A program made the translations under genes and the position numbers. From Gallaecimonas kandeliae (GTDB lineage: Bacteria > Pseudomonadota > Gammaproteobacteria > Enterobacterales > Gallaecimonadaceae): a stretch of 64,000 bases of DNA. This document shows, in pieces, positions 1-64,000 of the stretch (position 1 is the stretch's first letter; each line of letters begins with the position of its first letter). The stretch spans positions 1,453,415 to 1,517,414 of the forward strand of contig NZ_CP118480.1 of assembly GCF_030450055.1 (NCBI RefSeq), written 5' to 3'. Under the pieces are notes generated by a model. It was not told where the DNA came from, searched no databases, and saw nothing but the letters and a program-made list of their open reading frames with translations.

Positions 1-774
1 CTGCCTCCGGATCCTCCCGACCTGATGCAGGATGCCCACCGCCGCTGCCTGTTCGGGCAGTGGTACGAAAGCCTGGCGGCGGCCTTCCTGCGCGACCATC
101 CCTCTTTCCATTCCCTGGGGCCTGCCCATGAGAAGATGCATGTCTGTGCCAGGGCGCTGCTGCAGCGGGTGCAGGACGGCCTGCCCATCTCGCCGAACGC
201 CTTCGACCAGTTCAACAATGCCCTGGACAGGATGCGCCTCGAGTTCCAGGCCCTGCGGCAGGAACTGACCGACATGATGCAAAACCGCGATCCCCTGACG
301 GGGGCCAGGAACAGGAGCACCTTGCTCCCCTTCCTGCGTGAGCAGCAGGCCCTGGTCAAGCGGGGCCTGCAAAGCTGTGTTATCGCCATGCTGGATCTCG
401 ACCATTTCAAGGACGTCAACGACACCCATGGTCACACAGTGGGGGACGCCGTGCTGGTCGCCCTGGTCGGCCGCCTGCAGCAGATGATCAGGCCCTATGA
501 CCGCATCTATCGCTACGGCGGCGAGGAGTTCCTGATCTGCTTGCCGGGCATGACGCTGGACGAAGCGGGCAGGGCGGTGGAGCGCATGCGCGGCGCCGTT
601 GCCTGTCAGGCCATCCCCTTCGACGAGGCCGGCCGCTCTTTGCAGGTGACCATCTCCATCGGCCTGGCCGAGCTGTCGTCGACAGGTTCGGTGGAGGAGG
701 CCATCGACTGTGCGGACAAGGCCATGTACGAGGCCAAGGAGGCGGGGCGCAATCAGGTGAAGTGGGCTGTCTGA
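1..774 (+). CDS. Zinc-regulated diguanylate cyclase, DgcZ-like (5' end outside window)
   Basis: This enzyme would make c-di-GMP from two GTP. The C-terminal GGDEF domain has an intact GGEEF active site and, five residues before it, an RxxD inhibitory site (R-P-Y-D). The N-terminal part resembles the CZB zinc-binding domain of E. coli DgcZ: a C-L-F-G-x-W element followed by H-E-K-M-H, matching the Cys and the HxxxH ligands. The fourth ligand of DgcZ lies about 30 residues before the Cys, which would fall left of the window. The frame is open to base 1, so the first visible ATG (25) is probably internal and the protein probably about 300 aa. By analogy, zinc binding would inhibit cyclase activity. 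Stops at 774, about 75 bp before the next cyclase. Confidence 0.85.
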   Translation: MPPDPPDLMQDAHRRCLFGQWYESLAAAFLRDHPSFHSLGPAHEKMHVCARALLQRVQDGLPISPNAFDQFNNALDRMRLEFQALRQELTDMMQNRDPLTGARNRSTLLPFLREQQALVKRGLQSCVIAMLDLDHFKDVNDTHGHTVGDAVLVALVGRLQQMIRPYDRIYRYGGEEFLICLPGMTLDEAGRAVERMRGAVACQAIPFDEAGRSLQVTISIGLAELSSTGSVEEAIDCADKAMYEAKEAGRNQVKWAV

Positions 775-849
775 ACGGTAACAAGACGGCGCCCACAGTT
801 CCGGAGCTATGGCCATTACCTGGGGGGGCTTTTCGCTTAACATTTGCCC

Positions 850-2415
850 ATGACCAAAGTGCTATCCCGGCTCAGGCTGCACCACCTTATCCTCTTCCTT
901 GCCCTGTCGGGGGTCCTTGTCACCCTGGGCAACGCCTATGTCGCCAGTTACCGCGCCCAGCGGGAACTGCTGATCGCCAACACCCTTGAAGCCAACAGGG
1001 TCTACGCCGCCAAGCTGGCGGACATGACCGACCAATTCTTCCGTGCGGCGCAGCGCCAGCTGGCCTACAGCGCCGCCTTGTTGTCGGGGGCCATGACGGA
1101 CGGCGAAACCCTTGACCATGAAACCAAGCGGTTGTTGGCCCAGAGCGATACCTTCAACTCGGTGGCGGTGGTGGACGCCACCGGCAAGGTGCTGGCCAAT
1201 GCCCCCCAGAGCCTGGGGCTGGTGGGGCGCATTGTCCATACCGATGGCGTGGCCGAGGCCCTGGCGCAGCGCCGGCCGCTGATCACTGGCCCCTATAATG
1301 CCGCCACGGACAGGCTGATACTGCTGATCTCCCAGCCCATCTTCTCGGCGGCGGGAAGCTTCCAAGGCTTTATCGGCGCCGCCATCTACCTCAAGGAAAA
1401 GAACGGCCTCCAGACCCAGCTGGGGGAGCATTACTACAGGGACGGCTCCTACCTCTATGTGGTGGACGGCCAGGGGCGGCTCATCTACCACCCCGACCCC
1501 AGCCGCATCGGCGAGCGGGTCAGGGGCAACCCTGCCATTGATGCCGTCACGGCCGGGCAGGCGGGCAGCCGAGGGCTGGTCAACAGCAGGGGCGTGCCCA
1601 TGCTGACAGGCTATGCCCCAGTGCCGGTGACCGGCTGGGGTATCGTTTCCCAAAGGCCGCTGGCGGCGACCCTGACCGACCTCGAACAGCAGATGCGTGG
1701 GGTCTTCTGGGACACCAGCCTGGTGGTGGCGCTGACTGCCTTGCTGATCGGCATCTTCGCCATGTTGATCGCCAGGCCCCTGCGCAAGCTGGCAGGCAGT
1801 GCCAGCCGCATGGATGCGGACAGCACCCTCGAGCACCTGGCCCAGGTGCATTCCTGGTATTACGAGGCGGCCATGCTCAAGCGCGGCCTGCTCAAGGGGA
1901 TGGGCCTGATGCAGGAGCGGATAGGGCGGCTCAACAAGGAGAGCCTGACCGATCCCCTGACCGGCCTCTACAACAGGCGCGGCATGCAGCTGATGCTGGA
2001 GGGTTTGGAGGCCAACGAGAAACCTTTCGCCGTGGTCGCCCTCGACATCGACCACTTCAAGCAGGTCAACGACAATTTCGGCCACGACCTGGGGGACGAG
2101 GTGCTCAGGGTGCTGGCCGAACAGATGCGCCAAGCCTCTCGCCAGGGGGACATCCTCTGCCGCAGTGGCGGCGAGGAATTCCTGATGTTGCTGCCGGACT
2201 GTGCCAAGGCCGGGGCCAGGGAGCTGGCGGAAAGGTTGCGCCAGCAGGTGGCGGCCCTGGTGGTGGAGCAGGTGCGTTTCACCCTTTCCCTGGGGGTGGC
2301 CGTCTGGCCGGGGCCGGAAGAGCCCGTGAAAGCGGCGCTCAAGGCGGCCGACCAGGCCCTCTATCAGGCCAAGGGGCAGGGCCGAGACCAGGTGGTGGTC
2401 AGCGCAGGATCTTGA
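850..2415 (+). CDS. Membrane diguanylate cyclase with periplasmic dCache-type sensor
   Basis: A 521-aa c-di-GMP synthase. An N-terminal membrane anchor (about residues 5-30) leads into a roughly 250-residue periplasmic region that looks like a double Cache ligand sensor. A second membrane segment (about 290-310) and a linker follow, then a GGDEF domain. The active site is GGEEF, preceded by an intact RQGD product-inhibition site, so the enzyme should be active and feedback-regulated. I chose the ATG at 850 over the in-frame TTG at 844; a G-rich stretch near 823-829 is the only ribosome-site candidate. It follows another cyclase in the same direction and may be co-transcribed. The ligand cannot be told from sequence. 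Confidence 0.88.
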   Translation: MTKVLSRLRLHHLILFLALSGVLVTLGNAYVASYRAQRELLIANTLEANRVYAAKLADMTDQFFRAAQRQLAYSAALLSGAMTDGETLDHETKRLLAQSDTFNSVAVVDATGKVLANAPQSLGLVGRIVHTDGVAEALAQRRPLITGPYNAATDRLILLISQPIFSAAGSFQGFIGAAIYLKEKNGLQTQLGEHYYRDGSYLYVVDGQGRLIYHPDPSRIGERVRGNPAIDAVTAGQAGSRGLVNSRGVPMLTGYAPVPVTGWGIVSQRPLAATLTDLEQQMRGVFWDTSLVVALTALLIGIFAMLIARPLRKLAGSASRMDADSTLEHLAQVHSWYYEAAMLKRGLLKGMGLMQERIGRLNKESLTDPLTGLYNRRGMQLMLEGLEANEKPFAVVALDIDHFKQVNDNFGHDLGDEVLRVLAEQMRQASRQGDILCRSGGEEFLMLLPDCAKAGARELAERLRQQVAALVVEQVRFTLSLGVAVWPGPEEPVKAALKAADQALYQAKGQGRDQVVVSAGS

Positions 2416-2531
2416 GGGCAGGGCGCCGGCGGCATTGGTGTAAAGACCCTTTTTTGTTTTAATATCAAGGCGTCATAGACTCAGGCGCCCCCGATGAGCG
2501 CCCTGGGGTTCAACTTCAAGGAAGGGGCGCC

Positions 2532-3737
2532 ATGCTCAACGTTCTGATTGTCGTTACGGCGTTGGCCATCGCGGCCTACCTGGCTTTCTCCCCTCGCCTC
2601 GCCAATTCCTCGAACTGGAAGGCCACTGTCACCCCCCTGGCCTCCATCATGGGCAGCGGCTTTTTGGTCAGCGCGCCCCTGCTGGGGCTGATCGTCGGCA
2701 ACAGGGCTGTCTTCTTCATGGCGGGACTGCTGATGCTGTCCTTCCTGATCGGCAGCGCCATCCGCTTCAATATCCGCCACTTCGAGCCCATCGAGAACCG
2801 GCGGGGCAGGGCCCAGAGCATCGCCCTGTTGTCGCGCATGGTCCTGGCCGGTGCCTACTTCATCTCCGTGACCTACTACCTGCAACTGCTGGCGGTGTTC
2901 CTGCTCAAGGCCTTTGGCGTGGAGGGGACTCTCTATGCCCATGGCATCACCACGCTGCTGCTGCTGATCATCGGCGGTATCGGCATGTGGCGGGGGCTCA
3001 GTGAGCTGGAGCAGGTGGAAAGCTACGCCGTGAGCCTGAACCTCGGCATGATAGGGGTGCTGCTGCTGGGGCTGGCGCTGTACAACCTGCGGCTGCTGCT
3101 GGCCGGGCACTGGCAGCTCAGCCCCCTGGACGGCACCGTGGACGGCCATGACATCAGGGTGCTGCTGGGACTCCTGATCGTGGTGCAGGGCTTTGAAACC
3201 TCCCGATATTTGCAGGACGAGCACCCTGCCGAGCAGCGCATCGTCACCATGCGCCTGGCGCAGATCATCTCATCGGTCATCTACCTGGCCTTCATCGGCC
3301 TGGTGACTGTGCTCTTCCAGCCTGGCATGACCGCCGACGTCACGGCCATCACCTCCATGGTCACGCCGGTGGCGGTGGTCTTGCCGCTGCTGATCTCCAT
3401 TGCCGCCATCGGCAGCCAGTTCAGCGCCGCCGTCGCCGATACCTCGGGGGCCGGCGGCCTTATCGAGGACATAGTCCACCGCCGGCTGTCGCCGCGGTAC
3501 GCCTACCTGGCCATACTGCTGATCACCCTGATGTTGACCTGGAACACCAATGTCAACGAGATCATCGCCTATGCTTCCCGGGCCTTTGCCCTTTTCTACA
3601 TGCTGCAATGTGCCGTGGCTTTTGCGGTCGCCTGGGATGAAAAGGGCCTGAAGCGGCGCCGCCGCAAGCTGGTGCTCTTTGGCTGTTGCGCCCTGGCCTG
3701 TGCCCTGGTCTTTGGCTTGGGCCTGCCGTCCGAATAG
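2532..3737 (+). CDS. Multi-pass membrane transporter, APC-superfamily-like
   Basis: A 401-aa, very hydrophobic protein with about 10-11 predicted membrane segments and a basic C-terminal tail. A glycine-rich GSGFL segment in the second helix and a Q-G-F-E-T-S-R-Y motif in the middle, followed by a conserved-looking DEHPAEQR loop, recall the GFE region of amino-acid/polyamine/cation permeases, so a LeuT-fold secondary transporter is likely. No family or substrate is recognised with confidence. The start has a good Shine-Dalgarno (GGAAGGGG). It is followed after about 90 bp by a proton-pumping ATPase on the same strand. A functional link, with the pump energising the carrier, is only an inference from adjacency. 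Confidence 0.7.
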   Translation: MLNVLIVVTALAIAAYLAFSPRLANSSNWKATVTPLASIMGSGFLVSAPLLGLIVGNRAVFFMAGLLMLSFLIGSAIRFNIRHFEPIENRRGRAQSIALLSRMVLAGAYFISVTYYLQLLAVFLLKAFGVEGTLYAHGITTLLLLIIGGIGMWRGLSELEQVESYAVSLNLGMIGVLLLGLALYNLRLLLAGHWQLSPLDGTVDGHDIRVLLGLLIVVQGFETSRYLQDEHPAEQRIVTMRLAQIISSVIYLAFIGLVTVLFQPGMTADVTAITSMVTPVAVVLPLLISIAAIGSQFSAAVADTSGAGGLIEDIVHRRLSPRYAYLAILLITLMLTWNTNVNEIIAYASRAFALFYMLQCAVAFAVAWDEKGLKRRRRKLVLFGCCALACALVFGLGLPSE

Positions 3738-3827
3738 CGAAGGCGAAGAACAAAAGCCGGTGGCCGCGCCTCGCGCGGCCCATCAGGAGAAGCGTTGTTT
3801 AGATGAAGCCCAGTACAGGGAGTTTCG

Positions 3828-6443
3828 ATGGACACCGAGGTTAAAAAGACCCAGGACTACGCCGAGCAAGTGCCGGCCCAGACCCTGGCCGAGCTTGGGG
3901 TCGAGGCCGCCAAGGGGCTCAGCGACGGCGAGGCCGCAACGCGGCTGGCGCGCTTTGGCTTCAACGAGATAGTGGAGCAGGCCGAACCGCTCTGGCACCG
4001 GCTGCTGCGCCGCTTTTGGGGGCCCATCCCCTGGATGATCGAAACGGCGGCGGCGCTGTCGGCGGCCGTCCAGAAGTGGGAAGACTTCGCCATCATACTG
4101 GTGATGCTGCTGGTCAACGCCGGCCTGGATTTCTTTCAGGAGCACAGGGCCCTCAACGCCCTGGCTGCCCTCAAGCAGCGCCTGGCCAAGGATGCCACAG
4201 TGCGCCGCGGCGGCGCCTTCAGGCGCATACCTGTGCGCGAACTGGTGCCGGGGGACATCGTCAAGCTGCGGATCGGGGATCTGGTGCCCGCCGATGTCCA
4301 GCTCCTGGAAGGGGACTACCTGCTGGTGGACCAGTCGGCCCTGACCGGCGAGTCCCTGCCGGTCAGCAAAGGCCCGGGAGAGCTGGCCTTCGCCAACACC
4401 ATCGTCAAGCAGGGGGAAATGCTGGCGGTGGTGATCAATACTGCCATGGCCACCAAGTTTTCAACTGTGGTGGAGCTGGTGGCCAAGGCCCAACTGGAGC
4501 GGCGCAGCCATTTCCAGAAGATGGTGATGCAGATCGGCAACTTCCTGATCGCCGTCACCCTGGCCCTGGTGCTGCTGATCGTGCTGGTGGCCCTGTTCCG
4601 CCAGCAGCCCTTCCTGGAGATAGCCCGTTTCGCCTTGGTGCTGACGGTGGCGGCCATTCCGGTGGCGCTGCCGGCGGTGTTGTCGGTGACCATGGCGGTG
4701 GGGGCCGTCAACCTGGCCAAGCGCCAGGCCATCGTCTCCCAGCTCACCGCCATCGAAGAGCTGGCCGGGGTGGACATCTTCTGCACCGACAAGACCGGCA
4801 CCCTGACCTGCAACGAGATGAAGGTGGCCGAGCCGGTGCTGCTGCCGGGTTTCTCCGAGACGGATCTCTTCCTTCACGCCCTGTTGGCCTCCAGGGCCGA
4901 GAACCAGGACCCCATAGAGGTGCCGCTGTTCAGCTACTATGCGCAGCTGGTTGGCGCCCCCTCCTGGCAGGACTACCGGCAGCTGGCTTTCACGCCCTTC
5001 GATCCGGTGCGAAAACGCACCGAGGCCCTGGTGGAATACCAGGGGCAGCAGTTCAAGGCCATCAAGGGCGCACCCCAGGTGTTGCTGGCCCTGGCCGAGC
5101 TGTCCGAGGAAGCCTCGGCCGAACTGCGGGCCAAGGTGGAAACCCTGGCCGGAGAGGGTTTTCGCACCCTGGCGGTAGCCAGGCAGCAGGGGGAGGGCCC
5201 TCTGACATTGCTTGGGCTCATCCCCCTCTTCGACCCGCCCCGGGACGATTCCAAAGCGGTGATCGACGAGATGCACGGCTGTGGCGTCAAGGTCAAGATG
5301 GTGACAGGGGACAACCAGGCCATAGCCCGTGAGATAGGCCGGCGCCTGGGCCTGGAACAGCGGCTGCTGGTGTCGGATCAGCTCAGCGGCGCCGCCTCCA
5401 GCGAGTTGCTGGGCCTGGCCGAGGCCCTGTCGGCCGCCCTCTATCAACGTTTCAAGGGGGATGTGCCCCTCAAGGAGGCCAAGGCCTTCGCCGCCGATGT
5501 CATGAAAGAGGTGCGCGCCCTCTACGACACAAGGCTGCTGGAGCGGGAATTTCTCCATACCCACGAGTCGGCCATCATCGAGATGATCGAGGAGGTGGAC
5601 ATCTTTGCCGAGGCGGTGCCCGAGGACAAATACCGCATCGTCGACACCTTGCAGAAGGGGGGCCATATCGTCGCCATGACCGGCGACGGGGTCAACGACG
5701 CCCCGGCCCTCAAGAAGGCCGACTGCGGCTTCGCCGTGGCCAACGCCACGGACGCGGCCAGGGCAGCGGCGGACATCATACTGACTGCGCCTGGGCTGTC
5801 GGTGATCAACGAGGCCATGCGCCAGGCCCGCATCACCTTCGCCAGGATGAAGAGCTACGCCACCTTCCGCATCGCCGAGACCATCCGCATCATCCTCTTC
5901 ATGACGCTGTCGATCTTGGTGTTCAATTTCTACCCCATCACGGCGCTGATGATCATCCTGCTGGCGCTGCTCAACGACATCCCTATCCTGGCCATCGCCT
6001 ATGACAACACCAAGGTACATGACAAGCCGGTCAGGTGGCGGATGCACGAGTTGCTGCTGATCTCGAGCCTCCTGGGCATAGCGGGGGTGGTGGCGTCCTT
6101 CGTGCTGTTCTTCCTGCTCAGGAAATGGGGGCTGCCCGAGGACACGGTGCGCACCTTGCTGTTCCTCAAGCTCATCGTCGCCGGCCACAGCACCCTTTAT
6201 ATCACCCGCTCCGAGGGCTGGTTCTGGCAGCGGCCCTGGCCGTCGCCGCTGCTGTTTGGTGCCACCTTCGGCACCGAGATCGTCGGCACCCTGCTGGCCG
6301 TCTACGGCGTCTTCGTGGCGCCCATAGGTTGGGTCAACGCGCTGTTGATCTGGGGCTATGCGATGATCTGGTTCCTGGTCAATGACGTCATCAAGGTGGT
6401 GGCCTACCGGGTACTGCTGGCCAACAACCACAACGGCAGTTGA
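3828..6443 (+). CDS. Plasma-membrane-type H+-exporting P-type ATPase (P3A)
   Basis: An 871-aa cation pump expected to export protons at the cost of ATP. The order is: cytosolic N-terminus, TM1-2, the actuator domain with a TGES loop (LTGESLPV), TM3-4 with a P-V-A-L-P segment, the phosphorylation loop DKTGTLT (Asp about 321), the nucleotide domain, the hinge GDGVNDAPALKKAD, and the C-terminal helices. The stretch after the hinge (A-N-A-T-D-A-A-R-A-A-A-D-I-I-L) is characteristic of the plant and fungal Pma1/AHA proton-ATPase branch, and the length fits bacterial and archaeal members. The start is supported by AGGGAG ten bases upstream. Such pumps are patchily distributed in bacteria, so this could be a pH-homeostasis accessory gene. 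Confidence 0.9.
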   Translation: MDTEVKKTQDYAEQVPAQTLAELGVEAAKGLSDGEAATRLARFGFNEIVEQAEPLWHRLLRRFWGPIPWMIETAAALSAAVQKWEDFAIILVMLLVNAGLDFFQEHRALNALAALKQRLAKDATVRRGGAFRRIPVRELVPGDIVKLRIGDLVPADVQLLEGDYLLVDQSALTGESLPVSKGPGELAFANTIVKQGEMLAVVINTAMATKFSTVVELVAKAQLERRSHFQKMVMQIGNFLIAVTLALVLLIVLVALFRQQPFLEIARFALVLTVAAIPVALPAVLSVTMAVGAVNLAKRQAIVSQLTAIEELAGVDIFCTDKTGTLTCNEMKVAEPVLLPGFSETDLFLHALLASRAENQDPIEVPLFSYYAQLVGAPSWQDYRQLAFTPFDPVRKRTEALVEYQGQQFKAIKGAPQVLLALAELSEEASAELRAKVETLAGEGFRTLAVARQQGEGPLTLLGLIPLFDPPRDDSKAVIDEMHGCGVKVKMVTGDNQAIAREIGRRLGLEQRLLVSDQLSGAASSELLGLAEALSAALYQRFKGDVPLKEAKAFAADVMKEVRALYDTRLLEREFLHTHESAIIEMIEEVDIFAEAVPEDKYRIVDTLQKGGHIVAMTGDGVNDAPALKKADCGFAVANATDAARAAADIILTAPGLSVINEAMRQARITFARMKSYATFRIAETIRIILFMTLSILVFNFYPITALMIILLALLNDIPILAIAYDNTKVHDKPVRWRMHELLLISSLLGIAGVVASFVLFFLLRKWGLPEDTVRTLLFLKLIVAGHSTLYITRSEGWFWQRPWPSPLLFGATFGTEIVGTLLAVYGVFVAPIGWVNALLIWGYAMIWFLVNDVIKVVAYRVLLANNHNGS

Positions 6444-6542
6444 GGCCTGCCCCTGCCGGTTTGGGCGGGGGCCTGTTGCGCCAAAGCAGGGTTATGACCC
6501 GGAGTGTATTTTCAACTTGTTGATTTGAAAGGTGTTGTCGGA

Positions 6543-6570
6543 TTTGCCTTCGTAGGGGCTAGGCTATACT
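6543..6570 (+). promoter_or_regulatory. Promoter with sigma-S-like -10 element
   Basis: The -10 hexamer TATACT (6565-6570) is preceded by C, giving CTATACT followed by TAA, the published preference of RpoS-containing polymerase. A weak -35 (TTTGCC, 6543-6548) lies 16 bp upstream. The start codon of the host-attachment gene is 32 bp after the -10. The rest of the 6444-6601 gap has only a G/C-rich imperfect hairpin after the ATPase gene without a T-run. Confidence 0.5.
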
Positions 6571-6601
6571 TAAGGTTCGTCTATACCACTAAGGGGCCGT
6601 T

Positions 6602-7051
6602 ATGAAGGGGACCTGGGTTGTCGTGGCCGACAGTGCCACAGCACGTATTTTCGATGTCAGTGACAAGGGCGAATTACAGGAGCTGGAGACCCTGGCCCAT
6701 CCCTCCTCCCGGCTCAGGGAAAAGGAGATCAGCAGCGACAGGTCCGGCATGGTGCGCAGCCATGGCGGTAACGCCGTCTACAGCGTGGATGCCGACCCCC
6801 ACGGCCGGGACCACGAAGCCGAAGTCTTCGCCAAAGAAATAGGGGATAAGCTGGAATCGTTCCGCCAGGGCAAGGCCTATGGCCGGCTTTTGCTGGTGGC
6901 GGCGCCTCGCTTCCTGGGACAGTTGCGAAGCGCCCTGAGCCCGGCCACCAGCGCCCTGGTGAGCCTTAGCCTGGACAAGGAACTGACCCGCCTGCTGCCC
7001 GGCCAGATAGCCGAGCACCTGCCACCCAAGTTCTGGCGGCAACCGCTCTAG
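6602..7051 (+). CDS. Host attachment family protein (baeRF-like)
   Basis: A 149-aa soluble protein matching the 'required for attachment to host cells' family. It begins with the typical T-W-V-V-V-A-D-S-A-x-A-R-I-F strand, then has a central S-D-R-S-G region with a D-P-H-G-R-D-H-E segment, and ends with L-L-V-A-A-P-R-F-L-G-x-L-R. These features place it near the bacterial release-factor-1-like (baeRF) fold. The family name comes from a plant-attachment phenotype in rhizobia; the biochemical function is unknown, and a ribosome-linked role is a hypothesis from fold comparison. It has its own promoter with a sigma-S-like -10, which suggests stationary-phase or stress expression. The next gene faces it on the other strand. 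Confidence 0.85.
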   Translation: MKGTWVVVADSATARIFDVSDKGELQELETLAHPSSRLREKEISSDRSGMVRSHGGNAVYSVDADPHGRDHEAEVFAKEIGDKLESFRQGKAYGRLLLVAAPRFLGQLRSALSPATSALVSLSLDKELTRLLPGQIAEHLPPKFWRQPL

Positions 7052-7077
7052 GCGGTGCCCGCGCGGTAGCCCGCCGC

Positions 7078-7551
7078 TTAGAACCACAGCGGGAACTGCC
7101 TGGCCAGGGTTTCTTCCATCCGCCTGGTATGGGAGCCTGGCCAATAAAGGCGGCCACAGTGGCGGCAGTAAAGAAAGGCCCCACCCAGCGCCTGGGCGCT
7201 GGGTGGGGCCAGTTGCCGGACCTGTTCTTCGGTGGCAAAGGCCAAGAGGCCGTTGCAGATCAGGCAGCGGCGAAAGAGCGCCTTCGGCTTGGCCAGGTTG
7301 AATCCCCTTATCACTTCCTCCAATTGCTCCAGTGGCTTCTGGCTGTAGACATAGCGCCCCAGCCTTGGCCGCAATTCGGCTAACAGGGCGGCGTCGCGGG
7401 TGAGCAGCCAGCGGCCTTCCCTGTTGGCCTTGGCCACCAGTTGGGCATCGCTCAGGGCGGGATCGAAGGCGGTGTCGAGGCCCAGCACCCGCAGCCAGCG
7501 GGCCAGCCGGCCCAGCATGGCGTCCGCCAGGAAGAGGGGCTCGTTATCCAT
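7078..7551 (-). CDS. Mut7-C RNase-domain protein with zinc ribbon
   Basis: A 157-aa protein of the Mut7-C family. Residues 1-85 form the PIN-like fold with its conserved opening (F-L-A-D-x-M-L-G-R-L-A-R-W-L-R-x-L-G-x-D) and a central L-L-T-R-D motif containing acidic residues expected to bind metal. The C-terminal part carries two Cys pairs (CLIC and CRHC), a zinc ribbon usual for the family. The domain is named after the C-terminus of the animal exonuclease Mut7; a role in RNA processing is inferred from fold, and no bacterial substrate is established as far as I know. It is transcribed towards the host-attachment gene and away from the response regulator at 7667. Confidence 0.85.
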   Translation of the reverse strand: MDNEPLFLADAMLGRLARWLRVLGLDTAFDPALSDAQLVAKANREGRWLLTRDAALLAELRPRLGRYVYSQKPLEQLEEVIRGFNLAKPKALFRRCLICNGLLAFATEEQVRQLAPPSAQALGGAFLYCRHCGRLYWPGSHTRRMEETLARQFPLWF

Positions 7552-7603
7552 GTCTTGAGTGTAGAAGCCTGAAGGGCATGGCCGCCCAGGCCCGGGCGGC
7601 TGG

Positions 7604-7612
7604 TGTTATTAT
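7604..7612 (+). promoter_or_regulatory. Extended -10 promoter for the two-component genes
   Basis: TGT directly followed by TATTAT gives an extended -10 (TGnTATTAT) 55 bp before the response-regulator start. No good -35 is seen at the proper distance. A perfect G/C inverted repeat (GCCGCCC/GGGCGGC, 7581-7600) sits just upstream and could be an operator or only a stable hairpin. Confidence 0.35.
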
Positions 7613-7666
7613 TTGTTTTTGCAGGCAGATCTCCTGAATTTCGGCCCTTAAGACGAAGGTGGGTGA

Positions 7667-8272
7667 ATGGGCAAGGTGTTGGTGGTCGACGACCATCCCG
7701 TGGTAAGGCTGGCGGTGAGGGTATTGTTGGAACAGGGCGGCCACCTGGTGTTGGAAGCCGACAACGGCGTCGATGCCCTGCAGCAGGTCCGCAACCAGGG
7801 CCCGGATCTGGTGCTGCTGGATATCGGTATTCCCAAACTCGATGGCCTGGCCTTGATCCCGAGGCTGCTGGAGCAGGAGAGGCCTCCCAAGGTGCTGGTT
7901 CTCAGCTCCCAGCCGCCGCAGCACCTGGCCCAGCGTTGCCGCCAACTGGGGGCCGGTGGCTTCCTGTCCAAGGAAGCGGAACTGGACGGCCTGGCCGACG
8001 CCGTCAAGGCGGTGTTGGCCGGTTACAGCTATTTCCCGCAACTGCCGCCGGCCGAGGCCGGCTCGGAGCAGCAGCAACTGGCCAGCCTGTCCGACAGGGA
8101 GCTGGCGGTGCTGCGGCAACTGGCCAGGGGGGCGACCAACAGGGAGATCGCCGACGCCATGCTGCTCAGCGAGAAAACCATCAGTACCTATAAGGCCAGG
8201 TTGCACCTGAAACTGGGTACCAGCAACCTGGTGGAACTCCTCGAGTTGGCCAAGCGCCAGGGGCTGGATTGA
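7667..8272 (+). CDS. LuxR/NarL-type response regulator (EvgA-like)
   Basis: A 201-aa regulator with an N-terminal receiver domain (V-V-D-D-H-P, phospho-acceptor Asp about 52 in L-L-D-I-G-I-P, Lys of F-L-S-K) and a C-terminal LuxR-type HTH (L-S-D-R-E-L-A-V-L then T-N-R-E-I-A-D-A-M-L-L-S-E-K-T-I-S-T-Y). It is followed at once by a BvgS/EvgS-type hybrid kinase, the same order as evgA-evgS in E. coli, so the two almost certainly form one phosphorelay. The start has a purine-rich ribosome site (GAAGGTGGG). Targets are unknown. Confidence 0.92.
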   Translation: MGKVLVVDDHPVVRLAVRVLLEQGGHLVLEADNGVDALQQVRNQGPDLVLLDIGIPKLDGLALIPRLLEQERPPKVLVLSSQPPQHLAQRCRQLGAGGFLSKEAELDGLADAVKAVLAGYSYFPQLPPAEAGSEQQQLASLSDRELAVLRQLARGATNREIADAMLLSEKTISTYKARLHLKLGTSNLVELLELAKRQGLD

Positions 8273-8274
8273 CC

Positions 8275-11200
8275 ATGAGGCTGGGCTGGCTGCTGCTATG
8301 CCTGGTACTGGCCCCGGCCCTGGCGGCCGCCCAGGTGCCAAGGCTCCTGGCCAGGGCCCATTTCGATGCCGCTCCCCTGGCGCTGAGCGATGGAGACAGG
8401 CAATGGCTGGCGGCGAAAAAGCAGCTGCTGGTGGGGGTGGCCAAGCCGGACATAGACCCCTTCGAAATGCTGAACACGGAGGGCGAATACGAGGGGCTGA
8501 CCGCCGATGTACTGGGGGTGGTGGCCGAAGCCCTGGGCCTGGGCATTCAGGTCAAGGTCTATCCTGACCGCCAGGCATTGGTAAAAGGGCTAGTGGCCGG
8601 GGACATCGATCTTATGGGTACGGCCAACAGCCTGGCGTTTGCCCAGCCCGGGCTGGTGGTAAGCCGTACCTACGTGGAAGACAACCCGGTATTGGTCAGG
8701 TCCATGGGCCACTGGGTGGGGCTGGATGACCAATTGGCCGGGCAGCGCCTGGCCTTCAACAGCCGTTATCTGGATCAGGAACAGGTGAAGCGCCTTTTCC
8801 CCAAGGCCAGGCTTCAACCCTTTGTTTCACCGCTGGATGCCCTGTCTGCTGTGGCGCTGGGCAAGGCCGATGCCATGTTGGCCAATGCCGTTTCCGCTTA
8901 TTACCTCAGCAACCGCTATTACCCCAACGAGGTCAGGGTGACCCGGCTGGTGGCGACCCAGGGAGCCACCCAGGGCTTTGGCTTTGCCCTGCGCCAGGAT
9001 GAGCCGCGCCTGCTCAGGCTGGTAAACCAGGCCCTGGCTGCCATACCGGCAGGGCAACTGCGGACGTTGCAGGATCGCTGGAGCGGCGGTGGCGTGCTGC
9101 GGAGCGCCAGGCTGGCGCTGACGCCTGAAGAGCAGGCCTGGGTGGCGGCACACGCCTTGGTCAAAGTAGGGGTGAGTTCGGAATTTGCCCCCATCTCCTA
9201 TATCGGTGAGGACGGTAACTACCACGGTGTGACATCCGACCTGCTGTCGGTGATCGGCGTGATGACGGGGCTGCACTTTGAGATCCACCCCTACGACAAG
9301 ATCCCCAAGGGCGTCCAGGATCTGCAGGCCGGGGTCTTGGACATGGCGGCAGATTATGGCGCCACGGCCCAGCGGCGCCAGCGGTTTCTTTTCAGCCGCT
9401 CCTACCTGGGCCTGCCCTTTGTGTTGGTGACCCGCCAAGGCAAGGGCCAGCCCAGCGCCCTTGCCGACATGAAGGGCAAGACCCTAGCCTTGCCGCAGGG
9501 GGTCCTGATGGTGCCCTGGTTTCAGGAGCACCACCCCGAGATCCGGCTGCGCCTGACCCCCACCATCCGTGAAAGCTTCGTGGCCGTCAGCAAAGGCGAC
9601 GCCGACGCCACCATCAGGGAACTGAATTCCGCCCGCTTCTATGTTGCCCGCCAGTTCAGCGATAGCCTGAAGATGGTGGCCCTGCCCGAGGTCGAGGGGC
9701 AGCACCTGTCTTTTGTGGTGCGCAAGGACGAACCCCTGTTGAAGGCGGTGCTGGACAAGGCCCTGCTCAATATCTCGCCGGAGGAACTCAGCGTCCTCAT
9801 CAACCGCTGGCGCAGCAACATAGCCCCGCCCCCCAGCAGTTGGCGGGATTACATGAGCGTCATCATCAGCGCTGTCGCCGTGGTGCTGGTCTTGATGTTG
9901 GCCGCCGCCGCCTGGAACCTCGCCTTGCGGCGCCTGATAGCCCGCAAGCGCAAGGCGGAGCTGGCCTTGAACGACCAACTGCGTTTCATGGACACCCTGA
10001 TCAACGGTACCCCCCATCCCATCTACGCCAGGGACAGGGCGCAGCGCCTGGTGATCTGCAACGACAGCTACCTGGCGTTCCTGGGCATCGGCCGCCAGGA
10101 GGCCATGGGCTCGGACAGGGTGGGCCTGGGCAGGCTGTCTGCCCAGGATGAGCAGGCCATACGCCAAAGCCACCAGGCGGTGCTGGCCAGTGGCGAGGCC
10201 ATGCTGCTGGACAGGGTTGTCTGCATCAACGGCAAGGAGACCTTCATCTACCAGTGGTTCCAGCCCTATGGTGACGCCCAGGGCCAGGCCCAGGGCGTGA
10301 TCGGCGGCTGGATAGACATCAGCGACAGGCGGGCCATGGTGGCTGAGCTGAGCCGCGCCAAGGAAGAGGCGGACAGGGCCAACAAGGCCAAGAGCACCTT
10401 CCTGGCCACCATGAGCCACGAGATCCGCACCCCCATGAACGCCATTCTCGGCATGCTGGAGCTGGCGCTGCGCCGGGCCAGGGTAGGGCAGCCCGATAGG
10501 GACTCCCTGGAGCTGGCCCATGATTCGGCCCGGGGCTTGCTGGCGCTGCTGGGTGACATCCTGGATATCTCCCGCATCGAGTCGGGGCAACTGGATCTCT
10601 TTCCCAAGCCGACCGAGCTGCAACCCCTGCTGGCTGGCATCATCCGGGTCTTTGAGGGCCTGGCCCGGCAAAAAGGCCTGAACCTGGTGCTCGAAGCCAG
10701 CCCTTTGCCGACGGTGCAGGTGGACCCCCTGCGCCTCAAGCAGGTGCTCTTCAACCTGGTCGGCAATGCCATCAAGTTCACCGAAGCCGGCGAAGTCAGG
10801 CTCGAGGCCTGCGGCCAGGGGCAAGGGGCGGATTTCACCCTGCAGCTCGCGGTGAGTGACACCGGCATCGGCATCAGCAAGGCCGACCAGCAAAAGCTGT
10901 TCAGCGCCTTCAGCCAGGTGGGGAACCAGGGTTCTGGCTCCGGCCTTGGCCTGATGATCAGCCGCACCCTCTGCCAGATGATGGGGGGCAGTCTGGCGCT
11001 GGACAGCGAGCCGGGCAGGGGCACCAGGGCCAAGGTGGTGCTGCCCTTACCGGCCTTGGCCGGGAAGGGGCGTGGCCCCGAGGAAGAAGGTGCGCTGCCG
11101 CCCTTGGCGGCCATGAAGGTCTTGGTGGTGGACGATCACCCGGTCAACCGCCAGCTACTGGGCCAGCAACTGGCGATACTGGGGCATCGGGTTGCCCTGG

Positions 11201-11817
11201 CCGTGGACGGCGAAGAAGGGCTGGCCCTGTGGCGCCAGGGCGGTTTCGACCTGGTGGTAACAGACTGCAACATGCCGAAGATGAACGGCTTTGAGCTGGC
11301 CGGGGCCATCCGATCGGAGGAGCGCCAAGCCGGGCTGGCTCCCTGCCTGCTGCTGGGCTTCACCGCCAACGCCCAGCCAGAAGCACGACAGCGCTGCCTG
11401 GACGCGGGCATGGATGATTGCCTGTTCAAGCCCATAGCCCTTGCCGACCTTCATGGCTGCCTGGCCCAACTGCAAGCGGCCAGAGATGCGGCCTCCCTTT
11501 TGGATATCAGGGTGTTGCGCCAGTTGATGGCCCATGACGAGGGCCGGCTGAAGGCGCTGCTGCTGGCATTGAAGGACGCCAACCACAAGGACTGCCTGGC
11601 GCTGGTTGAGGCCGGCGGCGACAGACAGGCCCTGGCCGAACTGGCCCATCGCATCAAGGGGGCGGCGAGGATGGTGCAGGCCGGGCAACTGGTGAGCCGC
11701 TGCGAAGCCTTGGAGTTGGCCTGCGCCGGGGAAGGGGAGCCGGATGGGCCCAGAGCGGCCCTGCTGGCGGCCTTGGACGCACTGGACCGGGAATTGGACG
11801 CCTTGCTTAAGGGCTGA
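8275..11817 (+). CDS. Unorthodox hybrid sensor kinase with two periplasmic SBP domains (BvgS/EvgS-like)
   Basis: A 1180-aa membrane kinase. Order: a signal or anchor peptide (1-20), two tandem bacterial solute-binding (SBP_bac_3) domains in the periplasm (about 40-275 and 285-520), a membrane helix (about 527-548), a PAS domain (about 565-690), the H-box S-H-E-I-R-T-P-M-N (His 715), an ATPase domain (N-box V-G-N-A-I-K-F-T, G-S-G-L-G-L), a receiver domain (Asp 997 in T-D-C-N-M-P) and a C-terminal Hpt domain (A-H-R-I-K-G-A, His 1125). All four phosphorelay residues are present, so a full His-Asp-His-Asp relay to the upstream regulator is expected. I used the ATG at 8275, two bases after the regulator stop, because it begins directly with the signal peptide; a TTG at 8269 would overlap. 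The ligand is unknown. Confidence 0.92.
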   Translation: MRLGWLLLCLVLAPALAAAQVPRLLARAHFDAAPLALSDGDRQWLAAKKQLLVGVAKPDIDPFEMLNTEGEYEGLTADVLGVVAEALGLGIQVKVYPDRQALVKGLVAGDIDLMGTANSLAFAQPGLVVSRTYVEDNPVLVRSMGHWVGLDDQLAGQRLAFNSRYLDQEQVKRLFPKARLQPFVSPLDALSAVALGKADAMLANAVSAYYLSNRYYPNEVRVTRLVATQGATQGFGFALRQDEPRLLRLVNQALAAIPAGQLRTLQDRWSGGGVLRSARLALTPEEQAWVAAHALVKVGVSSEFAPISYIGEDGNYHGVTSDLLSVIGVMTGLHFEIHPYDKIPKGVQDLQAGVLDMAADYGATAQRRQRFLFSRSYLGLPFVLVTRQGKGQPSALADMKGKTLALPQGVLMVPWFQEHHPEIRLRLTPTIRESFVAVSKGDADATIRELNSARFYVARQFSDSLKMVALPEVEGQHLSFVVRKDEPLLKAVLDKALLNISPEELSVLINRWRSNIAPPPSSWRDYMSVIISAVAVVLVLMLAAAAWNLALRRLIARKRKAELALNDQLRFMDTLINGTPHPIYARDRAQRLVICNDSYLAFLGIGRQEAMGSDRVGLGRLSAQDEQAIRQSHQAVLASGEAMLLDRVVCINGKETFIYQWFQPYGDAQGQAQGVIGGWIDISDRRAMVAELSRAKEEADRANKAKSTFLATMSHEIRTPMNAILGMLELALRRARVGQPDRDSLELAHDSARGLLALLGDILDISRIESGQLDLFPKPTELQPLLAGIIRVFEGLARQKGLNLVLEASPLPTVQVDPLRLKQVLFNLVGNAIKFTEAGEVRLEACGQGQGADFTLQLAVSDTGIGISKADQQKLFSAFSQVGNQGSGSGLGLMISRTLCQMMGGSLALDSEPGRGTRAKVVLPLPALAGKGRGPEEEGALPPLAAMKVLVVDDHPVNRQLLGQQLAILGHRVALAVDGEEGLALWRQGGFDLVVTDCNMPKMNGFELAGAIRSEERQAGLAPCLLLGFTANAQPEARQRCLDAGMDDCLFKPIALADLHGCLAQLQAARDAASLLDIRVLRQLMAHDEGRLKALLLALKDANHKDCLALVEAGGDRQALAELAHRIKGAARMVQAGQLVSRCEALELACAGEGEPDGPRAALLAALDALDRELDALLKG

Positions 11818-11831
11818 GGCGCCGCAGCACT

Positions 11832-12539
11832 TCAGGCCTGGGCACCTTCCCACTGGGGTGGGTAGCTGAGCAGGTACCCCTTGCCATGCACCGTCTTCAG
11901 CTCGAGGCCGGGCACATCCATGCTCTCCAGGGTCTTGCGCAGGCGGCTGACGTTGAGGTCGACGGCCCTGTCCAGGCCGTCATACTGGCGCCCTATATAG
12001 TGGATAAAGAGGTAGTCGCGGCTCAGGATCTGGCCCGGGTAGGCGGCGAACAGCCACAAAAGGTCGAACTCGCGGGGGGTCAGATCGTAGGGGCGCCCCC
12101 CTATGGTCAGGGTCTGGCTGGCACTCTCCATACAGAGGTCATGCAGCACTATCTTGCTCTTCTCCAGGGCACTGCGGCGGCGCAGCACCGCCTTGAGCTT
12201 GGCGAGCAGCAGTTCAGGGGCCACGGGCTTGACGATGTAGTCACAGGCGCCCAGCTCCAAGCCACGGATCTGGTCCCTGATGCTCTTGAGGGAGGTGAGG
12301 AAGATGAAGTCGCTCTCTACGGTTCCCTCCAGCTTGGACCAGAGCTCGAAACCATCCATATCCGGCAGCATGATGTCACAGAGGATCAGATCGTAGCGAT
12401 TGCCGTGGCAGTGCTGCATGGCCTCCTGACCCGTCTTGGCATGGGAAACGAGAAAGCGGTGCTGGGTCAGGTACCTCTTGATCAAGGTGCCGAGGGCTTC
12501 ATCATCTTCAACTAACAACAGGTGATGGTGGCTATTCAT
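11832..12539 (-). CDS. OmpR/PhoB-type response regulator, orphan
   Basis: A 235-aa regulator: receiver domain (V-E-D-D-E, phospho-acceptor Asp 55 in C-D-I-M-L-P, Lys in V-K-P) and winged-helix DNA-binding domain (L-T-P-R-E-F-D-L-L-W-L-F, ending V-H-G-K-G-Y-L-L). The ATG at 12539 is preferred because GGAG lies seven bases before it; an upstream TTG at 12560 has no ribosome site. No classical kinase gene of its own is adjacent. It ends 14 bp from the end of the EvgS-like kinase and is divergent from the giant protease. It may take phosphate from that kinase or another one, and may control the protease; both ideas are inference. Confidence 0.9.
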   Translation of the reverse strand: MNSHHHLLLVEDDEALGTLIKRYLTQHRFLVSHAKTGQEAMQHCHGNRYDLILCDIMLPDMDGFELWSKLEGTVESDFIFLTSLKSIRDQIRGLELGACDYIVKPVAPELLLAKLKAVLRRRSALEKSKIVLHDLCMESASQTLTIGGRPYDLTPREFDLLWLFAAYPGQILSRDYLFIHYIGRQYDGLDRAVDLNVSRLRKTLESMDVPGLELKTVHGKGYLLSYPPQWEGAQA

Positions 12540-12926
12540 CGTCGGTCTCCACTGCTGCAACCGCAGTCATCGCTGGGCTGCGTCGACAGCCTAGCAGCAT
12601 CTTCTGGCGCGCTCGGTCAGGGGAATCCGATGTCCTTGTAGGAAAATTCTGACGTTATCTCGCCGGCTCAACATCTCATCATTCGTCTTCACAGGCCGAG
12701 GCCAGCCTGGCTTCTGAAAGGTGCCAGCATCCTACCATCTCGAACCCGTTTGTTATCCGAAGGTTACAAAGTGCTACATCGCTGCGCTCATGGTGCCGTG
12801 GAAAAAGGGGGTTAACTAGGTTGCCCGAATGTTCACATCAGGTTGCACAACTGGCCGCTCCTTGGGGGGCAAGTGCAACAGCTGGAACAGGCGGCATCAC
12901 ACTACAGAAGAGATGGGACCACTATC
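12540..12926. promoter_or_regulatory. Long divergent intergenic region with inverted repeat in the protease leader
   Basis: This 387-bp gap separates the orphan OmpR-type regulator (leftward) from the secreted protease (rightward) and should hold both promoters. I see no strong -35/-10 pair. The clearest structure is the inverted repeat GTTGCAC (12842-12848) / GTGCAAC (12873-12879) with a 24-bp loop, 47 bp before the protease ATG. It could fold in the 5' leader or bind a dimeric regulator. No convincing small ORF was found. Confidence 0.45.
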
Positions 12927-15900
12927 ATGAGAATCAAGTTACTCACCAGCGCCGTGCTGGCCGGGCTCTATGCCTTCGGCAGCGGCGCCGCGGCCGGGAT
13001 CTCGCCGGTCATGCCCAGTGGCAAGGTTGGCGTTCTCCAGCCAATCAAGGCGACTGCCGCCGAACTCAAAGCCTTCCAAAAAGAGCTTGTCGACAGCAAC
13101 AGCCTGATGCAGAACGACGGCCTGAACGTCCAGGTCAGATCCCAACACAACAAGTTCACCGAAGAGCCTGACGTCCAAGGCGAGCAGGTCTACATAGTCC
13201 GCCTGCAAGGCGCCCCCGCTGCCGTGGTACGTTCCGAGCTGCAAAAGCAGGCGGTGACCAAAGGCCTGATGAGCGTGTCCGCCAAGACCCTGCCCTCCAG
13301 CCTGAGCGCCCAGGTCGACAGCTACAAGGCCAAGATGGTCTCCCAGCAGGCCGCCGTGCTGAGCCAGGTGCAGAGCATCGCCAGCAACGCCACCATGCGC
13401 CATCAGTTCAGTGAGGCCCTCAACGGCTTTACCGTCAAGATGACCCAGGATCAGGCCCGCGAAGTCTCCAAGCTGCCCCAGGTCGCCTCGGTAGAGCGCT
13501 CCAAGCTCTACCAGCTGCGTACCGACGCCGGCCCCCAGTTCATCAAGGCCGACCAGGTCTGGAACGGTGACGCCGGCACCGGTCTCAAGGCCCAGGGTGA
13601 AGGTATCGTCGTGGGTATCATCGATACCGGTATCAACAGCGACAACCCTGCTTTCTCCGATCATCCCGAAGACGGTTACGTCTATCCAGCTCCGGCCGGT
13701 GGCTACCTCGGTGATTGCGCCGGTGACGCCCCCACCTTGACCTGTAACAACAAGCTCATCGGCGTACGTTCCTACGCGGCGGTGACCGATCTCTACAGCA
13801 CCCTGAACCCGGCCGTCCCCCACAACGGTGAGGATTACCAGGGCCACGGCTCCCACACCGCGTCCACCGTGGCCGGTAACGTCATGACCCATGTGCCTTT
13901 CCTGATGCCCAACAGCGAGGACAACGGCACCGGTGACGTCCTGAAGGCCGACTTCTTCCCGCGCATGTCCGGCGTGGCCCCCCACGCCCAGATCATCGCC
14001 TACCAGGTCTGCTATCCCTCCAACGATGCGGGCTACAACGGCTGCCCCGGCGAAGCCATCCTGGCCGGTATCGAAGATGCCATCAAAGACAAGGTGGACG
14101 TCATCAACTTCTCCATCGGCGGCTCTGACTCCCCGATCTGGACCGACGACACCGAGCTGGCTTTCCTGGCCGCCCGCGAAGCCGGCATCAACGTCGCCGC
14201 CGCCGCCGGCAACTCCGGCCAGGCCGGTGGTGCCGCCGAATACTTCGGCGCCCTGGACAACGCTGCGCCCTGGCTGATCAACGTGGCCGCCAGCACCCAT
14301 AACCGCGAAGTGGTGGTGGAAACCACCGCCACCGATCCCCACTTCATCGACCCGGCTCTGGGCAGCGAAGTGCCCAAGTGGACCGAGCTGACAGGCGGCG
14401 GCCTCAACAAGACCTCCGTGACCGGTGTGGTGGTGCGCGCCCAGGACTACACCGACAGCCTGGGCCAGACCGGCACCTCCGCCACCACCGGCAGCGCTTA
14501 TTGCCGTAACTCCTTCCCGGCCGGCACCTTCGACAACTACCCCGCCAAGCAAGGCGGCGGCCCCATCCTTGATGAGACTGGCCAGCCGGCCAAGGTCATC
14601 GTGGTCTGCGCCCGTGGCAACCTCAACGACCCCACTGCCGTTGCCCGTACCCTCAAGGCGGACAACGTCAAGGCCGGTGGCGCCGACGGCTTCATCCTCT
14701 ACAACTACGGTTCGGCCGACGCCGTCTACGCCACCGCCAGCTACAGCCTGCCGGCGCTGCACCTGAGCTACGGCGCCTACCACGGCGACAACACCAACGG
14801 TTATTACGGCCTCGAAGACTGGATTGACTCCACCACCGAGCATGGCCATGCCCTGACCATCAACGCCACCACCATAGAGCGCCGTATCGACGACAGCCTG
14901 GGTGACTGGCTGGCGGCCTTCTCTTCCCGTGGCCCTTCCTATTCCAACCCGGAAGTGATGGCGCCCATGGTCTCGGCCCCCGGCGTCAACATCTATGCCG
15001 CCTTTGCCGACCAGCATCCCTTCAACGCCGCCCCCAGCAACGTCGACTTCACCCTGCTGAGCGGTACCTCCATGGCGACCCCGCACGTGGCCGGTGCCAT
15101 GGCCCTGCTGCGCCAGGTGCATCCGGATTGGACCGCCGCCGAAGTGCAGTCCTCCCTGATGATGACCGCCGAGGAAACCGTCAAGTACCACCGCCTCAAC
15201 CAGGAGACCGGTGATGTCGGTACCGCCGGCATCTACCGCGTCGGTAGCGGCCGCATCAACGTGGCGAGCGCCGCCGATGCCGGCCTGGTGATGGACGTCA
15301 CCGGTGACGAGTTCCATGCGGCCGACCCGGACAACGGCGGTGTGGTGCACAAGCTGAACATGCCTTACCTGTTCAACTTCAGCTGCAAGCCGGACTGCCA
15401 GTGGGTACGTACCGTCACCGCCACCAAGGACGGCACCTGGAAGGTCAGCAATGCCCCTGTGACCAGCTGGAGCTTCGACATGCGCCAGGAGCTGGAACAG
15501 AACGGCGTCACCATCGAGACCATTCCCAGCGAGTTCAGCCTCAAGGCCGGTGAGAGCCAGACCATATTGGTCAAGGCCCACGTCATGGACACCCAGGACT
15601 GGTTCAGCAACTCCGAAGTGGAGCTGCATACCGACCTGATGTTCGAGGAAATGAACGGCGCCGCCCCCAACGCCCATTGGCCCATGGCCTTCAAATATGA
15701 CGGTGGCGACCTGCCTCCCCGTATCGAAGCCAAGGCCCACGACGACACCGGCAGCCAGCACTACAAGGGCTTGAACCTGGGCGAGAGCGCCAGCCCCATG
15801 GCCACCGTCTATGCGCCGGTCAAGGCCGACATCAAGGAAGTGACCCTGCCCAAGGATGACGACGGCTATTTCCCCTGGGCCAGCACTGGCATGGACGATC

Positions 15901-18290
15901 CCGCCATCCCCATGTCGGACCGCATTGACGAAGCCACCCACACCGACTGGATCGATGTGCCGGCCGGCACCAAGCGCCTCGTTCTGGAAAGCCACGGCAC
16001 TGTCGACTCTCCCCTGAACGGCACCAGCAACAAGGGTAACGCCCTGGTTTACCTGGGCAAGGACTACAACGGTGACGGTGTGGTAGATACCAATACCGAG
16101 CTGCTCTGTGTCTCCAACCACATCGCCTACGACAACTTCTGTAACATCAACAACCCAGAGCCGGGCAAATACTGGGCGGTGATCTATAACCCCCGTAAGG
16201 TAGGCGCGCCTTCAGGCACCGAAGAGACCTTCTCCTACAGCTTCACGGCCGTGGGCGAAGAGGCTGCCAGCAACCTGCAGATGACCCTGGACAACAGCGA
16301 TCCGGCCAACGGCAGCGGCGACCTGAACTGGGATATCCCCGGCATGATGGCGGGCGACGTCTACTACAGCGCCATTGACGTGGGTACCTCAGCCAACAAC
16401 CCCAGCGACATCGGCCGTATGGACCTCAAACTGGTGCGTGGCGCCGACCATGTCAGCCTGCAGGTGGGTGATAACCCCGACAAGGCCAAGACAGGTGCGG
16501 CCGCCGGTGAAGTGGTGCCTTACACCCTGCAGGTGCTGGCCAACAACAGCGGTAGCGATCGCGCCTTCACCCTGACCACCCCGATCCCGGAAGGGCTCAA
16601 GGTGACCGCCGATGACGTGATGCTCAACCGCGCCAGCGCGGCCGACGTCAAGCTGGAAAACGGCGTGCTGACCATCAGCGGCGTCCAGCCGGATACCACC
16701 GATGTAGCGCCTCACTACGCTGTCACCAGCAACGACCCGGCCAGCACCGACTATGACGCCATGTGTAAGACCCCGGATTTCGGTGGCTCAAACCCTGGCG
16801 GCTACGTCAACCTGCGCGACTTTGGCATCACCCCCGTCATGGGCGGCTTCGACAGCCGCGGCAACGCCGATTACCGCTACGGTAACCGCCTGACCGTCAA
16901 CCTGATGTTGGGTGGCTACTACGACAGCTTCCACCTGTACGACAACCAGGACGACGACCTCGGTGGCAAGATGATGGGGATCCGTGGCAGCGGCCTGGTG
17001 GACTTCATGGGCCAGCCCTGGATGTTCCCCTTCCACGACCTCTTCCCCAACAGTGGCCCCTTCCAGGCCATGGCCCCGCTGTGGCGTAACCTGAGTTACT
17101 TCAACATGAGCCAGGGGTTGATCCAGTCCGTGGAGCTGACCGGCACCAGCGGCATCAGCGTCGCCAACACCGGGCCCAGCGGTTGGGGCATCATCGAATG
17201 GGATAAGGCCAAGAGCTACTACTACGGCATGCTCGCCCAGCCCCAGGATGACAGCTTCGACTTCGAGACCATCTTCAACGCCAACACCCGCTTCGGCGAC
17301 GGCCAGTACGAGATCTACTACGCCTATGACAACGTTAACTTCGGCAGCACCGATGGCCGTGGCTCCATCGGCCTGCAAGGCTACCGTGGTCTCTACAACA
17401 CCTATGGGCCCTTTGAGGGCATCAAAGGCCTGCAGATCGGCGAGTATGACGGCCTCGACAAGGTGGTGAAATCCGGCAAGGTGATCTGTATGGATTACCA
17501 AGGTCCCGAGCAGTCCCAGTTCGAGGTGACCGTCTGGGCCAAGGTAGCCGATGACGCCGCCGGTAAGACCATCAACTGGCAGACCACCAGCCAGGTGGAA
17601 GGCATGGCCGACACCACGCTGGCCCAGAGCCTGAGCGTGCCCAGCAACATCACCCTCGGCGCCATCCAGGATCAGGTGACCGACGAGGACACCGCCCTTG
17701 AAGGCCTTCAGGTGATTTACGCCGACGAGAAGAACACCAAGGACGTCATCACCGTCAGCGGCGAGCACATCAGCGCCACCGTGGGCGGCAACGACTCCGG
17801 CTCTACCGTCGACATCCTGCCTGAGGCCAACTTCTCCGGCAGTACCGAAGTGACAGTGACCGTTGCCGATATGGACAACCCGTCCGACAGCACCAGCACC
17901 CGCTTCATGCTGACCGTGAACCCGGTGAACGACGCCCCCGTCGCAGCCCTGAGCGCCTCTGCCTCCACCATCACCGAAGGTGACAGTGTGACCCTGGACG
18001 CTTCCGGCTCCACCGATCCGGATGGCGACACCCTGACCTACAGCTGGGAAGGTGACAACGTCTCCGGCACCGGCAGCACCATCACGGTCACTGGCCTTGG
18101 CGCCGGTAGCCACGACTTCACCGTGACCCTGTCCGACGGCGTGCTGTCCAGCACCGCCAAGGTCACAGTACAGGTGAACGCTGCTGCGACCACCGAGCAG
18201 CCCAAGTCCTCCGGTGGCGGTGGCTCCGTGGGCCTGTTCGGCCTGCTAGGCCTGGCGGCCCTGGCCGGTCGCCGCAGGAAACTGCACTAA
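12927..18290 (+). CDS. Giant secreted S8 (subtilisin-like) peptidase with PKD domain and GlyGly-CTERM
   Basis: A 1787-aa exoprotease. A signal peptide (about 1-24) precedes an inhibitor I9-type propeptide (about 85-190). The S8 catalytic domain follows with the full triad: Asp 233 (G-I-I-D-T-G), His 307 (G-H-G-S-H-T-A) and Ser 715 ([12 protein letters not shown]). A protease-associated (PA) insert seems to lie between His and Ser. After a long beta-rich region comes a PKD-like domain (about 1670-1750) and a tail with G-G-G-G-S-V, a hydrophobic helix and R-R-R-K, the GlyGly-CTERM signal recognised by rhombosortase and normally coupled to type II secretion. The ATG at 12927 starts the signal peptide, so upstream in-frame TTG codons are rejected. 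A strong terminator follows. Likely role: extracellular protein degradation for nutrition. Confidence 0.92.
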
Positions 18291-18313
18291 CCCAGTGCTC
18301 TTCACTCTTGAAC

Positions 18314-18338
18314 AAAGGCGCCTTCGGGCGCCTTTTTT
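18314..18338 (+). terminator. Rho-independent terminator of the S8 protease gene
   Basis: A perfect stem AAAGGCGCC with a TTCG tetraloop, followed by a T-run, begins 24 bp after the protease stop codon. Confidence 0.9.
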
Positions 18339-18398
18339 GTCCGAGGCGGTATCGGGTACTAAGCATTGGAAGGGGAGGGCTCAGGCCCCTCAACAATG

Positions 18399-18427
18399 AA
18401 AAGGGCGGCCTTTGGCCGCCCTTTTTT
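18399..18427. terminator. Bidirectional terminator
   Basis: A perfect G/C stem (GGGCGGCC, loop TTT) flanked by AAAA on one side and TTTTTT on the other. It lies 12 bp beyond the stop codon of the minus-strand gene at 18440 and can also back up the protease terminator. Confidence 0.85.
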
Positions 18428-18439
18428 GAGCCTGGGCTC

Positions 18440-19174
18440 TTAGCTGTTGTTGCCCATCTGGGCGGCATAGAGGCTGGACAGGGACTGGAGGCTGATGGTG
18501 GCGTTCTGGGAGTTTTGCACGCTGTCGGCGTTGATCCACACGAACTGGCGGCCATTGCCTTGCAGGCTCCAGCTCAGCAGCTGGTAGTCGGAGCTGTTGA
18601 TGGTCACGTACTGTTGGGCGTCGCCGGCGTAGGCGATGATGTTGCTGGGGTCCACCAGCTTGTTGACGATGTTCACCACGGCCTTCTGCTCCTGCATCTG
18701 CACGAAGATGAACTGGTCGATGTCGCTTTGTACCTGGGCCTGGTACCAGTGGGAGGCCGGCACGTCGTAGTAACGGGTGAAGGCTTTCAGCGGCTGGGGC
18801 TGGCCGTTGGCAGGCAGTTCTTTGTTGTTGATGCCGCTGGTGTCGATGGGCATCTTGACGCTGCCGATAAAGGCCTGGATGGAGGCGCCCGGTTGGCCAC
18901 CGGTCACAGCGGCGGAAACGGTGTTGGTCTGGTCACCATTGACGAAGCAGATGGAGGCCAGGCCCTGGCGGCCAGTGGTGCCCGGTACCTTGACCAGCAC
19001 CGGCGGTTGGGAGTTGGACCAGACCACGGAGACAGTGGTGTCGGCGTCGTTTTGGGCGGCATTGTAGAAGAAGAGGCAGTAGAGCTGCCCGGGGTTGAGG
19101 TTGCCGTTGCAGGTGGCGGTCATGCCCTGTTCCAGGGTGATCAGTTGGCCGTTATTCCAGTTAACGTTACTCAT
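18440..19174 (-). CDS. Unrecognised protein, beta-rich, no signal peptide
   Basis: A 244-aa protein I do not recognise. It is poor in charge and rich in Asn, Gln, Ser, Thr and Val, with alternating polar/hydrophobic stretches suggesting a beta-sandwich. It has no signal peptide, no membrane segment and only three Cys, all in the first half. The N-terminus (M-S-N-V-N-W-N-N-G-Q) follows a good ribosome site (GAGG), so the ATG at 19174 is firm; longer in-frame readings have no signal. It stands alone between terminators, and its codons look as GC-rich as those of its neighbours. The composition resembles secreted or surface beta-proteins or fungal-type lectins, but without a leader it may be cytosolic or exported by another route. 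Confidence 0.75.
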   Translation of the reverse strand: MSNVNWNNGQLITLEQGMTATCNGNLNPGQLYCLFFYNAAQNDADTTVSVVWSNSQPPVLVKVPGTTGRQGLASICFVNGDQTNTVSAAVTGGQPGASIQAFIGSVKMPIDTSGINNKELPANGQPQPLKAFTRYYDVPASHWYQAQVQSDIDQFIFVQMQEQKAVVNIVNKLVDPSNIIAYAGDAQQYVTINSSDYQLLSWSLQGNGRQFVWINADSVQNSQNATISLQSLSSLYAAQMGNNS

Positions 19175-19445
19175 CTTGCTGTCCTCGTGATGATGAAAAT
19201 AGTGAAATGCCGCCGGGCCAAGGGGGCCAGGCGCCAACCAAGTATGAAAAGGGCAGGGAGGGGCGCCGTATCAGTTCGGCATCAGCACGGTGTCAGCACC
19301 GTCAAGGAGCGGTAACGGCTTTGTCACCCGGATCCCGACTGGAAACTCTCGTTAACAGTTGATTGCTTTATGTTCTTTGGTGTTTGTTTTGCGCTGGCGA
19401 GATGGCCAACTAGACTGGGCCTGGGCAGCCAAAAGGACCAAGGTC

Positions 19446-19676
19446 ATGAAAGGGACACAAAGGATTGATGCCGCACTGTTGAAGTCGCTGCGCCGGCAGC
19501 ATTGCCTGAGCCAGGAAGATCTCTACTTCGCCTGCCAGCGCCGCGCCCTGCGCTTGTCCCTGGCCACCATCAAGAGGGCCGAGCTGGGTAAAAGGGTGAG
19601 CTTTCGAACGGTACGGGAGTTCGCCGCCTTCTTCTCCGTGCCGCCGTTACTCTTGGTCGAACGTGCAGAATTGTGA
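19446..19676 (+). CDS. Small HTH (XRE-like) protein
   Basis: A 76-aa protein that is essentially one lambda-repressor-like HTH: L-K-S-L-R-R-x-x-x-L-S-Q-E-D-L (helices 1-2), L-S-L-A-T-I-K-R-A-E (recognition helix) and F-R-T-V-R-E-F-A-A-F-F (helix 5). I recall this HTH variant mainly as the N-terminal part of longer signalling proteins in Vibrio and Shewanella relatives; here nothing follows it. The start at 19446 has AAAGGA and AAGG upstream; the longer reading from 19359 lacks support. It is a likely DNA-binding regulator, and its targets may include the flanking genes. Confidence 0.7.
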   Translation: MKGTQRIDAALLKSLRRQHCLSQEDLYFACQRRALRLSLATIKRAELGKRVSFRTVREFAAFFSVPPLLLVERAEL

Positions 19677-19755
19677 GTAACAGATTGATAAGAATCGGCA
19701 AAACGGCCAAAGCCTGACTAGGATGAAGGCATGGAAGCCAACCTTATAAAAAGCC

Positions 19756-20268
19756 ATGACACGTTCCCTGCCGCCTTGCCTCGTATTGCTGCTGGCCGCT
19801 TGTGCCAGCGCTCCCCAGCCCAAACCAACTCCGCCGCCGCCTCCGTCACCCAAACCCAGCGCTCCCCTGTTGACCGGTTGCCTGGCTAAGACCAAACCAG
19901 AGGTGATGATGGGCCGTTTTGCCATCGGCATAGGCCAGAAGGTGTCCATCCTCGAGCAGGCCTTGCACATCCGCTTCGTGTCGGTGCTGGAAGACTCCCG
20001 TTGCGCCCTGGGTGCTCAATGTATTTGGGAGGGCAACGCGGCCTTGCAGGTGCAGCTGCAAAAGGACGGGCTCGAGCCCACCGATTACATCCTCAACAGT
20101 GCCGCCCGTTACCCGGCCACCCTCCACTACCAGGGCTACAGCCTGACCCTCAACCAGTTGGAGCCTTACCCCCAGGCCAAGGTCCCCCAGGACAAGTCCA
20201 GTTACTGCGCCTGGCTGACCCTGGACAAGGACGGCTGGCAGCCCCAGGATGCCGCCGTGGGCCAATAA
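19756..20268 (+). CDS. Lipoprotein of unknown function
   Basis: A 170-aa predicted lipoprotein. The signal peptide ends in the lipobox L-A-A-C (Cys 16), followed by a short proline-rich tether (about 20-36) and a globular domain. That domain has a D-S-R-C-x(5)-C-I-W-E-G-N-A motif, seen in a widespread small secreted family of unknown function; the two close Cys and one near the C-terminus could form disulfides in the periplasm. It lacks a lipoprotein-retention Asp at +2, so outer-membrane sorting is expected. It follows the mini-HTH gene by about 80 bp and ends in a terminator. Confidence 0.75.
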   Translation: MTRSLPPCLVLLLAACASAPQPKPTPPPPPSPKPSAPLLTGCLAKTKPEVMMGRFAIGIGQKVSILEQALHIRFVSVLEDSRCALGAQCIWEGNAALQVQLQKDGLEPTDYILNSAARYPATLHYQGYSLTLNQLEPYPQAKVPQDKSSYCAWLTLDKDGWQPQDAAVGQ

Positions 20269-20290
20269 AAAAGGGCCTTCAGGGCCCTTT
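20267..20290. terminator. Terminator between lipoprotein and SDR genes
   Basis: A hairpin GGGCC-TTCA-GGGCCC bordered by six A on the left and TTT on the right. Read on the minus strand it ends in six T, a good terminator for the SDR gene; on the plus strand it is weaker. It overlaps the lipoprotein stop codon. Confidence 0.75.
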
Positions 20291-20292
20291 GC

Positions 20293-21051
20293 TCAGAGGA
20301 ACATGCCGCCGGAGGCCTCGATGCGTTGGCCCGTTATCCAGCTGCTCTGGTCGGACAGCAACATGGCCACTGCCTTGCCGATGTCGTCGGGGATCCCGGC
20401 CCGGCCCAGGGCCGTGACGCCGGCCACGAAGGCATTGACCTCAGCCCTGTCCCTGACGGCGCCGCCACCGAAGTCGGTCTCGATGGCGCCGGGGGCCAGC
20501 ACATTGACGCGGATCCCGCGCTCGCCCAGTTCCTTGGCCCAGTAGCGGGTCAGCACTTCCACTGCCCCCTTCATGGCGCCATAGAGGCCGTAGCCGGGCA
20601 GGGAGAAGCGGGCCAGGCCGCTGGAAAAGTTGAGGATGCGGCCGCCGTCCTTGAGCAGCGGCAGCAGGGCCTGGGTCAGGAAGAAGACCCCTTTGAAGTG
20701 GACGTTCATCAGCTGGTCGAACTGGGCCTCGGTGCTCTCGGCCAAGGGGGCATTGAGGCCGATGCCGGCATTGTTGACCAGGAAATCGAAGTCCCTACGT
20801 TGCCAGTGGTCGGCCAGCAGCGCCTGCAATTGCGCCTTGAAGGCCGGAAAGCTGGCCAGGTCGCCGGTGTCCAGTTGCAGGGCGGCGGCCTTGCGGCCCA
20901 TGGCTTCTATCTCGGCCACCACCTTGCCGGCTGCCGCTTCCTGGCTGTGGTAGCTGATGAGGACGTCTGTACCGGCAGCGGCCAGGGCCAGGGCGGCGTT
21001 GCGGCCAAGGCCGCGGCTGCCGCCGGTGATGAGGGCTATGGATGGTGTCAT
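20293..21051 (-). CDS. SDR-family NAD(P)-dependent oxidoreductase
   Basis: A 252-aa classical short-chain dehydrogenase/reductase. It has the cofactor motif T-G-G-S-R-G-L-G (about 9-16), N-N-A-G (about 91-94) and the active-site Ser plus Y-G-A-M-K (YxxxK). The substrate is not predictable. The ATG at 21051 has GGAGG eight bases upstream; the longer TTG reading is not needed. It is divergent from a LysR regulator with about 100 bp between them, the usual layout for a regulator controlling its neighbour. Confidence 0.9.
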   Translation of the reverse strand: MTPSIALITGGSRGLGRNAALALAAAGTDVLISYHSQEAAAGKVVAEIEAMGRKAAALQLDTGDLASFPAFKAQLQALLADHWQRRDFDFLVNNAGIGLNAPLAESTEAQFDQLMNVHFKGVFFLTQALLPLLKDGGRILNFSSGLARFSLPGYGLYGAMKGAVEVLTRYWAKELGERGIRVNVLAPGAIETDFGGGAVRDRAEVNAFVAGVTALGRAGIPDDIGKAVAMLLSDQSSWITGQRIEASGGMFL

Positions 21052-21154
21052 GAGGGCTTCCTCCAATGGACTTAGGGACGAGGAGAAGCTTATTGGTCGT
21101 ACGTAATGGGATAAACGCCGTCATAATAGATGCTGTGTTTTCTAATGATGGACA

Positions 21155-22060
21155 ATGACCATGCAGGACAGGCTCCAGGCCATGCAGATCTTCTTGCGGG
21201 TGGCCGACCTCAAGAGCTTTACCAAGGCGGCGGCGGATCTGGGGTTGTCCAAGACCCATGTTTCCAACCTGGTGGCCCAGCTCGAGGCCCACCTGGGGGC
21301 GAGGCTGCTGCACCGCACCACCCGCAGCGTGACCCTGACCCAGGACGGTAGCCTCTTCGTCGAGCGCTGCCAGCCGTTGCTGGCAGAAGTGCAGGAGGTG
21401 GAAACCTTGTTCCAGACCAGCCCCGGCCAGCTGGCCGGCAGCCTGAGGGTGGACATGCCCATAGGCCTGGCCCTGGGGCTGGTGCTGCCCAACTTGGGTG
21501 ATTTCCTGGACCGCCACCCTAAGCTCAAGGTCGAGCTCAGCAGCTCAGACCGGCGGGTGGATCTGGTCGCGGAAGGTTTCGACTGCGTTGTCCGTGGCGG
21601 TCCCGTAGTGGATCAAGGCCTTATCGCCAGGCACCTGGCGGACATGGCCCAGTGCAACTGTGCCAGCCCGGCCTACCTGGCCCGCTTCGGCAACCCGCAA
21701 AGCCTCAACGACCTGGCCGGCCATAGGGTAGTGCATTACAGCCAGGTGCTGGGGGCCGCTGCTCCAGAGTTCGAATTCCAGGGGCAGGGGGGCCTCGAGA
21801 GCTTCCCCATGGACGCGGTCCTCACCGTCAACCAGAGCGACAGCTATATCCGGGCCTGCCTTGCCGGACTTGGCATCATCCAGAATCCCAGGCACAGCGT
21901 GCAGCCGCTGCTGGACAGCGGCCAACTGGTGGAGATATTGCCAAAATTCAGGCCGCCGCCCCTGCCGCTCTGGCTGCTCTATCCGCACCGGCGGCACCTG
22001 TCCAAACGTTTGCAGGCCTTTGCCGGCTGGTTGGAGGGGCTCTTGAGGGAGCGGCTCTAG
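21155..22060 (+). CDS. LysR-family transcriptional regulator
   Basis: A 301-aa regulator with an N-terminal winged HTH (M-Q-I-F-L-R-V-A-D-L-K-S-F-T-K-A-A-A-D-L) and a substrate-binding-like effector domain starting near residue 90. It belongs to the large group that resembles DsdC/AaeR-type repressors next to oxidoreductases. It probably controls the divergent SDR gene and itself through the 103-bp gap. The start may be 21155 or the ATG six bases later; neither has a strong ribosome site. Its stop overlaps by 4 bp the stop of the convergent GGDEF-EAL gene. Confidence 0.9.
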   Translation: MTMQDRLQAMQIFLRVADLKSFTKAAADLGLSKTHVSNLVAQLEAHLGARLLHRTTRSVTLTQDGSLFVERCQPLLAEVQEVETLFQTSPGQLAGSLRVDMPIGLALGLVLPNLGDFLDRHPKLKVELSSSDRRVDLVAEGFDCVVRGGPVVDQGLIARHLADMAQCNCASPAYLARFGNPQSLNDLAGHRVVHYSQVLGAAAPEFEFQGQGGLESFPMDAVLTVNQSDSYIRACLAGLGIIQNPRHSVQPLLDSGQLVEILPKFRPPPLPLWLLYPHRRHLSKRLQAFAGWLEGLLRERL

Positions 22061-24810
22061 CCGTTTTGGCTGCGCCTGACCTTGGGGCTTTCGCCCTTGA
22101 TGACCAGGGCTAACTGGTTGATGACGGCGTCCCTGGCGGCCAGCAAGGCCTTCGTTTTTGCGGCCCTGCTGGTTTCGTCCGCGCCCAGCAAGGCCTTGGC
22201 CGCTTCATGGGAGCTGTCGTGCAGGGCTTCCAGGGCCAGGAAGCTGTCCAGGTGGCCATAGCGGGCCATGCCGGCGGTGTGGTACCAGAGCCCCAGGGGG
22301 CAGTGGTTGCTGGATAGCTCCAGGGGCTCGGGCTCCTTGCCTGCGACCTGGGCCAGGATCCCGTCCACCCAGAGGCGGTGGGCTGTGATGGCGGTCAACA
22401 GTGGCAACTGGTGGTGGTAAGGGGGCAGCTTGGGCGCCAGCCAGCGCGGGCGCTGCTGCCAGCGATGCAACCAGGGCCAGAAGCGTTCGGCCGACATGGG
22501 CCTGGCCACTCCGAAGCCCTGGATACGGCTGCAGCCCAGCTGCAGCAGGGCCCTGGCCTGGCTTTGGTTCTCAACCCCTTCGGCAATGACGTCGCGGTTG
22601 AAGGCCTTGGCCATCTGGATGATGTTTTCGACGATGGAGAGATCGTTGGGATCTTCGAGCATGTCCTGCACGAAACTCTGATCCACCTTGAGCCTGTCCA
22701 CCGGCAGCCGCCTCAGGTAGGTGAGGGAGGCATAACCGGTGCCGAAGTCGTCGAGGGCGGTGTGGATCCCCAGTTGATGGCAGTGGGTCAAGGTGCGGGC
22801 GGCCTGGCCCAGATCGGTCAAGGCCGCCGTTTCCACCAGCTCCAGCTCCAGGGCTGAGGGGGAGACATCGGGGTAACTGTCCAGCAGGGCGGCCAGTTCC
22901 TCGGCGAAGTCCGGCTGCAGCAGTTGGGCGGCGCTGATGTTGACCGACAGGCTCAGGGAAAGGCCGGCCCTGTGCCAGGCCGCCAGCTGTGCCAGGGCCG
23001 TGGCCAGCACCCAGCGCCCCAGGCGCAATTCCAACTTGGTGCCGAGGAGATGGCTGAGGAATTCGCCGGGAGACTTGAGGCCTTCGCTGGGGTGCTGCCA
23101 GCGCAGCAATGCCTCGGCACCTTCCACCTGGCCGTTGATGAGGTTGATCTTGGGCTGGTAGTAGAGGCACAGCTCGCCGCCGGTCAAGGCCGTTTCCAGC
23201 CGGTTCAGCCAGCTCTGGTAGTGGCTGAGTTGCCTGTCCCGCTCCAGGTCGAAGAGTTGATACTGGTTCTTGCCGGACTGCTTGGCCCTGTACATGGCCT
23301 GATCGGCCCGGCGCAGCAGGATCTCGGGGGCCGCCTTGTCCTGGGGGTAGAGGCTGACGCCGATGCTGGCAGAGACCTGCATCGGCACCCCCTCTATGGT
23401 GAAGGGGGCGCTGACGGCGGCCAGCAGCCGGTCCAGGGAATGGCGCAGGCTTTCGAGATCGTCCAGTTCATCCAACTCGGTCAGCAGCAGCACGAACTCG
23501 TCGCCACCCAGCCTGGCCACCACGTCCATCTGTCTTACCGTCTTCTGCAGCCTTTTGGCCACCTCCACCAGCAGCATGTCGCCGGTCTGATGGCCGTACT
23601 GATCGTTGATGGGCTTGAAACCGTCCAGATCGATGAAGCAGATGGCCAGGCCCTGGCCCTTGCGATCCGCCTGGGCCAGGCTGCGGCCCAAGAGTTCGTT
23701 GAGCAGGCGTCTGTTGGGCAGGCCGGTCAGGGTGTCGTAGTTGGCGATATGGGCCAGCTCGTTTTCCTGGGCCTTTTGCTGACTGATGTCGGAGAAGACG
23801 CCGATATGGTGCTGGATGCGGCCTGTGGCGTCCCGCACCACCGAGATGGCCAGGATCTCGGCATAGACTTCACCGGACTTGCGCCTGTTCCAGATCTCGC
23901 CCCGCCAGGCGCCGGTGTCGACCAGGGACTGCCACATGGCCTGGTAGAAGTCCTCCCCCTGGCGGCCTGAGGAGAGCAGGGAGGGCTTCTTGCCCCGCAC
24001 TTCCTCGACCTTGTAGCCGGTGATGCGGCTAAAGGCGGGATTGACGTCGACGATGAGGTTGTCGGCGTCGGTGATCATGATGCCCTCGTAACTGTTGGCA
24101 AAGACGCTGGCGGCGAGGCTCTGCTCAGTGATGTCCTGGGCCACACCCAGGTAGCCGGTGACCAGGCCATCGGGGTCGCGCATGGTGGTGAACACCAGGG
24201 ATACCGGCAAGGTTCGGCCGTCCTTGCGCATCAGCGTCCACTCCCGGCTGTCACAGCCCTGGCGCTCTGCCAGCTCGACCAGGGCGCGAAAGCCCTGGGC
24301 TTCTATCCCCAGCTCATCCCCCAGGGCCTTGGCCCTGACTTGCACTTCCCGCTCCAGGAAGAGTACCAGGGGGGTGGCAAGGCCCACCAACTCGTCGGCC
24401 TTGTAGCCCAACATCAGTTCGGCACCGCGGTTGAAATGGGTGATGAGGCCACCGGCGTCTGTGGCGATGATGGCGAAGGCGTCAGCGGCGTCCAGCACCT
24501 TGCCCAGCATCCGGCTAAGGCGGCGGCTTTCCTGTTGCAGGCGGCGCCAACGGGCTATGCCGAAGAGCACCAGGCCAATGATGAGGAGTTGGAGGCCAAG
24601 GGCGCCGAGCATCAAGAACAGGTGGTGGTTTTGGATTGGGGGGGCTGGGGTTTCCTTGGTGCCCTCGCTTGCCAGCACCAGGGCGGTGCTGGAGGGCACC
24701 AGGGCGGTGTTTTGCGGCATGCTGTTGGCCGGGCAAGCCAAAGCCAGCAGCGATACCAGCAACAAGGCTGGCCATGAGAGTACCGTCCCTGGGGTGGTGT
24801 TCCGATACAC
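22057..24810 (-). CDS. Membrane PAS-PAS-GGDEF-EAL protein with C-terminal CZB zinc-binding domain
   Basis: A 917-aa c-di-GMP enzyme. Order: N-terminal signal/anchor, short periplasmic part, membrane helix (about 70-90), two PAS domains (about 100-225 and 230-345), GGDEF domain (intact GGDEF, RxxD site R-Q-M-D five residues before), EAL domain (E-A-L-L-R, N-I-S, E-T-A, D-D-F-G-T-G, K-V-D, E-G-V-E-N all present) and a C-terminal segment with A-H-R-L-W, N-H-C-P-L-G-L-W and L-H-D-S-S-H, which fits a CZB zinc-binding domain. Both activities look intact, with the phosphodiesterase probably dominant. I chose the GTG at 24810 because GGGGG lies six bases before it; a TTG at 24822 is the alternative. 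Confidence 0.88.
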   Translation of the reverse strand: MYRNTTPGTVLSWPALLLVSLLALACPANSMPQNTALVPSSTALVLASEGTKETPAPPIQNHHLFLMLGALGLQLLIIGLVLFGIARWRRLQQESRRLSRMLGKVLDAADAFAIIATDAGGLITHFNRGAELMLGYKADELVGLATPLVLFLEREVQVRAKALGDELGIEAQGFRALVELAERQGCDSREWTLMRKDGRTLPVSLVFTTMRDPDGLVTGYLGVAQDITEQSLAASVFANSYEGIMITDADNLIVDVNPAFSRITGYKVEEVRGKKPSLLSSGRQGEDFYQAMWQSLVDTGAWRGEIWNRRKSGEVYAEILAISVVRDATGRIQHHIGVFSDISQQKAQENELAHIANYDTLTGLPNRRLLNELLGRSLAQADRKGQGLAICFIDLDGFKPINDQYGHQTGDMLLVEVAKRLQKTVRQMDVVARLGGDEFVLLLTELDELDDLESLRHSLDRLLAAVSAPFTIEGVPMQVSASIGVSLYPQDKAAPEILLRRADQAMYRAKQSGKNQYQLFDLERDRQLSHYQSWLNRLETALTGGELCLYYQPKINLINGQVEGAEALLRWQHPSEGLKSPGEFLSHLLGTKLELRLGRWVLATALAQLAAWHRAGLSLSLSVNISAAQLLQPDFAEELAALLDSYPDVSPSALELELVETAALTDLGQAARTLTHCHQLGIHTALDDFGTGYASLTYLRRLPVDRLKVDQSFVQDMLEDPNDLSIVENIIQMAKAFNRDVIAEGVENQSQARALLQLGCSRIQGFGVARPMSAERFWPWLHRWQQRPRWLAPKLPPYHHQLPLLTAITAHRLWVDGILAQVAGKEPEPLELSSNHCPLGLWYHTAGMARYGHLDSFLALEALHDSSHEAAKALLGADETSRAAKTKALLAARDAVINQLALVIKGESPKVRRSQNG

Positions 24811-24905
24811 ATGAACCCCCAAGCAAAAGCCATTGCCCGATGGTTAAAGCATAGAAGGGGGTAGGGGTCGGCACCTCGCTGGGTGTCAAATTTTTGACGT
24901 AAAAG

Positions 24906-24927
24906 AAAGGCGGCTTGCGCCGCCTTT
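24906..24927 (-). terminator. Terminator after phnA
   Basis: A perfect hairpin AAAGGCGGC-TTGC-GCCGCCTTT just beyond the phnA stop; read on the minus strand it ends in TTTCTTTT. Confidence 0.8.
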
Positions 24928-24930
24928 CCA

Positions 24931-25497
24931 TCAGGCCTTCTTGAGGTATTCGGCCACCAGCACTATCTGGACGCCGTTGACCTTGCCTTCGATGTGCTTG
25001 GGGTTGTTGGTGAGGCGGATGCCTTTGACCAGGGTGCCGCGCTTGGCGGTGAAGCCGCCGCCCTTGACCTCGAGGTCCTTGATCAGGGTGACGTCGTCCC
25101 CTTCCAGCAGGCGGGCGCCGTTGCTGTCCAGGGTCGGCTCGCTGTCGTCTTCCTCGGCGGCCAGGCCGGCGTCGGCCCACTTCTTCACTTCCTCGTCGAG
25201 GTAGAGCATGTCCAGCAGATCCTGGGCCCAGGTCTCGGCACTGAGGCGCTTGAGCTGGCGGTAGGCCATCACCTGCACGGCCGGCACCTGGCTCCACATG
25301 CTGTCGTTGAGGCAACGCCAATGGTTGACGCTGGTCGGCGCCTCGGCTTCACCCAGGCAGCTGGGGCAGAGCAGTACCTGGCAGTCGCTGCTGCTGTCGG
25401 GGCTGGCGGGTACTTGGTAAGGGGCGAGACCTTCTGTGGCACCGCAGAGTTCACATTGACCGCCGGCGCGGTCCATCAGTTGTTTTTCCAGGCTCAT
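24931..25497 (-). CDS. phnA: PhnA/YjdM family zinc-ribbon protein
   Basis: A 188-aa cytosolic protein of the PhnA (YjdM) family. The N-terminus M-S-L-E-K-Q-L-x-x-R-A-G-G-Q-C-E-L-C and a second Cys pair (L-C-P-S-C) build a zinc ribbon. The C-terminal 70 residues are the SH3-like PhnA domain (L-x-E-G-D-D-V-T-L-I-K-D-L-x-V-K-G). The name comes from an old link to the E. coli phosphonate locus, but the protein is not a phosphonoacetate hydrolase and its role is unclear. The ATG at 25497 is chosen because the family starts there; the 65 extra residues of the longer frame are low-complexity. A promoter is visible directly upstream, inside the preceding gene's terminator. Confidence 0.88.
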   Translation of the reverse strand: MSLEKQLMDRAGGQCELCGATEGLAPYQVPASPDSSSDCQVLLCPSCLGEAEAPTSVNHWRCLNDSMWSQVPAVQVMAYRQLKRLSAETWAQDLLDMLYLDEEVKKWADAGLAAEEDDSEPTLDSNGARLLEGDDVTLIKDLEVKGGGFTAKRGTLVKGIRLTNNPKHIEGKVNGVQIVLVAEYLKKA

Positions 25498-25527
25498 CTT
25501 CTTGTCCAACCGATAAAAAGTCGGCGG

Positions 25528-25556
25528 ACTATAGCACAAAGCCCCCTGTTTGTCTG
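25528..25556 (-). promoter_or_regulatory. phnA promoter overlapping the upstream terminator
   Basis: On the minus strand, CAGACA (-35, 25551-25556) and TATAGT (-10, 25528-25533) are separated by 17 bp, about 31 bp before the phnA ATG. The -35 lies within the hairpin that ends the PLD-family gene. Confidence 0.5.
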
Positions 25557-25564
25557 GGGGCTTT
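25538..25564 (-). terminator. Terminator after the PLD-family gene
   Basis: Stem AAAGCCCCC with an 9-nt loop, ten bases after the stop codon of the minus-strand gene. The T-run is short, so read-through into phnA is possible. Confidence 0.6.
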
Positions 25565-25573
25565 GCTCTGGGC

Positions 25574-26779
25574 TTAGTGTTCGGTGCCGGGATGGGGCCT
25601 GGGGTAGGCCTTGTCGAGGTCGATGGCCTTGGCGTAGGGGCTGTCCCAGAGCTGGCGGTGCAGCTCGCCGAGCCTTTTCGCCATCTTGGCATCCTGCATC
25701 ACCATCTCCAGGTTGCGGGAGTTGTCGAGATAACCCCCCTCCCAGTTGCTGGTGCCAAGCCAGGCGATCTGGTCGTCGATGTCCATGGTCTTGGTGTGGA
25801 TCACCCTGGCATAGGGGATGAAGCCTTCCTTTGCCTGGGGCAGGGTGACGACTTTCACCTCGACGTTGGGCAGCACCGCCAGGCTCTTGAGGTAGCTGAG
25901 CTCCGGTTCCTGGGTGTTCCAGTCCGCCACCATCAATTTGACCTTGACGCCGCGCTGGGCCGTGGCGCGGATGGCGTCGTCGATGACGGCGTAATAGGGC
26001 CTGATCCCAGGCGCATAGGACAGGGGCGCGTATTCCATCACCTGGATCAGCACTTCCTTCTTGGCCTTGGCCAGCAGTTTGGGCAGCTCGGATTCGGAAT
26101 CACCGACACCGGGCGGGTTGAAGGCGTTGGGGCTGGCCACCAGGTAGTTTCCCTGGGACTCGTCCGCCAGCACCTTGTGCTGGTTCTGCACCGGCACAGG
26201 TTTGCCTTCGGCCAGCAGCTTCTGCGCCTGCCAGTCGATGTCGAAGATGGCCTGCATCTGGCCCGCTACCTTGGCGTCGCTGATCAGGAGCCCCGCCTCG
26301 TGGATGTGCTTCAAGGAGCGCCAGTCGAAGTTCTGGCTGCCGAGGTAGCCTTCTTTGCCGTCGATGACGAAGTACTTGGCGTGGATGATGCCGCCGCCTA
26401 CCTTGCCGTAGTCGATGAGGCGAAATTCGAGGTTGGGGATGGCCTTGAGGGCGTCCAGGGTGCTTTGCTCAGAGGCGCGCAGGCCGTGCTTGTCCATCAG
26501 GAAGCGGATCTTCACGCCCCTTTTCCCGGCGGCCTTGAGGTGGGCCATCACCTGGTCCAGGGGCTCACCGGGCTTGCCGGAGGCATAGAACTGGGCGATG
26601 TCGATGCTGTGCTTGGCGCCGTCGAACAGCTGGCACCAGACGGGGGTAGGGCTGCGAAGGTCGGGGGTGGCGAGCTGGGTTTGAACCGGCACCGTATGGA
26701 TAAGCTCAAAGCCGGGGATGCTGAACTCGGCGCGGGCGCTCAGGCTCAGCAGCGCCAGCAATAACAGGGACTTGCGCAT
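25574..26779 (-). CDS. Exported phospholipase D-family protein with two HKD motifs
   Basis: A 401-aa protein with a signal peptide (1-17, ending A-R-A) and two PLD active-site motifs: H-A-K-Y-F-V-I-D (His 133) and H-T-K-T-M-D-I-D (His 328), each followed by the G-S-x-N or G-T-S-N element. Both HxKxxxxD motifs are complete, so a phosphodiesterase or phosphatidyl-transferase reaction through a phospho-His intermediate is expected in the periplasm or outside the cell. It lacks the membrane segments of cardiolipin synthases and looks more like secreted PLD-like hydrolases or nucleases. The substrate (lipid or nucleic acid) cannot be told. It lies in the same direction as phnA, separated by a terminator. 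Confidence 0.88.
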   Translation of the reverse strand: MRKSLLLLALLSLSARAEFSIPGFELIHTVPVQTQLATPDLRSPTPVWCQLFDGAKHSIDIAQFYASGKPGEPLDQVMAHLKAAGKRGVKIRFLMDKHGLRASEQSTLDALKAIPNLEFRLIDYGKVGGGIIHAKYFVIDGKEGYLGSQNFDWRSLKHIHEAGLLISDAKVAGQMQAIFDIDWQAQKLLAEGKPVPVQNQHKVLADESQGNYLVASPNAFNPPGVGDSESELPKLLAKAKKEVLIQVMEYAPLSYAPGIRPYYAVIDDAIRATAQRGVKVKLMVADWNTQEPELSYLKSLAVLPNVEVKVVTLPQAKEGFIPYARVIHTKTMDIDDQIAWLGTSNWEGGYLDNSRNLEMVMQDAKMAKRLGELHRQLWDSPYAKAIDLDKAYPRPHPGTEH

Positions 26780-26827
26780 GGTGTTTCTTCCTTGGAGGCC
26801 AAAGCCGCTACCTTAGCATTCCAAAGT

Positions 26828-26857
26828 AAAGAGGGGCAGCCCGGCGGCTACCCCTTT
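26828..26857 (-). terminator. Terminator after the acyl-CoA synthetase gene
   Basis: An imperfect hairpin pairing AAAGaGGGGcAGCC with GGCTaCCCCTTT. Read on the minus strand it starts 4 bp after the stop codon and ends in CTCTTTACTTT. Confidence 0.6.
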
Positions 26858-26860
26858 GAC

Positions 26861-28546
26861 TCAGCCTTGTTTTGCCAAGGCTTCGGCCAGGCTTTCCAAC
26901 ATCAGTTCGCGCATCCGGAATTTCTGGATCTTGCCGGTGACCGTCATGGGGTAGGCCTCGACGAAGTGGAAGTACTTGGGGATCTTGAAGTGGGCCAGCT
27001 CGCCTTGGGCGAAGGCGCGCATCTCCTCGATGTCGGCCTGCTGGCCTTTCCTGAGCATCACCCAGGCGCAGACCTGCTCGCCGTACTTGTCGTCGGGAAT
27101 GCCGAACACTTGTATGTCCTGCACCTTGGGATGGCGGTAGTAGAACTCTTCGATTTCCCTGGGGTAGATGTTCTCGCCGCCGCGGATGATCATGTCTTTG
27201 ATGCGGCCCACCACCTGCACATAGCCGTCCTGGTCCATGACCCCCAGATCCCCGGAATGGAGCCAGCCCTCTTCGTCTATGGCCTCGGCCGTTTTCTGCG
27301 GATCGTCCCAGTAGCCCAGCATCACCGAATAGCTGCGGTTGCAGATCTCGCCCCGCTCACCTATGGGCACCACCTGGCCGAAGGCGTCGACGATTTTCAC
27401 CTGCTGGTGCTCGGCGGCCTTGCCGACGGTGCCGATGCGTTTTTCCAGCGGATCGTCGCGCAAGGTGGTGTGGTTGATGGGGCTGGATTCGGTCTGGCCG
27501 TAGGAGATGAGGATCTCGGGCATGTGCAGCGGCCCCATCACCTTTTTCATCAGTTCCACCGGGCAGGTGGCGCCGGCCATGACGCCGGTGCGCAGGCTGG
27601 ACAGGTCGAAGCTGGCGAAATCCGGGTGCGCCAGCTCGTTGATGAACATGGTGGGCACCCCGTGCAGGGCGGTGCAGCGCTCCTCGCTGACGGCCCTCAA
27701 GGTGCTCTCGGCGTCGAAGGCCTCGGCGGGGAAGACGGCGGTGGCGCCGTGGGCCACGCACAGCAGGCTGCCCAGCACCATGCCGAAGCAGTGGTAGAGG
27801 GGCACAGGGATGCAGAGCTTGTCGGCCGCCGTCATGCCCATGGCGTCCCCCACCAGCATGGCGTTGTTGAGGATGTTGTAGTGGGACAGGGTGGCGCCCT
27901 TGGGGTTGCCCGTGGTGCCGGAGGTGAACTGGATGTTGATGGGGTCCTGTGGGCTGAGATCCAGGCTGTCCAGCAGTGCCTCTTCCTCGGCGTCGAGGTC
28001 CGCCATCAGCCAGTCGAAGGCGATATAGCCGGGTCTGGCCGGCCCCATGGTCACCACATGGCGAAGGCTCGGCAGGGCACTGGCATTGAGCGCCATGCCG
28101 GAATGGGTGTGGGGCAGCTCGGGGGCCAGGGTCTCGAGCATGGCCAGGTAATCGCTGCCGCGAAAGCCTTCGGCGCAGACCAACGCCTTGCACTGCACCT
28201 TGTTGAGGGCGTACTTGAGCTCCGTCTTCTGATAGTTGGGGTTGATGCAGACCATGATGGCGCCGAGACGGGCCGTGGCGAACTGCACCAGCAGCCACTG
28301 GTAGCAGTTGGGGGCCCAGATCCCCACCCTGTCACCTTTCTCTATGCCCAGGCGATGCAGCCCAGTTGCCAGGCGGTCCACCTGTGTCTGTAGTTCGGCA
28401 TAGCTCCAACGGATCTGCTGGTGGCGCACCACCAGGGCAGGGTGGTTAGGCTGGCGCCTGGCCTTTTCCTTGAGGCAGTCGCCTATGGTCTGGTCGAGCA
28501 GTGCCTTGGTGGTGCTGCCTTCGAAGAAACTTTCCGTTAGGGCCAT
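26861..28546 (-). CDS. Acyl-CoA synthetase (AMP-forming), medium/long-chain
   Basis: A 561-aa ANL-superfamily enzyme that activates a carboxylic acid to its CoA thioester via an acyl-adenylate. It has the P-loop F-T-S-G-T-T-G-N-P-K-G, the Y-G-Q-T-E-S-S-P motif, and the C-terminal hinge and catalytic region (G-D-L-G-V-M-D-Q-D-G-Y, G-R-I-K-D-M-I-I-R-G-G-E-N-I-Y-P-R-E-I, final Lys in T-G-K-I-Q-K-F). The length and E-S-S-P pattern fit FadD-related enzymes. The ATG at 28546 follows AAGGAG (spacing about 10); the upstream ATG at 28579 has no ribosome site. It probably feeds beta-oxidation, together with the fadE gene at 45.6 kb. Confidence 0.9.
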   Translation of the reverse strand: MALTESFFEGSTTKALLDQTIGDCLKEKARRQPNHPALVVRHQQIRWSYAELQTQVDRLATGLHRLGIEKGDRVGIWAPNCYQWLLVQFATARLGAIMVCINPNYQKTELKYALNKVQCKALVCAEGFRGSDYLAMLETLAPELPHTHSGMALNASALPSLRHVVTMGPARPGYIAFDWLMADLDAEEEALLDSLDLSPQDPINIQFTSGTTGNPKGATLSHYNILNNAMLVGDAMGMTAADKLCIPVPLYHCFGMVLGSLLCVAHGATAVFPAEAFDAESTLRAVSEERCTALHGVPTMFINELAHPDFASFDLSSLRTGVMAGATCPVELMKKVMGPLHMPEILISYGQTESSPINHTTLRDDPLEKRIGTVGKAAEHQQVKIVDAFGQVVPIGERGEICNRSYSVMLGYWDDPQKTAEAIDEEGWLHSGDLGVMDQDGYVQVVGRIKDMIIRGGENIYPREIEEFYYRHPKVQDIQVFGIPDDKYGEQVCAWVMLRKGQQADIEEMRAFAQGELAHFKIPKYFHFVEAYPMTVTGKIQKFRMRELMLESLAEALAKQG

Positions 28547-28623
28547 GGGACTCTGTACTCCTTCACTATCGATGACCATGATTTAGCATGGAGAGCGGGC
28601 TGCTACCTTTATCCTTTTGTCTA

Positions 28624-29256
28624 ATGGCAGACCCGGTTTTTAAGGCCATGGTAGAGATGAAGACGGGACTGCGGAAGCGGTTGAGAAGCCTGGACGTCCA
28701 TGAGTGCCGCAAGGTCTGCAAGGACTGCCAGGCCTGGGCCGCCGTGGTGCGCGACAAGGCCTTGGCCGGTGAGGCCAAGCGGCTCAGGCAAAGCCTGGGG
28801 AAAGCCCGCGATCGCCATGTCCAGAACCAGTGGCGGGCCCAGCTGGGCCTCGAGGGCCTGCCCGAATTGCCGCCCGTGGTGCCGGACATCCAGGCCCTGG
28901 ACAAGGTCATAGGCCTGACTCCCGAGCCCTCCCAAGACCAGTTGCTGTCGGCGCTGCTGCGAGATCACGCCAGGGCCCGCCGCCACTACCTGGCCGTCAG
29001 GGGCCTTAAGCATCCACAAGCGGCCGCCCTCCATGAACTGCGCAAGGAGGTCAAACACCTGGAAGCCCTGAGCCGCTGGCTGGGAGCAGAGGCGGTGGCC
29101 GATGGTTTCAAGGACTTGGCGGCAAAACTGGGTGACGACCACGACTTGAGCCTCTTGCCCGGCAAGGCGGCCCGGCGGCTGCGCCGCCGGGGCCACAAGG
29201 CCATACGGGCGGGGCTCAAGGGCTGCCTCGGCAACAAGGCCTTTTCCAAACTGTGA
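28624..29256 (+). CDS. CHAD domain protein
   Basis: A 210-aa helical, strongly basic protein with the two halves of a CHAD domain: L-R-K-R-L-R-S-L-D-V-H-E-C-R-K near the N-terminus and L-H-E-L-R-K-E-V-K-H-L-E-A-L-S-R-W-L-G later, ending with L-G-D-D-H-D. CHAD domains bind inorganic polyphosphate through conserved basic helices and often target polyphosphate granules. Here the domain stands alone, without the CYTH triphosphatase domain often fused to it. The start is uncertain (28588, 28624, 28648 or 28657); I chose 28624 because it leaves room for the divergent promoter. No good ribosome site distinguishes them. Confidence 0.75.
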   Translation: MADPVFKAMVEMKTGLRKRLRSLDVHECRKVCKDCQAWAAVVRDKALAGEAKRLRQSLGKARDRHVQNQWRAQLGLEGLPELPPVVPDIQALDKVIGLTPEPSQDQLLSALLRDHARARRHYLAVRGLKHPQAAALHELRKEVKHLEALSRWLGAEAVADGFKDLAAKLGDDHDLSLLPGKAARRLRRRGHKAIRAGLKGCLGNKAFSKL

Positions 29257-29371
29257 CGGCGGCCGTCCCAAGGGCGTTTTTTCCAGCACCGGCATTCATT
29301 AATATGGTCCGACCTCTAAATTCCCGGCGGAAGCGGCCGATAACGGGATGCAGCAGTTGCTTGGTAATCCT

Positions 29372-30967
29372 ATGACCATTATTAAAAAAATCCTCCTCAT
29401 CCCCCTGGTCGGCGCCATCGGCTTTGCCGTCTTCATGGCGTTGACGGTGTTGACCGCCAATGACACCGGCAATGTGCTGGCCAAGGCCCGGGGCCAGAGC
29501 TTCCCGGTATTGCGCCTGGCCGACCAGTCCCTGCAGAAATGGGCCTCCCTCAAGACCGGCTTCAGCTCGGCCGTCACCACCGGCGACGAAGACGGCCTCA
29601 AGGCCACCCAGGCCCTGGCCGGCAGCTTCAGCCAGGATCTGGCCCAGATAGCCAGGCTGACCGGTGACGGCAAGGTCGATGCCCTCAAGGCCCAGGCCCA
29701 GGGTTATATCGACGAGGCCGGCGCCATCGCCAAGGGCATGATCGATTCGAGCCTGGATTTCTCCACCCTCGGCAAGCGCACCAGCGCCATGAATGCCAGC
29801 TACGACCAGGTCAGCCAGGCCCTGACCGACTTCCGTGACGGCCAGTTGCACCTCTTCGAGAGCCAGATCCAGAGCGCCCAGGACGACGCCAACAAGCTGG
29901 CCCTGCGCGGCGGCCTCTTGGGAGGCGGCACCATAGTGCTGCTCTTCCTCATCGCCTTGCCCGTGGTGCGCGGCATCCGCGCCAACCTCGGCGAGGTGGT
30001 GGCCTCCCTCAAGCGCTTCGCCCGCGAAGACGGTGACCTGACGGTGCGCCTGGAAGTGCGCTCCGACGACGAGCTGGGGGAGCTGGTCAAGTGGTTCAAC
30101 GCCTTCGTCGCCAAGCTCCAGGAGGTGATCCAGAAGGTGGTGGCCAGCGCCAGCCCCCTGGCGGAGCTGGCCCAGAGCCTGAACCGCCTCACCGACGAAT
30201 CCGACCGGGTGATGCAGGCCCAGCTCGATAACGCCTCCCAGACGTTGAGGGCGGTGGAGCAGATGAACGAGTCGGTGCACCAGGTGGCGGCTCACGCCGC
30301 CGAGGCGTCAAAGGCCTCCAGGGTCATCACCCAGGCCGTCAGCCAGGGCCATCAGGACGTCACCAACACCGTCGCCCAGATGCAGTCCCTGTCGGGCACG
30401 GTGGAAGAGTCGGCGCGGGTGGTGGAGCGGCTGGTCAAGGACGCCGAGCAGGTGGGGCAGGTGGTGGACGTCATCCGCGCCATTGCCGACCAGACCAACC
30501 TGCTGGCCCTGAACGCCGCCATCGAAGCGGCCCGGGCCGGAGAACAGGGCCGCGGCTTTGCGGTGGTAGCGGACGAGGTGCGGACCTTGGCGTCCCGCAC
30601 CCAGAGCTCCACCAGTGAAATACAGGCCACCATAGAGCAGCTCCAGGAAGGGGCGCGCCAGGCGGTGTCGGTGATGTCGAGCTCGGTGGAGAACGCCCAG
30701 GCCGGCGTCGACAGGGCCAACACCGCCGGCGAGGCGCTCAAGCGCATCACCTTGGACGTGGGCCAGATCCTCGGCATGAACCAGGAGATAGCCCAGGCCA
30801 CCGAGGCCCAGCAGAGCACCTCCTCGGACATGGTGGGCTACGTCAACCAGATCGGCTGCCAGGCCAAGGAGAGCGTCGCCGCCACCGGCGAGGTGGCCGA
30901 GGTGGCGGCCAAGCTGCACCAGTTCGCCGGCGCCCTGCACCAGGTGACCTCGTCCTTCAAGGTCTGA
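29372..30967 (+). CDS. Methyl-accepting chemotaxis protein
   Basis: A 531-aa transmembrane chemoreceptor. Order: TM1 (about 7-28), a helical periplasmic sensor of about 160 residues, TM2 (about 188-207), HAMP, and the long cytoplasmic coiled-coil signalling domain. The highly conserved tip is [27 protein letters not shown], which docks CheW and CheA. No C-terminal NWETF-type CheR tether is present. The ligand is unknown. I used the ATG at 29372, which starts the membrane anchor directly, though 29348 is possible. It is followed by a bidirectional terminator and a convergent porin gene. Confidence 0.92.
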
Positions 30968-30978
30968 CGCCCGGCCAT

Positions 30979-31010
30979 AAAAAAAGCCTCCCGATCTGGG
31001 AGGCTTTTTT
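30979..31010. terminator. Bidirectional terminator between chemoreceptor and porin
   Basis: A symmetric hairpin: an A-run, GCCTCCC, four-base loop, GGGAGGC and a T-run. It serves both convergent genes. Confidence 0.92.
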
Positions 31011-31021
31011 GTGGGCGGCGC

Positions 31022-32155
31022 TTAGAACACCAGGTCGACGCCGGCGGACAACACCTTGGCGTCCAGGGCCGAGCCCAGATCGTCGCGGATGTCGTTGAAC
31101 TCCAGCTTGAAGGCGGCGCTGCTGTGGAAGTCCCAACGCAGACCAAGGGTGTGGGTGCTGGTCTGTTCGCGGCCGGCGGCGTAGACGGCCATGATGGGGA
31201 CGGCCAACTGGGGCGGCAAGCCGGCGGTGGACTTGCTGTCGGGCTTGGCGTCGAACTTCTCATAGGTGTAGTAAGGGGTGATGCTGCCGAAGCGGTAGCC
31301 CAGGGAGGCGTACCAGGCGGCGGTCTTGGGGATCACCGAGTTCTTGACGTCGAAGTGGGTGTATTCGGCGTTCAGCAGCCAGTTGTCCTTGTCGATGCCG
31401 AAGCCCAGGCCCCAGAAGGTGCCTTTGTCTTCGTTGGTTTCCATGCCGTCGGCCAGGTCAGCGAGGCCAAGGGCCTGCAGGTTGGTCACCAGGGCCTGCA
31501 GCTGGGCCTGGGTGGCGGCATCCTTGGGTGCGAAGGAAACCTTGGCCTTGGCGTAGGTGCCGCGCAGGCTCAACCAGTCGCGGCTGAGTTCCCAGCTGGC
31601 GCCCATGGCGTCCTTGATCTTGCCGGTACCTTCGACGCCGTTGGGGGACAGGTCCCCGTCGTAGCTGCCGGCGTAGAGCTTGAGGTTGGATTCCCAGTCA
31701 CCGAAGTAGGTGCTGTTGTCCAGGCGCAGGCCTTCGATGGTGTTGAAGGGCACGCCGTAGACGCTCTGGGGCGGGCGCAGCCAGGTGTAGGCGTAACCCA
31801 CGTCCAGGAAGGAGGAGTAGCGGAACAGCGGCGCCCGCAGTTTGCCGGCGTTCAGTTTCCAGTTGTCGTTGATGGTATAGGACAGGTAAGCCCATTCCAG
31901 GGACAGGTTGTAGTCGTCTTCCCCTTTGGCCATGGCCTGGGCCGTGGCGGTGAGGCCGTCGCCGAGGTCGGCCACGGCCTGCATGGCGAACAGGGAATCG
32001 GGCTTGAAGGAGATATCGTTGTCGTAGCCAAGGGCCTGCTCGTCGCTGCTCAGGGTCTGGCCGGCGACGATGGAGGCGAAGCCGTTGAAGCGGACGTCGG
32101 CGGCGGCCTGGCCGCACAGGGCTGCCAGGGCCAGGGCAAGGGCTGTTTTCTTCAT
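31022..32155 (-). CDS. Outer-membrane beta-barrel porin
   Basis: A 377-aa protein with a signal peptide (1-19, ending A-A-A) and a string of amphipathic beta-strands such as L-E-W-A-Y-L-S-Y-T-I and N-W-K-L-N-A-G-K, ending in a C-terminal aromatic residue (V-D-L-V-F), the outer-membrane assembly signal. The overall pattern (F-N-G-F-A-S-I-V-A-G, D-N-D-I-S-F-K-P-D-S-L-F-A-M-Q) is typical of porins in Shewanella-like bacteria that lie beside periplasmic binding proteins. The gene starts 12 bp after the stop of a PstS-like miniprotein, so they are one operon. An anion or phosphate channel role is inferred only from that neighbour. Confidence 0.87.
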   Translation of the reverse strand: MKKTALALALAALCGQAAADVRFNGFASIVAGQTLSSDEQALGYDNDISFKPDSLFAMQAVADLGDGLTATAQAMAKGEDDYNLSLEWAYLSYTINDNWKLNAGKLRAPLFRYSSFLDVGYAYTWLRPPQSVYGVPFNTIEGLRLDNSTYFGDWESNLKLYAGSYDGDLSPNGVEGTGKIKDAMGASWELSRDWLSLRGTYAKAKVSFAPKDAATQAQLQALVTNLQALGLADLADGMETNEDKGTFWGLGFGIDKDNWLLNAEYTHFDVKNSVIPKTAAWYASLGYRFGSITPYYTYEKFDAKPDSKSTAGLPPQLAVPIMAVYAAGREQTSTHTLGLRWDFHSSAAFKLEFNDIRDDLGSALDAKVLSAGVDLVF

Positions 32156-32167
32156 CTTGTTCTTACC

Positions 32168-32560
32168 TCAGAAGGTCTTGATCACTTTGACGCTGGCATC
32201 GACGGCGTCGGCGGGGATATAGCCAATGGCGTTGACGTCGGTGGCCACCTTGGCCTTCATGGCGGCGGTGTCGGCCAGCTCGGCGGGCGGGGTACCGCCG
32301 CCGGTGAAGATGAGCTTGGACCAGTAGGCCTTGAGCTGGGCGCTGTTCTTGCCCAGCAGCTTGCTGTTGAATTCGTCACGGGCACCCTGGCCTTCGGCCA
32401 GGTTGAAAGGCACCAGGCCCTTCTGCTTGCCCAGGAACAGCCGTGAAATCATCTCGTCGGAGGGCACCTGGCTCTGGCCGGGGTTGACGATCACGGCGAT
32501 GTCCGCCATGGCGGCGGCGCTCAGGCCCATCAGGGCGGCTGCGCACAACAATCTACGCAT
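32168..32560 (-). CDS. Small periplasmic PstS-like substrate-binding protein
   Basis: A 130-aa exported protein with a signal peptide (1-19, A-M-A) and the first lobe of a phosphate-binding (PstS-like) fold: D-I-A-V-I-V-N-P, D-E-M-I-S-R-L-F-L-G-K, and a late A-I-G-Y-I-P motif equivalent to the G-x-I-G-Y of PBP-like proteins. At 130 aa it is less than half a normal binding protein, a compact single-domain version annotated in many gammaproteobacteria. The ATG at 32560 has GAGG upstream. It leads an operon with the porin gene. No Pho box could be found upstream, so phosphate control is not supported. Confidence 0.8.
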   Translation of the reverse strand: MRRLLCAAALMGLSAAAMADIAVIVNPGQSQVPSDEMISRLFLGKQKGLVPFNLAEGQGARDEFNSKLLGKNSAQLKAYWSKLIFTGGGTPPAELADTAAMKAKVATDVNAIGYIPADAVDASVKVIKTF

Positions 32561-32829
32561 GAGGATCCTCTTTTTTTTCTCGGTATTGGCTTGCAAGGAC
32601 GCCGCATGAGGCGTAGGCGCAGTTTAAGAGCTTGTCTGCACGGAAAAAAGCATAAGGTCTGACCAGGTGTTAAGGCTGTGATCGCCCCGACAGAAAAACC
32701 AAAGAGGCCAGGGCCCGTTCAAGTCGGCGGCGGCCCTGGTCGAAAAGGGCGCCAGGCCGGCGCTTTGTCGCAGTGTCCTTGCGCTGTCCCTGTATATGAG
32801 CGATGGATAATGAAAAAGGAGACGACACC

Positions 32830-33846
32830 ATGAAAAGACTGCTCACCGGCCTCTTGCTGGCCACCGCCGGCCTTACGGCCCAGGCCGCCACCCCAGCCGC
32901 CCCGGCCAAGAAGCCCATCGCCATCGCCATCCACGGCGGCGCCGGCACCATCTCCCGCGCCAACCTCAGCCCGGAGCAGGAAAAAGCCTACCACGCCAAG
33001 CTGCAGGAGGCCCTGGACGCCGGCTACGCCGTGCTGGACAAGGGCGGCAGGGCCCTGGACGCCGTGCAGGCCGCGATACTGGTGATGGAGAGCTCGCCGC
33101 TGTTCAACGCCGGCCTCGGCGCCGTATACAACTGGGACGGTGAGCACGAACTGGACGCCTCCATCATGGACGGCAAGACCCTGAACGCCGGCGCCGTGGC
33201 CGGGGTCAAGCACGTCAAGCACCCGATCCTCGCCGCCTACAAGGTGATGACCGACAGCCCCCACGTGATGCTGGCCGGCGACGGTGCCGACGCCTTTGCC
33301 CGTGAAGAAGGGCTGGAGATGGTGGACAACCACTATTTCGATACCGAGTTCCGCAAGAAGGCCTTGGACAAGGCCAAGAAGGCGATCCAAGGCACCGGCT
33401 ACCAGGCCCGCAACTACCTGGCCGGTGATTATAAGTACGGCACCGTCGGGGCCGTGGCCCTGGACGAAGACGGCAACCTCGCCGCCGCCACCAGCACAGG
33501 CGGCATGACCGCCAAACGCTACGGCCGTATCGGCGACTCCCCCGTCATCGGCGCCGGCACCTATGCCGAGAACGGCGTCTGCGCCGTCTCCGCCACCGGC
33601 CACGGCGAGTATTTCATCCGCCTCAACATCGCCGCCGACATCTGCGCCCGGGTCCGTTACCTGCACAAGTCGGTCAAGGAGGCCGCCGACGAGGTGATCC
33701 ACGGCCGGCTGCAAAAACTGGGGGGCACGGGGGGCGTCATAGTGCTGGGCGCCGACGGCTCCATCACCCAGCCCTTCAACACCGAAGGCATGTACCGGGG
33801 CTTCAAGACCCGCACCCAGAACCAGACCCTGCTCTATGGCAACTGA
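32830..33846 (+). CDS. iaaA: Exported isoaspartyl peptidase / L-asparaginase (Ntn-hydrolase)
   Basis: A 338-aa plant-type asparaginase of the N-terminal-nucleophile hydrolase family. A signal peptide (about 1-19, A-Q-A-A) precedes the alpha chain, which starts I-A-I-H-G-G-A-G-T-I. Autocleavage is expected before Thr 205 (Y-G-T-V-G-A-V-A), the catalytic nucleophile, with the partners T-S-T-G-G-M and G-T-G near the usual positions. It would remove isoaspartyl residues from peptides or deamidate asparagine. The signal peptide means a periplasmic enzyme, whereas E. coli IaaA is cytosolic. AAGGAG lies before the ATG at 32830. It stands alone and ends in a terminator. Confidence 0.9.
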   Translation: MKRLLTGLLLATAGLTAQAATPAAPAKKPIAIAIHGGAGTISRANLSPEQEKAYHAKLQEALDAGYAVLDKGGRALDAVQAAILVMESSPLFNAGLGAVYNWDGEHELDASIMDGKTLNAGAVAGVKHVKHPILAAYKVMTDSPHVMLAGDGADAFAREEGLEMVDNHYFDTEFRKKALDKAKKAIQGTGYQARNYLAGDYKYGTVGAVALDEDGNLAAATSTGGMTAKRYGRIGDSPVIGAGTYAENGVCAVSATGHGEYFIRLNIAADICARVRYLHKSVKEAADEVIHGRLQKLGGTGGVIVLGADGSITQPFNTEGMYRGFKTRTQNQTLLYGN

Positions 33847-33858
33847 GCCGGGACTATC

Positions 33859-33885
33859 AAAAAAGGCGTCTTGGGCGCCTCTTTT
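33859..33885 (+). terminator. Terminator after the isoaspartyl peptidase gene
   Basis: Hairpin AGGCG-tcttggg-CGCCT with A-run before and CTTTTG after, 13 bp after the stop. Confidence 0.7.
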
Positions 33886-33974
33886 GTTGGCGGCCCCTGG
33901 GGCGTGGAGCAGTAGGGGCCTTAGGTGCTAGTATCAACAGGCCCCATCCGACCTGATTTACGGAAGCCGACGCC

Positions 33975-35639
33975 TTGCAACTGGTGGTACCCCTCTTTCA
34001 GCAGATGAGCGTCTACCTGCTCATCGCCTACGTCTTTTCCAAGACGCCCCTGTTCCGGCCCCTGGCCAGCCTCTCCAGCTGGCCCATCCACAAGCTGATG
34101 GTCTACGCCATCTTCTCCGGCTTTTGCATCATGGGCACCTATTTCGGCCAGCAGACCAACGACGCCATCGCCAATACGCGCGCCATCGGCGCCATCCTCG
34201 GCGGCCTCCTGGGCGGCCCCGTGGTGGGCATAGCGGTGGGGCTGACCGGCGGCCTGCACCGTTACTCCCTGGGCGGCTTTACCGACATCGCCTGCGCCGT
34301 TTCCACCACCTGGGAAGGCCTTATCGGTGGCCTGGTCCATGCCTTCTGGCAGCGCTGCGGCCGTACCGAACGTATCTTCAACCCCTGGCAGGCCTTTGCC
34401 CTCGGCGTCTTCGCCGAGGCCAGCCAGATGGCCATCATCCTGATCCTGGCCCACCCCTTCGACAAGGCGCTGGCCCTGGTCAGGGTGATAGCCCTGCCGA
34501 TGATGCTGGCCAATGCCACAGGGGCGGCGCTCTTCCTGAGCTTCATCCGCGACGCCAAGTTCCGCGCCGAGGAGCTGGCCGCCAAGGTGTCGTCCCGGGC
34601 CCTGCGTATCGCCCGGCGCTGTGTGGGGGTGTTGGAGCAGGGCTTCAACGCCGCCTCGGCCCAGGCCATAGCCCAGATCGTCAAGGACGAGACGGGGGTG
34701 GCGGCGGTGGCCATCACCGACAGGGAGAAGATCCTGGCCTTTATCGGCATGGGCGCCGACCACCACCAGGTGGGCAGGCCCATCTCGTCAGAGATCACCC
34801 TCGAGGCCATACGCCACAACCGGGTGGTGTTCGCCGACGGCCTCACCACCCCCTACCAGTGCTCCATAGACCCCCACTGCGAGCTGGGCTCCTCCCTGGT
34901 GGTGCCGCTCAAGGGGGAAAAGGAAGTGGTGGGCACCATCAAGCTCTACGAGCCCAAGCGTCAGCTGTTCCGTAACCTCAACCGCAGCCTGGGGGAGGGC
35001 ATCGCCGGGGTGCTGTCCAACCAGCTGCTCCACGACCAGCTCCAGGCCAGCCGGGCCCTGTTGGCCGAGGCCGAGCTGCGGGCCCTGGAGGCCAAGGTCA
35101 ATCCCCATTTCCTGTTCAACAGCCTCAATACGGTGGCCGCCGTGCTGCGCCGCGACGCCAAGAAGGCCCGCGAGCTCATAGTCCACCTGGCGGGCTTTTT
35201 GCGCGGCAACCTGGGCCGCCACGGCGCCACCTGCACCCTGGCCGAGGAATTTGCCCACATCGAGCATTATCTCGCGATCGAGAAGGCCCGCTTCGGCGAG
35301 CGGCTCTGTTACCAGGAGTCCCTGGCTGCGGAGCTGGAAAACGAGCGGGTGCCGGCGCTGGCCATCCAGACCCTGGTGGAGAACGCCATCAAGCACGGCA
35401 TCAGCCGCGCCGAGGCCGGCGGCGAGGTCAGGCTGTCGGCGATGCTGGAAGGGGACTGCATCCATATCAGGGTGGAGGACAGCGCCGCCCGGGCGCCCAA
35501 GCAGACCGACGGCCTGGGGCTCAAGCTGGTTCGAGAGCGCTTTGCCGCCCTGGGGGCAGACTGTACACTTGAGCTCCACCACCAGCCGGGGCAACATACC
35601 CGCGCTGAGCTCAGCTGGCAAAGAGGTAAGCTGTCATGA
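33975..35639 (+). CDS. btsS: LytS-type pyruvate-sensing histidine kinase BtsS
   Basis: A 554-aa kinase of the 5TM-LYT class. Several N-terminal helices (about 1-195) are followed by a GAF-like domain (about 215-350) and a His_kinase/HATPase module with the LytS-type H-box N-P-H-F-L-F-N-S-L-N (His 378) and an N-box (L-V-E-N-A-I-K-H-G-I). The N-terminus Q-Q-M-x-V-x-L-x-I-A-Y-x-x-S-K-T-P-L-F matches E. coli BtsS (YehU), a high-affinity pyruvate sensor, and supports the TTG start at 33975 over the ATG at 34005. It overlaps btsR by 4 bp (ATGA). Downstream genes complete the btsSR-transporter module. Confidence 0.9.
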   Translation: MQLVVPLFQQMSVYLLIAYVFSKTPLFRPLASLSSWPIHKLMVYAIFSGFCIMGTYFGQQTNDAIANTRAIGAILGGLLGGPVVGIAVGLTGGLHRYSLGGFTDIACAVSTTWEGLIGGLVHAFWQRCGRTERIFNPWQAFALGVFAEASQMAIILILAHPFDKALALVRVIALPMMLANATGAALFLSFIRDAKFRAEELAAKVSSRALRIARRCVGVLEQGFNAASAQAIAQIVKDETGVAAVAITDREKILAFIGMGADHHQVGRPISSEITLEAIRHNRVVFADGLTTPYQCSIDPHCELGSSLVVPLKGEKEVVGTIKLYEPKRQLFRNLNRSLGEGIAGVLSNQLLHDQLQASRALLAEAELRALEAKVNPHFLFNSLNTVAAVLRRDAKKARELIVHLAGFLRGNLGRHGATCTLAEEFAHIEHYLAIEKARFGERLCYQESLAAELENERVPALAIQTLVENAIKHGISRAEAGGEVRLSAMLEGDCIHIRVEDSAARAPKQTDGLGLKLVRERFAALGADCTLELHHQPGQHTRAELSWQRGKLS

Positions 35640-36331
35640 TCCGGGCACTGTTAGTCGACGATGAGCCCCTGGCGCGGGAAGAGCTTGGCGCTCTCCTGGA
35701 GGAAGCCGGCGGCGTCAAGGTGGTGGGGGAAGCGGGCAACGGCAAGGACGGCCTGCTCAAGGCCCGCGAGCTGAGCCCGGACGTCATTTTCCTCGACGTC
35801 GACATGCCGGGCCTGTCCGGGGTCGATGTCAGCAGCCTGCTGCCCGAACCTCGGCCGGCCCTGGTCTTCGTCACCGCCCACCAGCAATACGCCCTGGACG
35901 CCTTCGACGAGGCGGCCCTGGACTACCTCTTGAAGCCCGTCGACCCCGAGCGCCTGGCCAAGACCCTCAAGCGCATCGAGGCCTTGGGTCTTGCCAGCGA
36001 CAACAGCCCCCTGGAGCGCCTGGCCTGCTACCAGGGCAACAAGGTGCACCTGGTGGCGCCCAAGGACATCGACTGCGCCTTTGTCGACCTCACCGGCACC
36101 CAGGTGCTGGCCCAGGGGGAGCAGCTCCATTGCCAGCTGCCGCTCAAGACCTTGGAGGCCAGGCTGCCGCTGCTGCGGGTCCACCGCCAGTACCTGGTCA
36201 ATCCCGACGCCATCAAGGCCATCGCCATCAAGGACAGCGGCGCCGAGATTGAGACCCACCACGGCGCCAAGGTGCCGGTGTCGCGCCGTTACCTCAAACT
36301 GCTCAAGGACAGGTACCTGCTGCCCATCTGA
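35636..36331 (+). CDS. btsR: LytTR response regulator BtsR
   Basis: A 231-aa regulator: receiver domain (V-D-D-E-P-L-A-R-E-E-L, Asp 54 in F-L-D-V-D-M-P, Lys in L-K-P) and C-terminal LytTR DNA-binding domain (about 125-231, with R-V-H-R-Q-Y-L-V-N and V-P-V-S-R-R-Y). It is the partner of the upstream kinase, translationally coupled by a 4-bp overlap. In E. coli BtsR activates the pyruvate importer gene btsT. Two direct repeats matching the published BtsR motif start at its own stop codon, upstream of a CstA-type gene, so the same wiring is present here in cis. Confidence 0.92.
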   Translation: MIRALLVDDEPLAREELGALLEEAGGVKVVGEAGNGKDGLLKARELSPDVIFLDVDMPGLSGVDVSSLLPEPRPALVFVTAHQQYALDAFDEAALDYLLKPVDPERLAKTLKRIEALGLASDNSPLERLACYQGNKVHLVAPKDIDCAFVDLTGTQVLAQGEQLHCQLPLKTLEARLPLLRVHRQYLVNPDAIKAIAIKDSGAEIETHHGAKVPVSRRYLKLLKDRYLLPI

Positions 36332-36359
36332 CCGCTCAGGTGGCCTTTTCGACCGCTGG
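36331..36359 (+). promoter_or_regulatory. BtsR operator: two direct repeats, 13-bp spacer
   Basis: ACCGCTCA (36331-36338), 13 bp, ACCGCTGG (36352-36359). The published E. coli BtsR (YehT) site is ACC(G/A)CT(C/T)A twice with a 13-bp spacer; the first copy here is a perfect match and the second matches in its first six bases. It lies 70 bp before the transporter start codon, the right place for an activator. A TATTAG (about 36394-36399) may be the -10. Confidence 0.8.
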
Positions 36360-36429
36360 CGCTTTTCGCGGGTGCCGCGTACGTAAAGGGCATATTAGGC
36401 TTTGCCCAAACTACAAAGGGGGAAAGTCT

Positions 36430-37857
36430 ATGTTCTACTTCTTGCTCGGAGTCGCCGCCCTTCTGGGGGGGTACTTCGTTTACGGTAAAGTCATAGAGCG
36501 GATCTTCGGCGTCGCACCGACGCGCCAGACGCCCGCCATCGCCAACAACGACGGTGTCGACTACGTGCCCATGTCCACCGGCAAGGTGTATCTGGTGCAG
36601 TTGCTGAACATCGCCGGCCTCGGCCCCATCTTCGGTCCCATCCTCGGTGCCCTCTACGGCCCCGTCGCGCTGCTGTGGATAGTGCTGGGCTGTGTCTTCG
36701 CCGGTGCCGTCCACGACTACTTCGCCGGCATGCTGTCGGTCCGTGCCGGCGGCGCTTCAGTGCCTGCCGTGGTGGGCCGGGAGCTGGGCAAGGGCGCCAA
36801 GCACTTCATGAACAGCCTGGCCGTGCTGCTGCTGCTGTTGGTGGGGGTGGTCTTCGTCCTGGGCCCCGCCAAGCTGCTGGGTAACCTCTCCGGCACCGCC
36901 GTGCCTGTCTGGGTCGCCGTCATCTTCGGCTACTACCTGCTGGCCACCATAGTGCCCATCGACAAGATCATCGGCCGTTTCTACCCGGTGTTCGGCGCCC
37001 TGCTGGTGTTCATGTCCGTCGGCCTGCTCGTTGGCCTCGGCGTCAGCGACCACCACTTCTACAACAGCGGCATCACCCTGGATAACCTGCATCCCAAGCA
37101 CCTGCCGCTGTGGCCGCTGCTGTTCATCACCATCGCCTGTGGCGCCCTGTCCGGCTTCCACGCCACCCAGTCACCGCTGATGGCCCGCTGCGTGGAAAAC
37201 GAGAAGAACGGCCGCTTCGTGTTCTACGGCGCCATGATAGGTGAAGGCATCATCGCCCTGATCTGGGCCACCCTCGGCATGTCCTTCTACCAGAGCCCCG
37301 AGGCCTTGAACGCCACCCTGGCCCATGGCGGCCCCGCGGCCGTGGTCAACGAGGTATCCACCTCCCTGCTGGGTAAAGTGGGCGGTGTGCTGGCCATCCT
37401 CGGCGTGGTGGTGCTGCCCATCACCTCCGGTGACACCTCCTTCCGTGCCGCCCGCCTGATCCTGGCCGAGTTCTTCAACTTCGACCAGAAGCCCATCGTC
37501 AAGCGCCTGGCCATCGCCCTGCCGATGTTCGCCATAGGCTTTTTGATCAGCAAGACCGACTTCAACGTGCTGTGGCGTTACTTCGGTTGGGCCAACCAGA
37601 TGACCGCCGTCATGATGCTCTGGGCCGCCGCGGCCTGGCTCAAGCGCCACGGCAAGTTCCACTGGGTGTGCACCATCCCCGCCACCTTCATGACAGGTGT
37701 GGTCAACGCCTACCTGCTGAGCGCGGAAATCGGTTTCAACCTGCCACTGGCCATCGCCGGCCCCATCGGCATAGCTTCCTCGCTGGTGGTACTGGCCTGG
37801 CTGCTGCTGCGCGGCCGCAACGACAAGGACGAAGTGGCCTTGCCCGAACAGGCCTGA
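36430..37857 (+). CDS. CstA-family carrier, probable BtsR-controlled pyruvate transporter
   Basis: A 475-aa membrane protein of the CstA/BtsT family, with about 12 helices. The motif region includes N-I-A-G-L-G-P-I-F-G-P-I-L-G-A, V-H-D-Y-F-A-G-M-L-S, G-F-H-A-T-Q-S-P-L-M-A-R-C and a T-S-G-D-T-S-F-R-A-A-R. E. coli CstA and BtsT have about 700 residues; this is the short form known from many bacteria. Pyruvate import with protons is inferred from BtsT and from the BtsR repeats upstream; a peptide-related role, once proposed for CstA, is less likely here. The ATG at 36430 follows GGGGGAAAG. A strong terminator follows. Confidence 0.88.
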   Translation: MFYFLLGVAALLGGYFVYGKVIERIFGVAPTRQTPAIANNDGVDYVPMSTGKVYLVQLLNIAGLGPIFGPILGALYGPVALLWIVLGCVFAGAVHDYFAGMLSVRAGGASVPAVVGRELGKGAKHFMNSLAVLLLLLVGVVFVLGPAKLLGNLSGTAVPVWVAVIFGYYLLATIVPIDKIIGRFYPVFGALLVFMSVGLLVGLGVSDHHFYNSGITLDNLHPKHLPLWPLLFITIACGALSGFHATQSPLMARCVENEKNGRFVFYGAMIGEGIIALIWATLGMSFYQSPEALNATLAHGGPAAVVNEVSTSLLGKVGGVLAILGVVVLPITSGDTSFRAARLILAEFFNFDQKPIVKRLAIALPMFAIGFLISKTDFNVLWRYFGWANQMTAVMMLWAAAAWLKRHGKFHWVCTIPATFMTGVVNAYLLSAEIGFNLPLAIAGPIGIASSLVVLAWLLLRGRNDKDEVALPEQA

Positions 37858-37871
37858 TGGCTGAACAGAAG

Positions 37872-37898
37872 AAAACCGGGGCTTGCCCCGGTTTTTTT
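37872..37898 (+). terminator. Terminator after the CstA-family gene
   Basis: Hairpin CCGGGGC-TTG-CCCCGG preceded by AAAA and followed by seven T. Confidence 0.92.
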
Positions 37899-37933
37899 AC
37901 GCCTTAGACTGGGCGCCGTTGCGAGGGGGAAAG

Positions 37934-38611
37934 ATGGCGGATAAGAAGCGGACACTCAAAGGCTGGCTCTGGGCACTGCTGTGGCGGTTGCTGCTGGTAT
38001 TGGCGTTGCTGCTCTTGGCGCTGCGTTTCGTGCCGCCCCCCACCACCGCCTTCATGCTGCAAAGCCCCTACCCGGTGCGCCAGCATTGGGTGACCCTCGA
38101 CAGCCTGCCGAGGGCCGTGCCGCTGGCGGTGGTGGCCTCCGAGGACCAGCGCTTTCCCAGCCACCACGGCATCGATTTCACCGAGCTTGGCAACGCCCTC
38201 GAGCAGCTGGACGACGGCGGCGGCCTGCGCGGCGCCAGCACTCTTTCCCAGCAGACGGCCAAGAACCTCTTGCTCTGGCCGGGGCGTAGCCTGGTGCGCA
38301 AGGGCCTGGAAGCAGGGTTGGCGCTGAGCCTGGAAGGGCTCTGGGGCAAGAAGCGGATCCTCGAGGTCTACCTCAACGTCGCCGAGTTCGGCAAAGGCAT
38401 CTACGGGGTGGAAGCGGCCAGCCGTCATTATTTTGGCAAGGGCGCCCGCTACCTGACGGCGGATCAGGCGGCGCGGCTGGCGCTGCTGCTGCCGAGCCCC
38501 CGCAGCCGTGACCCCAACCACCTGACCCCTTACCTGGCCCAGCGCCTCGCCTGGGTGGAGCGGCAGATGCGCCAGCTGGGCAACCATTACCTGGACGGCG
38601 TCCTCAAGTAA
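37934..38611 (+). CDS. mtgA: Monofunctional peptidoglycan glycosyltransferase MtgA
   Basis: A 225-aa GT51 enzyme that polymerises lipid II into glycan strands. A single N-terminal membrane anchor (about 11-32) is followed by the glycosyltransferase domain: E-D-Q-R-F-P-S-H-H-G-I-D (catalytic Glu), S-T-L-S-Q-Q-T-A-K-N-L and K-K-R-I-L-E-V-Y-L-N-V-A-E-F-G, all at the usual spacing. It has no transpeptidase domain. The ATG at 37934 has a strong ribosome site (GAGGGGGAAAG). It stands alone between the pyruvate module and the repeat-like spacer before secF. Confidence 0.93.
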   Translation: MADKKRTLKGWLWALLWRLLLVLALLLLALRFVPPPTTAFMLQSPYPVRQHWVTLDSLPRAVPLAVVASEDQRFPSHHGIDFTELGNALEQLDDGGGLRGASTLSQQTAKNLLLWPGRSLVRKGLEAGLALSLEGLWGKKRILEVYLNVAEFGKGIYGVEAASRHYFGKGARYLTADQAARLALLLPSPRSRDPNHLTPYLAQRLAWVERQMRQLGNHYLDGVLK

Positions 38612-38625
38612 AAAAATAAAGCCCG

Positions 38626-38765
38626 GCTTAGAGACCCTGCGATAGCTACTGCGCTTGGCCATGCGTCGTTCAAACCCGGCTCGGAATGCTCATTTATCGG
38701 ACATAAACTGTGCTTTCTCGCCGGATTTCGCCTTGCCTGACCTGGGCTCGAGACGCTCTCTCAGG
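38626..38765. repeat. Candidate dispersed intergenic repeat between mtgA and secF
   Basis: This spacer differs in texture from the GC-rich genes around it. Its core contains CGGAATGCTCATTTAT, then a short loop and ATAAACTG, giving a small TTTAT/ATAAA inverted repeat. I recall closely similar blocks (GCTCGGAATGCTCATTTA followed by GTAAACTGCGCTT-like bases) as dispersed intergenic repeats in Shewanella-type genomes, but there is only one copy in this window, so repetition cannot be shown here. No gene or terminator with a clear T-run is visible in the 38612-38787 gap. Confidence 0.4.
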
Positions 38766-38787
38766 GTCTCTCTGGCTCCACCTTGGC

Positions 38788-39702
38788 TCAGTAGGGCAGG
38801 GCGCTCTGGCGCTCCCCTTCCTTGGACTCCCTGGGCTTGGGCGCATAGTGCTCGGCCTTGAGGCCGAACAGCTCGCCGAGGGTGGCGGCAACGAAGATGG
38901 ACGACCAGGTGCCCACCACTATCCCCACCAGCAGCGCCAGGGCGAAGCCGAACAGGGCAGCGCCCCCCAGCCAGAGGATGGCCCCGACCGTGAAGAGGGT
39001 GGTGCCCGAGGTCACCAGGGTGCGGGAAAAGGTGGCCCTGACGGCCCTGTCCACCAGGGTGGCGGTGGCCACCTTGGGATGGCGGCCCAACGTTTCCCTG
39101 AGCCTGTCCGCCACCACTATGGAATCGTTCACCGAGTAGCCCATCACCGCCAGCAGCGCCGCCAGCACGCTAAGGTCGAACTCCAGCCCCAGCAGTGAGA
39201 AGACCCCCAACACCAGCAGCAGATCGTGGGCCAGGGCCAGCAAGGCGCCGCTGGCCAGCCGCCATTCGAAGCGCCAGGCCAGGTAGCCCAGTATGGCGAG
39301 AGCCGCCAGCAGCAGCGCCAGCACCGACTGGGCCGCCTGGTCGTCCCCCACTTGGGAGTAGAGGTAGCTGGAGCTCTTGAGCCGTACCGGGCTGCCGAGC
39401 TTGGCCTCCAGGGCCTTGGCGAGGGAAAAACCGGGCCCGGGATCGGCCCTGTAGCGGATGCGCCAGCCGTCGTCGTTGCGCACCACCTGGGGCTTTTCCT
39501 TGAGGATGGGGGTCAGGAGTTGCGTCAGTTCCTGGGCGCCGATGGGCTGGGCCAGGGCCACTTCTTGGACCATGCCACCGGTAAAGTCCTGGCCCAGGGG
39601 CAGGCCGCGCAGGCTCAAGGTCAGCAGGGAGCCCAGCACCAGGGCCGTGGACAGGCCCAGGGCCAGGTAACGCCAGAAGGCCAATTGCTTGAGTTTGTCC
39701 AT
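38788..39702 (-). CDS. secF: Protein translocase subunit SecF
   Basis: A 304-aa RND-type membrane protein that works with SecD to help proteins leave the Sec channel using the proton motive force. It has TM1 (about 14-34), a periplasmic domain of about 90 residues and five C-terminal helices with the conserved G-Y-S-V-N-D-S-I-V-V-A-D-R-L-R-E. The early L-G-Q-D-F-T-G-G motif is typical of SecF. It lies 2 bp after secD in the same operon. No yajC is present, unlike the usual yajC-secD-secF cluster. Confidence 0.92.
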   Translation of the reverse strand: MDKLKQLAFWRYLALGLSTALVLGSLLTLSLRGLPLGQDFTGGMVQEVALAQPIGAQELTQLLTPILKEKPQVVRNDDGWRIRYRADPGPGFSLAKALEAKLGSPVRLKSSSYLYSQVGDDQAAQSVLALLLAALAILGYLAWRFEWRLASGALLALAHDLLLVLGVFSLLGLEFDLSVLAALLAVMGYSVNDSIVVADRLRETLGRHPKVATATLVDRAVRATFSRTLVTSGTTLFTVGAILWLGGAALFGFALALLVGIVVGTWSSIFVAATLGELFGLKAEHYAPKPRESKEGERQSALPY

Positions 39703-39704
39703 GG

Positions 39705-41489
39705 TCAGATCCTCACTGCCTTGCGGTTGTCGCGGCCCCAGAGGGGGTTGATGATGGCGCGGGTGCCGAGGATGCCGGTCAGCATGCTGGTCAGGAGCCC
39801 CAGCCCCAGGCTGACGGCAAAGCCCCGCACCGGCCCCTGGCCCAGGCCGTAGAGGATGAGGGCGCTGAAGAGGGTGGTGAGGTTGGCGTCCAGTATGGTG
39901 CGAAAGGCGTTGTCATAGCCCAGGTGGATGGCCTGGCCCAGGCCCTTGCCCTCCCGCACCAGCTCCTTGATCCGCTCGAAGATCAAGACGTTGGTGTCCA
40001 CCGCCATGCCCACCGTCAGCACCAGGCCGGCGATGCCGGGCAAGGTCAGCACGGCTCCCGGCACCAGGGCCATGAGCCCCAGCAGCATGAAGAGGTTGGC
40101 GATGAGGGCGACATTGGCCACCCAGCCGAAACGCCGGTACCAGAGCGCCACGAACAGCAGGCAGCTGCCGAGGCCAAGGGCCAGGGCCATCAGGCCGTTG
40201 TGGATGTTCTCCTTGCCAAGGCTGGGGCCCAGGGCCCCCTGCTGGATGATGGTCACGGGGGCGCTGAGGGAGCCGGCCCGCAGCAGCAGCGCCAGCTCCT
40301 TGGCCTGGTCCGGGCTCTTGAGGCCGGTGATGCGAAAGCTGGCCGGCAGGGCGCTCTGGATCCGCGCGACACTGATCACCTTGCTGGTCTTTTCCGTCTG
40401 GCCGTCCTCGCCTTGGCGGTACTGGATGAAGAGGCTGGCCATGGCGTCGCCGATATGGGCGCGGCTGAAGTCGCCGATGCGCTCGGCCCCCTTGCCGTCC
40501 ACCTGGATGCTGACCTGGGGCCGGCCCAGCTCGTCCACCCCGGCCCTGGCGCCTGTGATATGGCTGCCGGTGAGGATGGGCCGGCGGGCCAGCCAGACCG
40601 GCAGGCCCCGTTCGTCCCGCATCCTCAGCCGGCCCTGGCCGCCTTCGGTGAAGGCCTGGCGGAATTCGAGGGAGGCGGTGGCGCCTATGATGCTCCTGGC
40701 CCGAGCCGGATCCTGGACCCCTGGGATCTCGATGCGGATGCGGCTCTTGCCGTCCCGCATCACCGCCGCTTCGGTGATCCCCAGCTCCTGGATGCGGTTA
40801 CGCATGATGCCGAGGCTCTGGGCCATGGCCTGGGCCTGCTGCGCCTGTTGCTGCGCCGCTGTCATGCCCAGTTGCAACAGACCCCCCTCCTGGCGAAGTT
40901 GCCAGTTGGGGTACTGGCGCTGGATGAGGCTTTTCAGGGCGCCAAGGTCGCTGCCTGCCCGCGGGTGCAGGACAAGCCCATCGGCCTGCAGCTGGACTCC
41001 GCTCAGGGCGGGCAGCTCCGCCAGGGCGTCTTTGGCGGCCTGGTACTGGGCAGCGAGGGCGGCCTGGGTGTCGACGGCGAGGATGAACTGCACGCCGCCG
41101 CGCAGATCCAGCCCCAGCTTGATGGGGGCCATGCCCATCTCTTGCAGCCAGGATGGGGCCTTGGAGCCCCGGCTCAACGTGACTGTGGCACCCGGCAGGG
41201 CCTTTTCCAGGGCGGTCTTGGCGGCCATGGGGTCGGCATCGTCTTTCAGTACCAGGTTGGCGCTGTCGCCCCGGGCCTGGATGCGGGCAATGGCCGCCTC
41301 GGGCAGCAGCGCCTTGAGCTGGCCGGCACTGACAGGGGCCTGAGCCTTGAGGTCCAGGTGCGCCTCGTCGCCGAAAAGGGTGGGCAGGGCGCTCAACACC
41401 AGCAGCACCAGGCTGGCGACGAGCACGGCATATTTCCAACCGGCCAGGCGGTTGATAAGGACGGGGGCTTGGCCCCTTGGTATGGACAT
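39705..41489 (-). CDS. secD: Protein translocase subunit SecD
   Basis: A 594-aa partner of SecF. TM1 (about 20-38) is followed by a periplasmic region of about 390 residues with L-G-L-D-L-R-G-G-V-Q-F, then five helices with V-G-M-A-V-D-T-N-V-L-I-F-E-R-I-K-E, the conserved TM4 signature. The start has GAGGAG upstream. The pair stands apart from tgt-queA-yajC, so this may be the second secDF copy known in Vibrio and Shewanella relatives rather than the main one. That cannot be settled from this window. Confidence 0.92.
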   Translation of the reverse strand: MSIPRGQAPVLINRLAGWKYAVLVASLVLLVLSALPTLFGDEAHLDLKAQAPVSAGQLKALLPEAAIARIQARGDSANLVLKDDADPMAAKTALEKALPGATVTLSRGSKAPSWLQEMGMAPIKLGLDLRGGVQFILAVDTQAALAAQYQAAKDALAELPALSGVQLQADGLVLHPRAGSDLGALKSLIQRQYPNWQLRQEGGLLQLGMTAAQQQAQQAQAMAQSLGIMRNRIQELGITEAAVMRDGKSRIRIEIPGVQDPARARSIIGATASLEFRQAFTEGGQGRLRMRDERGLPVWLARRPILTGSHITGARAGVDELGRPQVSIQVDGKGAERIGDFSRAHIGDAMASLFIQYRQGEDGQTEKTSKVISVARIQSALPASFRITGLKSPDQAKELALLLRAGSLSAPVTIIQQGALGPSLGKENIHNGLMALALGLGSCLLFVALWYRRFGWVANVALIANLFMLLGLMALVPGAVLTLPGIAGLVLTVGMAVDTNVLIFERIKELVREGKGLGQAIHLGYDNAFRTILDANLTTLFSALILYGLGQGPVRGFAVSLGLGLLTSMLTGILGTRAIINPLWGRDNRKAVRI

Positions 41490-41548
41490 GATCTCTCCTC
41501 GCGGCCTTGGGCCGCGTCAAAAACAAAAGGGTTTTTGGGCAGGAGGGA

Positions 41549-41935
41549 TCAGCCGCGCCAGGCGGCGAAAAGGGCCAAGAGGTGGGTGTCGTGGCCGCCA
41601 AAGAGGCGGCCTGGGCTGTCGGCGATGTTGAGGGACCAGTCACAGGCGGCAGGGCGCCGCTGCCGGTAACCCCTTTGGAACCGCTCGGCCGGCAGCACCC
41701 GGGCCTCGGCCGCCAGGCCGTAGCTGGGGCTCAGGGGCTCGCCGTCGAGCCCCTGGTGGCTGAAATGGCGTTGCAGCCGGGAGAGGTTCAGTACCGTTTT
41801 GCCAGGCGTGTCCTGGTGGGCTTTCGCCTGGCTGGCGCCGTGAAGAACGGGCGCACCCTGGGCCGCCTGTCCCGGGGCCGAGAAGGCGCCCAGGGCGAAG
41901 ACAAGCAGCAAGGTGGTGAAGAGGGTGCGCAGCAT
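41549..41935 (-). CDS. Small exported protein of unknown function
   Basis: A 128-aa protein with a clear signal peptide (1-24, S-A-P-G-Q-A-A). The mature part is basic and His-rich, with H-Q-D-T-P-G-K, R-L-Q-R-H-F-S-H-Q and a C-terminal G-G-H-D-T-H-L-L-A-L-F; it has one Cys. I do not recognise a family. It ends 60 bp before secD on the same strand and could share its transcript. A G/C hairpin (GCGGCC-TTG-GGCCGC, about 41501-41515) without a proper T-run lies in the gap. Confidence 0.6.
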   Translation of the reverse strand: MLRTLFTTLLLVFALGAFSAPGQAAQGAPVLHGASQAKAHQDTPGKTVLNLSRLQRHFSHQGLDGEPLSPSYGLAAEARVLPAERFQRGYRQRRPAACDWSLNIADSPGRLFGGHDTHLLALFAAWRG

Positions 41936-42021
41936 GGAAACGTCAATCTGTGATGTTGCGCACAACTTAGCACCAGGCGCCCCGGCTCTGCAACAGGGGC
42001 GCCTGACCAAGGGGGCCCTGC

Positions 42022-43962
42022 TCAGGGGGCGCTGGCCGGCTCGGCCTCCAGTATCGCCTTGAGGTTGTCGGCCAGGACCGCCGGGGTCAGCAGCTGGGGC
42101 AACACATGGGGTTGGCCCTGGCGGTCGTAGAGGACGTAGAGGGGCACGCCGGCGCGGTCAAAACTGGCCAGGAAGCGGCTGATCACCGGATCCCTGGCCG
42201 TCCAGTCCCCTTCCAGGTAGGTGACGTCATAGAGGGCGAAGAGGGCGCGGGCCTCTTCCCTGGCCAGGGTGCTGCGTTCGTTTATCTGGCAGGTGATACA
42301 CCAGTCGGCGGTCATGTTGACCAGCACCGGCCTGTGTTCGGCCAGGCGCGCCTTGAGGGTGGCCTCGTCGAAGGCCAAAGCCTGGCTGCTGGCCTGGGGT
42401 TGGGGCCAGAAGGCCACCAGCAGCAGCGGCAGGGCCGCCAGGTAGCGGCCGGCCCGCCAGGGCAGCAGCCAGAGCCCGACCCCCAGCACCCAGGCCGCCA
42501 GCAGCCAGAAGGCCTGGCCGCTGAGGCTGTTCAGCACCCACAGCAGCCAGACGGCGGCCAGCAGCAGCGGGAAGGCCAGCAGCTTGCGGGCGCTGGCCAG
42601 CCAGGGGCCCGGCCTTGGCAGGCGCTTGGCCAGGGCCGGTACCTGCACCAGCAGCAAGAAGGGTAGGGCCAGGCCCAGGCCCAGGGCGCTGAACACCGCC
42701 AGCAGCTGCCACAGGGGCAGGGTCAGGCCTATGCCGATGGCCGGGGCCATGAAGGGGGCAGTGCAGGGGCTGGCCACCAGCACCGCCAACAGGCCTGTCA
42801 TGAAGGCCTCCCAGGGATGGCCCTGGTGGATCTGATCCTGGCCCAGGCCCATGAAGCGGGTGCCCAGTTGCACCTCCGCCAGCAAGGCCAGGCCCATGGC
42901 CGCAAAGAGGCTGGCCAGCAGCGCCACGAACCAGGGGGATTGCAGCTGGAAGCCCCAGCCCAGCTCATGGCCCGCCAACCTCAGCAACCACAATACCAGC
43001 ACCAGCACCCAGAGGCTGACCAGCACCCCGGCCAGGTAATGCCAACCCTGGCCGGCCTTGAGGTGCATGGCCTTAAGGGCCAGCACCGGGAAGACGCAGG
43101 GCATCAGGTTGAGCAGCAGGCCGCCGGCCAGCGCCATGGCCAGCAGCAGCCAGAGCGGCGGCCCTGCCTTGGCGGGGCTGGCCGGGCCGCCGAGGCCCAC
43201 GTCCAGGGCCTGGTCAGGGGTGACCAGCAACACCCTGACGTTATCGGGGACCTCGGTGAACAGCAGGTGCTTGGGCAGGCTGACCAGCAGGGTATCGCCC
43301 TGCCAGATGAGCCGAGGCTTGGCGCTGGCGGCCACCAGATCGGGGCTGGTGACGAAGATGCGCGGCAGTTGGCCGGCCAGCTCCGGGACCTTGAGGGCGA
43401 AGGACACCAGATCCTGCTGCACTTCCATGCGGCCGCGGCCGTCCAGGGGCTTGGGCAGGCGGGCCCGGGCGCTGGCGAAAAAGCCGCTGTTGTCGGGCAA
43501 AGCCTTGGCGCCGGCCTTGAGGGGCAGGTGCAGCAGGGCGTCCCCTGGGATGCAGCTGTCCTTGCAGACCAGCCAACTGGCCTTGACCAGCAGTTCGGTG
43601 TCGCTGGCTCCCGCCGGCGGGGTCAGCTCCACCAACAGGCTCGACTCCCCTTCGAAGCCGTAGTTGACGATGTCACCGAGATCGATGGCCTTGGGGATGG
43701 GCCAGCGGATGGGGCCGGCCTGCCAATCCTTGGGCAGCTGCCAGTCCAGCTTGGGGGCGGCGCCTGCATCACCGGGGTTCTGCCAGTAGGTATGCCAGCC
43801 CGGCTCAGGGTTGAAGTGCACCGCCACCCAGAAGGGCTGGCCGGGCACGAAGCTGCTGACCTCGGCCTTGAGATCCACCTGGATGTGGGGCCGCTCGACC
43901 GGCTCGGCCCAGGCCGGTATCAGGCAGAGGCTCAGCAGGGCGAGCAGCAGGTGGCGCAGCAT
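42022..43962 (-). CDS. Thiol:disulfide interchange protein, DsbD/ScsB family
   Basis: A 646-aa membrane reductase that carries electrons from cytoplasmic thioredoxin to the periplasm. A signal peptide (1-19) precedes an N-terminal beta domain with the Cys pair W-L-V-C-K-D-S-C-I-P (about residue 130). A central helix bundle has the two buried Cys (L-M-P-C-V-F-P-V-L and A-S-P-C-T-A-P-F), and the C-terminal thioredoxin domain has C-I-T-C. The longer N-terminal domain and the LMPCVFPV form resemble ScsB more than classic DsbD. The ATG has CTGGAG before it. The downstream small exported protein may be in the same unit. Confidence 0.88.
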   Translation of the reverse strand: MLRHLLLALLSLCLIPAWAEPVERPHIQVDLKAEVSSFVPGQPFWVAVHFNPEPGWHTYWQNPGDAGAAPKLDWQLPKDWQAGPIRWPIPKAIDLGDIVNYGFEGESSLLVELTPPAGASDTELLVKASWLVCKDSCIPGDALLHLPLKAGAKALPDNSGFFASARARLPKPLDGRGRMEVQQDLVSFALKVPELAGQLPRIFVTSPDLVAASAKPRLIWQGDTLLVSLPKHLLFTEVPDNVRVLLVTPDQALDVGLGGPASPAKAGPPLWLLLAMALAGGLLLNLMPCVFPVLALKAMHLKAGQGWHYLAGVLVSLWVLVLVLWLLRLAGHELGWGFQLQSPWFVALLASLFAAMGLALLAEVQLGTRFMGLGQDQIHQGHPWEAFMTGLLAVLVASPCTAPFMAPAIGIGLTLPLWQLLAVFSALGLGLALPFLLLVQVPALAKRLPRPGPWLASARKLLAFPLLLAAVWLLWVLNSLSGQAFWLLAAWVLGVGLWLLPWRAGRYLAALPLLLVAFWPQPQASSQALAFDEATLKARLAEHRPVLVNMTADWCITCQINERSTLAREEARALFALYDVTYLEGDWTARDPVISRFLASFDRAGVPLYVLYDRQGQPHVLPQLLTPAVLADNLKAILEAEPASAP

Positions 43963-44098
43963 GGTGTCTCCAGGGCTGGGGGTTGGCAGGATGGATGTTA
44001 ATGGAGAAAGGCGGCGGCTTCGACCCCGCAGGGGCGCTACCGGCCGCCTTTTTGCCCACTGCCCAGGGCCAGTTCAGCCTGGCCGGGGCGGCGTTGCC

Positions 44099-44515
44099 TC
44101 AGTGGGCTTGGGCGAGGGCGTCGCGCAGGCACTCTGCCTGGGTGCAGAAATGGTGCTGCTCCCCTTCGATGACGGTGACGGCTCCCTTCTGGCGCGGCCA
44201 GCCGGCGGTCACGTCGCCGTCCCTGTCCAGGGCCATGCGGTAGGGGTATTTCTGCATCTTGGACTTGGCGAAGAGCTTGAACACCAGGCCTGGCATCTTG
44301 GAAATGTCGGCCACATAGAGCACCCCGGCCTTGGCCATCTCGTCGTCCTTGGCCTTGCCGAAGGTGTCCTTGACCAGATCGCCGCCGTCCATGTCGGCGG
44401 CGAAGAAAATCACCTTGGCCTGGCCAGGCACGGGCAGGGCCTTATCGAACTGATCCTTCAGTGAGGCGGCGTGGGCGGCGCTGCACAGCAGGCAGGCCAA
44501 CAATAAGATGCGCAT
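44099..44515 (-). CDS. Small periplasmic protein, thioredoxin-fold-like, unknown function
   Basis: A 138-aa exported protein with a signal peptide (1-16, A-H-A). It has K-V-I-F-F-A-A-D-M-D-G-G-D-L, then G-V-L-Y-V-A-D-I-S-K-M-P and Y-P-Y-R-M-A-L-D-R-D-G, spaced like beta-strands of a thioredoxin-like fold, but no CxxC. Relatives carry the uninformative name FAD/FMN-containing dehydrogenase in databases, as far as I recall. AAGGAG precedes the ATG. It lies upstream of the DsbD/ScsB-like gene on the same strand (136 bp gap), hinting at a periplasmic redox or stress role. Confidence 0.65.
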   Translation of the reverse strand: MRILLLACLLCSAAHAASLKDQFDKALPVPGQAKVIFFAADMDGGDLVKDTFGKAKDDEMAKAGVLYVADISKMPGLVFKLFAKSKMQKYPYRMALDRDGDVTAGWPRQKGAVTVIEGEQHHFCTQAECLRDALAQAH

Positions 44516-44659
44516 GGGATCTCCTTGAACATGAGCGCGGCACGGGTTTTTCCAAAGGGCCTTTGGGCGGCCGCTTGGGAGCCAGGTCTAAGGCAACCAT
44601 GGTCAGGCCGGAGCGTCAAGGGCAGGGGAGGTAAAGGACCTGTGGCAAAGGCCAGGCAG

Positions 44660-44745
44660 AAAAAAGCCCGGCAAGCCTTCAATGACGGTTGGCAGCTTGC
44701 CGGGTCCAGGGAGAGAACTTCAATGCACGGGTATCGCATGCCGTG
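44660..44745 (-). ncRNA. Candidate small RNA ending in a strong intrinsic terminator
   Basis: Read on the minus strand: a CATAAT -10 (44751-44756), then a dyad TGCACGG/CCGTGCA (44724-44747) that can form a first hairpin, a short single-stranded linker, and a perfect 10-bp stem CCCGGCAAGC/GCTTGCCGGG (44667-44704) followed by C and six T. No gene on this strand ends here; the next gene upstream (psrA) runs the other way. It is therefore either an independent RNA of about 85 nt or a terminated leader of the gene at 44515. The -35 is weak (TGAACT, 18 bp away). The remainder of the 44516-44892 gap shows no convincing gene. Confidence 0.5.
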
Positions 44746-44833
44746 CACAGATTATGACCAGGGGGGAAGTGCGAAGTTCACAAATTAGAGGAAAAGATTT
44801 TGTGGTTGCTTTTTAATCACTTAGATAAGTGCC

Positions 44834-44862
44834 TTGACAAGTCCGATGAGTAAACATACTTT
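44834..44862 (+). promoter_or_regulatory. psrA-fadE promoter
   Basis: A perfect -35 TTGACA (44834-44839), 17 bp, and a -10 TACTTT (44857-44862). The predicted start of transcription (about 44869) falls inside the PsrA-type operator and 24 bp before the ATG. Confidence 0.65.
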
Positions 44863-44863
44863 T

Positions 44864-44877
44864 AAAACACTTGTTTG
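44864..44877. promoter_or_regulatory. PsrA-type operator
   Basis: AAAAC-ACTT-GTTTG: the inverted half-sites AAAC/GTTT with a 4-bp centre match the Pseudomonas PsrA consensus (G/C)AAAC-N2-4-GTTT(G/C). It lies just after the -10, where binding would block transcription, so psrA and fadE should be self-repressed until a long-chain fatty acid or acyl-CoA releases PsrA. Confidence 0.65.
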
Positions 44878-44892
44878 ATACTGGTGTTTGTC

Positions 44893-45549
44893 ATGGCGCG
44901 CCCCGATACCAAAACCCTGATCCTGGATGTGGCGGAACGGCTCTTCGCAGAGCACGGTTTCAACGACACTTCGCTGCGCCTCATCACCTCAGACGCCGGG
45001 GTCAACCTGGCCTCGGTCAACTACCATTTCGGTTCCAAGAAGGCGCTGATCCAGGCCGTGCTGGCCCGTTACCTGGACAGCTTCATGCCCATGATAAGCG
45101 ACGCCATGGCGTTGCTCCAGGCCGATGACAAGGTGGACATGACCAAGGTGCTCGGCGCCTTTGTAGGCCCCCTGCTGGCGCTGAACCAGCTCAAGCCTGC
45201 CGGCACCGCCACCTTCATGCAGCTGCTGGGCCGCGGCTATACAGAGAAGCAGGGCCACCTGCGCCGCTTTATCACCAACCAGTACGGTGATGCCCTGGGG
45301 GCCATCATGGCCACAGTCCGGAAAGCCACTCCCGGCCTTCCCGACAACGAACTCTTCTGGCGGCTGCATTTCACCCTGGGCACTGTGGTGTTCACCATGG
45401 CGTCCAGCATGGCCCTGAGCGAGATCGCCGAGAGCGATTTTGGCGAGAAGAACAGTATTGAAAGTCTGATCCACAGGCTGGTTCCCTACCTGGCTTCGGC
45501 CGTGACGGCACCCCTGCCTGTGGTTGGCAATTCGCAAGACGCCGCCTGA
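44893..45549 (+). CDS. psrA: TetR-family fatty-acid regulator PsrA
   Basis: A 218-aa TetR-type repressor. The N-terminal HTH reads T-L-I-L-D-V-A-E-R-L-F-A-E-H-G-F-N-D-T-S-L-R-L-I-T with the recognition region A-S-V-N-Y-H-F-G-S-K-K-A-L. The C-terminal domain is the all-helical ligand pocket. It resembles PsrA, which senses long-chain fatty acids and represses beta-oxidation genes in Pseudomonas and Shewanella. The start at 44893 agrees with the promoter; a TTG at 44875 would fall in the operator. fadE follows after 25 bp on the same transcript, so repressor and target form one autoregulated operon. Confidence 0.88.
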   Translation: MARPDTKTLILDVAERLFAEHGFNDTSLRLITSDAGVNLASVNYHFGSKKALIQAVLARYLDSFMPMISDAMALLQADDKVDMTKVLGAFVGPLLALNQLKPAGTATFMQLLGRGYTEKQGHLRRFITNQYGDALGAIMATVRKATPGLPDNELFWRLHFTLGTVVFTMASSMALSEIAESDFGEKNSIESLIHRLVPYLASAVTAPLPVVGNSQDAA

Positions 45550-45574
45550 GCGTCATTACTAAGAGGAAAGGAAA

Positions 45575-47905
45575 ATGGTTTTCCTGTTGCTGATCCTGGT
45601 GGCGCTGGCCGTGATCCTTGGGGTCCCGGACATTCGCCGCAATCTCATTACCAAACCCATCTTCGGCATCTTCAAGAAGATCTTGCCGCCCCTGTCGCAG
45701 ACCGAAAGGGAAGCCATGGAAGCGGGTGACGTCTGGTGGGACGGCGAGCTGTTCCGCGGCAAGCCCAACTGGAAGAAGCTGCTGGACACCAAGCGTTCCG
45801 AGCTGAACGCCGACGAGCAGGCCTTCCTGGACAACCAGGTGGAAACCCTGTTGAAGATGCTGGACGACTACAAGATCGTCCACGAAGCCAAGGATCTGCC
45901 CAAGGAAGTCTGGGACTTCCTGAAGAAAGAAGGCTTCTTCGCGATGATCATCCCGAAAGCCTTCGGGGGCCGTGAGTTCTCGGCCGTGGCCAACTCCACC
46001 ATCGTCTCCCGCATCGCCAGCCGCTCCCTGTCCTGCGCCGTCACCGTCATGGTGCCGAACTCCCTGGGCCCGGGCGAACTCTTGATGCACTACGGCACCC
46101 AGGAGCAGAAGGACCGCTGGCTGCCTGGCCTGGCCAACGGCACTGAAGTGCCCTGTTTCGCCCTGACCGGCCCCGAAGCGGGTTCCGACGCCGGCGCCAT
46201 CCCCGACGAAGGCATCGTCTGCAAGGGCGAGTTCGAAGGCAAGGAAGTGCTGGGGATCCGCCTCAACTGGAACAAGCGCTACATCACCCTGGCCCCTGTG
46301 GCCACGGTACTGGGCCTGGCCTTCAAGATGAAGGACCCCGACGGCCTGCTGGGCGACCAGAAGGACATCGGCATCACCTGTGCTTTGATCCCCACCAGCC
46401 ATCCGGGCGTGCGGGTCGGCGATCGCCACTTCCCGCTGGGCCTGGCCTTCATGAACGGCCCCACCTTCGGTGAGAACGTCTTCATTCCCCTGGATTGGAT
46501 CATCGGTGGTCCCGACTTCGCCGGTCGCGGTTGGCGCATGCTGGTGGAATGCCTGTCCGCCGGCCGCGGCATCTCCCTGCCGGCCCTGGGCACCGCTACC
46601 GGCCACCTGGCCAGCCGCATGACAGGCGCCTATGCCTACGTGCGCCGCCAGTTCGGCCTGTCCATCGGCCGTTTCGAGGGTATCCAGGAGGCCATGGCCG
46701 AGATCGGTGCCGACACCTACGTGCTGGAGGCTTCCCGCCGCCTGACCGTCACGGCCCTGGACCTGGGCCTGAGCCCCTCGGTGATCACCGCCATCGCCAA
46801 GTACCACATGACCGAGAAGGCCCGCAAGGCCCTGGACCACGCCATGGACATCCATGCCGGCAAGGGTATCCAGTTCGGTCCCCAGAACTACCTGGGCCAC
46901 GGCTACCTGGGTATTCCGGTCGCCATCACGGTGGAAGGGGCCAACATCCTGACCCGTAACCTGATGATCTTCGGCCAGGGCGCCACCCGCTGCCATCCCT
47001 ACGTCTTCGGCGAGATGGAAGCGGCCGCCAACCCCAACGCCGAGGAAGGCCTGAAAGCCTTCGACGGCCTGCTGATGAAGCATATCGGCTTCGGCATGGG
47101 CAACTTCTTCGGTTCCCTGTTCCAGGGCCTGACCGGCGGCGCCTTCAACGGTGCCCCCGTCTCCGGCGAGACCGCCCGCTACTACAAACAGCTGTCCCGC
47201 ATGTCCAAGGCCCTGGCCCTGTGCGCCGACATCTCCATGCTGATGCTGGGGGGGGATCTCAAGCGCCGTGAGCGCCTGTCCGCCCGCCTGGGTGACGTGC
47301 TGTCCAGCCTCTACCTCGCCTCCGCCGTGCTCAAGCACTACGAGGATGAAGGCCGCCAGGTAGCCGACCTGCCTTACGTGCACTACAGCCTGCAGAAACT
47401 GCTGTTCGAGATCGGTGTCGCCTTCGACGGCTTCTTCGCCAACTTCGAAAGCCGCATCGTGGCCGGCGTCCTCAAGCGCGCCATCTTCCCCTTCGGTATC
47501 AACTACAAGATGCCCAAGGACAGCATCGGTGAACAGATCGCCACCGCCCTGATGCAGCCTGGCGTGGCCCGTGACCGCCTGACCCACCTGGTGTTCATCT
47601 CCGAGGAGAAGGACGATGCCGTGGGTGTGATGGAGCGTGCCTTCCAGGCCATGGTCGGTGCCGCCGGCATCGAGAAGAAGATCATGAAGGCCCAGCGCAG
47701 CGGCGCCATCGCCAAGCGCATCCCCTTCAACCAGGCCATAGAGCAGGCCCTGGAAGCCAAGGTGATCAGCGACGAAGAAGCGGTGCAGATCCGCAACGCA
47801 GAAAGCCTGCGCTACCAGGCCATCCAGGTGGACCACTTCGCCCCCGGCGTACTGGAAGGCCATGGCGTATCCAGCCAGGGCGCCTCTGCCGACAGCGCCG
47901 CCTAA
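45575..47905 (+). CDS. fadE: Acyl-CoA dehydrogenase FadE
   Basis: A 776-aa FadE-type enzyme for the first oxidation step of fatty-acid beta-oxidation, with FAD as cofactor. A hydrophobic N-terminus (1-20) anchors it to the membrane. The acyl-CoA dehydrogenase core (about 80-480) contains A-L-T-G-P-E-A-G-S-D-A and R-G-I-S-L-P-A-L, and the FadE-specific C-terminal domain of about 250 residues follows. The length is close to E. coli FadE (814). AGAGGAAAGG lies before the ATG. The gene follows psrA by 25 bp and ends in a strong terminator. A run of eight G lies inside the gene at about 47248-47255. Confidence 0.93.
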   Translation: MVFLLLILVALAVILGVPDIRRNLITKPIFGIFKKILPPLSQTEREAMEAGDVWWDGELFRGKPNWKKLLDTKRSELNADEQAFLDNQVETLLKMLDDYKIVHEAKDLPKEVWDFLKKEGFFAMIIPKAFGGREFSAVANSTIVSRIASRSLSCAVTVMVPNSLGPGELLMHYGTQEQKDRWLPGLANGTEVPCFALTGPEAGSDAGAIPDEGIVCKGEFEGKEVLGIRLNWNKRYITLAPVATVLGLAFKMKDPDGLLGDQKDIGITCALIPTSHPGVRVGDRHFPLGLAFMNGPTFGENVFIPLDWIIGGPDFAGRGWRMLVECLSAGRGISLPALGTATGHLASRMTGAYAYVRRQFGLSIGRFEGIQEAMAEIGADTYVLEASRRLTVTALDLGLSPSVITAIAKYHMTEKARKALDHAMDIHAGKGIQFGPQNYLGHGYLGIPVAITVEGANILTRNLMIFGQGATRCHPYVFGEMEAAANPNAEEGLKAFDGLLMKHIGFGMGNFFGSLFQGLTGGAFNGAPVSGETARYYKQLSRMSKALALCADISMLMLGGDLKRRERLSARLGDVLSSLYLASAVLKHYEDEGRQVADLPYVHYSLQKLLFEIGVAFDGFFANFESRIVAGVLKRAIFPFGINYKMPKDSIGEQIATALMQPGVARDRLTHLVFISEEKDDAVGVMERAFQAMVGAAGIEKKIMKAQRSGAIAKRIPFNQAIEQALEAKVISDEEAVQIRNAESLRYQAIQVDHFAPGVLEGHGVSSQGASADSAA

Positions 47906-47925
47906 GCTCGACTTTCCCAACCGTT

Positions 47926-47951
47926 AAAGCCGCCCCAGGGCGGCTTTTTTT
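47926..47951 (+). terminator. Terminator after fadE
   Basis: Hairpin AAAGCCGCCC-CA-GGGCGGCTTT with a seven-base T-run, 20 bp after the fadE stop. Confidence 0.92.
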
Positions 47952-47977
47952 GTGGGGCGAGGTTAAGCCAAGGCCTT

Positions 47978-47985
47978 GGTATACT
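47978..47985 (+). promoter_or_regulatory. nagZ promoter (extended -10)
   Basis: TGG directly followed by TATACT (47980-47985) forms an extended -10, 28 bp before the nagZ ATG. No matching -35 is seen, as is common for this promoter class. Confidence 0.5.
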
Positions 47986-48013
47986 GGCCGAAAATCCCCA
48001 AGTGGAGGCCAAC

Positions 48014-49009
48014 ATGGCCCAGCTCCTTATCGACCTCGGCGGCACCCGCCTGGCCCCCCTTGAGCGCCAGTGGCTGGCCCATCCGGCCTGTGCCGGCCTT
48101 ATCCTCTTCACCCGCAACTTCGAGAGCCGGGCCCAGCTCAAGGCGCTGATCAATGAGTGCCGCCAGGCGGCCGGCAAGCCGATACTGGTCACCGTAGACC
48201 ACGAGGGCGGCCGGGTGCAGCGCTTCAGGGAGGGTTTCACCCGGCTGCCGGCGGCGGGCAAGCTGTTGGCGCTGGCCGGGGGCAACCGCCAGGTGGCGGC
48301 CTACCTCGCCTGGTGTACCGGCCTGGTGATGGCGGCCGAGCTTATCGATGTCGGTGTCGACCTGAGCTATGCCCCGGTGCTGGACCTGGGGGTCAACCAG
48401 AGCGTCATAGGGGACAGGGCCTTCGGCAGTGACGTCGAGACGGTGACGCTGTTGTCACGGGCCTTTGCTGAGGGCATGAAGGCGGCGGGCATGGGTTGCT
48501 GTGCCAAGCATTACCCCGGCCACGGCCAGGTCAAGGAAGACACCCACTTGAGCGAGGCCCGCGACAGCCGGCCTCTGGCCGAGATAGCGGCCCTGGACGA
48601 GATGCCGTTCAGGACCTTGATCGAAGGCGGTGTGCTGGATGCCATCATGCCGGCCCACATCATCTACCAGGCCCTGGACGAGAGGCCTGCCTCTTCTTCC
48701 GGCCGCTGGCTCAAGGGCCGGCTCAGGGGGGAGCTGGGCTTCAAGGGACTTATCTTCTCGGACGATCTGTCCATGAAAGGGGCCCATGGCCTCGGCACCC
48801 CTGCCCAGCGGGCCCTGGCGGCAAGCGAGGCGGGCTGCGACCTGCTGCTGTGCTGCAACGACAGCGCCAACCATCCGCCTATCCTCGCCGCCCTCGAAGG
48901 GCAGGGGCCTGTGGACATAAGCCCGCTCCAGGCCAAGGCCGGCTGGGACGCCGAACGCCTTTCCCGGGCTCAGTCGCTGCTGGTTTCTATCACCAAGCCT
49001 TCGGCCTGA
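48014..49009 (+). CDS. nagZ: Beta-N-acetylhexosaminidase NagZ
   Basis: A 331-aa cytoplasmic GH3 enzyme of peptidoglycan recycling that removes GlcNAc from anhydro-muropeptides. Motifs: V-D-H-E-G-G-R-V-Q-R-F, A-K-H-Y-P-G-H-G (the mobile catalytic His/Asp loop, ending E-D-T-H) and F-S-D-D-L-S-M-K-G-A with the nucleophile Asp. The ATG at 48014 is preferred over the GTG at 48002 because GGAGG lies at the correct distance. The last 40 bp overlap the 3' end of the convergent sensor gene. Through muropeptide levels, NagZ also influences AmpC-type beta-lactamase induction where that system exists. Confidence 0.92.
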   Translation: MAQLLIDLGGTRLAPLERQWLAHPACAGLILFTRNFESRAQLKALINECRQAAGKPILVTVDHEGGRVQRFREGFTRLPAAGKLLALAGGNRQVAAYLAWCTGLVMAAELIDVGVDLSYAPVLDLGVNQSVIGDRAFGSDVETVTLLSRAFAEGMKAAGMGCCAKHYPGHGQVKEDTHLSEARDSRPLAEIAALDEMPFRTLIEGGVLDAIMPAHIIYQALDERPASSSGRWLKGRLRGELGFKGLIFSDDLSMKGAHGLGTPAQRALAASEAGCDLLLCCNDSANHPPILAALEGQGPVDISPLQAKAGWDAERLSRAQSLLVSITKPSA

Positions 49010-50583
49010 CTGCGAGCCTGGAACAGGGCCCTGTCCGCCATCTCCAGAAGCTGCTCGAAGGGCAGGGGCCCCTGGGGAACCAGGCAGAAGCCGCCGGCGT
49101 GGGTACTCAGGGGGCTGGCCAGCTCCCTGAGTTCGCTGGTCAGGGCCCTGACCAAGGTGTCTATGGCCTGAGGGCCGGGGCCTGCCACCGCCACCATCAG
49201 CAGCCGTTTTGACAGCTGCACGAAAAGGGCGTCGGGCATGCCGTGGCTGATGGCCGAGCGCAACTCGGCGAACCTGTCTGGACCCAGCCCGCCCGGGCCT
49301 GAGAACTCCCAGAGCACCACGCTTAAAAAGCCGCCGGCCTGGGCCTGCTGAGCGGCCAGGGCGGCAAGGGCAGGGCGGGCCTGTTTCTCGTCCTGCCAGA
49401 GGTTGGGGGGGCTGCTCTGCCAGCCTATGGGGGTGAACAGCTGGCTGCTCTGCTGGCGGGCCAGGAGCGCCGCCACGAAAGAGGTGAAGCGGTGCACATG
49501 GGTGAAATGGCTGGCCATCCAGGCCTGGTCCAGCTTGCCGCGCAGCACCAGGGCGCCGCGGTAGAGGCCTTGGTCTTTCAGCGGCAGGGCCAGCAGGCCC
49601 TGGGCCTCATCGTAGAAGTGGCCGCCGTCCCGCAGCGCTTTCTGGGCCTCGCTGGAACTCCACAGGGGCCAGACCTCGGCGTCCGCCGGCCAATGGGCCC
49701 GCACCAGGATCTGCTCGAAGAGGGTGATGGAGGAAAGCGCCAGCCGCTTACCCAGTTTTTCCAGCGCCTGCTGCAGGCCCTTGTCCAGTTCCTCGTATTT
49801 CTGTTCCAGCAGTTCCCCTGCCAGTTCACCCATCAATATCGCCAGCTCGCTTTCCTGGCGCAGCGCCTGGGTCTGGCGGGCCACTTCCTCCTCCAACAAC
49901 TGGTGCTGGTTACCCAGCGCCTCCTTGGAGGCGTTGAGTTCGGTCAGCTGCTGCTGTTTCTCTTCGTGGAGCTGGTTGAGGGCGTCCACCAAGGTGCTCA
50001 GCTCGTCCTGGTAGTGGCCTTTGCGGTGCAGCACCAGGGGCTCCTGGTGCTCCTTGAGCTGGGACGAGAGATCTTCGAGGTGGCGGGTGATCATGCGGCC
50101 CACCAACACCACGATCAGCAGGGACACCAGGAAGGTCTTGATGCCCTGGGTCAGCACCAGCACGGCGGCGTGGACCTTGAGCTCATCAAAGATGCGTTGG
50201 TAGCTGATCCCCACATCCAGCTCCGCCAGCTCGTGGGAGGGCCTGTTGACCGAGAACACCACGTGGCGGTCTATGGAGCGGCCGCGGCTGACGTCGGTGA
50301 CGGCCCCCTCTGTGGTGATGAGCCTGGCCGAGACCACGTCCGGCAGCTGGGTCAGGCCGGTCAGCTGCAGTTCTATCTGGGACTGGTCCAGATCCCAGAC
50401 CGACTGGGCCAGGGCCGGCAGCATGGTGATCTGGATCTGCCGGACCCGCTTGTCCAGCTGATCCATCTCCTGCTGGTAGCGGGCGTAGAGGTTGACCGCC
50501 ACAAACAGCAAGGTCAGCACCGAGGAGTAGATCATCACAGTCCAGAGGAAACGGGTGCCCAGGGGGATGCGCTTGAAACTCAT
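48970..50583 (-). CDS. HAMP membrane sensor with coiled coil and degenerate GGDEF domain
   Basis: A 537-aa membrane protein. TM1 (about 13-33), a periplasmic region of about 120 residues, TM2 (about 150-170), HAMP, a long Gln/Glu-rich coiled coil (about 195-265), a GAF-like middle part, and a C-terminal domain that keeps the end of a GGDEF fold (L-L-E-M-A-D-R-A-L-F-Q-A-R-S-Q-A) but lacks the GG(D/E)EF motif: the equivalent region reads Q-L-S-K-R-L-L-M-V-A-V-A-G. It cannot be a standard cyclase; it may bind GTP or c-di-GMP or act through protein contacts. GAGGAG precedes the ATG. Its start codon overlaps the stop of a 43-codon ORF, and its 3' end overlaps nagZ. Confidence 0.8.
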   Translation of the reverse strand: MSFKRIPLGTRFLWTVMIYSSVLTLLFVAVNLYARYQQEMDQLDKRVRQIQITMLPALAQSVWDLDQSQIELQLTGLTQLPDVVSARLITTEGAVTDVSRGRSIDRHVVFSVNRPSHELAELDVGISYQRIFDELKVHAAVLVLTQGIKTFLVSLLIVVLVGRMITRHLEDLSSQLKEHQEPLVLHRKGHYQDELSTLVDALNQLHEEKQQQLTELNASKEALGNQHQLLEEEVARQTQALRQESELAILMGELAGELLEQKYEELDKGLQQALEKLGKRLALSSITLFEQILVRAHWPADAEVWPLWSSSEAQKALRDGGHFYDEAQGLLALPLKDQGLYRGALVLRGKLDQAWMASHFTHVHRFTSFVAALLARQQSSQLFTPIGWQSSPPNLWQDEKQARPALAALAAQQAQAGGFLSVVLWEFSGPGGLGPDRFAELRSAISHGMPDALFVQLSKRLLMVAVAGPGPQAIDTLVRALTSELRELASPLSTHAGGFCLVPQGPLPFEQLLEMADRALFQARSQAEGLVIETSSD

Positions 50584-50711
50584 CGGGCTCTCCTCTGCAA
50601 GAGGGGGTCAAAAGGGGGGAGCTTGGCCAGGCCCCTGGGAAGGACGGCGACCCTGGCGGCTTGGGCCACCAGGGGGAAAAGCAGCGGATTGAGAAGGAGA
50701 AGGCGGCCCAT
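50580..50711 (-). CDS. Candidate 43-aa leader-like small protein, coupled to the HAMP sensor gene
   Basis: A short ORF not usually annotated. It starts with ATG at 50711, six bases after AGGA, and its TGA overlaps the ATG of the sensor gene (ATGA). The first 19 residues (M-G-R-L-L-L-L-N-P-L-L-F-P-L-V-A-Q-A-A) look like a signal peptide or membrane helix; the rest is basic. A promoter with CTGTCA-17-TAAAAT is well placed upstream, so the ORF lies in the sensor gene's own leader. It may be a real small membrane protein, a translational-coupling device, or chance. Confidence 0.4.
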   Translation of the reverse strand: MGRLLLLNPLLFPLVAQAARVAVLPRGLAKLPPFDPLLQRRAR

Positions 50712-50718
50712 GGTGCTT

Positions 50719-50764
50719 CCTGTTTTTTAACAGGTATTTTACATGTTTTGGCGCCGCCTGACAG
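50719..50764 (-). promoter_or_regulatory. Promoter and leader hairpin of the HAMP sensor gene
   Basis: On the minus strand: -35 CTGTCA (50759-50764), 17 bp, -10 TAAAAT (50736-50741), directly after the csiV stop codon. A hairpin CCTGTT-AAAA-AACAGG (50719-50734) follows and its 3' arm contains part of the ribosome site of the small ORF. Confidence 0.6.
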
Positions 50765-51745
50765 TCACAGTACCGGCCTTATCTGCATCAGCACACCCAG
50801 GGCAGGGTGATCGAAGTAGTGCCATTCACCGCTCTTGAGGCGGCGCTTTTGGCGCAGCGTCTTGATGAGCAGGGGCTGGCCTTCACCCTGGATGGTGCGC
50901 AGATCCAGGGCCATGTCCACCAGCAGGTAGTGATCCAAGGCCACCTGGATCTGGCCGCTGAGCTCGGGCAGGGCCGGCAGGCCGTGGGTTTGGGCAACGC
51001 CTGCGTCACCAGGGTTTTCGCCAGTGCCTTCGCCGAGGCCAGTGCCTTGGGCAGCAGCCGTCGTTTGGGTCTCACCTGTTTGCGAAGGAGCGCTGCCGGT
51101 GGCTTCCGCTGCCGCTACTGGCGGCTGCGCGTCCTGGGGCTGGGCGCCGGTTTGGCCCTGGCCCTCAGTGGTGGCCTGGGCAGCGCCAGGGTTGTCGCTG
51201 CCTTCGGTCAGGGTGCCTTCCGCTACCGGCGCCGAGAGCTGATAGGGGGTCATGTCGCGGCCCGCTTCCACCGCCATGGGGGTGGCGTAGCGGGGCTGTT
51301 TGGGGGCCAGGCGCCAGCCGGTGTGCAGCAGCACCCGGCCGCCCGGCAGGCGGGCCAGCTTGGCGGCGGCCTCGTTCAGCTGCAGCTCGTCGGCCCGCAG
51401 CAGCCGCGGCAGGGGCTCATTCGCCTCATCCGGGCTAGCCTGGTCACCTGGTGCCGCCTCGGTGCCGGTGGCTGCCTTGGTGTCGTCCTGGCCAGGGGCC
51501 GGGGGGGGGGCCGTGACGTCCACCGGCAAGTCGGTGCAGGGGGCTATGCAGAGGGCCGCTTCGCGGTCGGTCAGCAGGGCGTTGAGGTTGCCGCCGGGCA
51601 GGGCCTTGGGGGGCCAGGTTTCGTCGCTGTTGTCCTGGCGGGCCACGACGATCAGTTCCACGTCGAAGACGGTGGCGGTGGCCAGGGCCTGGGCGCTGGC
51701 CAGGACCAGCAGGGCCAGGGCGGATCCTTTAAGCAGCTTTTGCAT
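50765..51745 (-). CDS. csiV: Cell-shape/peptidoglycan-related protein CsiV
   Basis: A 326-aa exported protein of the CsiV family. The signal peptide (about 1-22, A-L-A) is followed by F-D-V-E-L-I-V-V-A-R, the opening strand of the family, and the C-terminal L-D-H-Y-L-L-V-D-M-A-L-D-L-R with L-K-S-G-E-W-H-Y-F-D-H-P-A-L-G-V-L. In V. cholerae CsiV is needed for cell shape when D-amino acids are present and works with the LpoA-PBP1A system. The middle 80-120 residues are low-complexity (Ala, Gln, Thr, Gly, Pro). A run of ten C on the coding strand (51501-51510) lies in the P-P-P-A-P stretch. The ATG at 51745 lies inside mfd, overlapping it by 17 bp; mfd-csiV order is as in Vibrio. Confidence 0.85.
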   Translation of the reverse strand: MQKLLKGSALALLVLASAQALATATVFDVELIVVARQDNSDETWPPKALPGGNLNALLTDREAALCIAPCTDLPVDVTAPPPAPGQDDTKAATGTEAAPGDQASPDEANEPLPRLLRADELQLNEAAAKLARLPGGRVLLHTGWRLAPKQPRYATPMAVEAGRDMTPYQLSAPVAEGTLTEGSDNPGAAQATTEGQGQTGAQPQDAQPPVAAAEATGSAPSQTGETQTTAAAQGTGLGEGTGENPGDAGVAQTHGLPALPELSGQIQVALDHYLLVDMALDLRTIQGEGQPLLIKTLRQKRRLKSGEWHYFDHPALGVLMQIRPVL

Positions 51746-54700
51746 TGCGGGCAAGTTCCTCCAGAAGTTGCTGCACTTCATCCAGCCGTTTTGCCGGCTG
51801 GTCCAGTTGTTTGAGCACCTTGAAGCGCGTCGGCCCTTCCAGGCGATAGAGTGACGGCTTTTGTTGTAAAAGGCCAATGAGATAGCCGGGGTCGACCTTG
51901 GTCTGTTCAGAAAAGTCGAGACTGATCCCCTGGCTGGAGGCCTCCACCCGGGTCAGCCCCAGGGGGTTGGCCAGGAGGCGGATCTCGGTGGTCTTGAAGA
52001 GCTGCTTGGCCGCGTCCGGCAAGAGGCCGAAGCGGTCGATAAGCTCGATATTGAGCTCGCGCAGCTCTTCGACGTCCTTGGCCGAGGCGATGCGCTTATA
52101 GAGCTGCAGCCGGGTGCCGACGTCGGGGATGTAGTCATGGGGCAGCAGGGCCGGCAGGCGCAGGTCCACCTCGCATTGGCTGGCCAGCACCCCTGTGAGG
52201 CTGGGCTCCTTGCCGGCCTTCAAGGCTTCGACCGCCTCGTCCAGCATGTCCATGTAGAGGTCGAAGCCGATGGCCGCTATCTGGCCGCTCTGATCTTCGC
52301 CCAGCAGTTCGCCGGCGCCGCGGATCTCCAAGTCCTGGGTGGCCAACAGGAAGCCGGCCCCCAGGGCTTCGAGGGAGGCGATGGCCTCGAGGCGCTTGAC
52401 GGCGTCCTTGGTCATGCGCTTGGGGTGCGGCGTCATCAGATAGGCGTAGGCCTGGTGGTGGCTGCGCCCGACCCGGCCGCGCAACTGGTGCAGCTGGGCC
52501 AGGCCCAGGCTGTCGGCCCTGTCCATGATGATGGTGTTGGCCGTGGGCACGTCTATGCCGGTCTCTATGATGGTGGTGCACACCAGCAGGTTGTGGCGCT
52601 GGTGGTAGAAGTCCGCCATCACCTTTTCCAGCTCACGCTCGCGCATCTGGCCGTGGGCGACACTGACACGCGCCTCGGGGATCAACTCTTCGAGCATTTT
52701 GGCGGTGTCTTCGATGCTCTCCACCTCGTTGTGGAGGTAGTAGACCTGGCCGCCGCGGCGAATTTCCCGCAGCACCGCCTCGCGCACCAGGGCCTTGTCG
52801 AACTCGCGCACGAAGGTCTTGATGGCCAGGCGCCGGGCCGGGGCCGTGGCGATGACGGAGAGATCGCGCATCCCCGACATGGCCATGTTGAGGGTGCGGG
52901 GTATGGGGGTGGCGGTGAGGGTGAGGATATCCACCTCGGCCCGCAGCTTTTTCACCTGCTCCTTCTGGCGCACCCCGAAACGGTGTTCTTCGTCGACGAT
53001 GAGCAGTCCCAGGTCGTCGAACTTGACGTCTTTCTGCAGCAACTTGTGGGTGCCGATGAGGATGTCCACCTTGCCCTCGGCGGCGTCCTTCAAGATGGCC
53101 TTCTGCTCGGCCGGGCTCTGGAAGCGGGAGATGGCCTCGATGCGCACCGGCACCTCGGCGAAGCGGTCGCGGAAGTTCTCGAAATGCTGCTGGGCCAGCA
53201 AGGTGGTGGGCACCAGCACCGCCACCTGGCGGTTGTTGGAGACGGCGATATAGGCGGCGCGCATGGCCACCTCCGTCTTGCCGAAACCGACATCGCCGCA
53301 GACCAGGCGGTCCATGGCGCGCTTGGCCGTCATGTCCCGCACCACGGCCTCGATGGCGTCGAGCTGATCGTCCGTCTCCTCGAAGGGAAAGGCGTCGCAG
53401 AAGGCGCGGTAACCATCCTGGTCGAGGGCGAAGGCAAAGCCCGGCTTGGCCTCGCGCCGGGCGTAGACGTCCAAGAGCTCGGCCGCCACGTCCCGCACTT
53501 TTTCGGCGGCCTTGCGGCGCGCCTTTTCCCAGGCTTCACCGCCCAGGCGGTGCAAGGGAGCTTCCTCGCTGCCGGCATAGCGGCTGATGAGGTGCAAGGA
53601 GGCGACAGGCACATAGAGCTTGTCACCCTTGGCGTATTCGAGCATCAGGTATTCGGTGTCGATGCCGCCGGCCCCCAGGGTGGTGAGCCCCTGGTAGCGG
53701 CCCACCCCGTGCTCGCGGTGCACCACCGGCTGGCCGATGGAGAGCTCGGCGAGGCTGCGGATGATGGCATCGGTGTTGATGCCGTCTTCTTTCTTGCGCT
53801 TCTTGCGCTGCACCACCCTGGGGCCGGTGAGGGCCGCTTCCGGCACCAATTTCAGGCCCTGGCCTTGGTAGCGGGCGACGCAGCCCGCTTCCAGGGGGGC
53901 CACCAGCACGCCGTGCTGGGCCTGGGGGGCGGCCAGCCAATCGGCCAGGCGCTTGATGCGCGCCGGGTGCAGGCCGGCCTTGCCCAGCAACGCCAGCAGG
54001 GCCTCGCGGCGGCCCTCGGACTCGGCGACGAAGAGCGCCGGCTCAGGGTCCTGTGCCAGCCAGTCGAGCAGCTTCTTGAGCGGCTGTTCGCCCTTGGCGT
54101 CGATAGCCAGTTCAGGCAGGGGCAGGGCGCCGGCGTCTTGGACGCCGCCCTTGCCTTCCACTTCGCCGCCCTGGTGCAGGGCCAGGCGCGGGTATTGGTT
54201 CAGGGCCGCGAAGCAGTCGCCGGTCTCGACGAAGAGCTCGCGGGGGGCAAGGATGGGCCTCAGCCGGTCGTGGCGGCGCTCTTCGAAGCGGTATTCCAGG
54301 TCGCGCCAGAAGGCGGCCATGGCGCTTTCCAGATCCCCCACCGACAGCAGCTGGGTGCCGGCCGGCAGGTAGTCGAAGAGGCTGGCGGTGTCGTCGAAGA
54401 AGAGCGGCAGGTAATACTCGATGCCCGGCACCTGCTGGCCCTTGGAGACCTGCTGGTAGAGGGATTCGGGGGCCGTCGGGGCGTCGAAACGGTGGCGGTA
54501 GTTCTTGCGAAAACGCTCTATGCCGGCCGCCGTCATGGGGAACTCGTGGCCCGGCAGCAGCCGGATCTCCTCCACCTCGCCGGTGGAGCGCTGGGACTCG
54601 GGGTCGAAACGGCGCAGCGTCTCGATTTCATCGTCGAAGAAATCCACCCGGTAGGGGCTGGATTCCCCCATGGGGTAGAGGTCGATGAGGCCGCCGCGCA

Positions 54701-55187
54701 CGGCGAACTCGCCGTGCTCCATCACCTGGTCCACCAGCCGGTAGCCGGCGCCTGCGAGCTGGTCGCGCAGCCGCTCCAGGGGCCTGACTTCGCCCTTTTT
54801 CAGCAGCAATGTGGCGCCGTCCACGTAGCCACGGGGAGCCAGGCGGCCCAGCAGGGTGGTGACCGGCAGCACCATCAGGCCGCCCGTCTTGTAGGGCAGC
54901 TGGTAGAGGGCGGTGAGGCGTTCCGAGATGATGTCCTGGTGCGGCGAGAAGGTGTCGAAAGGCAGGGTTTCCCAGTCGGGGAAGAGCTGCACGCCCTCCA
55001 TCAGGCTGGAGAGGGCTTCCACCAGGCGGTTGGCGGTGGGGCTGTCGCTCGTCACCAGCAGGTTGAAACCGCCGTGGCGGTGGCAGGCTTCCATGATGGC
55101 CAGGATCTGTGCGTCCCCGGCCAGGTTGATCCAGTGTTGACGGTCGCCGCCCTTGGAGGGCAGTTCCAGTAGTTCCAGCGCCTTCAT
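51729..55187 (-). CDS. mfd: Transcription-repair coupling factor Mfd
   Basis: An 1152-aa DNA translocase that removes stalled RNA polymerase and recruits UvrA. Order: UvrB-like N-terminal domains (about 1-330), the polymerase-interaction domain with V-V-H-R-E-H-G-V-G-R-Y-Q-G (about 490-550), the RecG-like motor with Walker A G-F-G-K-T-E-V-A (about 632) and D-E-E-H-R-F-G-V (about 731), the T-A-T-P-I-P-R-T-L motif, and the TRCF C-terminal domain. The length is the same as E. coli Mfd (1148). Upstream of it is a hairpin after aguB; downstream it overlaps csiV. Confidence 0.95.
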   Translation of the reverse strand: MKALELLELPSKGGDRQHWINLAGDAQILAIMEACHRHGGFNLLVTSDSPTANRLVEALSSLMEGVQLFPDWETLPFDTFSPHQDIISERLTALYQLPYKTGGLMVLPVTTLLGRLAPRGYVDGATLLLKKGEVRPLERLRDQLAGAGYRLVDQVMEHGEFAVRGGLIDLYPMGESSPYRVDFFDDEIETLRRFDPESQRSTGEVEEIRLLPGHEFPMTAAGIERFRKNYRHRFDAPTAPESLYQQVSKGQQVPGIEYYLPLFFDDTASLFDYLPAGTQLLSVGDLESAMAAFWRDLEYRFEERRHDRLRPILAPRELFVETGDCFAALNQYPRLALHQGGEVEGKGGVQDAGALPLPELAIDAKGEQPLKKLLDWLAQDPEPALFVAESEGRREALLALLGKAGLHPARIKRLADWLAAPQAQHGVLVAPLEAGCVARYQGQGLKLVPEAALTGPRVVQRKKRKKEDGINTDAIIRSLAELSIGQPVVHREHGVGRYQGLTTLGAGGIDTEYLMLEYAKGDKLYVPVASLHLISRYAGSEEAPLHRLGGEAWEKARRKAAEKVRDVAAELLDVYARREAKPGFAFALDQDGYRAFCDAFPFEETDDQLDAIEAVVRDMTAKRAMDRLVCGDVGFGKTEVAMRAAYIAVSNNRQVAVLVPTTLLAQQHFENFRDRFAEVPVRIEAISRFQSPAEQKAILKDAAEGKVDILIGTHKLLQKDVKFDDLGLLIVDEEHRFGVRQKEQVKKLRAEVDILTLTATPIPRTLNMAMSGMRDLSVIATAPARRLAIKTFVREFDKALVREAVLREIRRGGQVYYLHNEVESIEDTAKMLEELIPEARVSVAHGQMRERELEKVMADFYHQRHNLLVCTTIIETGIDVPTANTIIMDRADSLGLAQLHQLRGRVGRSHHQAYAYLMTPHPKRMTKDAVKRLEAIASLEALGAGFLLATQDLEIRGAGELLGEDQSGQIAAIGFDLYMDMLDEAVEALKAGKEPSLTGVLASQCEVDLRLPALLPHDYIPDVGTRLQLYKRIASAKDVEELRELNIELIDRFGLLPDAAKQLFKTTEIRLLANPLGLTRVEASSQGISLDFSEQTKVDPGYLIGLLQQKPSLYRLEGPTRFKVLKQLDQPAKRLDEVQQLLEELARNAKAA

Positions 55188-55220
55188 CCTGTTCCGTCTG
55201 TCTTAGTCGCCAAAAAGGGC

Positions 55221-55245
55221 AAAGCCGGTGAGGGCCACCGGCTTT
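55221..55245 (-). terminator. Terminator after aguB
   Basis: Stem AAAGCCGGTG/CACCGGCTTT with a five-base loop, ending on the minus strand in GCCCTTTTTGG. It lies 6 bp after the aguB stop, between the agu operon and mfd. Confidence 0.7.
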
Positions 55246-55250
55246 GATTG

Positions 55251-56132
55251 TCAGTCGCGGTAGATCTTCAAGAGATCGCCGTAGTGGTCGATGCGCCTGT
55301 CACGCAGGTAAGGCCACCAGCGCCGTACCGACTCGGAGCGGCCCAGATCGACGGGCACCACCACGCTCAGCTCGGATCCGGTGTCGGCCTCGAACAGGAA
55401 CTCGCCCTGGGGGCCGGCCACGAAGCTGGTGCCCCAGAATTCGGTGCCGGGGCCACCGGCGGGGTCGGACTCGTGGCCGACCCGGTTCACCGACACCACG
55501 GGCACGCCGTTGGCCACGGCGTGGGCGCGCTGTATGGTGACCCAGGCGTCCCGTTGGCGGTTCTGCTCGGCCTCGTCGTCATCGGGGTTCCAGCCGATGG
55601 CGGTGGGGTAGATGAGCAGCTCGGCGCCACTCATGGCCATCAGGCGGGCAGCTTCCGGGAACCACTGGTCCCAGCACACCAGTACGCCCAGCTTGCCCAC
55701 CGAAGTCTGGATGGGTTCAAAGCCGAGATCGCCCGGGGTGAAGTAGAACTTTTCAAAAAAGCCGGGATCGTCCGGGATGTGCATCTTGCGGTACTTGCCG
55801 GCGATGCTGCCGTCGCTCTCCAGCACCACGGCGGTGTTGTGGTAGAGGCCGGGGGCGCGCTTCTCGAAAAGGCTGGCGACGATGACGATACCCAGCTCTT
55901 TGGCCAGGGCACCGAACAGCTCGGTGCTGGGGCCGGGGATGGGCTCGGCCAAGTCGAAGAGGTCGGTGCTTTCCACCTGGCAGAAGTAGAGGCTGCGGTG
56001 CAGCTCCTGCAGCACCACCAGCTTGGCGCCGTTTTCGGCGGCGTCCGTAATGCCTTCGATGGTCTTGGCGAGGTTGGCTTCGAGGTCGCCAGTGCAGGCG
56101 TGCTGCACCAGGCCCACATTCAGGATGCTCAT
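55251..56132 (-). CDS. aguB: N-carbamoylputrescine amidase AguB
   Basis: A 293-aa nitrilase-superfamily enzyme that turns N-carbamoylputrescine into putrescine, CO2 and ammonia, the last step of the agmatine route. The catalytic triad is visible: Glu 43 (L-Q-E-L-H), Lys 116 (K-Y-R-K-M-H-I-P-D-D-P) and Cys 153 (V-C-W-D-Q-W-F-P-E). The C-D-x-W-F-P-E and Y-P-T-A-I-G-W segments are typical of the AguB branch. The start overlaps the aguA stop by 4 bp (ATGA), so the two are coupled. Together they let the cell make putrescine from arginine-derived agmatine. Confidence 0.94.
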   Translation of the reverse strand: MSILNVGLVQHACTGDLEANLAKTIEGITDAAENGAKLVVLQELHRSLYFCQVESTDLFDLAEPIPGPSTELFGALAKELGIVIVASLFEKRAPGLYHNTAVVLESDGSIAGKYRKMHIPDDPGFFEKFYFTPGDLGFEPIQTSVGKLGVLVCWDQWFPEAARLMAMSGAELLIYPTAIGWNPDDDEAEQNRQRDAWVTIQRAHAVANGVPVVSVNRVGHESDPAGGPGTEFWGTSFVAGPQGEFLFEADTGSELSVVVPVDLGRSESVRRWWPYLRDRRIDHYGDLLKIYRD

Positions 56133-57178
56133 AGTTCCACTCCGGGGGGCAGCAGGCTCAGGGTGCCCTGGGGCAGCTGCATGGTCACGCAGTGCAGGCT
56201 GCCGTGTTGCTCGATAAGGGGCAGGCAGTTGAGGCCCACCACGTCGAAGCCCGGGAAGGCCTCGCTGATGGCAGCCAGGGCTTCCTCGTCGCGATCGTCG
56301 TTGTAGACGGGCACCAGCACGGCACCGTTGCAGATCAAGAAGTTGGCGTAGGTGGCCGGCAGGCGCTGGCCTTCGTCGTCATAGACCTCGAAGGGCCAGG
56401 GCAGGGGTACCAGCTTGTAGGGCTTGCCGTCGGCGTCGGTCATGGCTTCGAGTTCTTCTTCCATCTTCTGGAAGGCGTCGAAGTGTTCGTCCTCCGGGTC
56501 GTCGCACTTGACGTAGGCGATGACGTTGTTGGGGCAGAGGCGGGCCAGGGTGTCGATGTGGCTGTCGGTGTCGTCACCGGCCAGGTAGCCGTGGTTGAGC
56601 CAGTTGATCTTGGTGACGCCGAAGTCGCGCTTGAGCTGGGCCTCGATCTCTTCCTTGGACAGGTTCGGGTTGCGGTTGGGGTTCAAGAGGCACTCGGCGG
56701 TGACCAGCAGGGTGCCGGCGCCGTCGGTCTCGATGCCGCCGCCTTCCAGCACCAGTTCCTTGGTTTCCATGGGCACGGCGAAGGCGCCCAGGTCGTGGAG
56801 CTTGCGGCTTAACTGGTTGTCGAGGCTCGCCTCGAACTTGTTGCCCCAGCCGGTGAACTGGTAGTCGAGGAGCTTGAGGCCGTCTTCGGTCTCCACCGTC
56901 AGGGGGCCGTGGTCACGGGCCCAGCTGTCGTTGCTGGCGACGCCGTAGACCATGAAGGCGTCGTCGCCGATGCCAAGGGCCAGCAGCCTTTCCTTGATGG
57001 CCTCCACCTCGTCTTCGGGGGCGGCGATCAGCACGTCGGCGTAGTCGCTGATGACGTAGGCCAGGGCCTCGTAGAGGGGGATCACCTTGTCCAGGACGGG
57101 GGCCCAGTCGGTGTTCTTGTGGGGCCAGGTGAGCAGGACTCCATCCAGGCCTTCCCATTCGGCAAGCAGGCGTTGCAC
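56129..57178 (-). CDS. aguA: Agmatine deiminase AguA
   Basis: A 349-aa peptidyl-arginine-deiminase-type enzyme that hydrolyses agmatine to N-carbamoylputrescine. Motifs: L-T-W-P-H-K-N-T-D-W near the start, N-D-S-W-A-R-D-H-G-P, G-G-G-I-E-T-D-G, N-H-G-Y-L-A-G-D-D-T-D-S-H-I-D-T-L, and the nucleophile Cys 330 in L-H-C-V-T-M-Q-L-P. I use the GTG at 57178: AGGAG precedes it, it lies 4 bp after the stop of the PilZ-like gene, and the family begins with this segment. The longer frame would overlap that gene by 146 bp. Confidence 0.92.
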   Translation of the reverse strand: MQRLLAEWEGLDGVLLTWPHKNTDWAPVLDKVIPLYEALAYVISDYADVLIAAPEDEVEAIKERLLALGIGDDAFMVYGVASNDSWARDHGPLTVETEDGLKLLDYQFTGWGNKFEASLDNQLSRKLHDLGAFAVPMETKELVLEGGGIETDGAGTLLVTAECLLNPNRNPNLSKEEIEAQLKRDFGVTKINWLNHGYLAGDDTDSHIDTLARLCPNNVIAYVKCDDPEDEHFDAFQKMEEELEAMTDADGKPYKLVPLPWPFEVYDDEGQRLPATYANFLICNGAVLVPVYNDDRDEEALAAISEAFPGFDVVGLNCLPLIEQHGSLHCVTMQLPQGTLSLLPPGVEL

Positions 57179-57182
57179 TTGG

Positions 57183-57734
57183 TTACTTCTCCTCTCGGGC
57201 ACGGCGGGCCCGCAATTGATCGCTTTGGGTTTGCAGCGCCAGGCGCACCAGTTTTTCCCGGTCCGACTCCAGCAGGCTGACGAAACTGAGATAGGCCAGC
57301 GCCTCGTCCTGGTGGTCGAGGCGGGCAAAGCCGCGCACCAGGCCCACCGGCAGCTTGAGGCTGATCTGGCAGAGCCGGCCAGGCTCGACGTCGACGGCGG
57401 CTTTTTCCAGGGAAAAACCGCCGGCGCTGAAATGCACCGTTCGCAGCCATTGGCCTTCGCCGGCGTCCAGGCTGAGCAGCTGTTCGCCCAGCAGGGCTAT
57501 CTGGTGCTGCATCAGCTCCAGCAGCCGCACCAGGGGGGACTGGCGATCTTCCTTCAGTTCCGACCACAGCTGTTGCTGCTGGGCTTCCAGGGCGTCGAGC
57601 TGGCGGCGCAGGGGCGGCAGCTTCTCCGCCAGGCTGCGCTGGTCGGGAACGCTGCTGCCCTGTGGCAACCAGTCCAGGCGCACCTCACAGGCCAACTGGA
57701 CACTGAAGTAGTCGTCGAAAAGGCGGTCGGCCAT
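57183..57734 (-). CDS. Atypical PilZ-domain protein
   Basis: A 183-aa cytosolic protein. The N-terminal half (about 1-85) is helical, with D-Y-F-S-V-Q-L and a Gln/Leu-rich helix. The C-terminal half resembles PilZ: a strand T-V-H-F-S-A-G-G-F-S-L sits where the D-x-S-x-x-G motif would be, followed by L-K-L-P and a G-F-A-R-L strand. The Asp of that motif and the RxxxR arginines are not evident, so c-di-GMP binding is doubtful. The gene is next to lolC in many Shewanella-like genomes. It lies 4 bp before aguA and may be co-transcribed with it, and diverges from lolC. Confidence 0.72.
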   Translation of the reverse strand: MADRLFDDYFSVQLACEVRLDWLPQGSSVPDQRSLAEKLPPLRRQLDALEAQQQQLWSELKEDRQSPLVRLLELMQHQIALLGEQLLSLDAGEGQWLRTVHFSAGGFSLEKAAVDVEPGRLCQISLKLPVGLVRGFARLDHQDEALAYLSFVSLLESDREKLVRLALQTQSDQLRARRAREEK

Positions 57735-57813
57735 GGCAGGTCGCTGTTCATCCAGAAATAAGTCCCGTATTATCCCCTGACTTCCTCGCTAAATAAAACC
57801 TCTAATAACCGGG

Positions 57814-59007
57814 ATGTTCCGACCTGCCTCGCTCTTCATCGCCACCCGTTACCTGCTGCGCGGCCAACGGGGCGGCTTCGCCAACTTCGTCAATCTTTTT
57901 GCCCTGTTCGGCGTGACCCTGGGGGTCATGGCGCTGGTGGTGGTGTTGAGCGTGATGAACGGTTTCGAGGCCCAGCTCAAGACCCGGCTTTTGGACAGGG
58001 TGCCGCACCTGCTGCTGACCAACCCCAAGGGCTATGACGACTGGCAGCAGCGCGCAACGCAGCTCAAGGCCAACCCGCAAGTGACGGCGGCCTACCCCTA
58101 TGTGGACGGCGAGGTGATGATGCAAAGCGCCCAGGGCCTGCAGGGCGGCTGGCTCCAGGGCCGCTGGCCGGACAGCCCGCTGCCGGATCTGGCCCGCTCG
58201 CCAAGGCCCGGCCAGTACCAGCTGGTGCTGGGGGTGGGCCTGGCCCGCAAACTCGGCCTGGTGGTGGGGGATGTGGTGCGGGTCTACCTGCCCGGACGCA
58301 GCCTCTATACGCCCCTGGGGCGCCTGCCGGCCCAGCGCCAGTTCACCGTCGTGGACGTGGTGGATTTCGCCTCCGAACTCAACGATTTGCTTGCCATCAC
58401 CGACTACGGCGACCTGCGCCGCCTCTACGGCAAGAGCGGTGAGGGCGTGGACAGGCTGAGGGTGACCTTGAGCGATCCCTTCGCCACCCAGGCCTTCGCC
58501 AAGCTGGCCCAGCCCGGCGAGCAGCTCTGGGACTGGCGAGGGCGTTACGGGGATTTCTTCGCCGCCGTGGCCCAGGAAAAGCGCACCATGTCGGCCCTGC
58601 TGGTGCTGATCATCGCCGTGGCGGCCTTTAATATCCTCGCCGCCCTGGCCATGCTGGTCTCGGATAAACGCCGCGATATCGCCGTGCTGGCGGGCCTCGG
58701 CATGACGCCAAGGGCGCTCAAACGCATCTTCGTGGCCCAGGGGGTCGGTACCGGCGTTTTGGGCTCGGCCCTTGGGATCAGCTTTGGCTTCCTGGCCACC
58801 GAACACCTTAACGTCTTCCTGGATCTGGTGGGCCTCGGCGGCATGGCCTTCGGCTATGGCCCCCAGGGCCTGCCTGTGGTGCGCGAGCCCATACAGATGG
58901 CCGTCATCGCCGGCCTGGTGGTGGTGATCTGCGTCCTGGCCACCTTGGCGCCGGCCCACAGGGCCAGCCGCGTCGACCCGGCCGTGGTGCTGAGCGAACG
59001 GGATTAA
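57814..59007 (+). CDS. lolC: Lipoprotein-releasing system permease LolC
   Basis: A 397-aa inner-membrane subunit of LolCDE, which extracts outer-membrane lipoproteins and passes them to LolA. TM1 (about 20-45) is followed by a MacB-type periplasmic domain (about 46-255) and three C-terminal helices of the FtsX type. The conserved start F-R-P-A-S-L-F-I-A-x-R-Y-L-R and V-V-L-S-V-M-N-G-F are visible. Only CCGGG precedes the ATG; the ATG is preferred because it matches the family N-terminus. lolD and lolE follow in the same operon. Confidence 0.92.
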
Positions 59008-59044
59008 TCAAGGCCGCCGAGACGGCCTCAAAGGGGAATTGACT

Positions 59045-59713
59045 GTGCTGAGTTGCCATCAACTGACCAAGACCTACCAGGACGACGGCATGGACACCGC
59101 CGTGCTGGCCGGGGTGAACCTGCAGGTGGAGCCGGGGGAGACCCTGGCCATAGTGGGCTCCTCCGGCTCCGGCAAGAGCACCTTGTTGCACCTGATGGGC
59201 ACCCTGGACCAGCCGTCCAGCGGCGAGCTGCTCTTCGAAGGGGAAGACATGCTGGCCTGGGACGAAGACAGCCGCTGCCGCTTCCGTAACCAGCATCTCG
59301 GCTTCGTATACCAGTTCCACCATTTGCTGCCGGAATTCTCGGCCCTGGAAAACGCCGCCATGCCGGCCCTTATCCAGGGCGACAGCCCGGTCAAGGCCAT
59401 GGACAGGGCGCGCAGGCTGCTGGAAAGGGTGGGCCTTGGCCACCGCCTGGAGCACAGGCCCTCGGCCCTGTCCGGTGGCGAGCGCCAGCGGGTCGCCATA
59501 GCCCGGGCCCTGGTCAACTCGCCCCGGCTGGTGCTGGCGGACGAGCCCACCGGCAACCTGGATGAAACCAGCGGCGAGCAGGTCTACCAGCTGATGCAGG
59601 AGCTCAACCAGGAGTTCGGCACCGCCTTCGTGGTGGTGACCCACGACCGCGGCCTGGCGGCCAAGATGGGCCGGGTGTTGGCCCTCAAGAAGGGAGTGTT
59701 GCAGGCCTCATGA
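59045..59713 (+). CDS. lolD: Lipoprotein-releasing system ATPase LolD
   Basis: A 222-aa ABC ATPase: Walker [11 protein letters not shown]-loop region [10 protein letters not shown], signature L-S-G-G-E-R-Q-R, Walker [13 protein letters not shown] and H-loop [13 protein letters not shown] is typical of LolD. A GTG start at 59045 is chosen because GGGG lies eight bases before it; the TTG at 59039 would be too close. Its stop overlaps the lolE ATG by 4 bp. Confidence 0.93.
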
Positions 59714-60942
59714 TGCTGAGCCTCCACCTGGCCTGGCGGCAGTTTCGCCAGGGCCACCTCAACCGCCTGCAACGCTTCCTGCGCACCGCCGCCGTGGCCG
59801 GCGTGGCCCTGGGCTGCCTGGTGCTGGTGTTGGTGCTGAGCGTGATGAACGGCTTCCAGCAGGTGCTGACGGAGCGCTTCCTGTCCCTGGTGCCCCAGGT
59901 GGAGCTGACCTCGGTGAACGGGGAGCTGCAGCGGCCATTGAGCCTGACCAGCCTGGCCCAGGCCGACGACAGGGTACTGGCGGTGGCGCCCTTTCGCGCC
60001 GTCAACGCCCTGGCAGTGAGCGGTGAGCACCTCAACGCCGTCATACTGCGCGGTATCGACCTCGAGAAAGAGATGCAGGTCTCGGGGATTAAGAGCTTCA
60101 TCACGCCGCAGATGGTCAAGGCCTTCGAGGCCGAACCCAACAGCCTTATTCTGGGCGCGGCCCTGGCCGACAAGCTGGGGGCCAAGGTGGGCAGTGAGGT
60201 CAGCCTGCTGGTGGCGCCCCCCGGCAGCGGCGGCCTCTCCACGCCGCGCCGCCACCGCCTGACCCTGGTGGGGGTGGTGAAAGTGGGGGGCCAGCTCGAC
60301 TACAGCCTGGCCTACATGCCCCTTGCCACCGCCAACCAGTGGAACGGCAGCCAAAAGGCCCAGGGCCTGCGGCTCAAGGTCAAGGACGTCTTCGCCGCCG
60401 ACCAGGTGGCGCGGGACGTCGGCTACCGGGCCCATGAGGGCCTCTACATGGACAACTGGACCCGCACCCAGGGCCATCTCTATCAGGACATCCAGATGGT
60501 GCGGGTCATCATCTACCTGGTGGTGGGCCTGATCATGCTGGTGGCCAGCTTCAACATCGTTTCCCTGCTGATGGTGACGGTGCGCGAGGAAGCGCCGCAG
60601 ATCGCCATGCTGCGCAGCATCGGCTGCCGCCAGGGCACCGTCAGCGCCATCTTCCTGTGGCGCGGCTGCATGCTGGGCGGGCTTGGCGTCTTGCTGGGCA
60701 CAGGCCTTGGCCTGCTGCTGGCCATGGCCCTGCCTGAGCTGGTGTCCGGCTGGGAGTGGCTGACCGGCAGCACTGTGCTGGCCGGCGACATCTATTTCAC
60801 CGACACCCTGCCCACCCAAATTCGCCTGGGGGACGCCCTGGTGACGGCTAGCCTGGCGCTCTTCGTCTCCCTGGCCGCCACCCTCTATCCGGCCCTCCAC
60901 GCCGCCAGGCTCCAGCCGGCGCGGGTGCTGTCCGGCAGTTAG
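59710..60942 (+). CDS. lolE: Lipoprotein-releasing system permease LolE
   Basis: A 410-aa partner of LolC with the same layout: TM1 (about 25-45), MacB-type periplasmic domain, and three C-terminal helices containing M-L-R-S-I-G. The order lolC-lolD-lolE is the classical one. It overlaps lolD by 4 bp, which couples translation, and ends in a bidirectional terminator 15 bp downstream. LolC and LolE are paralogues and the assignment of which is which rests on gene order. Confidence 0.92.
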
Positions 60943-60956
60943 CAGGCAGGAACAAT

Positions 60957-60984
60957 AAAAAAGCCCCTTCACAGGGGCTTTTTT
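60957..60984. terminator. Bidirectional terminator between lolE and the DUF2062 gene
   Basis: A symmetric hairpin: six A, GCCCCT-TCAC-AGGGGC, six T. It serves both convergent genes. Confidence 0.93.
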
Positions 60985-61002
60985 ATTGGGCTGCCATAGG
61001 GT

Positions 61003-61515
61003 TCAGCGGGGGCGGCGGCGCTTGCGCCAGCTTCTTGCCACCGAATAGCGCCACAGCCAGGAAATGCCGAAGTAGCCGATGATGGCCGCCACCGAAGCGC
61101 AGACGCCGCAGCCCAGCAGAAAGGCGGGGCCGACGGACTCGAGGCTCTTCATCAGCCAGTCCCAGCTGGCTTCGAAAGCGAACTTGGTGGGGGGCTTGCC
61201 CATCAGCCAGGCGCCGACCCGGTAAACCCCGTAGAAGATGGGCGGCATTGTGATGGGGTTGGTGAGCCAGACCAGGGCCACCGACAGGGGCAGGTTGACC
61301 CTGAACAAAATGGCGCCGCCGGCGGCCAGCAGCATCTGGAAGGGCACGGGCACGAAAGCGAAGAAGAGGCCGACGGCGAAGGCGCCGGCGGCGCTGCGCC
61401 TGTTGAGGCACCAAAGGTTGGGCTCATGGACCAGGCTACCGAAGATCTTCAGGTGTTTGTGGTTACGGATCGTGGCGTGATCCGGCATGAACCGCTTTAT
61501 TGTTTTCTTAGGCAT
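61003..61515 (-). CDS. DUF2062 membrane protein
   Basis: A 170-aa protein of the DUF2062 family, with about four helices: G-L-F-F-A-F-V-P-V-P-F-Q-M-L-L-A (about 45-65), L-P-L-S-V-A-L-V-W-L-T-N-P-I-T-M-P-P-I-F-Y (about 75-95), and two more near the C-terminus, then a basic tail (R-K-R-R-R-P-R). T-N-P-I-T-M-P-P is the family signature. The function is unknown; its steady presence between lolCDE and comEC-msbA in Shewanella-like genomes suggests an envelope link. The ATG at 61515 lies next to the divergent comEC gene. Confidence 0.85.
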   Translation of the reverse strand: MPKKTIKRFMPDHATIRNHKHLKIFGSLVHEPNLWCLNRRSAAGAFAVGLFFAFVPVPFQMLLAAGGAILFRVNLPLSVALVWLTNPITMPPIFYGVYRVGAWLMGKPPTKFAFEASWDWLMKSLESVGPAFLLGCGVCASVAAIIGYFGISWLWRYSVARSWRKRRRPR

Positions 61516-61549
61516 GAAGGTCTATTCACTCCAGGGAACCACATTAGGG

Positions 61550-63607
61550 ATGAAAGTCTTGCCTTTGCTGAGCTGGCTGTTGGGGCTCGTGACCCCGCTG
61601 TTTTGGGAACAGCTCCCCGCTGCAGGCACCCTGGTCTGGCTGATGCTATCGGCTCTTATCCTGGTCGGGCTGGGGCAATGCCGCGTGGCGGTATTCCTGG
61701 TGGGACTCTGTTACACCAGCCTTGTTGGACAATCCTTGACCAGGCTGCCGCTCTTTGCCAAGGACCATAGCATAGAAGCCGTTGTTCTGGCAGATAGTGC
61801 TGCACAATATGTGCATATTACCGCCTTGGATGGAAAGGCGATTTCCCCTCTGCTGGCCCGCCTCGGCTGGTACCTGGACAGCCCCAGAGCCAAGCCCGGC
61901 CAGACCCTTGTCGCCAAGGTTCGGCTGCGCGGCGTCCACCAGCGGCGCAACCCCGGCAGCAGGGCGGCGGCCCGCCGTGACGCCGCCCAAGGATTGGCCG
62001 CCCTCGGTTATGTCGAGGCGGTGGGCGCCATCCAAGGCCTGCCGGATTGGCGCGGCCGCTGGCACCAGTACCTGGCGGGACGCTTGGCGCCTTACCCCCA
62101 AGGGGGCTTGATGCTGGCCCTTTTGAGCGGTGAACGCGGCCAACTGGACCCCGCTACCCGGCAACTGCTGGCGGGCTCAGGCACGGCCCATCTTTTGGCC
62201 ATCTCCGGCCTCCATGTGGCCCTGGTGGCCGCCATCGGTCTTTGGCTCGGCCACCTGTTGCCTGGCAACGGCCGCCGCTGGGGCCTCTGGCTCGGGCTGG
62301 TGCTTGCCGGCCTCTACGCCTGGCAGGCGGGGCTGGGCCCGCCCACCTTGCGGGCGCTGACGGCCCTCATCGCCTGGGTGCTCTGGCTGGGCTGGCGAAG
62401 GCCCTTGCAGGCGGGGCGCCTCTGGCTGAGCCTCCTGTGCCTCTTTGCCACCCTCAATCCCCTGGTGCTGCTGGACAGCCGGCTCTGGCTGTCCTTTTGT
62501 GCCGTTGGGCTGATCCTGCTGCTGCTCTGGCGCTTCCCGGTGCGCGGCTGGCGGCTGTTGCTGGTCTTGCAGGGGGGCCTGGTGCTCTTGATGTGGCCCT
62601 TGCAGTGGTGGCTGTTTGGCGCCGTGCCGGCCTGGAGCCTGCTGGCCAACCTGGTGGCGGTGCCACTGGTGACGCTGGTGGTGATGCCGGCCCTCTTGGC
62701 CGGGCTCTTGCTGCCTGGGCCCTGGTGGTTGGCGGACAAGGGCCTTGGCGCGCTGCTCTGGCTGCTTGGGCTCTTGCAAGGCAGCCTGCCTGGCCAGTGG
62801 CTCTGGTTGCTGGTGCTGCTGCCTTTGGCCTTCCTGCCCCTTGGCAGGGCCAGCCGCCTGGCCTTGGGGGCGGCGGCGCTGCTCTTTGTCGCCTTGCTGC
62901 CGCCGGCCGAGGATGGAGTCTGGTTCCTGGACGTGGGCCAGGGCAGCAGTACGGCCCTGGTGGCCGGACGGCAGATGCTGTTGGTGGATACGGGCCCAGG
63001 GCTCTGGGCCATGGACGGGGCCAGGAGCCTTGCCGCTTCCCGCCATCTCGACACCCTGGTGCTGTCCCACAGCGACAGGGACCATGTGGGCGGTGCTGCC
63101 GCCTTCGATGCGCCCATACTGGCGGGCCAACCGGCGGTGGGGCAGCGCCAGTGCCTGGCCGGCCAAACCCTTGCCTTGGCGGGCGGCGAGTTGCATGTCC
63201 TCTGGCCGCCAAGGCCGGGACTGAGGCCGGACAACGACGCCTCCTGCATCCTCGCCGGGCGTTTGGCTGGGCACTCTTTCCTGTTGCCAGGGGATGCCAG
63301 CGCCAGGGTGGAGGCCAGCCGCTCCTGGCCGCAGGCGGACTGGCTGGCGGTGCCCCACCACGGCTCCAAGAGCGCCTCCAGCCAGGCCTTTATCGACCAG
63401 GTGCGGCCCAAGGTGGCCGTCTTTTCCACCGGCCTTGGCAACCCCTTCGGCTTTCCGGTGCCTGCCGTCGTGGCCCGTTACCGGGCGGAAGGGGCCGCCA
63501 CCTGGAACACCGCCAGCCAGGGGGCGCTTTTTTGCGCAAAAAGTGGCTGCCAGGGCCTGCGCCACTATTGGTGGGAAGGCGCCGTGGTTGGCCTGGAGGG
63601 GCGCTGA
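61550..63607 (+). CDS. comEC: DNA internalization protein ComEC/Rec2
   Basis: A 685-aa protein for DNA entry across the inner membrane during natural transformation. Order: N-terminal helices, a small OB-like domain, the Competence membrane domain with G-L-M-L-A-L-L-S-G-E-R and H-L-L-A-I-S-G-L-H-V, and a C-terminal metallo-beta-lactamase-like domain with L-S-H-S-D-R-D-H-V-G-G (metal ligands H, D, H), then P-H-H-G-S-K-S-A-S. I used the ATG at 61550; upstream ATGs at 61487 and 61514 overlap the divergent gene's start. It shares the strand with msbA, which follows after 38 bp. Confidence 0.9.
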   Translation: MKVLPLLSWLLGLVTPLFWEQLPAAGTLVWLMLSALILVGLGQCRVAVFLVGLCYTSLVGQSLTRLPLFAKDHSIEAVVLADSAAQYVHITALDGKAISPLLARLGWYLDSPRAKPGQTLVAKVRLRGVHQRRNPGSRAAARRDAAQGLAALGYVEAVGAIQGLPDWRGRWHQYLAGRLAPYPQGGLMLALLSGERGQLDPATRQLLAGSGTAHLLAISGLHVALVAAIGLWLGHLLPGNGRRWGLWLGLVLAGLYAWQAGLGPPTLRALTALIAWVLWLGWRRPLQAGRLWLSLLCLFATLNPLVLLDSRLWLSFCAVGLILLLLWRFPVRGWRLLLVLQGGLVLLMWPLQWWLFGAVPAWSLLANLVAVPLVTLVVMPALLAGLLLPGPWWLADKGLGALLWLLGLLQGSLPGQWLWLLVLLPLAFLPLGRASRLALGAAALLFVALLPPAEDGVWFLDVGQGSSTALVAGRQMLLVDTGPGLWAMDGARSLAASRHLDTLVLSHSDRDHVGGAAAFDAPILAGQPAVGQRQCLAGQTLALAGGELHVLWPPRPGLRPDNDASCILAGRLAGHSFLLPGDASARVEASRSWPQADWLAVPHHGSKSASSQAFIDQVRPKVAVFSTGLGNPFGFPVPAVVARYRAEGAATWNTASQGALFCAKSGCQGLRHYWWEGAVVGLEGR

Positions 63608-63645
63608 AGCTAAACTAGCGGCCTTGAATTTAAAGAGCCGACTCC

Positions 63646-64000
63646 ATGTCTGAACATTCGTCCTCTCGTCTTGGGACCTACAAACGCCTTTTGAAGTATG
63701 CCGTGCCCTTTCGCATGGGCCTGGTATTGTCCATCGTCGGCATGGTGGCCAACGCCGGTTTCGAGGCCTCTTTCCTCTACCTGATGGGTCCCTTCCTGGA
63801 CAAGTCCTTCAGCGGCAAACCCAGTGTCGACAGCGCCGGCCTGCTCACCAACCCCGCCAACGATCTCTTCATGCTGGCGCCTTTGGTGGTCATAGGCCTC
63901 TTCGTGGCCAGGGGCCTGAGCTCCTTCATGGCCCGCTACGGCCTGGCCTGGGTCGGGCGGCACGTGGTGCGCGCCCTGCGCCAGGAACTGTTCGAGAAGA
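63646..64000 (+). CDS. msbA: Lipid A flippase MsbA (3' end outside window)
   Basis: Only the first 118 codons are present. The protein begins M-S-E-H-S-S-S-R-L-G-T-Y-K-R-L-L-K-Y and has TM1 (G-L-V-L-S-I-V-G-M-V-A-N-A-G-F-E) and TM2 (L-M-L-A-P-L-V-V-I-G-L-F-V-A-R-G), with Y-L-M-G-P-F-L-D between them, matching the N-terminus of MsbA. The full protein, about 580 aa, would flip lipid A-core across the inner membrane. AAAGAG precedes the ATG. The comEC-msbA order, usually continued by lpxK, supports the name. The ATPase domain lies beyond the right edge. Confidence 0.9.
   Translation, partial: MSEHSSSRLGTYKRLLKYAVPFRMGLVLSIVGMVANAGFEASFLYLMGPFLDKSFSGKPSVDSAGLLTNPANDLFMLAPLVVIGLFVARGLSSFMARYGLAWVGRHVVRALRQELFEK

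What the first reader, a model, noticed from the sequence alone, without database searches (positions are those of the whole stretch)
44660..44756. Candidate small RNA on the minus strand upstream of psrA
A CATAAT box, a GTGCACGG dyad, a linker and a perfect 10-bp G/C stem with six T line up in the order expected for a roughly 85-nt Hfq-type RNA. The T-run occurs on the minus strand only, and no annotated gene on that strand ends there. It sits back to back with the psrA-fadE promoter, so it could be linked to fatty-acid control, or it could be a premature terminator in the leader of the exported protein at 44515.
Basis: partly seen in the sequence, partly recalled or inferred. Interest (0 to 1): 0.6.

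Follow-up and report, generated by a model that had tools for sequence, protein, structure and literature searches.

The report
Envelope-stress small RNA beside psrA
A short, conserved RNA gene next to a fatty-acid regulator looks like an alarm RNA switched on when the bacterial outer membrane is damaged; it sits where cholera-group bacteria keep a known membrane-stress RNA, but its sequence is of a different kind.

Summary
In detail: 44746-44660(-) has a hairpin, linker and one-sided intrinsic terminator, conserved upstream of psrA in 5 of 5 genus genomes with compensatory stem changes. CATAAT is better read as part of a sigma-E promoter (GAACTT-N15-GTCATA), matching this genome's own rpoE promoter in elements and spacing. 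The same slot, divergent from psrA, holds Rfam-recognised VrrA in vibrios, Rfam RybB in one genome and RybB-seed RNAs in Aeromonas, Photobacterium and Enterovibrio. A strict sigma-E motif lies on the divergent strand at 40 of 110 psrA loci, on the other strand at 0. Best reading: a sigma-E-dependent trans-acting sRNA, positional counterpart of VrrA but not a member of RF01456, most likely repressing outer-membrane-protein mRNAs. Best candidate target is ompA, whose AGGGAG Shine-Dalgarno faces the linker in five genus genomes, a modest signal mostly absent outside the genus. The fatty-acid link is unsupported (fadE pairing -7.5 kcal/mol). Expression is untested.

The parts
44753..44779 (-). sigma-E-type promoter: -35 GAACTT (44779-44774), -10 core GTCATA (44758-44753)
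   Evidence: Only match of GAACTTN{15,16}GTCNNA in the window, 0.05 expected; same elements and spacing as upstream of rpoE in this genome; [AG]AAC[TC]N17-18TCNNA kept in 5 of 5 genus genomes
44660..44746 (-). small RNA, about 87 nt; +1 predicted at G44746, 6 nt after the -10 as in VrrA (Rfam start in L111)
   Evidence: 83-90 nt in the genus by the same rule; conserved at psrA in 5 of 5 genus genomes; start inferred by analogy, not mapped
44724..44747 (-). 5' hairpin TGCACGG/CCGTGCA
   Evidence: two pairs with changes on both sides, but in this register G003 breaks 3 of 7 pairs and forms its own hairpin in a shifted register
44705..44723 (-). single-stranded linker with the presumed seed CUCUCCCUGG (44715-44706)
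   Evidence: CTCTCCCTGG invariant in 5 of 5 genus genomes, kept in L042, L129, L139, L143, varied in L039, L082, L056
44660..44704 (-). Rho-independent terminator: 10-bp stem, 18-nt loop holding CCAACCGTC (invariant in the genus), six T
   Evidence: z -4.0; covariation in 5 and 12 sequences
44834..44862 (+). possible psrA sigma-70 promoter TTGACA-N17-TACTTT (context, divergent)
   Evidence: Read; not listed by the simple scan; the TTGACA block is conserved in the genus
44864..44879 (.). likely PsrA operator AAAACACTTGTTTGAT, about 85 bp upstream of the RNA's -35 (context)
   Evidence: AAACA-N-GTGTTT kept in the genus alignment; similar boxes seen beside many other psrA genes; operator identity recalled
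44893..45549 (+). psrA, TetR-family repressor (context)
   Evidence: NF053516 316.5 bits, over its cut-off of 300
44099..44515 (-). downstream 138-aa exported protein of unknown family (possible read-through gene)
   Evidence: No Pfam or NCBIfam match; like protein in 4 of 5 genus genomes, Peptidase_M2 lipoprotein in its place in G003; export inferred from the N-terminus

Best explanation
The locus encodes a sigma-E (RpoE)-dependent trans-acting small RNA of about 87 nt. When unfolded outer-membrane proteins release RpoE from its anti-sigma factor, RpoE transcribes the RNA from about 44746 leftward to the terminator at 44660. The single-stranded linker CUCUCCCUGG then pairs with AGGGAG-type Shine-Dalgarno sites of outer-membrane-protein mRNAs and blocks translation. 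ompA is the best candidate; TonB-dependent receptors are possible. It does the job of VrrA at VrrA's chromosomal address with a different sequence. Shown by sequence: promoter type, structure, conservation, covariation, the shared address with VrrA and RybB-type RNAs, presence of RpoE and Hfq genes. Inferred: expression, RpoE dependence, Hfq binding, targets, mode of action.
For: Promoter GAACTTCGCACTTCCCCCCTGGTCATA versus GAACTTCCCTTGCATCGCTGCGTCATA upstream of rpoE in the same genome. RpoE 334 bits, over cut-off; Hfq over cut-off. Promoter kept in 5 of 5 genus genomes. Across 110 psrA upstream regions, strict GAACY-N16/17-GTCNNA in 40 on the divergent strand, 0 on the other strand, 0 reversed, mononucleotide shuffles mean 0.55, largest 3; loose form 47, 1, 4 and 7.65. 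Rfam VrrA at the same place in L043 and L046 and in 7 of the 20 named loci given; Rfam RybB in L037. Covariation: 4 of 17 pairs changed on both sides in 5 sequences, 0 in all six slid controls; 13 both-side cells in 12 sequences against 0-2 when slid. ompA in the five genus genomes carries AGGGAG before its ATG; pairing with the linker -15.6 to -22.9 kcal/mol. In G000 it is -18.1, against a mean of -13.9 (sd 2.4) for 44 heuristically chosen window genes, 1 of 44 as low. In VrrA, A91CUCCU96, just before its terminator, is predicted to pair with an rbmC Shine-Dalgarno AGGGAGU (PMC4108314, passages).
Against: No expression data. The promoter patterns were chosen after reading some of these loci, and related loci are not independent. 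A sigma-E-like motif alone is not rare: GAACTTN{15,16}GTCNNAA occurs 3 times in this 3.84-Mb genome, the reversed control pattern 6 times. In helix 1, G003 breaks 3 of 7 pairs in the shared register. On 12 sequences two shuffle measures are not exceptional: pairs with both-side change 33/500, pair types 350/500. ompA pairing is weak evidence: shuffled starts do as well in 68/500 (G002) and 47/500 (G004). Outside the genus 2 of 7 genomes beat their shuffles clearly at the first candidate start (G046 5/300; B. dokdonensis 3/300, at a site well upstream of the start codon), five do not. None of the 26 exact seed complements in G000 outside the RNA was recognised as a porin or ompA start; the exact match at ompA is in G001 only. 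The VrrA parallel is partial: swapping A91-U96 only partly relieved rbmC repression, swapping A91-U93 had no effect, and C100UU102 was essential. The order-wide covariance search (394 genomes) scored only the genus strongly; G023 at psrA was weak (E 0.013) and five other weak hits have no psrA beside them.
Confidence: 0.7

Rival explanations
1. Leader/attenuator: the promoter serves the downstream exported-protein gene, and hairpin plus terminator form a conditional stop in its 5' leader; the short RNA is only the aborted product.
For: Promoter, RNA and gene are collinear, about 145 nt from T-run to ATG. In V. cholerae vc1743 shares its start site with vrrA and can be read through, at a very low level.
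Against: Downstream genes differ: 138-140-aa exported protein in 4 of 5 genus genomes, Peptidase_M2 lipoprotein in G003 and Bowmanella pacifica. No Rfam leader family matches. No anti-terminator was noticed, though none was searched for systematically.
Confidence: 0.12
2. Fatty-acid-linked sRNA: controlled by PsrA and acting on fadE or other beta-oxidation mRNAs.
For: Adjacency to psrA is kept in five genus genomes and several other genera; a PsrA-like operator lies between the two genes.
Against: The operator lies about 85 bp upstream of the RNA's -35, next to psrA; fadE start pairing -7.5 and psrA start -12.2 kcal/mol, both weaker than the window mean of -13.9; VrrA, at the same address in vibrios, acts on outer-membrane proteins (PMC2628432, passages). 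Other beta-oxidation genes were not tested.
Confidence: 0.05
3. A strongly diverged VrrA orthologue rather than a separate RNA family (compatible with the best explanation; concerns descent only).
For: Same address, orientation and promoter class; both have a CUCC-containing linker just before the terminator (VrrA UUAACUCCUAUAC; G010 variant CUAACUCCCUUACUC).
Against: No RF01456 match to the window RNA even at E 10; 64-93 nt against 140 nt; VrrA's long 5' stem and its GCUGCUUUUU stretch are absent.
Confidence: 0.3
4. Chance terminator with no function.
For: Terminator-like stems are common; the scan expects 1.6 by chance in 1.4 kb.
Against: Compensatory changes and an invariant linker in 5 genomes and further families.
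Confidence: 0.03

Closest known systems
VrrA (Rfam RF01456), Vibrio sigma-E-dependent sRNA
   Same: Same slot upstream of psrA and divergent from it (L043, L046 and 7 named vibrio loci; the vc1741-vc1743 gap in PMC2628432, vc1741 being psrA by recall), same promoter class, CUCC-bearing linker before the terminator, OmpA as (proposed) target
   Different: Sequence and length differ; no Rfam match; no long 5' stem; VrrA's ompT-pairing G73CU75 region is absent
RybB (RF00110) and RybB-seed RNAs (MicV, recalled)
   Same: sigma-E-type promoter; upstream of psrA in L037 (Rfam, about 450 nt from psrA) and as GCCACTGC RNAs in Aeromonas, Photobacterium, Enterovibrio, Aliagarivorans
   Different: Window RNA lacks the GCCACTGC 5' seed; its 5' end is in a hairpin. 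In E. coli K-12 rybB lies convergent beside rcdA
MicA (recalled)
   Same: sigma-E-dependent repressor of ompA by pairing at the start region
   Different: Compared only through the Rfam scan, which gave no match

Membership tests
sigma-E-dependent sRNAs | sigma-E-type promoter at the 5' end | tested here: met
   Motif and spacing equal to those upstream of rpoE in this genome, kept in 5 of 5 genus genomes
sigma-E-dependent sRNAs | Transcription depends on RpoE | not testable with these tools
   Needs RNA from strains with RpoE induced or depleted
sigma-E-dependent sRNAs | Represses OMP mRNAs by pairing near the start codon | tested here: inconclusive
   ompA AGGGAG faces the linker in 5 of 5 genus genomes but with modest rank; mostly not seen outside the genus
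VrrA RF01456 | Covariance-model match | tested here: not met
   No match at gathering or at E <= 10
VrrA RF01456 | Location upstream of psrA with a sigma-E promoter | tested here: met
   VrrA itself found there
RybB RF00110 | Model match and GCCACUGC 5' seed | tested here: not met
   No Rfam match; GCCACTGC not found upstream of the window's psrA (L032 not in the list)
Hfq-type sRNA | Rho-independent terminator with a T-run, hfq in the genome | tested here: met
Hfq-type sRNA | Binds Hfq | not testable with these tools
   Needs co-immunoprecipitation; VrrA acts on ompA without a strict need for Hfq

The most novel reading that the evidence does not exclude
The gap upstream of psrA is a conserved home of sigma-E-driven small RNAs across many gammaproteobacterial genera. 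Within one fixed promoter slot the RNA body has been exchanged or remodelled between at least three seed classes: VrrA, RybB-seed, and this CUCUCCCUGG class, which would be a new sRNA family spanning at least two families of bacteria.
Probability: 0.6. Interest if true: 0.66.

Novelty: new variant of a known kind. Interest (0 to 1): 0.55.

Why it matters
It gives bacteria outside the vibrios and enterics a concrete membrane-stress RNA with a predicted promoter, a likely seed and a testable target. It also ties VrrA, RybB-seed RNAs and this class to one chromosomal address. That makes a question testable: do sigma-E small RNAs evolve by keeping the promoter slot while changing the RNA that it drives? 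It would also explain why sequence searches lose such RNAs outside each clade.

Tried and rejected
sigma-70 promoter: the scan of 44000-45400 lists none. Coding sequence: the 96-aa frame 44458-44748 has no Pfam match, and the aligned RNAs carry a 2-nt insertion (G001, G002) and a net 4-nt deletion (G003) relative to the window, which break the frame. Rfam: nothing on the minus strand; the only weak hit (Atu_Ti3, 13.8 bits, E 5.1) is on the other strand beside the RNA. Order-wide covariance search: 11 of 394 genomes at E <= 0.1; the weak hits L076, L078, L079, L080, L081 have no psrA beside them and were dropped. Exact seed complement CCAGGGAGAG in G000: 27 places, one being the RNA itself; a few before candidate starts (a 119-aa protein, an acetyltransferase-like protein by eye), none recognised as a porin or ompA; these proteins were not annotated by a tool. 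Starts of the two porin hits L162 and L163 show no seed match by eye; the third hit, L164, was not read. Exact complement before ATG in the five genus genomes: 33 places, five of them the RNA itself; of 28 others the loci of 26 were read, no gene recurring across genomes. Enteric rybB as part of the same synteny: in E. coli K-12 it is convergent with rcdA, and RcdA shares only a 27%-identical 81-residue stretch at the N-terminal end with PsrA. A search of E. coli genomes with the L037 RybB region found nothing.

Literature: searches listed no paper that by title or abstract describes this RNA or the psrA neighbourhood as a common sigma-E RNA site; one paper holds both words VrrA and psrA (listing only). 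PMC2628432 and PMC4108314 were seen as passages only; all others as listings. MicV, MicA, the RybB 5' seed and vc1741 = psrA are recalled.

Mended on re-check: the VrrA-rbmC parallel was first put too strongly; the passages show that A91-U96 is a predicted contact whose swap only partly relieved repression. Confidence in the best explanation was lowered from 0.74 to 0.70 for that.

Full report
What is there. On the minus strand between psrA and an exported-protein gene the window holds, in order, GAACTT (44779-44774), 15 nt, GTCATA (44758-44753), a TGCACGG/CCGTGCA hairpin, a 19-nt linker, a perfect 10-bp stem with an 18-nt loop, and six T ending at 44660. The terminator folds much better than shuffles (z -4.0, 0 of 200), the whole RNA moderately (z -2.9); the 5' hairpin alone is not remarkable. 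No Rfam family matches at gathering in the window or on this strand at E <= 10. The simple scanner lists no promoter and no terminator here, its loop limit being 8 nt and its promoter model sigma-70.

Conservation. A DNA search of 59 genomes (own plus 58 relatives) finds the element strongly only in the five genomes of the genus, each time at psrA; 40 of 59 have some match at E <= 1, the others short and weak. GTTCTCTCCCTGGACCC in the linker and stem, and CCAACCGTC in the loop, do not vary in the five. With 5 sequences, 4 of 17 pairs change on both sides, against none in six slid controls. In G003 the 5' hairpin has a new sequence: in the shared register 3 of its 7 pairs break, but it folds into its own hairpin in a shifted register.

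Promoter class. CATAAT overlaps GTCATAA, and the upstream hexamer is GAACTT. Upstream of rpoE the same genome has GAACTTCCCTTGCATCGCTGCGTCATA, the same two elements at the same distance. The genome encodes RpoE (334 bits, over the cut-off) and Hfq. The motif alone is not significant genome-wide: 3 matches of GAACTTN{15,16}GTCNNAA against 6 of the reversed pattern. Its weight comes from place and conservation: [AG]AAC[TC]N17-18TCNNA is kept in all five genus genomes.

Related loci. I scanned upstream regions of 110 psrA genes: 30 from genome handles, including the window itself, and 80 named loci, the closest 80 of a capped list. No two share the first 300 nt. A strict sigma-E motif stands on the divergent strand in 40 of 110, on the other strand in 0, reversed in 0; a looser form in 47, 1 and 4, with 7.65 on average in shuffles. 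The patterns were chosen after reading part of these loci, and related sequences are not independent, so this is not a probability. Loci named Vibrio have the strict motif in 25 of 28, those named Shewanella in 0 of 21. Aeromonas shows 0 of 6, but all 6 carry GGAACT...ACTCTATATCTATGCCACTGC, off the regex. Rfam recognises VrrA there in L043 and L046 (together covered the 29 handle loci other than the window's) and in 7 of 20 named loci scanned of 80, and RybB in L037. GCCACTGC stands behind sigma-E-like sequences, some off consensus, in 20 loci (21 listed; L033 dropped as chance). RNAs of the window's type occur in Bowmanella pacifica, B. dokdonensis, Aliiglaciecola and G023; variants in Neiella marina, G046 and G010. 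Together, window-type, RybB-seed or a VrrA-like linker is found in 53 of 110 loci. In the 12 window-type sequences the outer terminator stem shows 13 cells with both sides changed, against 0-2 when slid; two of the five shuffle measures are not exceptional. In 5 of 6 Shewanella and Ferrimonas loci printed, a lipoprotein-like gene begins shortly after psrA's upstream region and no such RNA was seen; the rest were tested by regex only.

Downstream gene. It is a 138-140-aa exported protein in four genus genomes (no Pfam match in the two tested) and a Peptidase_M2 lipoprotein in G003 and Bowmanella pacifica. The RNA therefore does not track one gene, which weakens the leader reading. The VrrA paper reports that vc1743 shares vrrA's start and can be read through at a very low level, so weak read-through here would not be surprising.

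Mechanism. The unpaired, conserved part is CUCUCCCUGG. In the genus, ompA has AGGGAG shortly before its ATG. Duplex energies with the linker are -18.1 (G000), -22.9 (G001), -16.3 (G002), -15.6 (G004) and -16.6 (G003) kcal/mol; shuffled starts do as well in 13, 0, 68, 47 and 17 of 500 in that order. Against 44 window genes, chosen and started by a heuristic, -18.1 would rank second. The G001 ompA was reached by a search for exact seed complements before ATG, which also returned TonB-receptor-like and lipoprotein-like genes, read by eye. Outside the genus the ompA pairing mostly fails (2 of 7 genomes). So OMP repression is the likeliest role by promoter, position and the VrrA parallel, while the specific target is tentative. 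fadE (-7.5) and psrA (-12.2) starts give no support for fatty-acid control.

Known or new. As far as sequence can tell it works like VrrA, RybB and MicA. It is not a member of RF01456 or RF00110 by their models. Whether it is a remodelled VrrA or a separate RNA that occupies the same slot is open. Both have a CUCC-bearing linker before the terminator. In V. cholerae A91CUCCU96 of VrrA is predicted to pair with an rbmC Shine-Dalgarno AGGGAGU, but swapping it only partly relieved repression, while C100UU102 was essential (PMC4108314, passages). I rate it a new variant of a known kind. The organism is probably Gallaecimonas; this is inferred from the lone genus of its family among the genomes searched and from recall, and was shown by no call.

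Noticed in passing
L099, L109, L123, L128, L134, L137, L145 (upstream of psrA): Aeromonas and Aliagarivorans carry an RNA with 5' TGCCACTGCAATTAA behind a sigma-E-like promoter at psrA; Rfam RybB does not reach it at gathering in the three scanned (L099, L109, L128).
   Followed up: partly
L130:1551-1860: Vibrio sp. Of7-15 has a RybB-seed RNA and a VrrA in tandem upstream of psrA, each with its own sigma-E-like promoter, as if by duplication.
   Followed up: partly
L047, L048, L049 upstream of psrA: A long inverted repeat (TGAATAAAGCGGCAACC...GGTTGCCGCTTTATTCA in L047, imperfect in L048) lies a short way upstream of psrA.
   Followed up: no
window 44099-44515 (-): 138-aa exported protein without Pfam or NCBIfam match, standing where G003 and Bowmanella pacifica have a Peptidase_M2 lipoprotein gene.
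   Followed up: partly
window about 31040-32134 (-): A porin-like gene (Porin_4, 28.3 bits) lies in the window; by eye its start shows no seed match to the RNA.
   Followed up: partly
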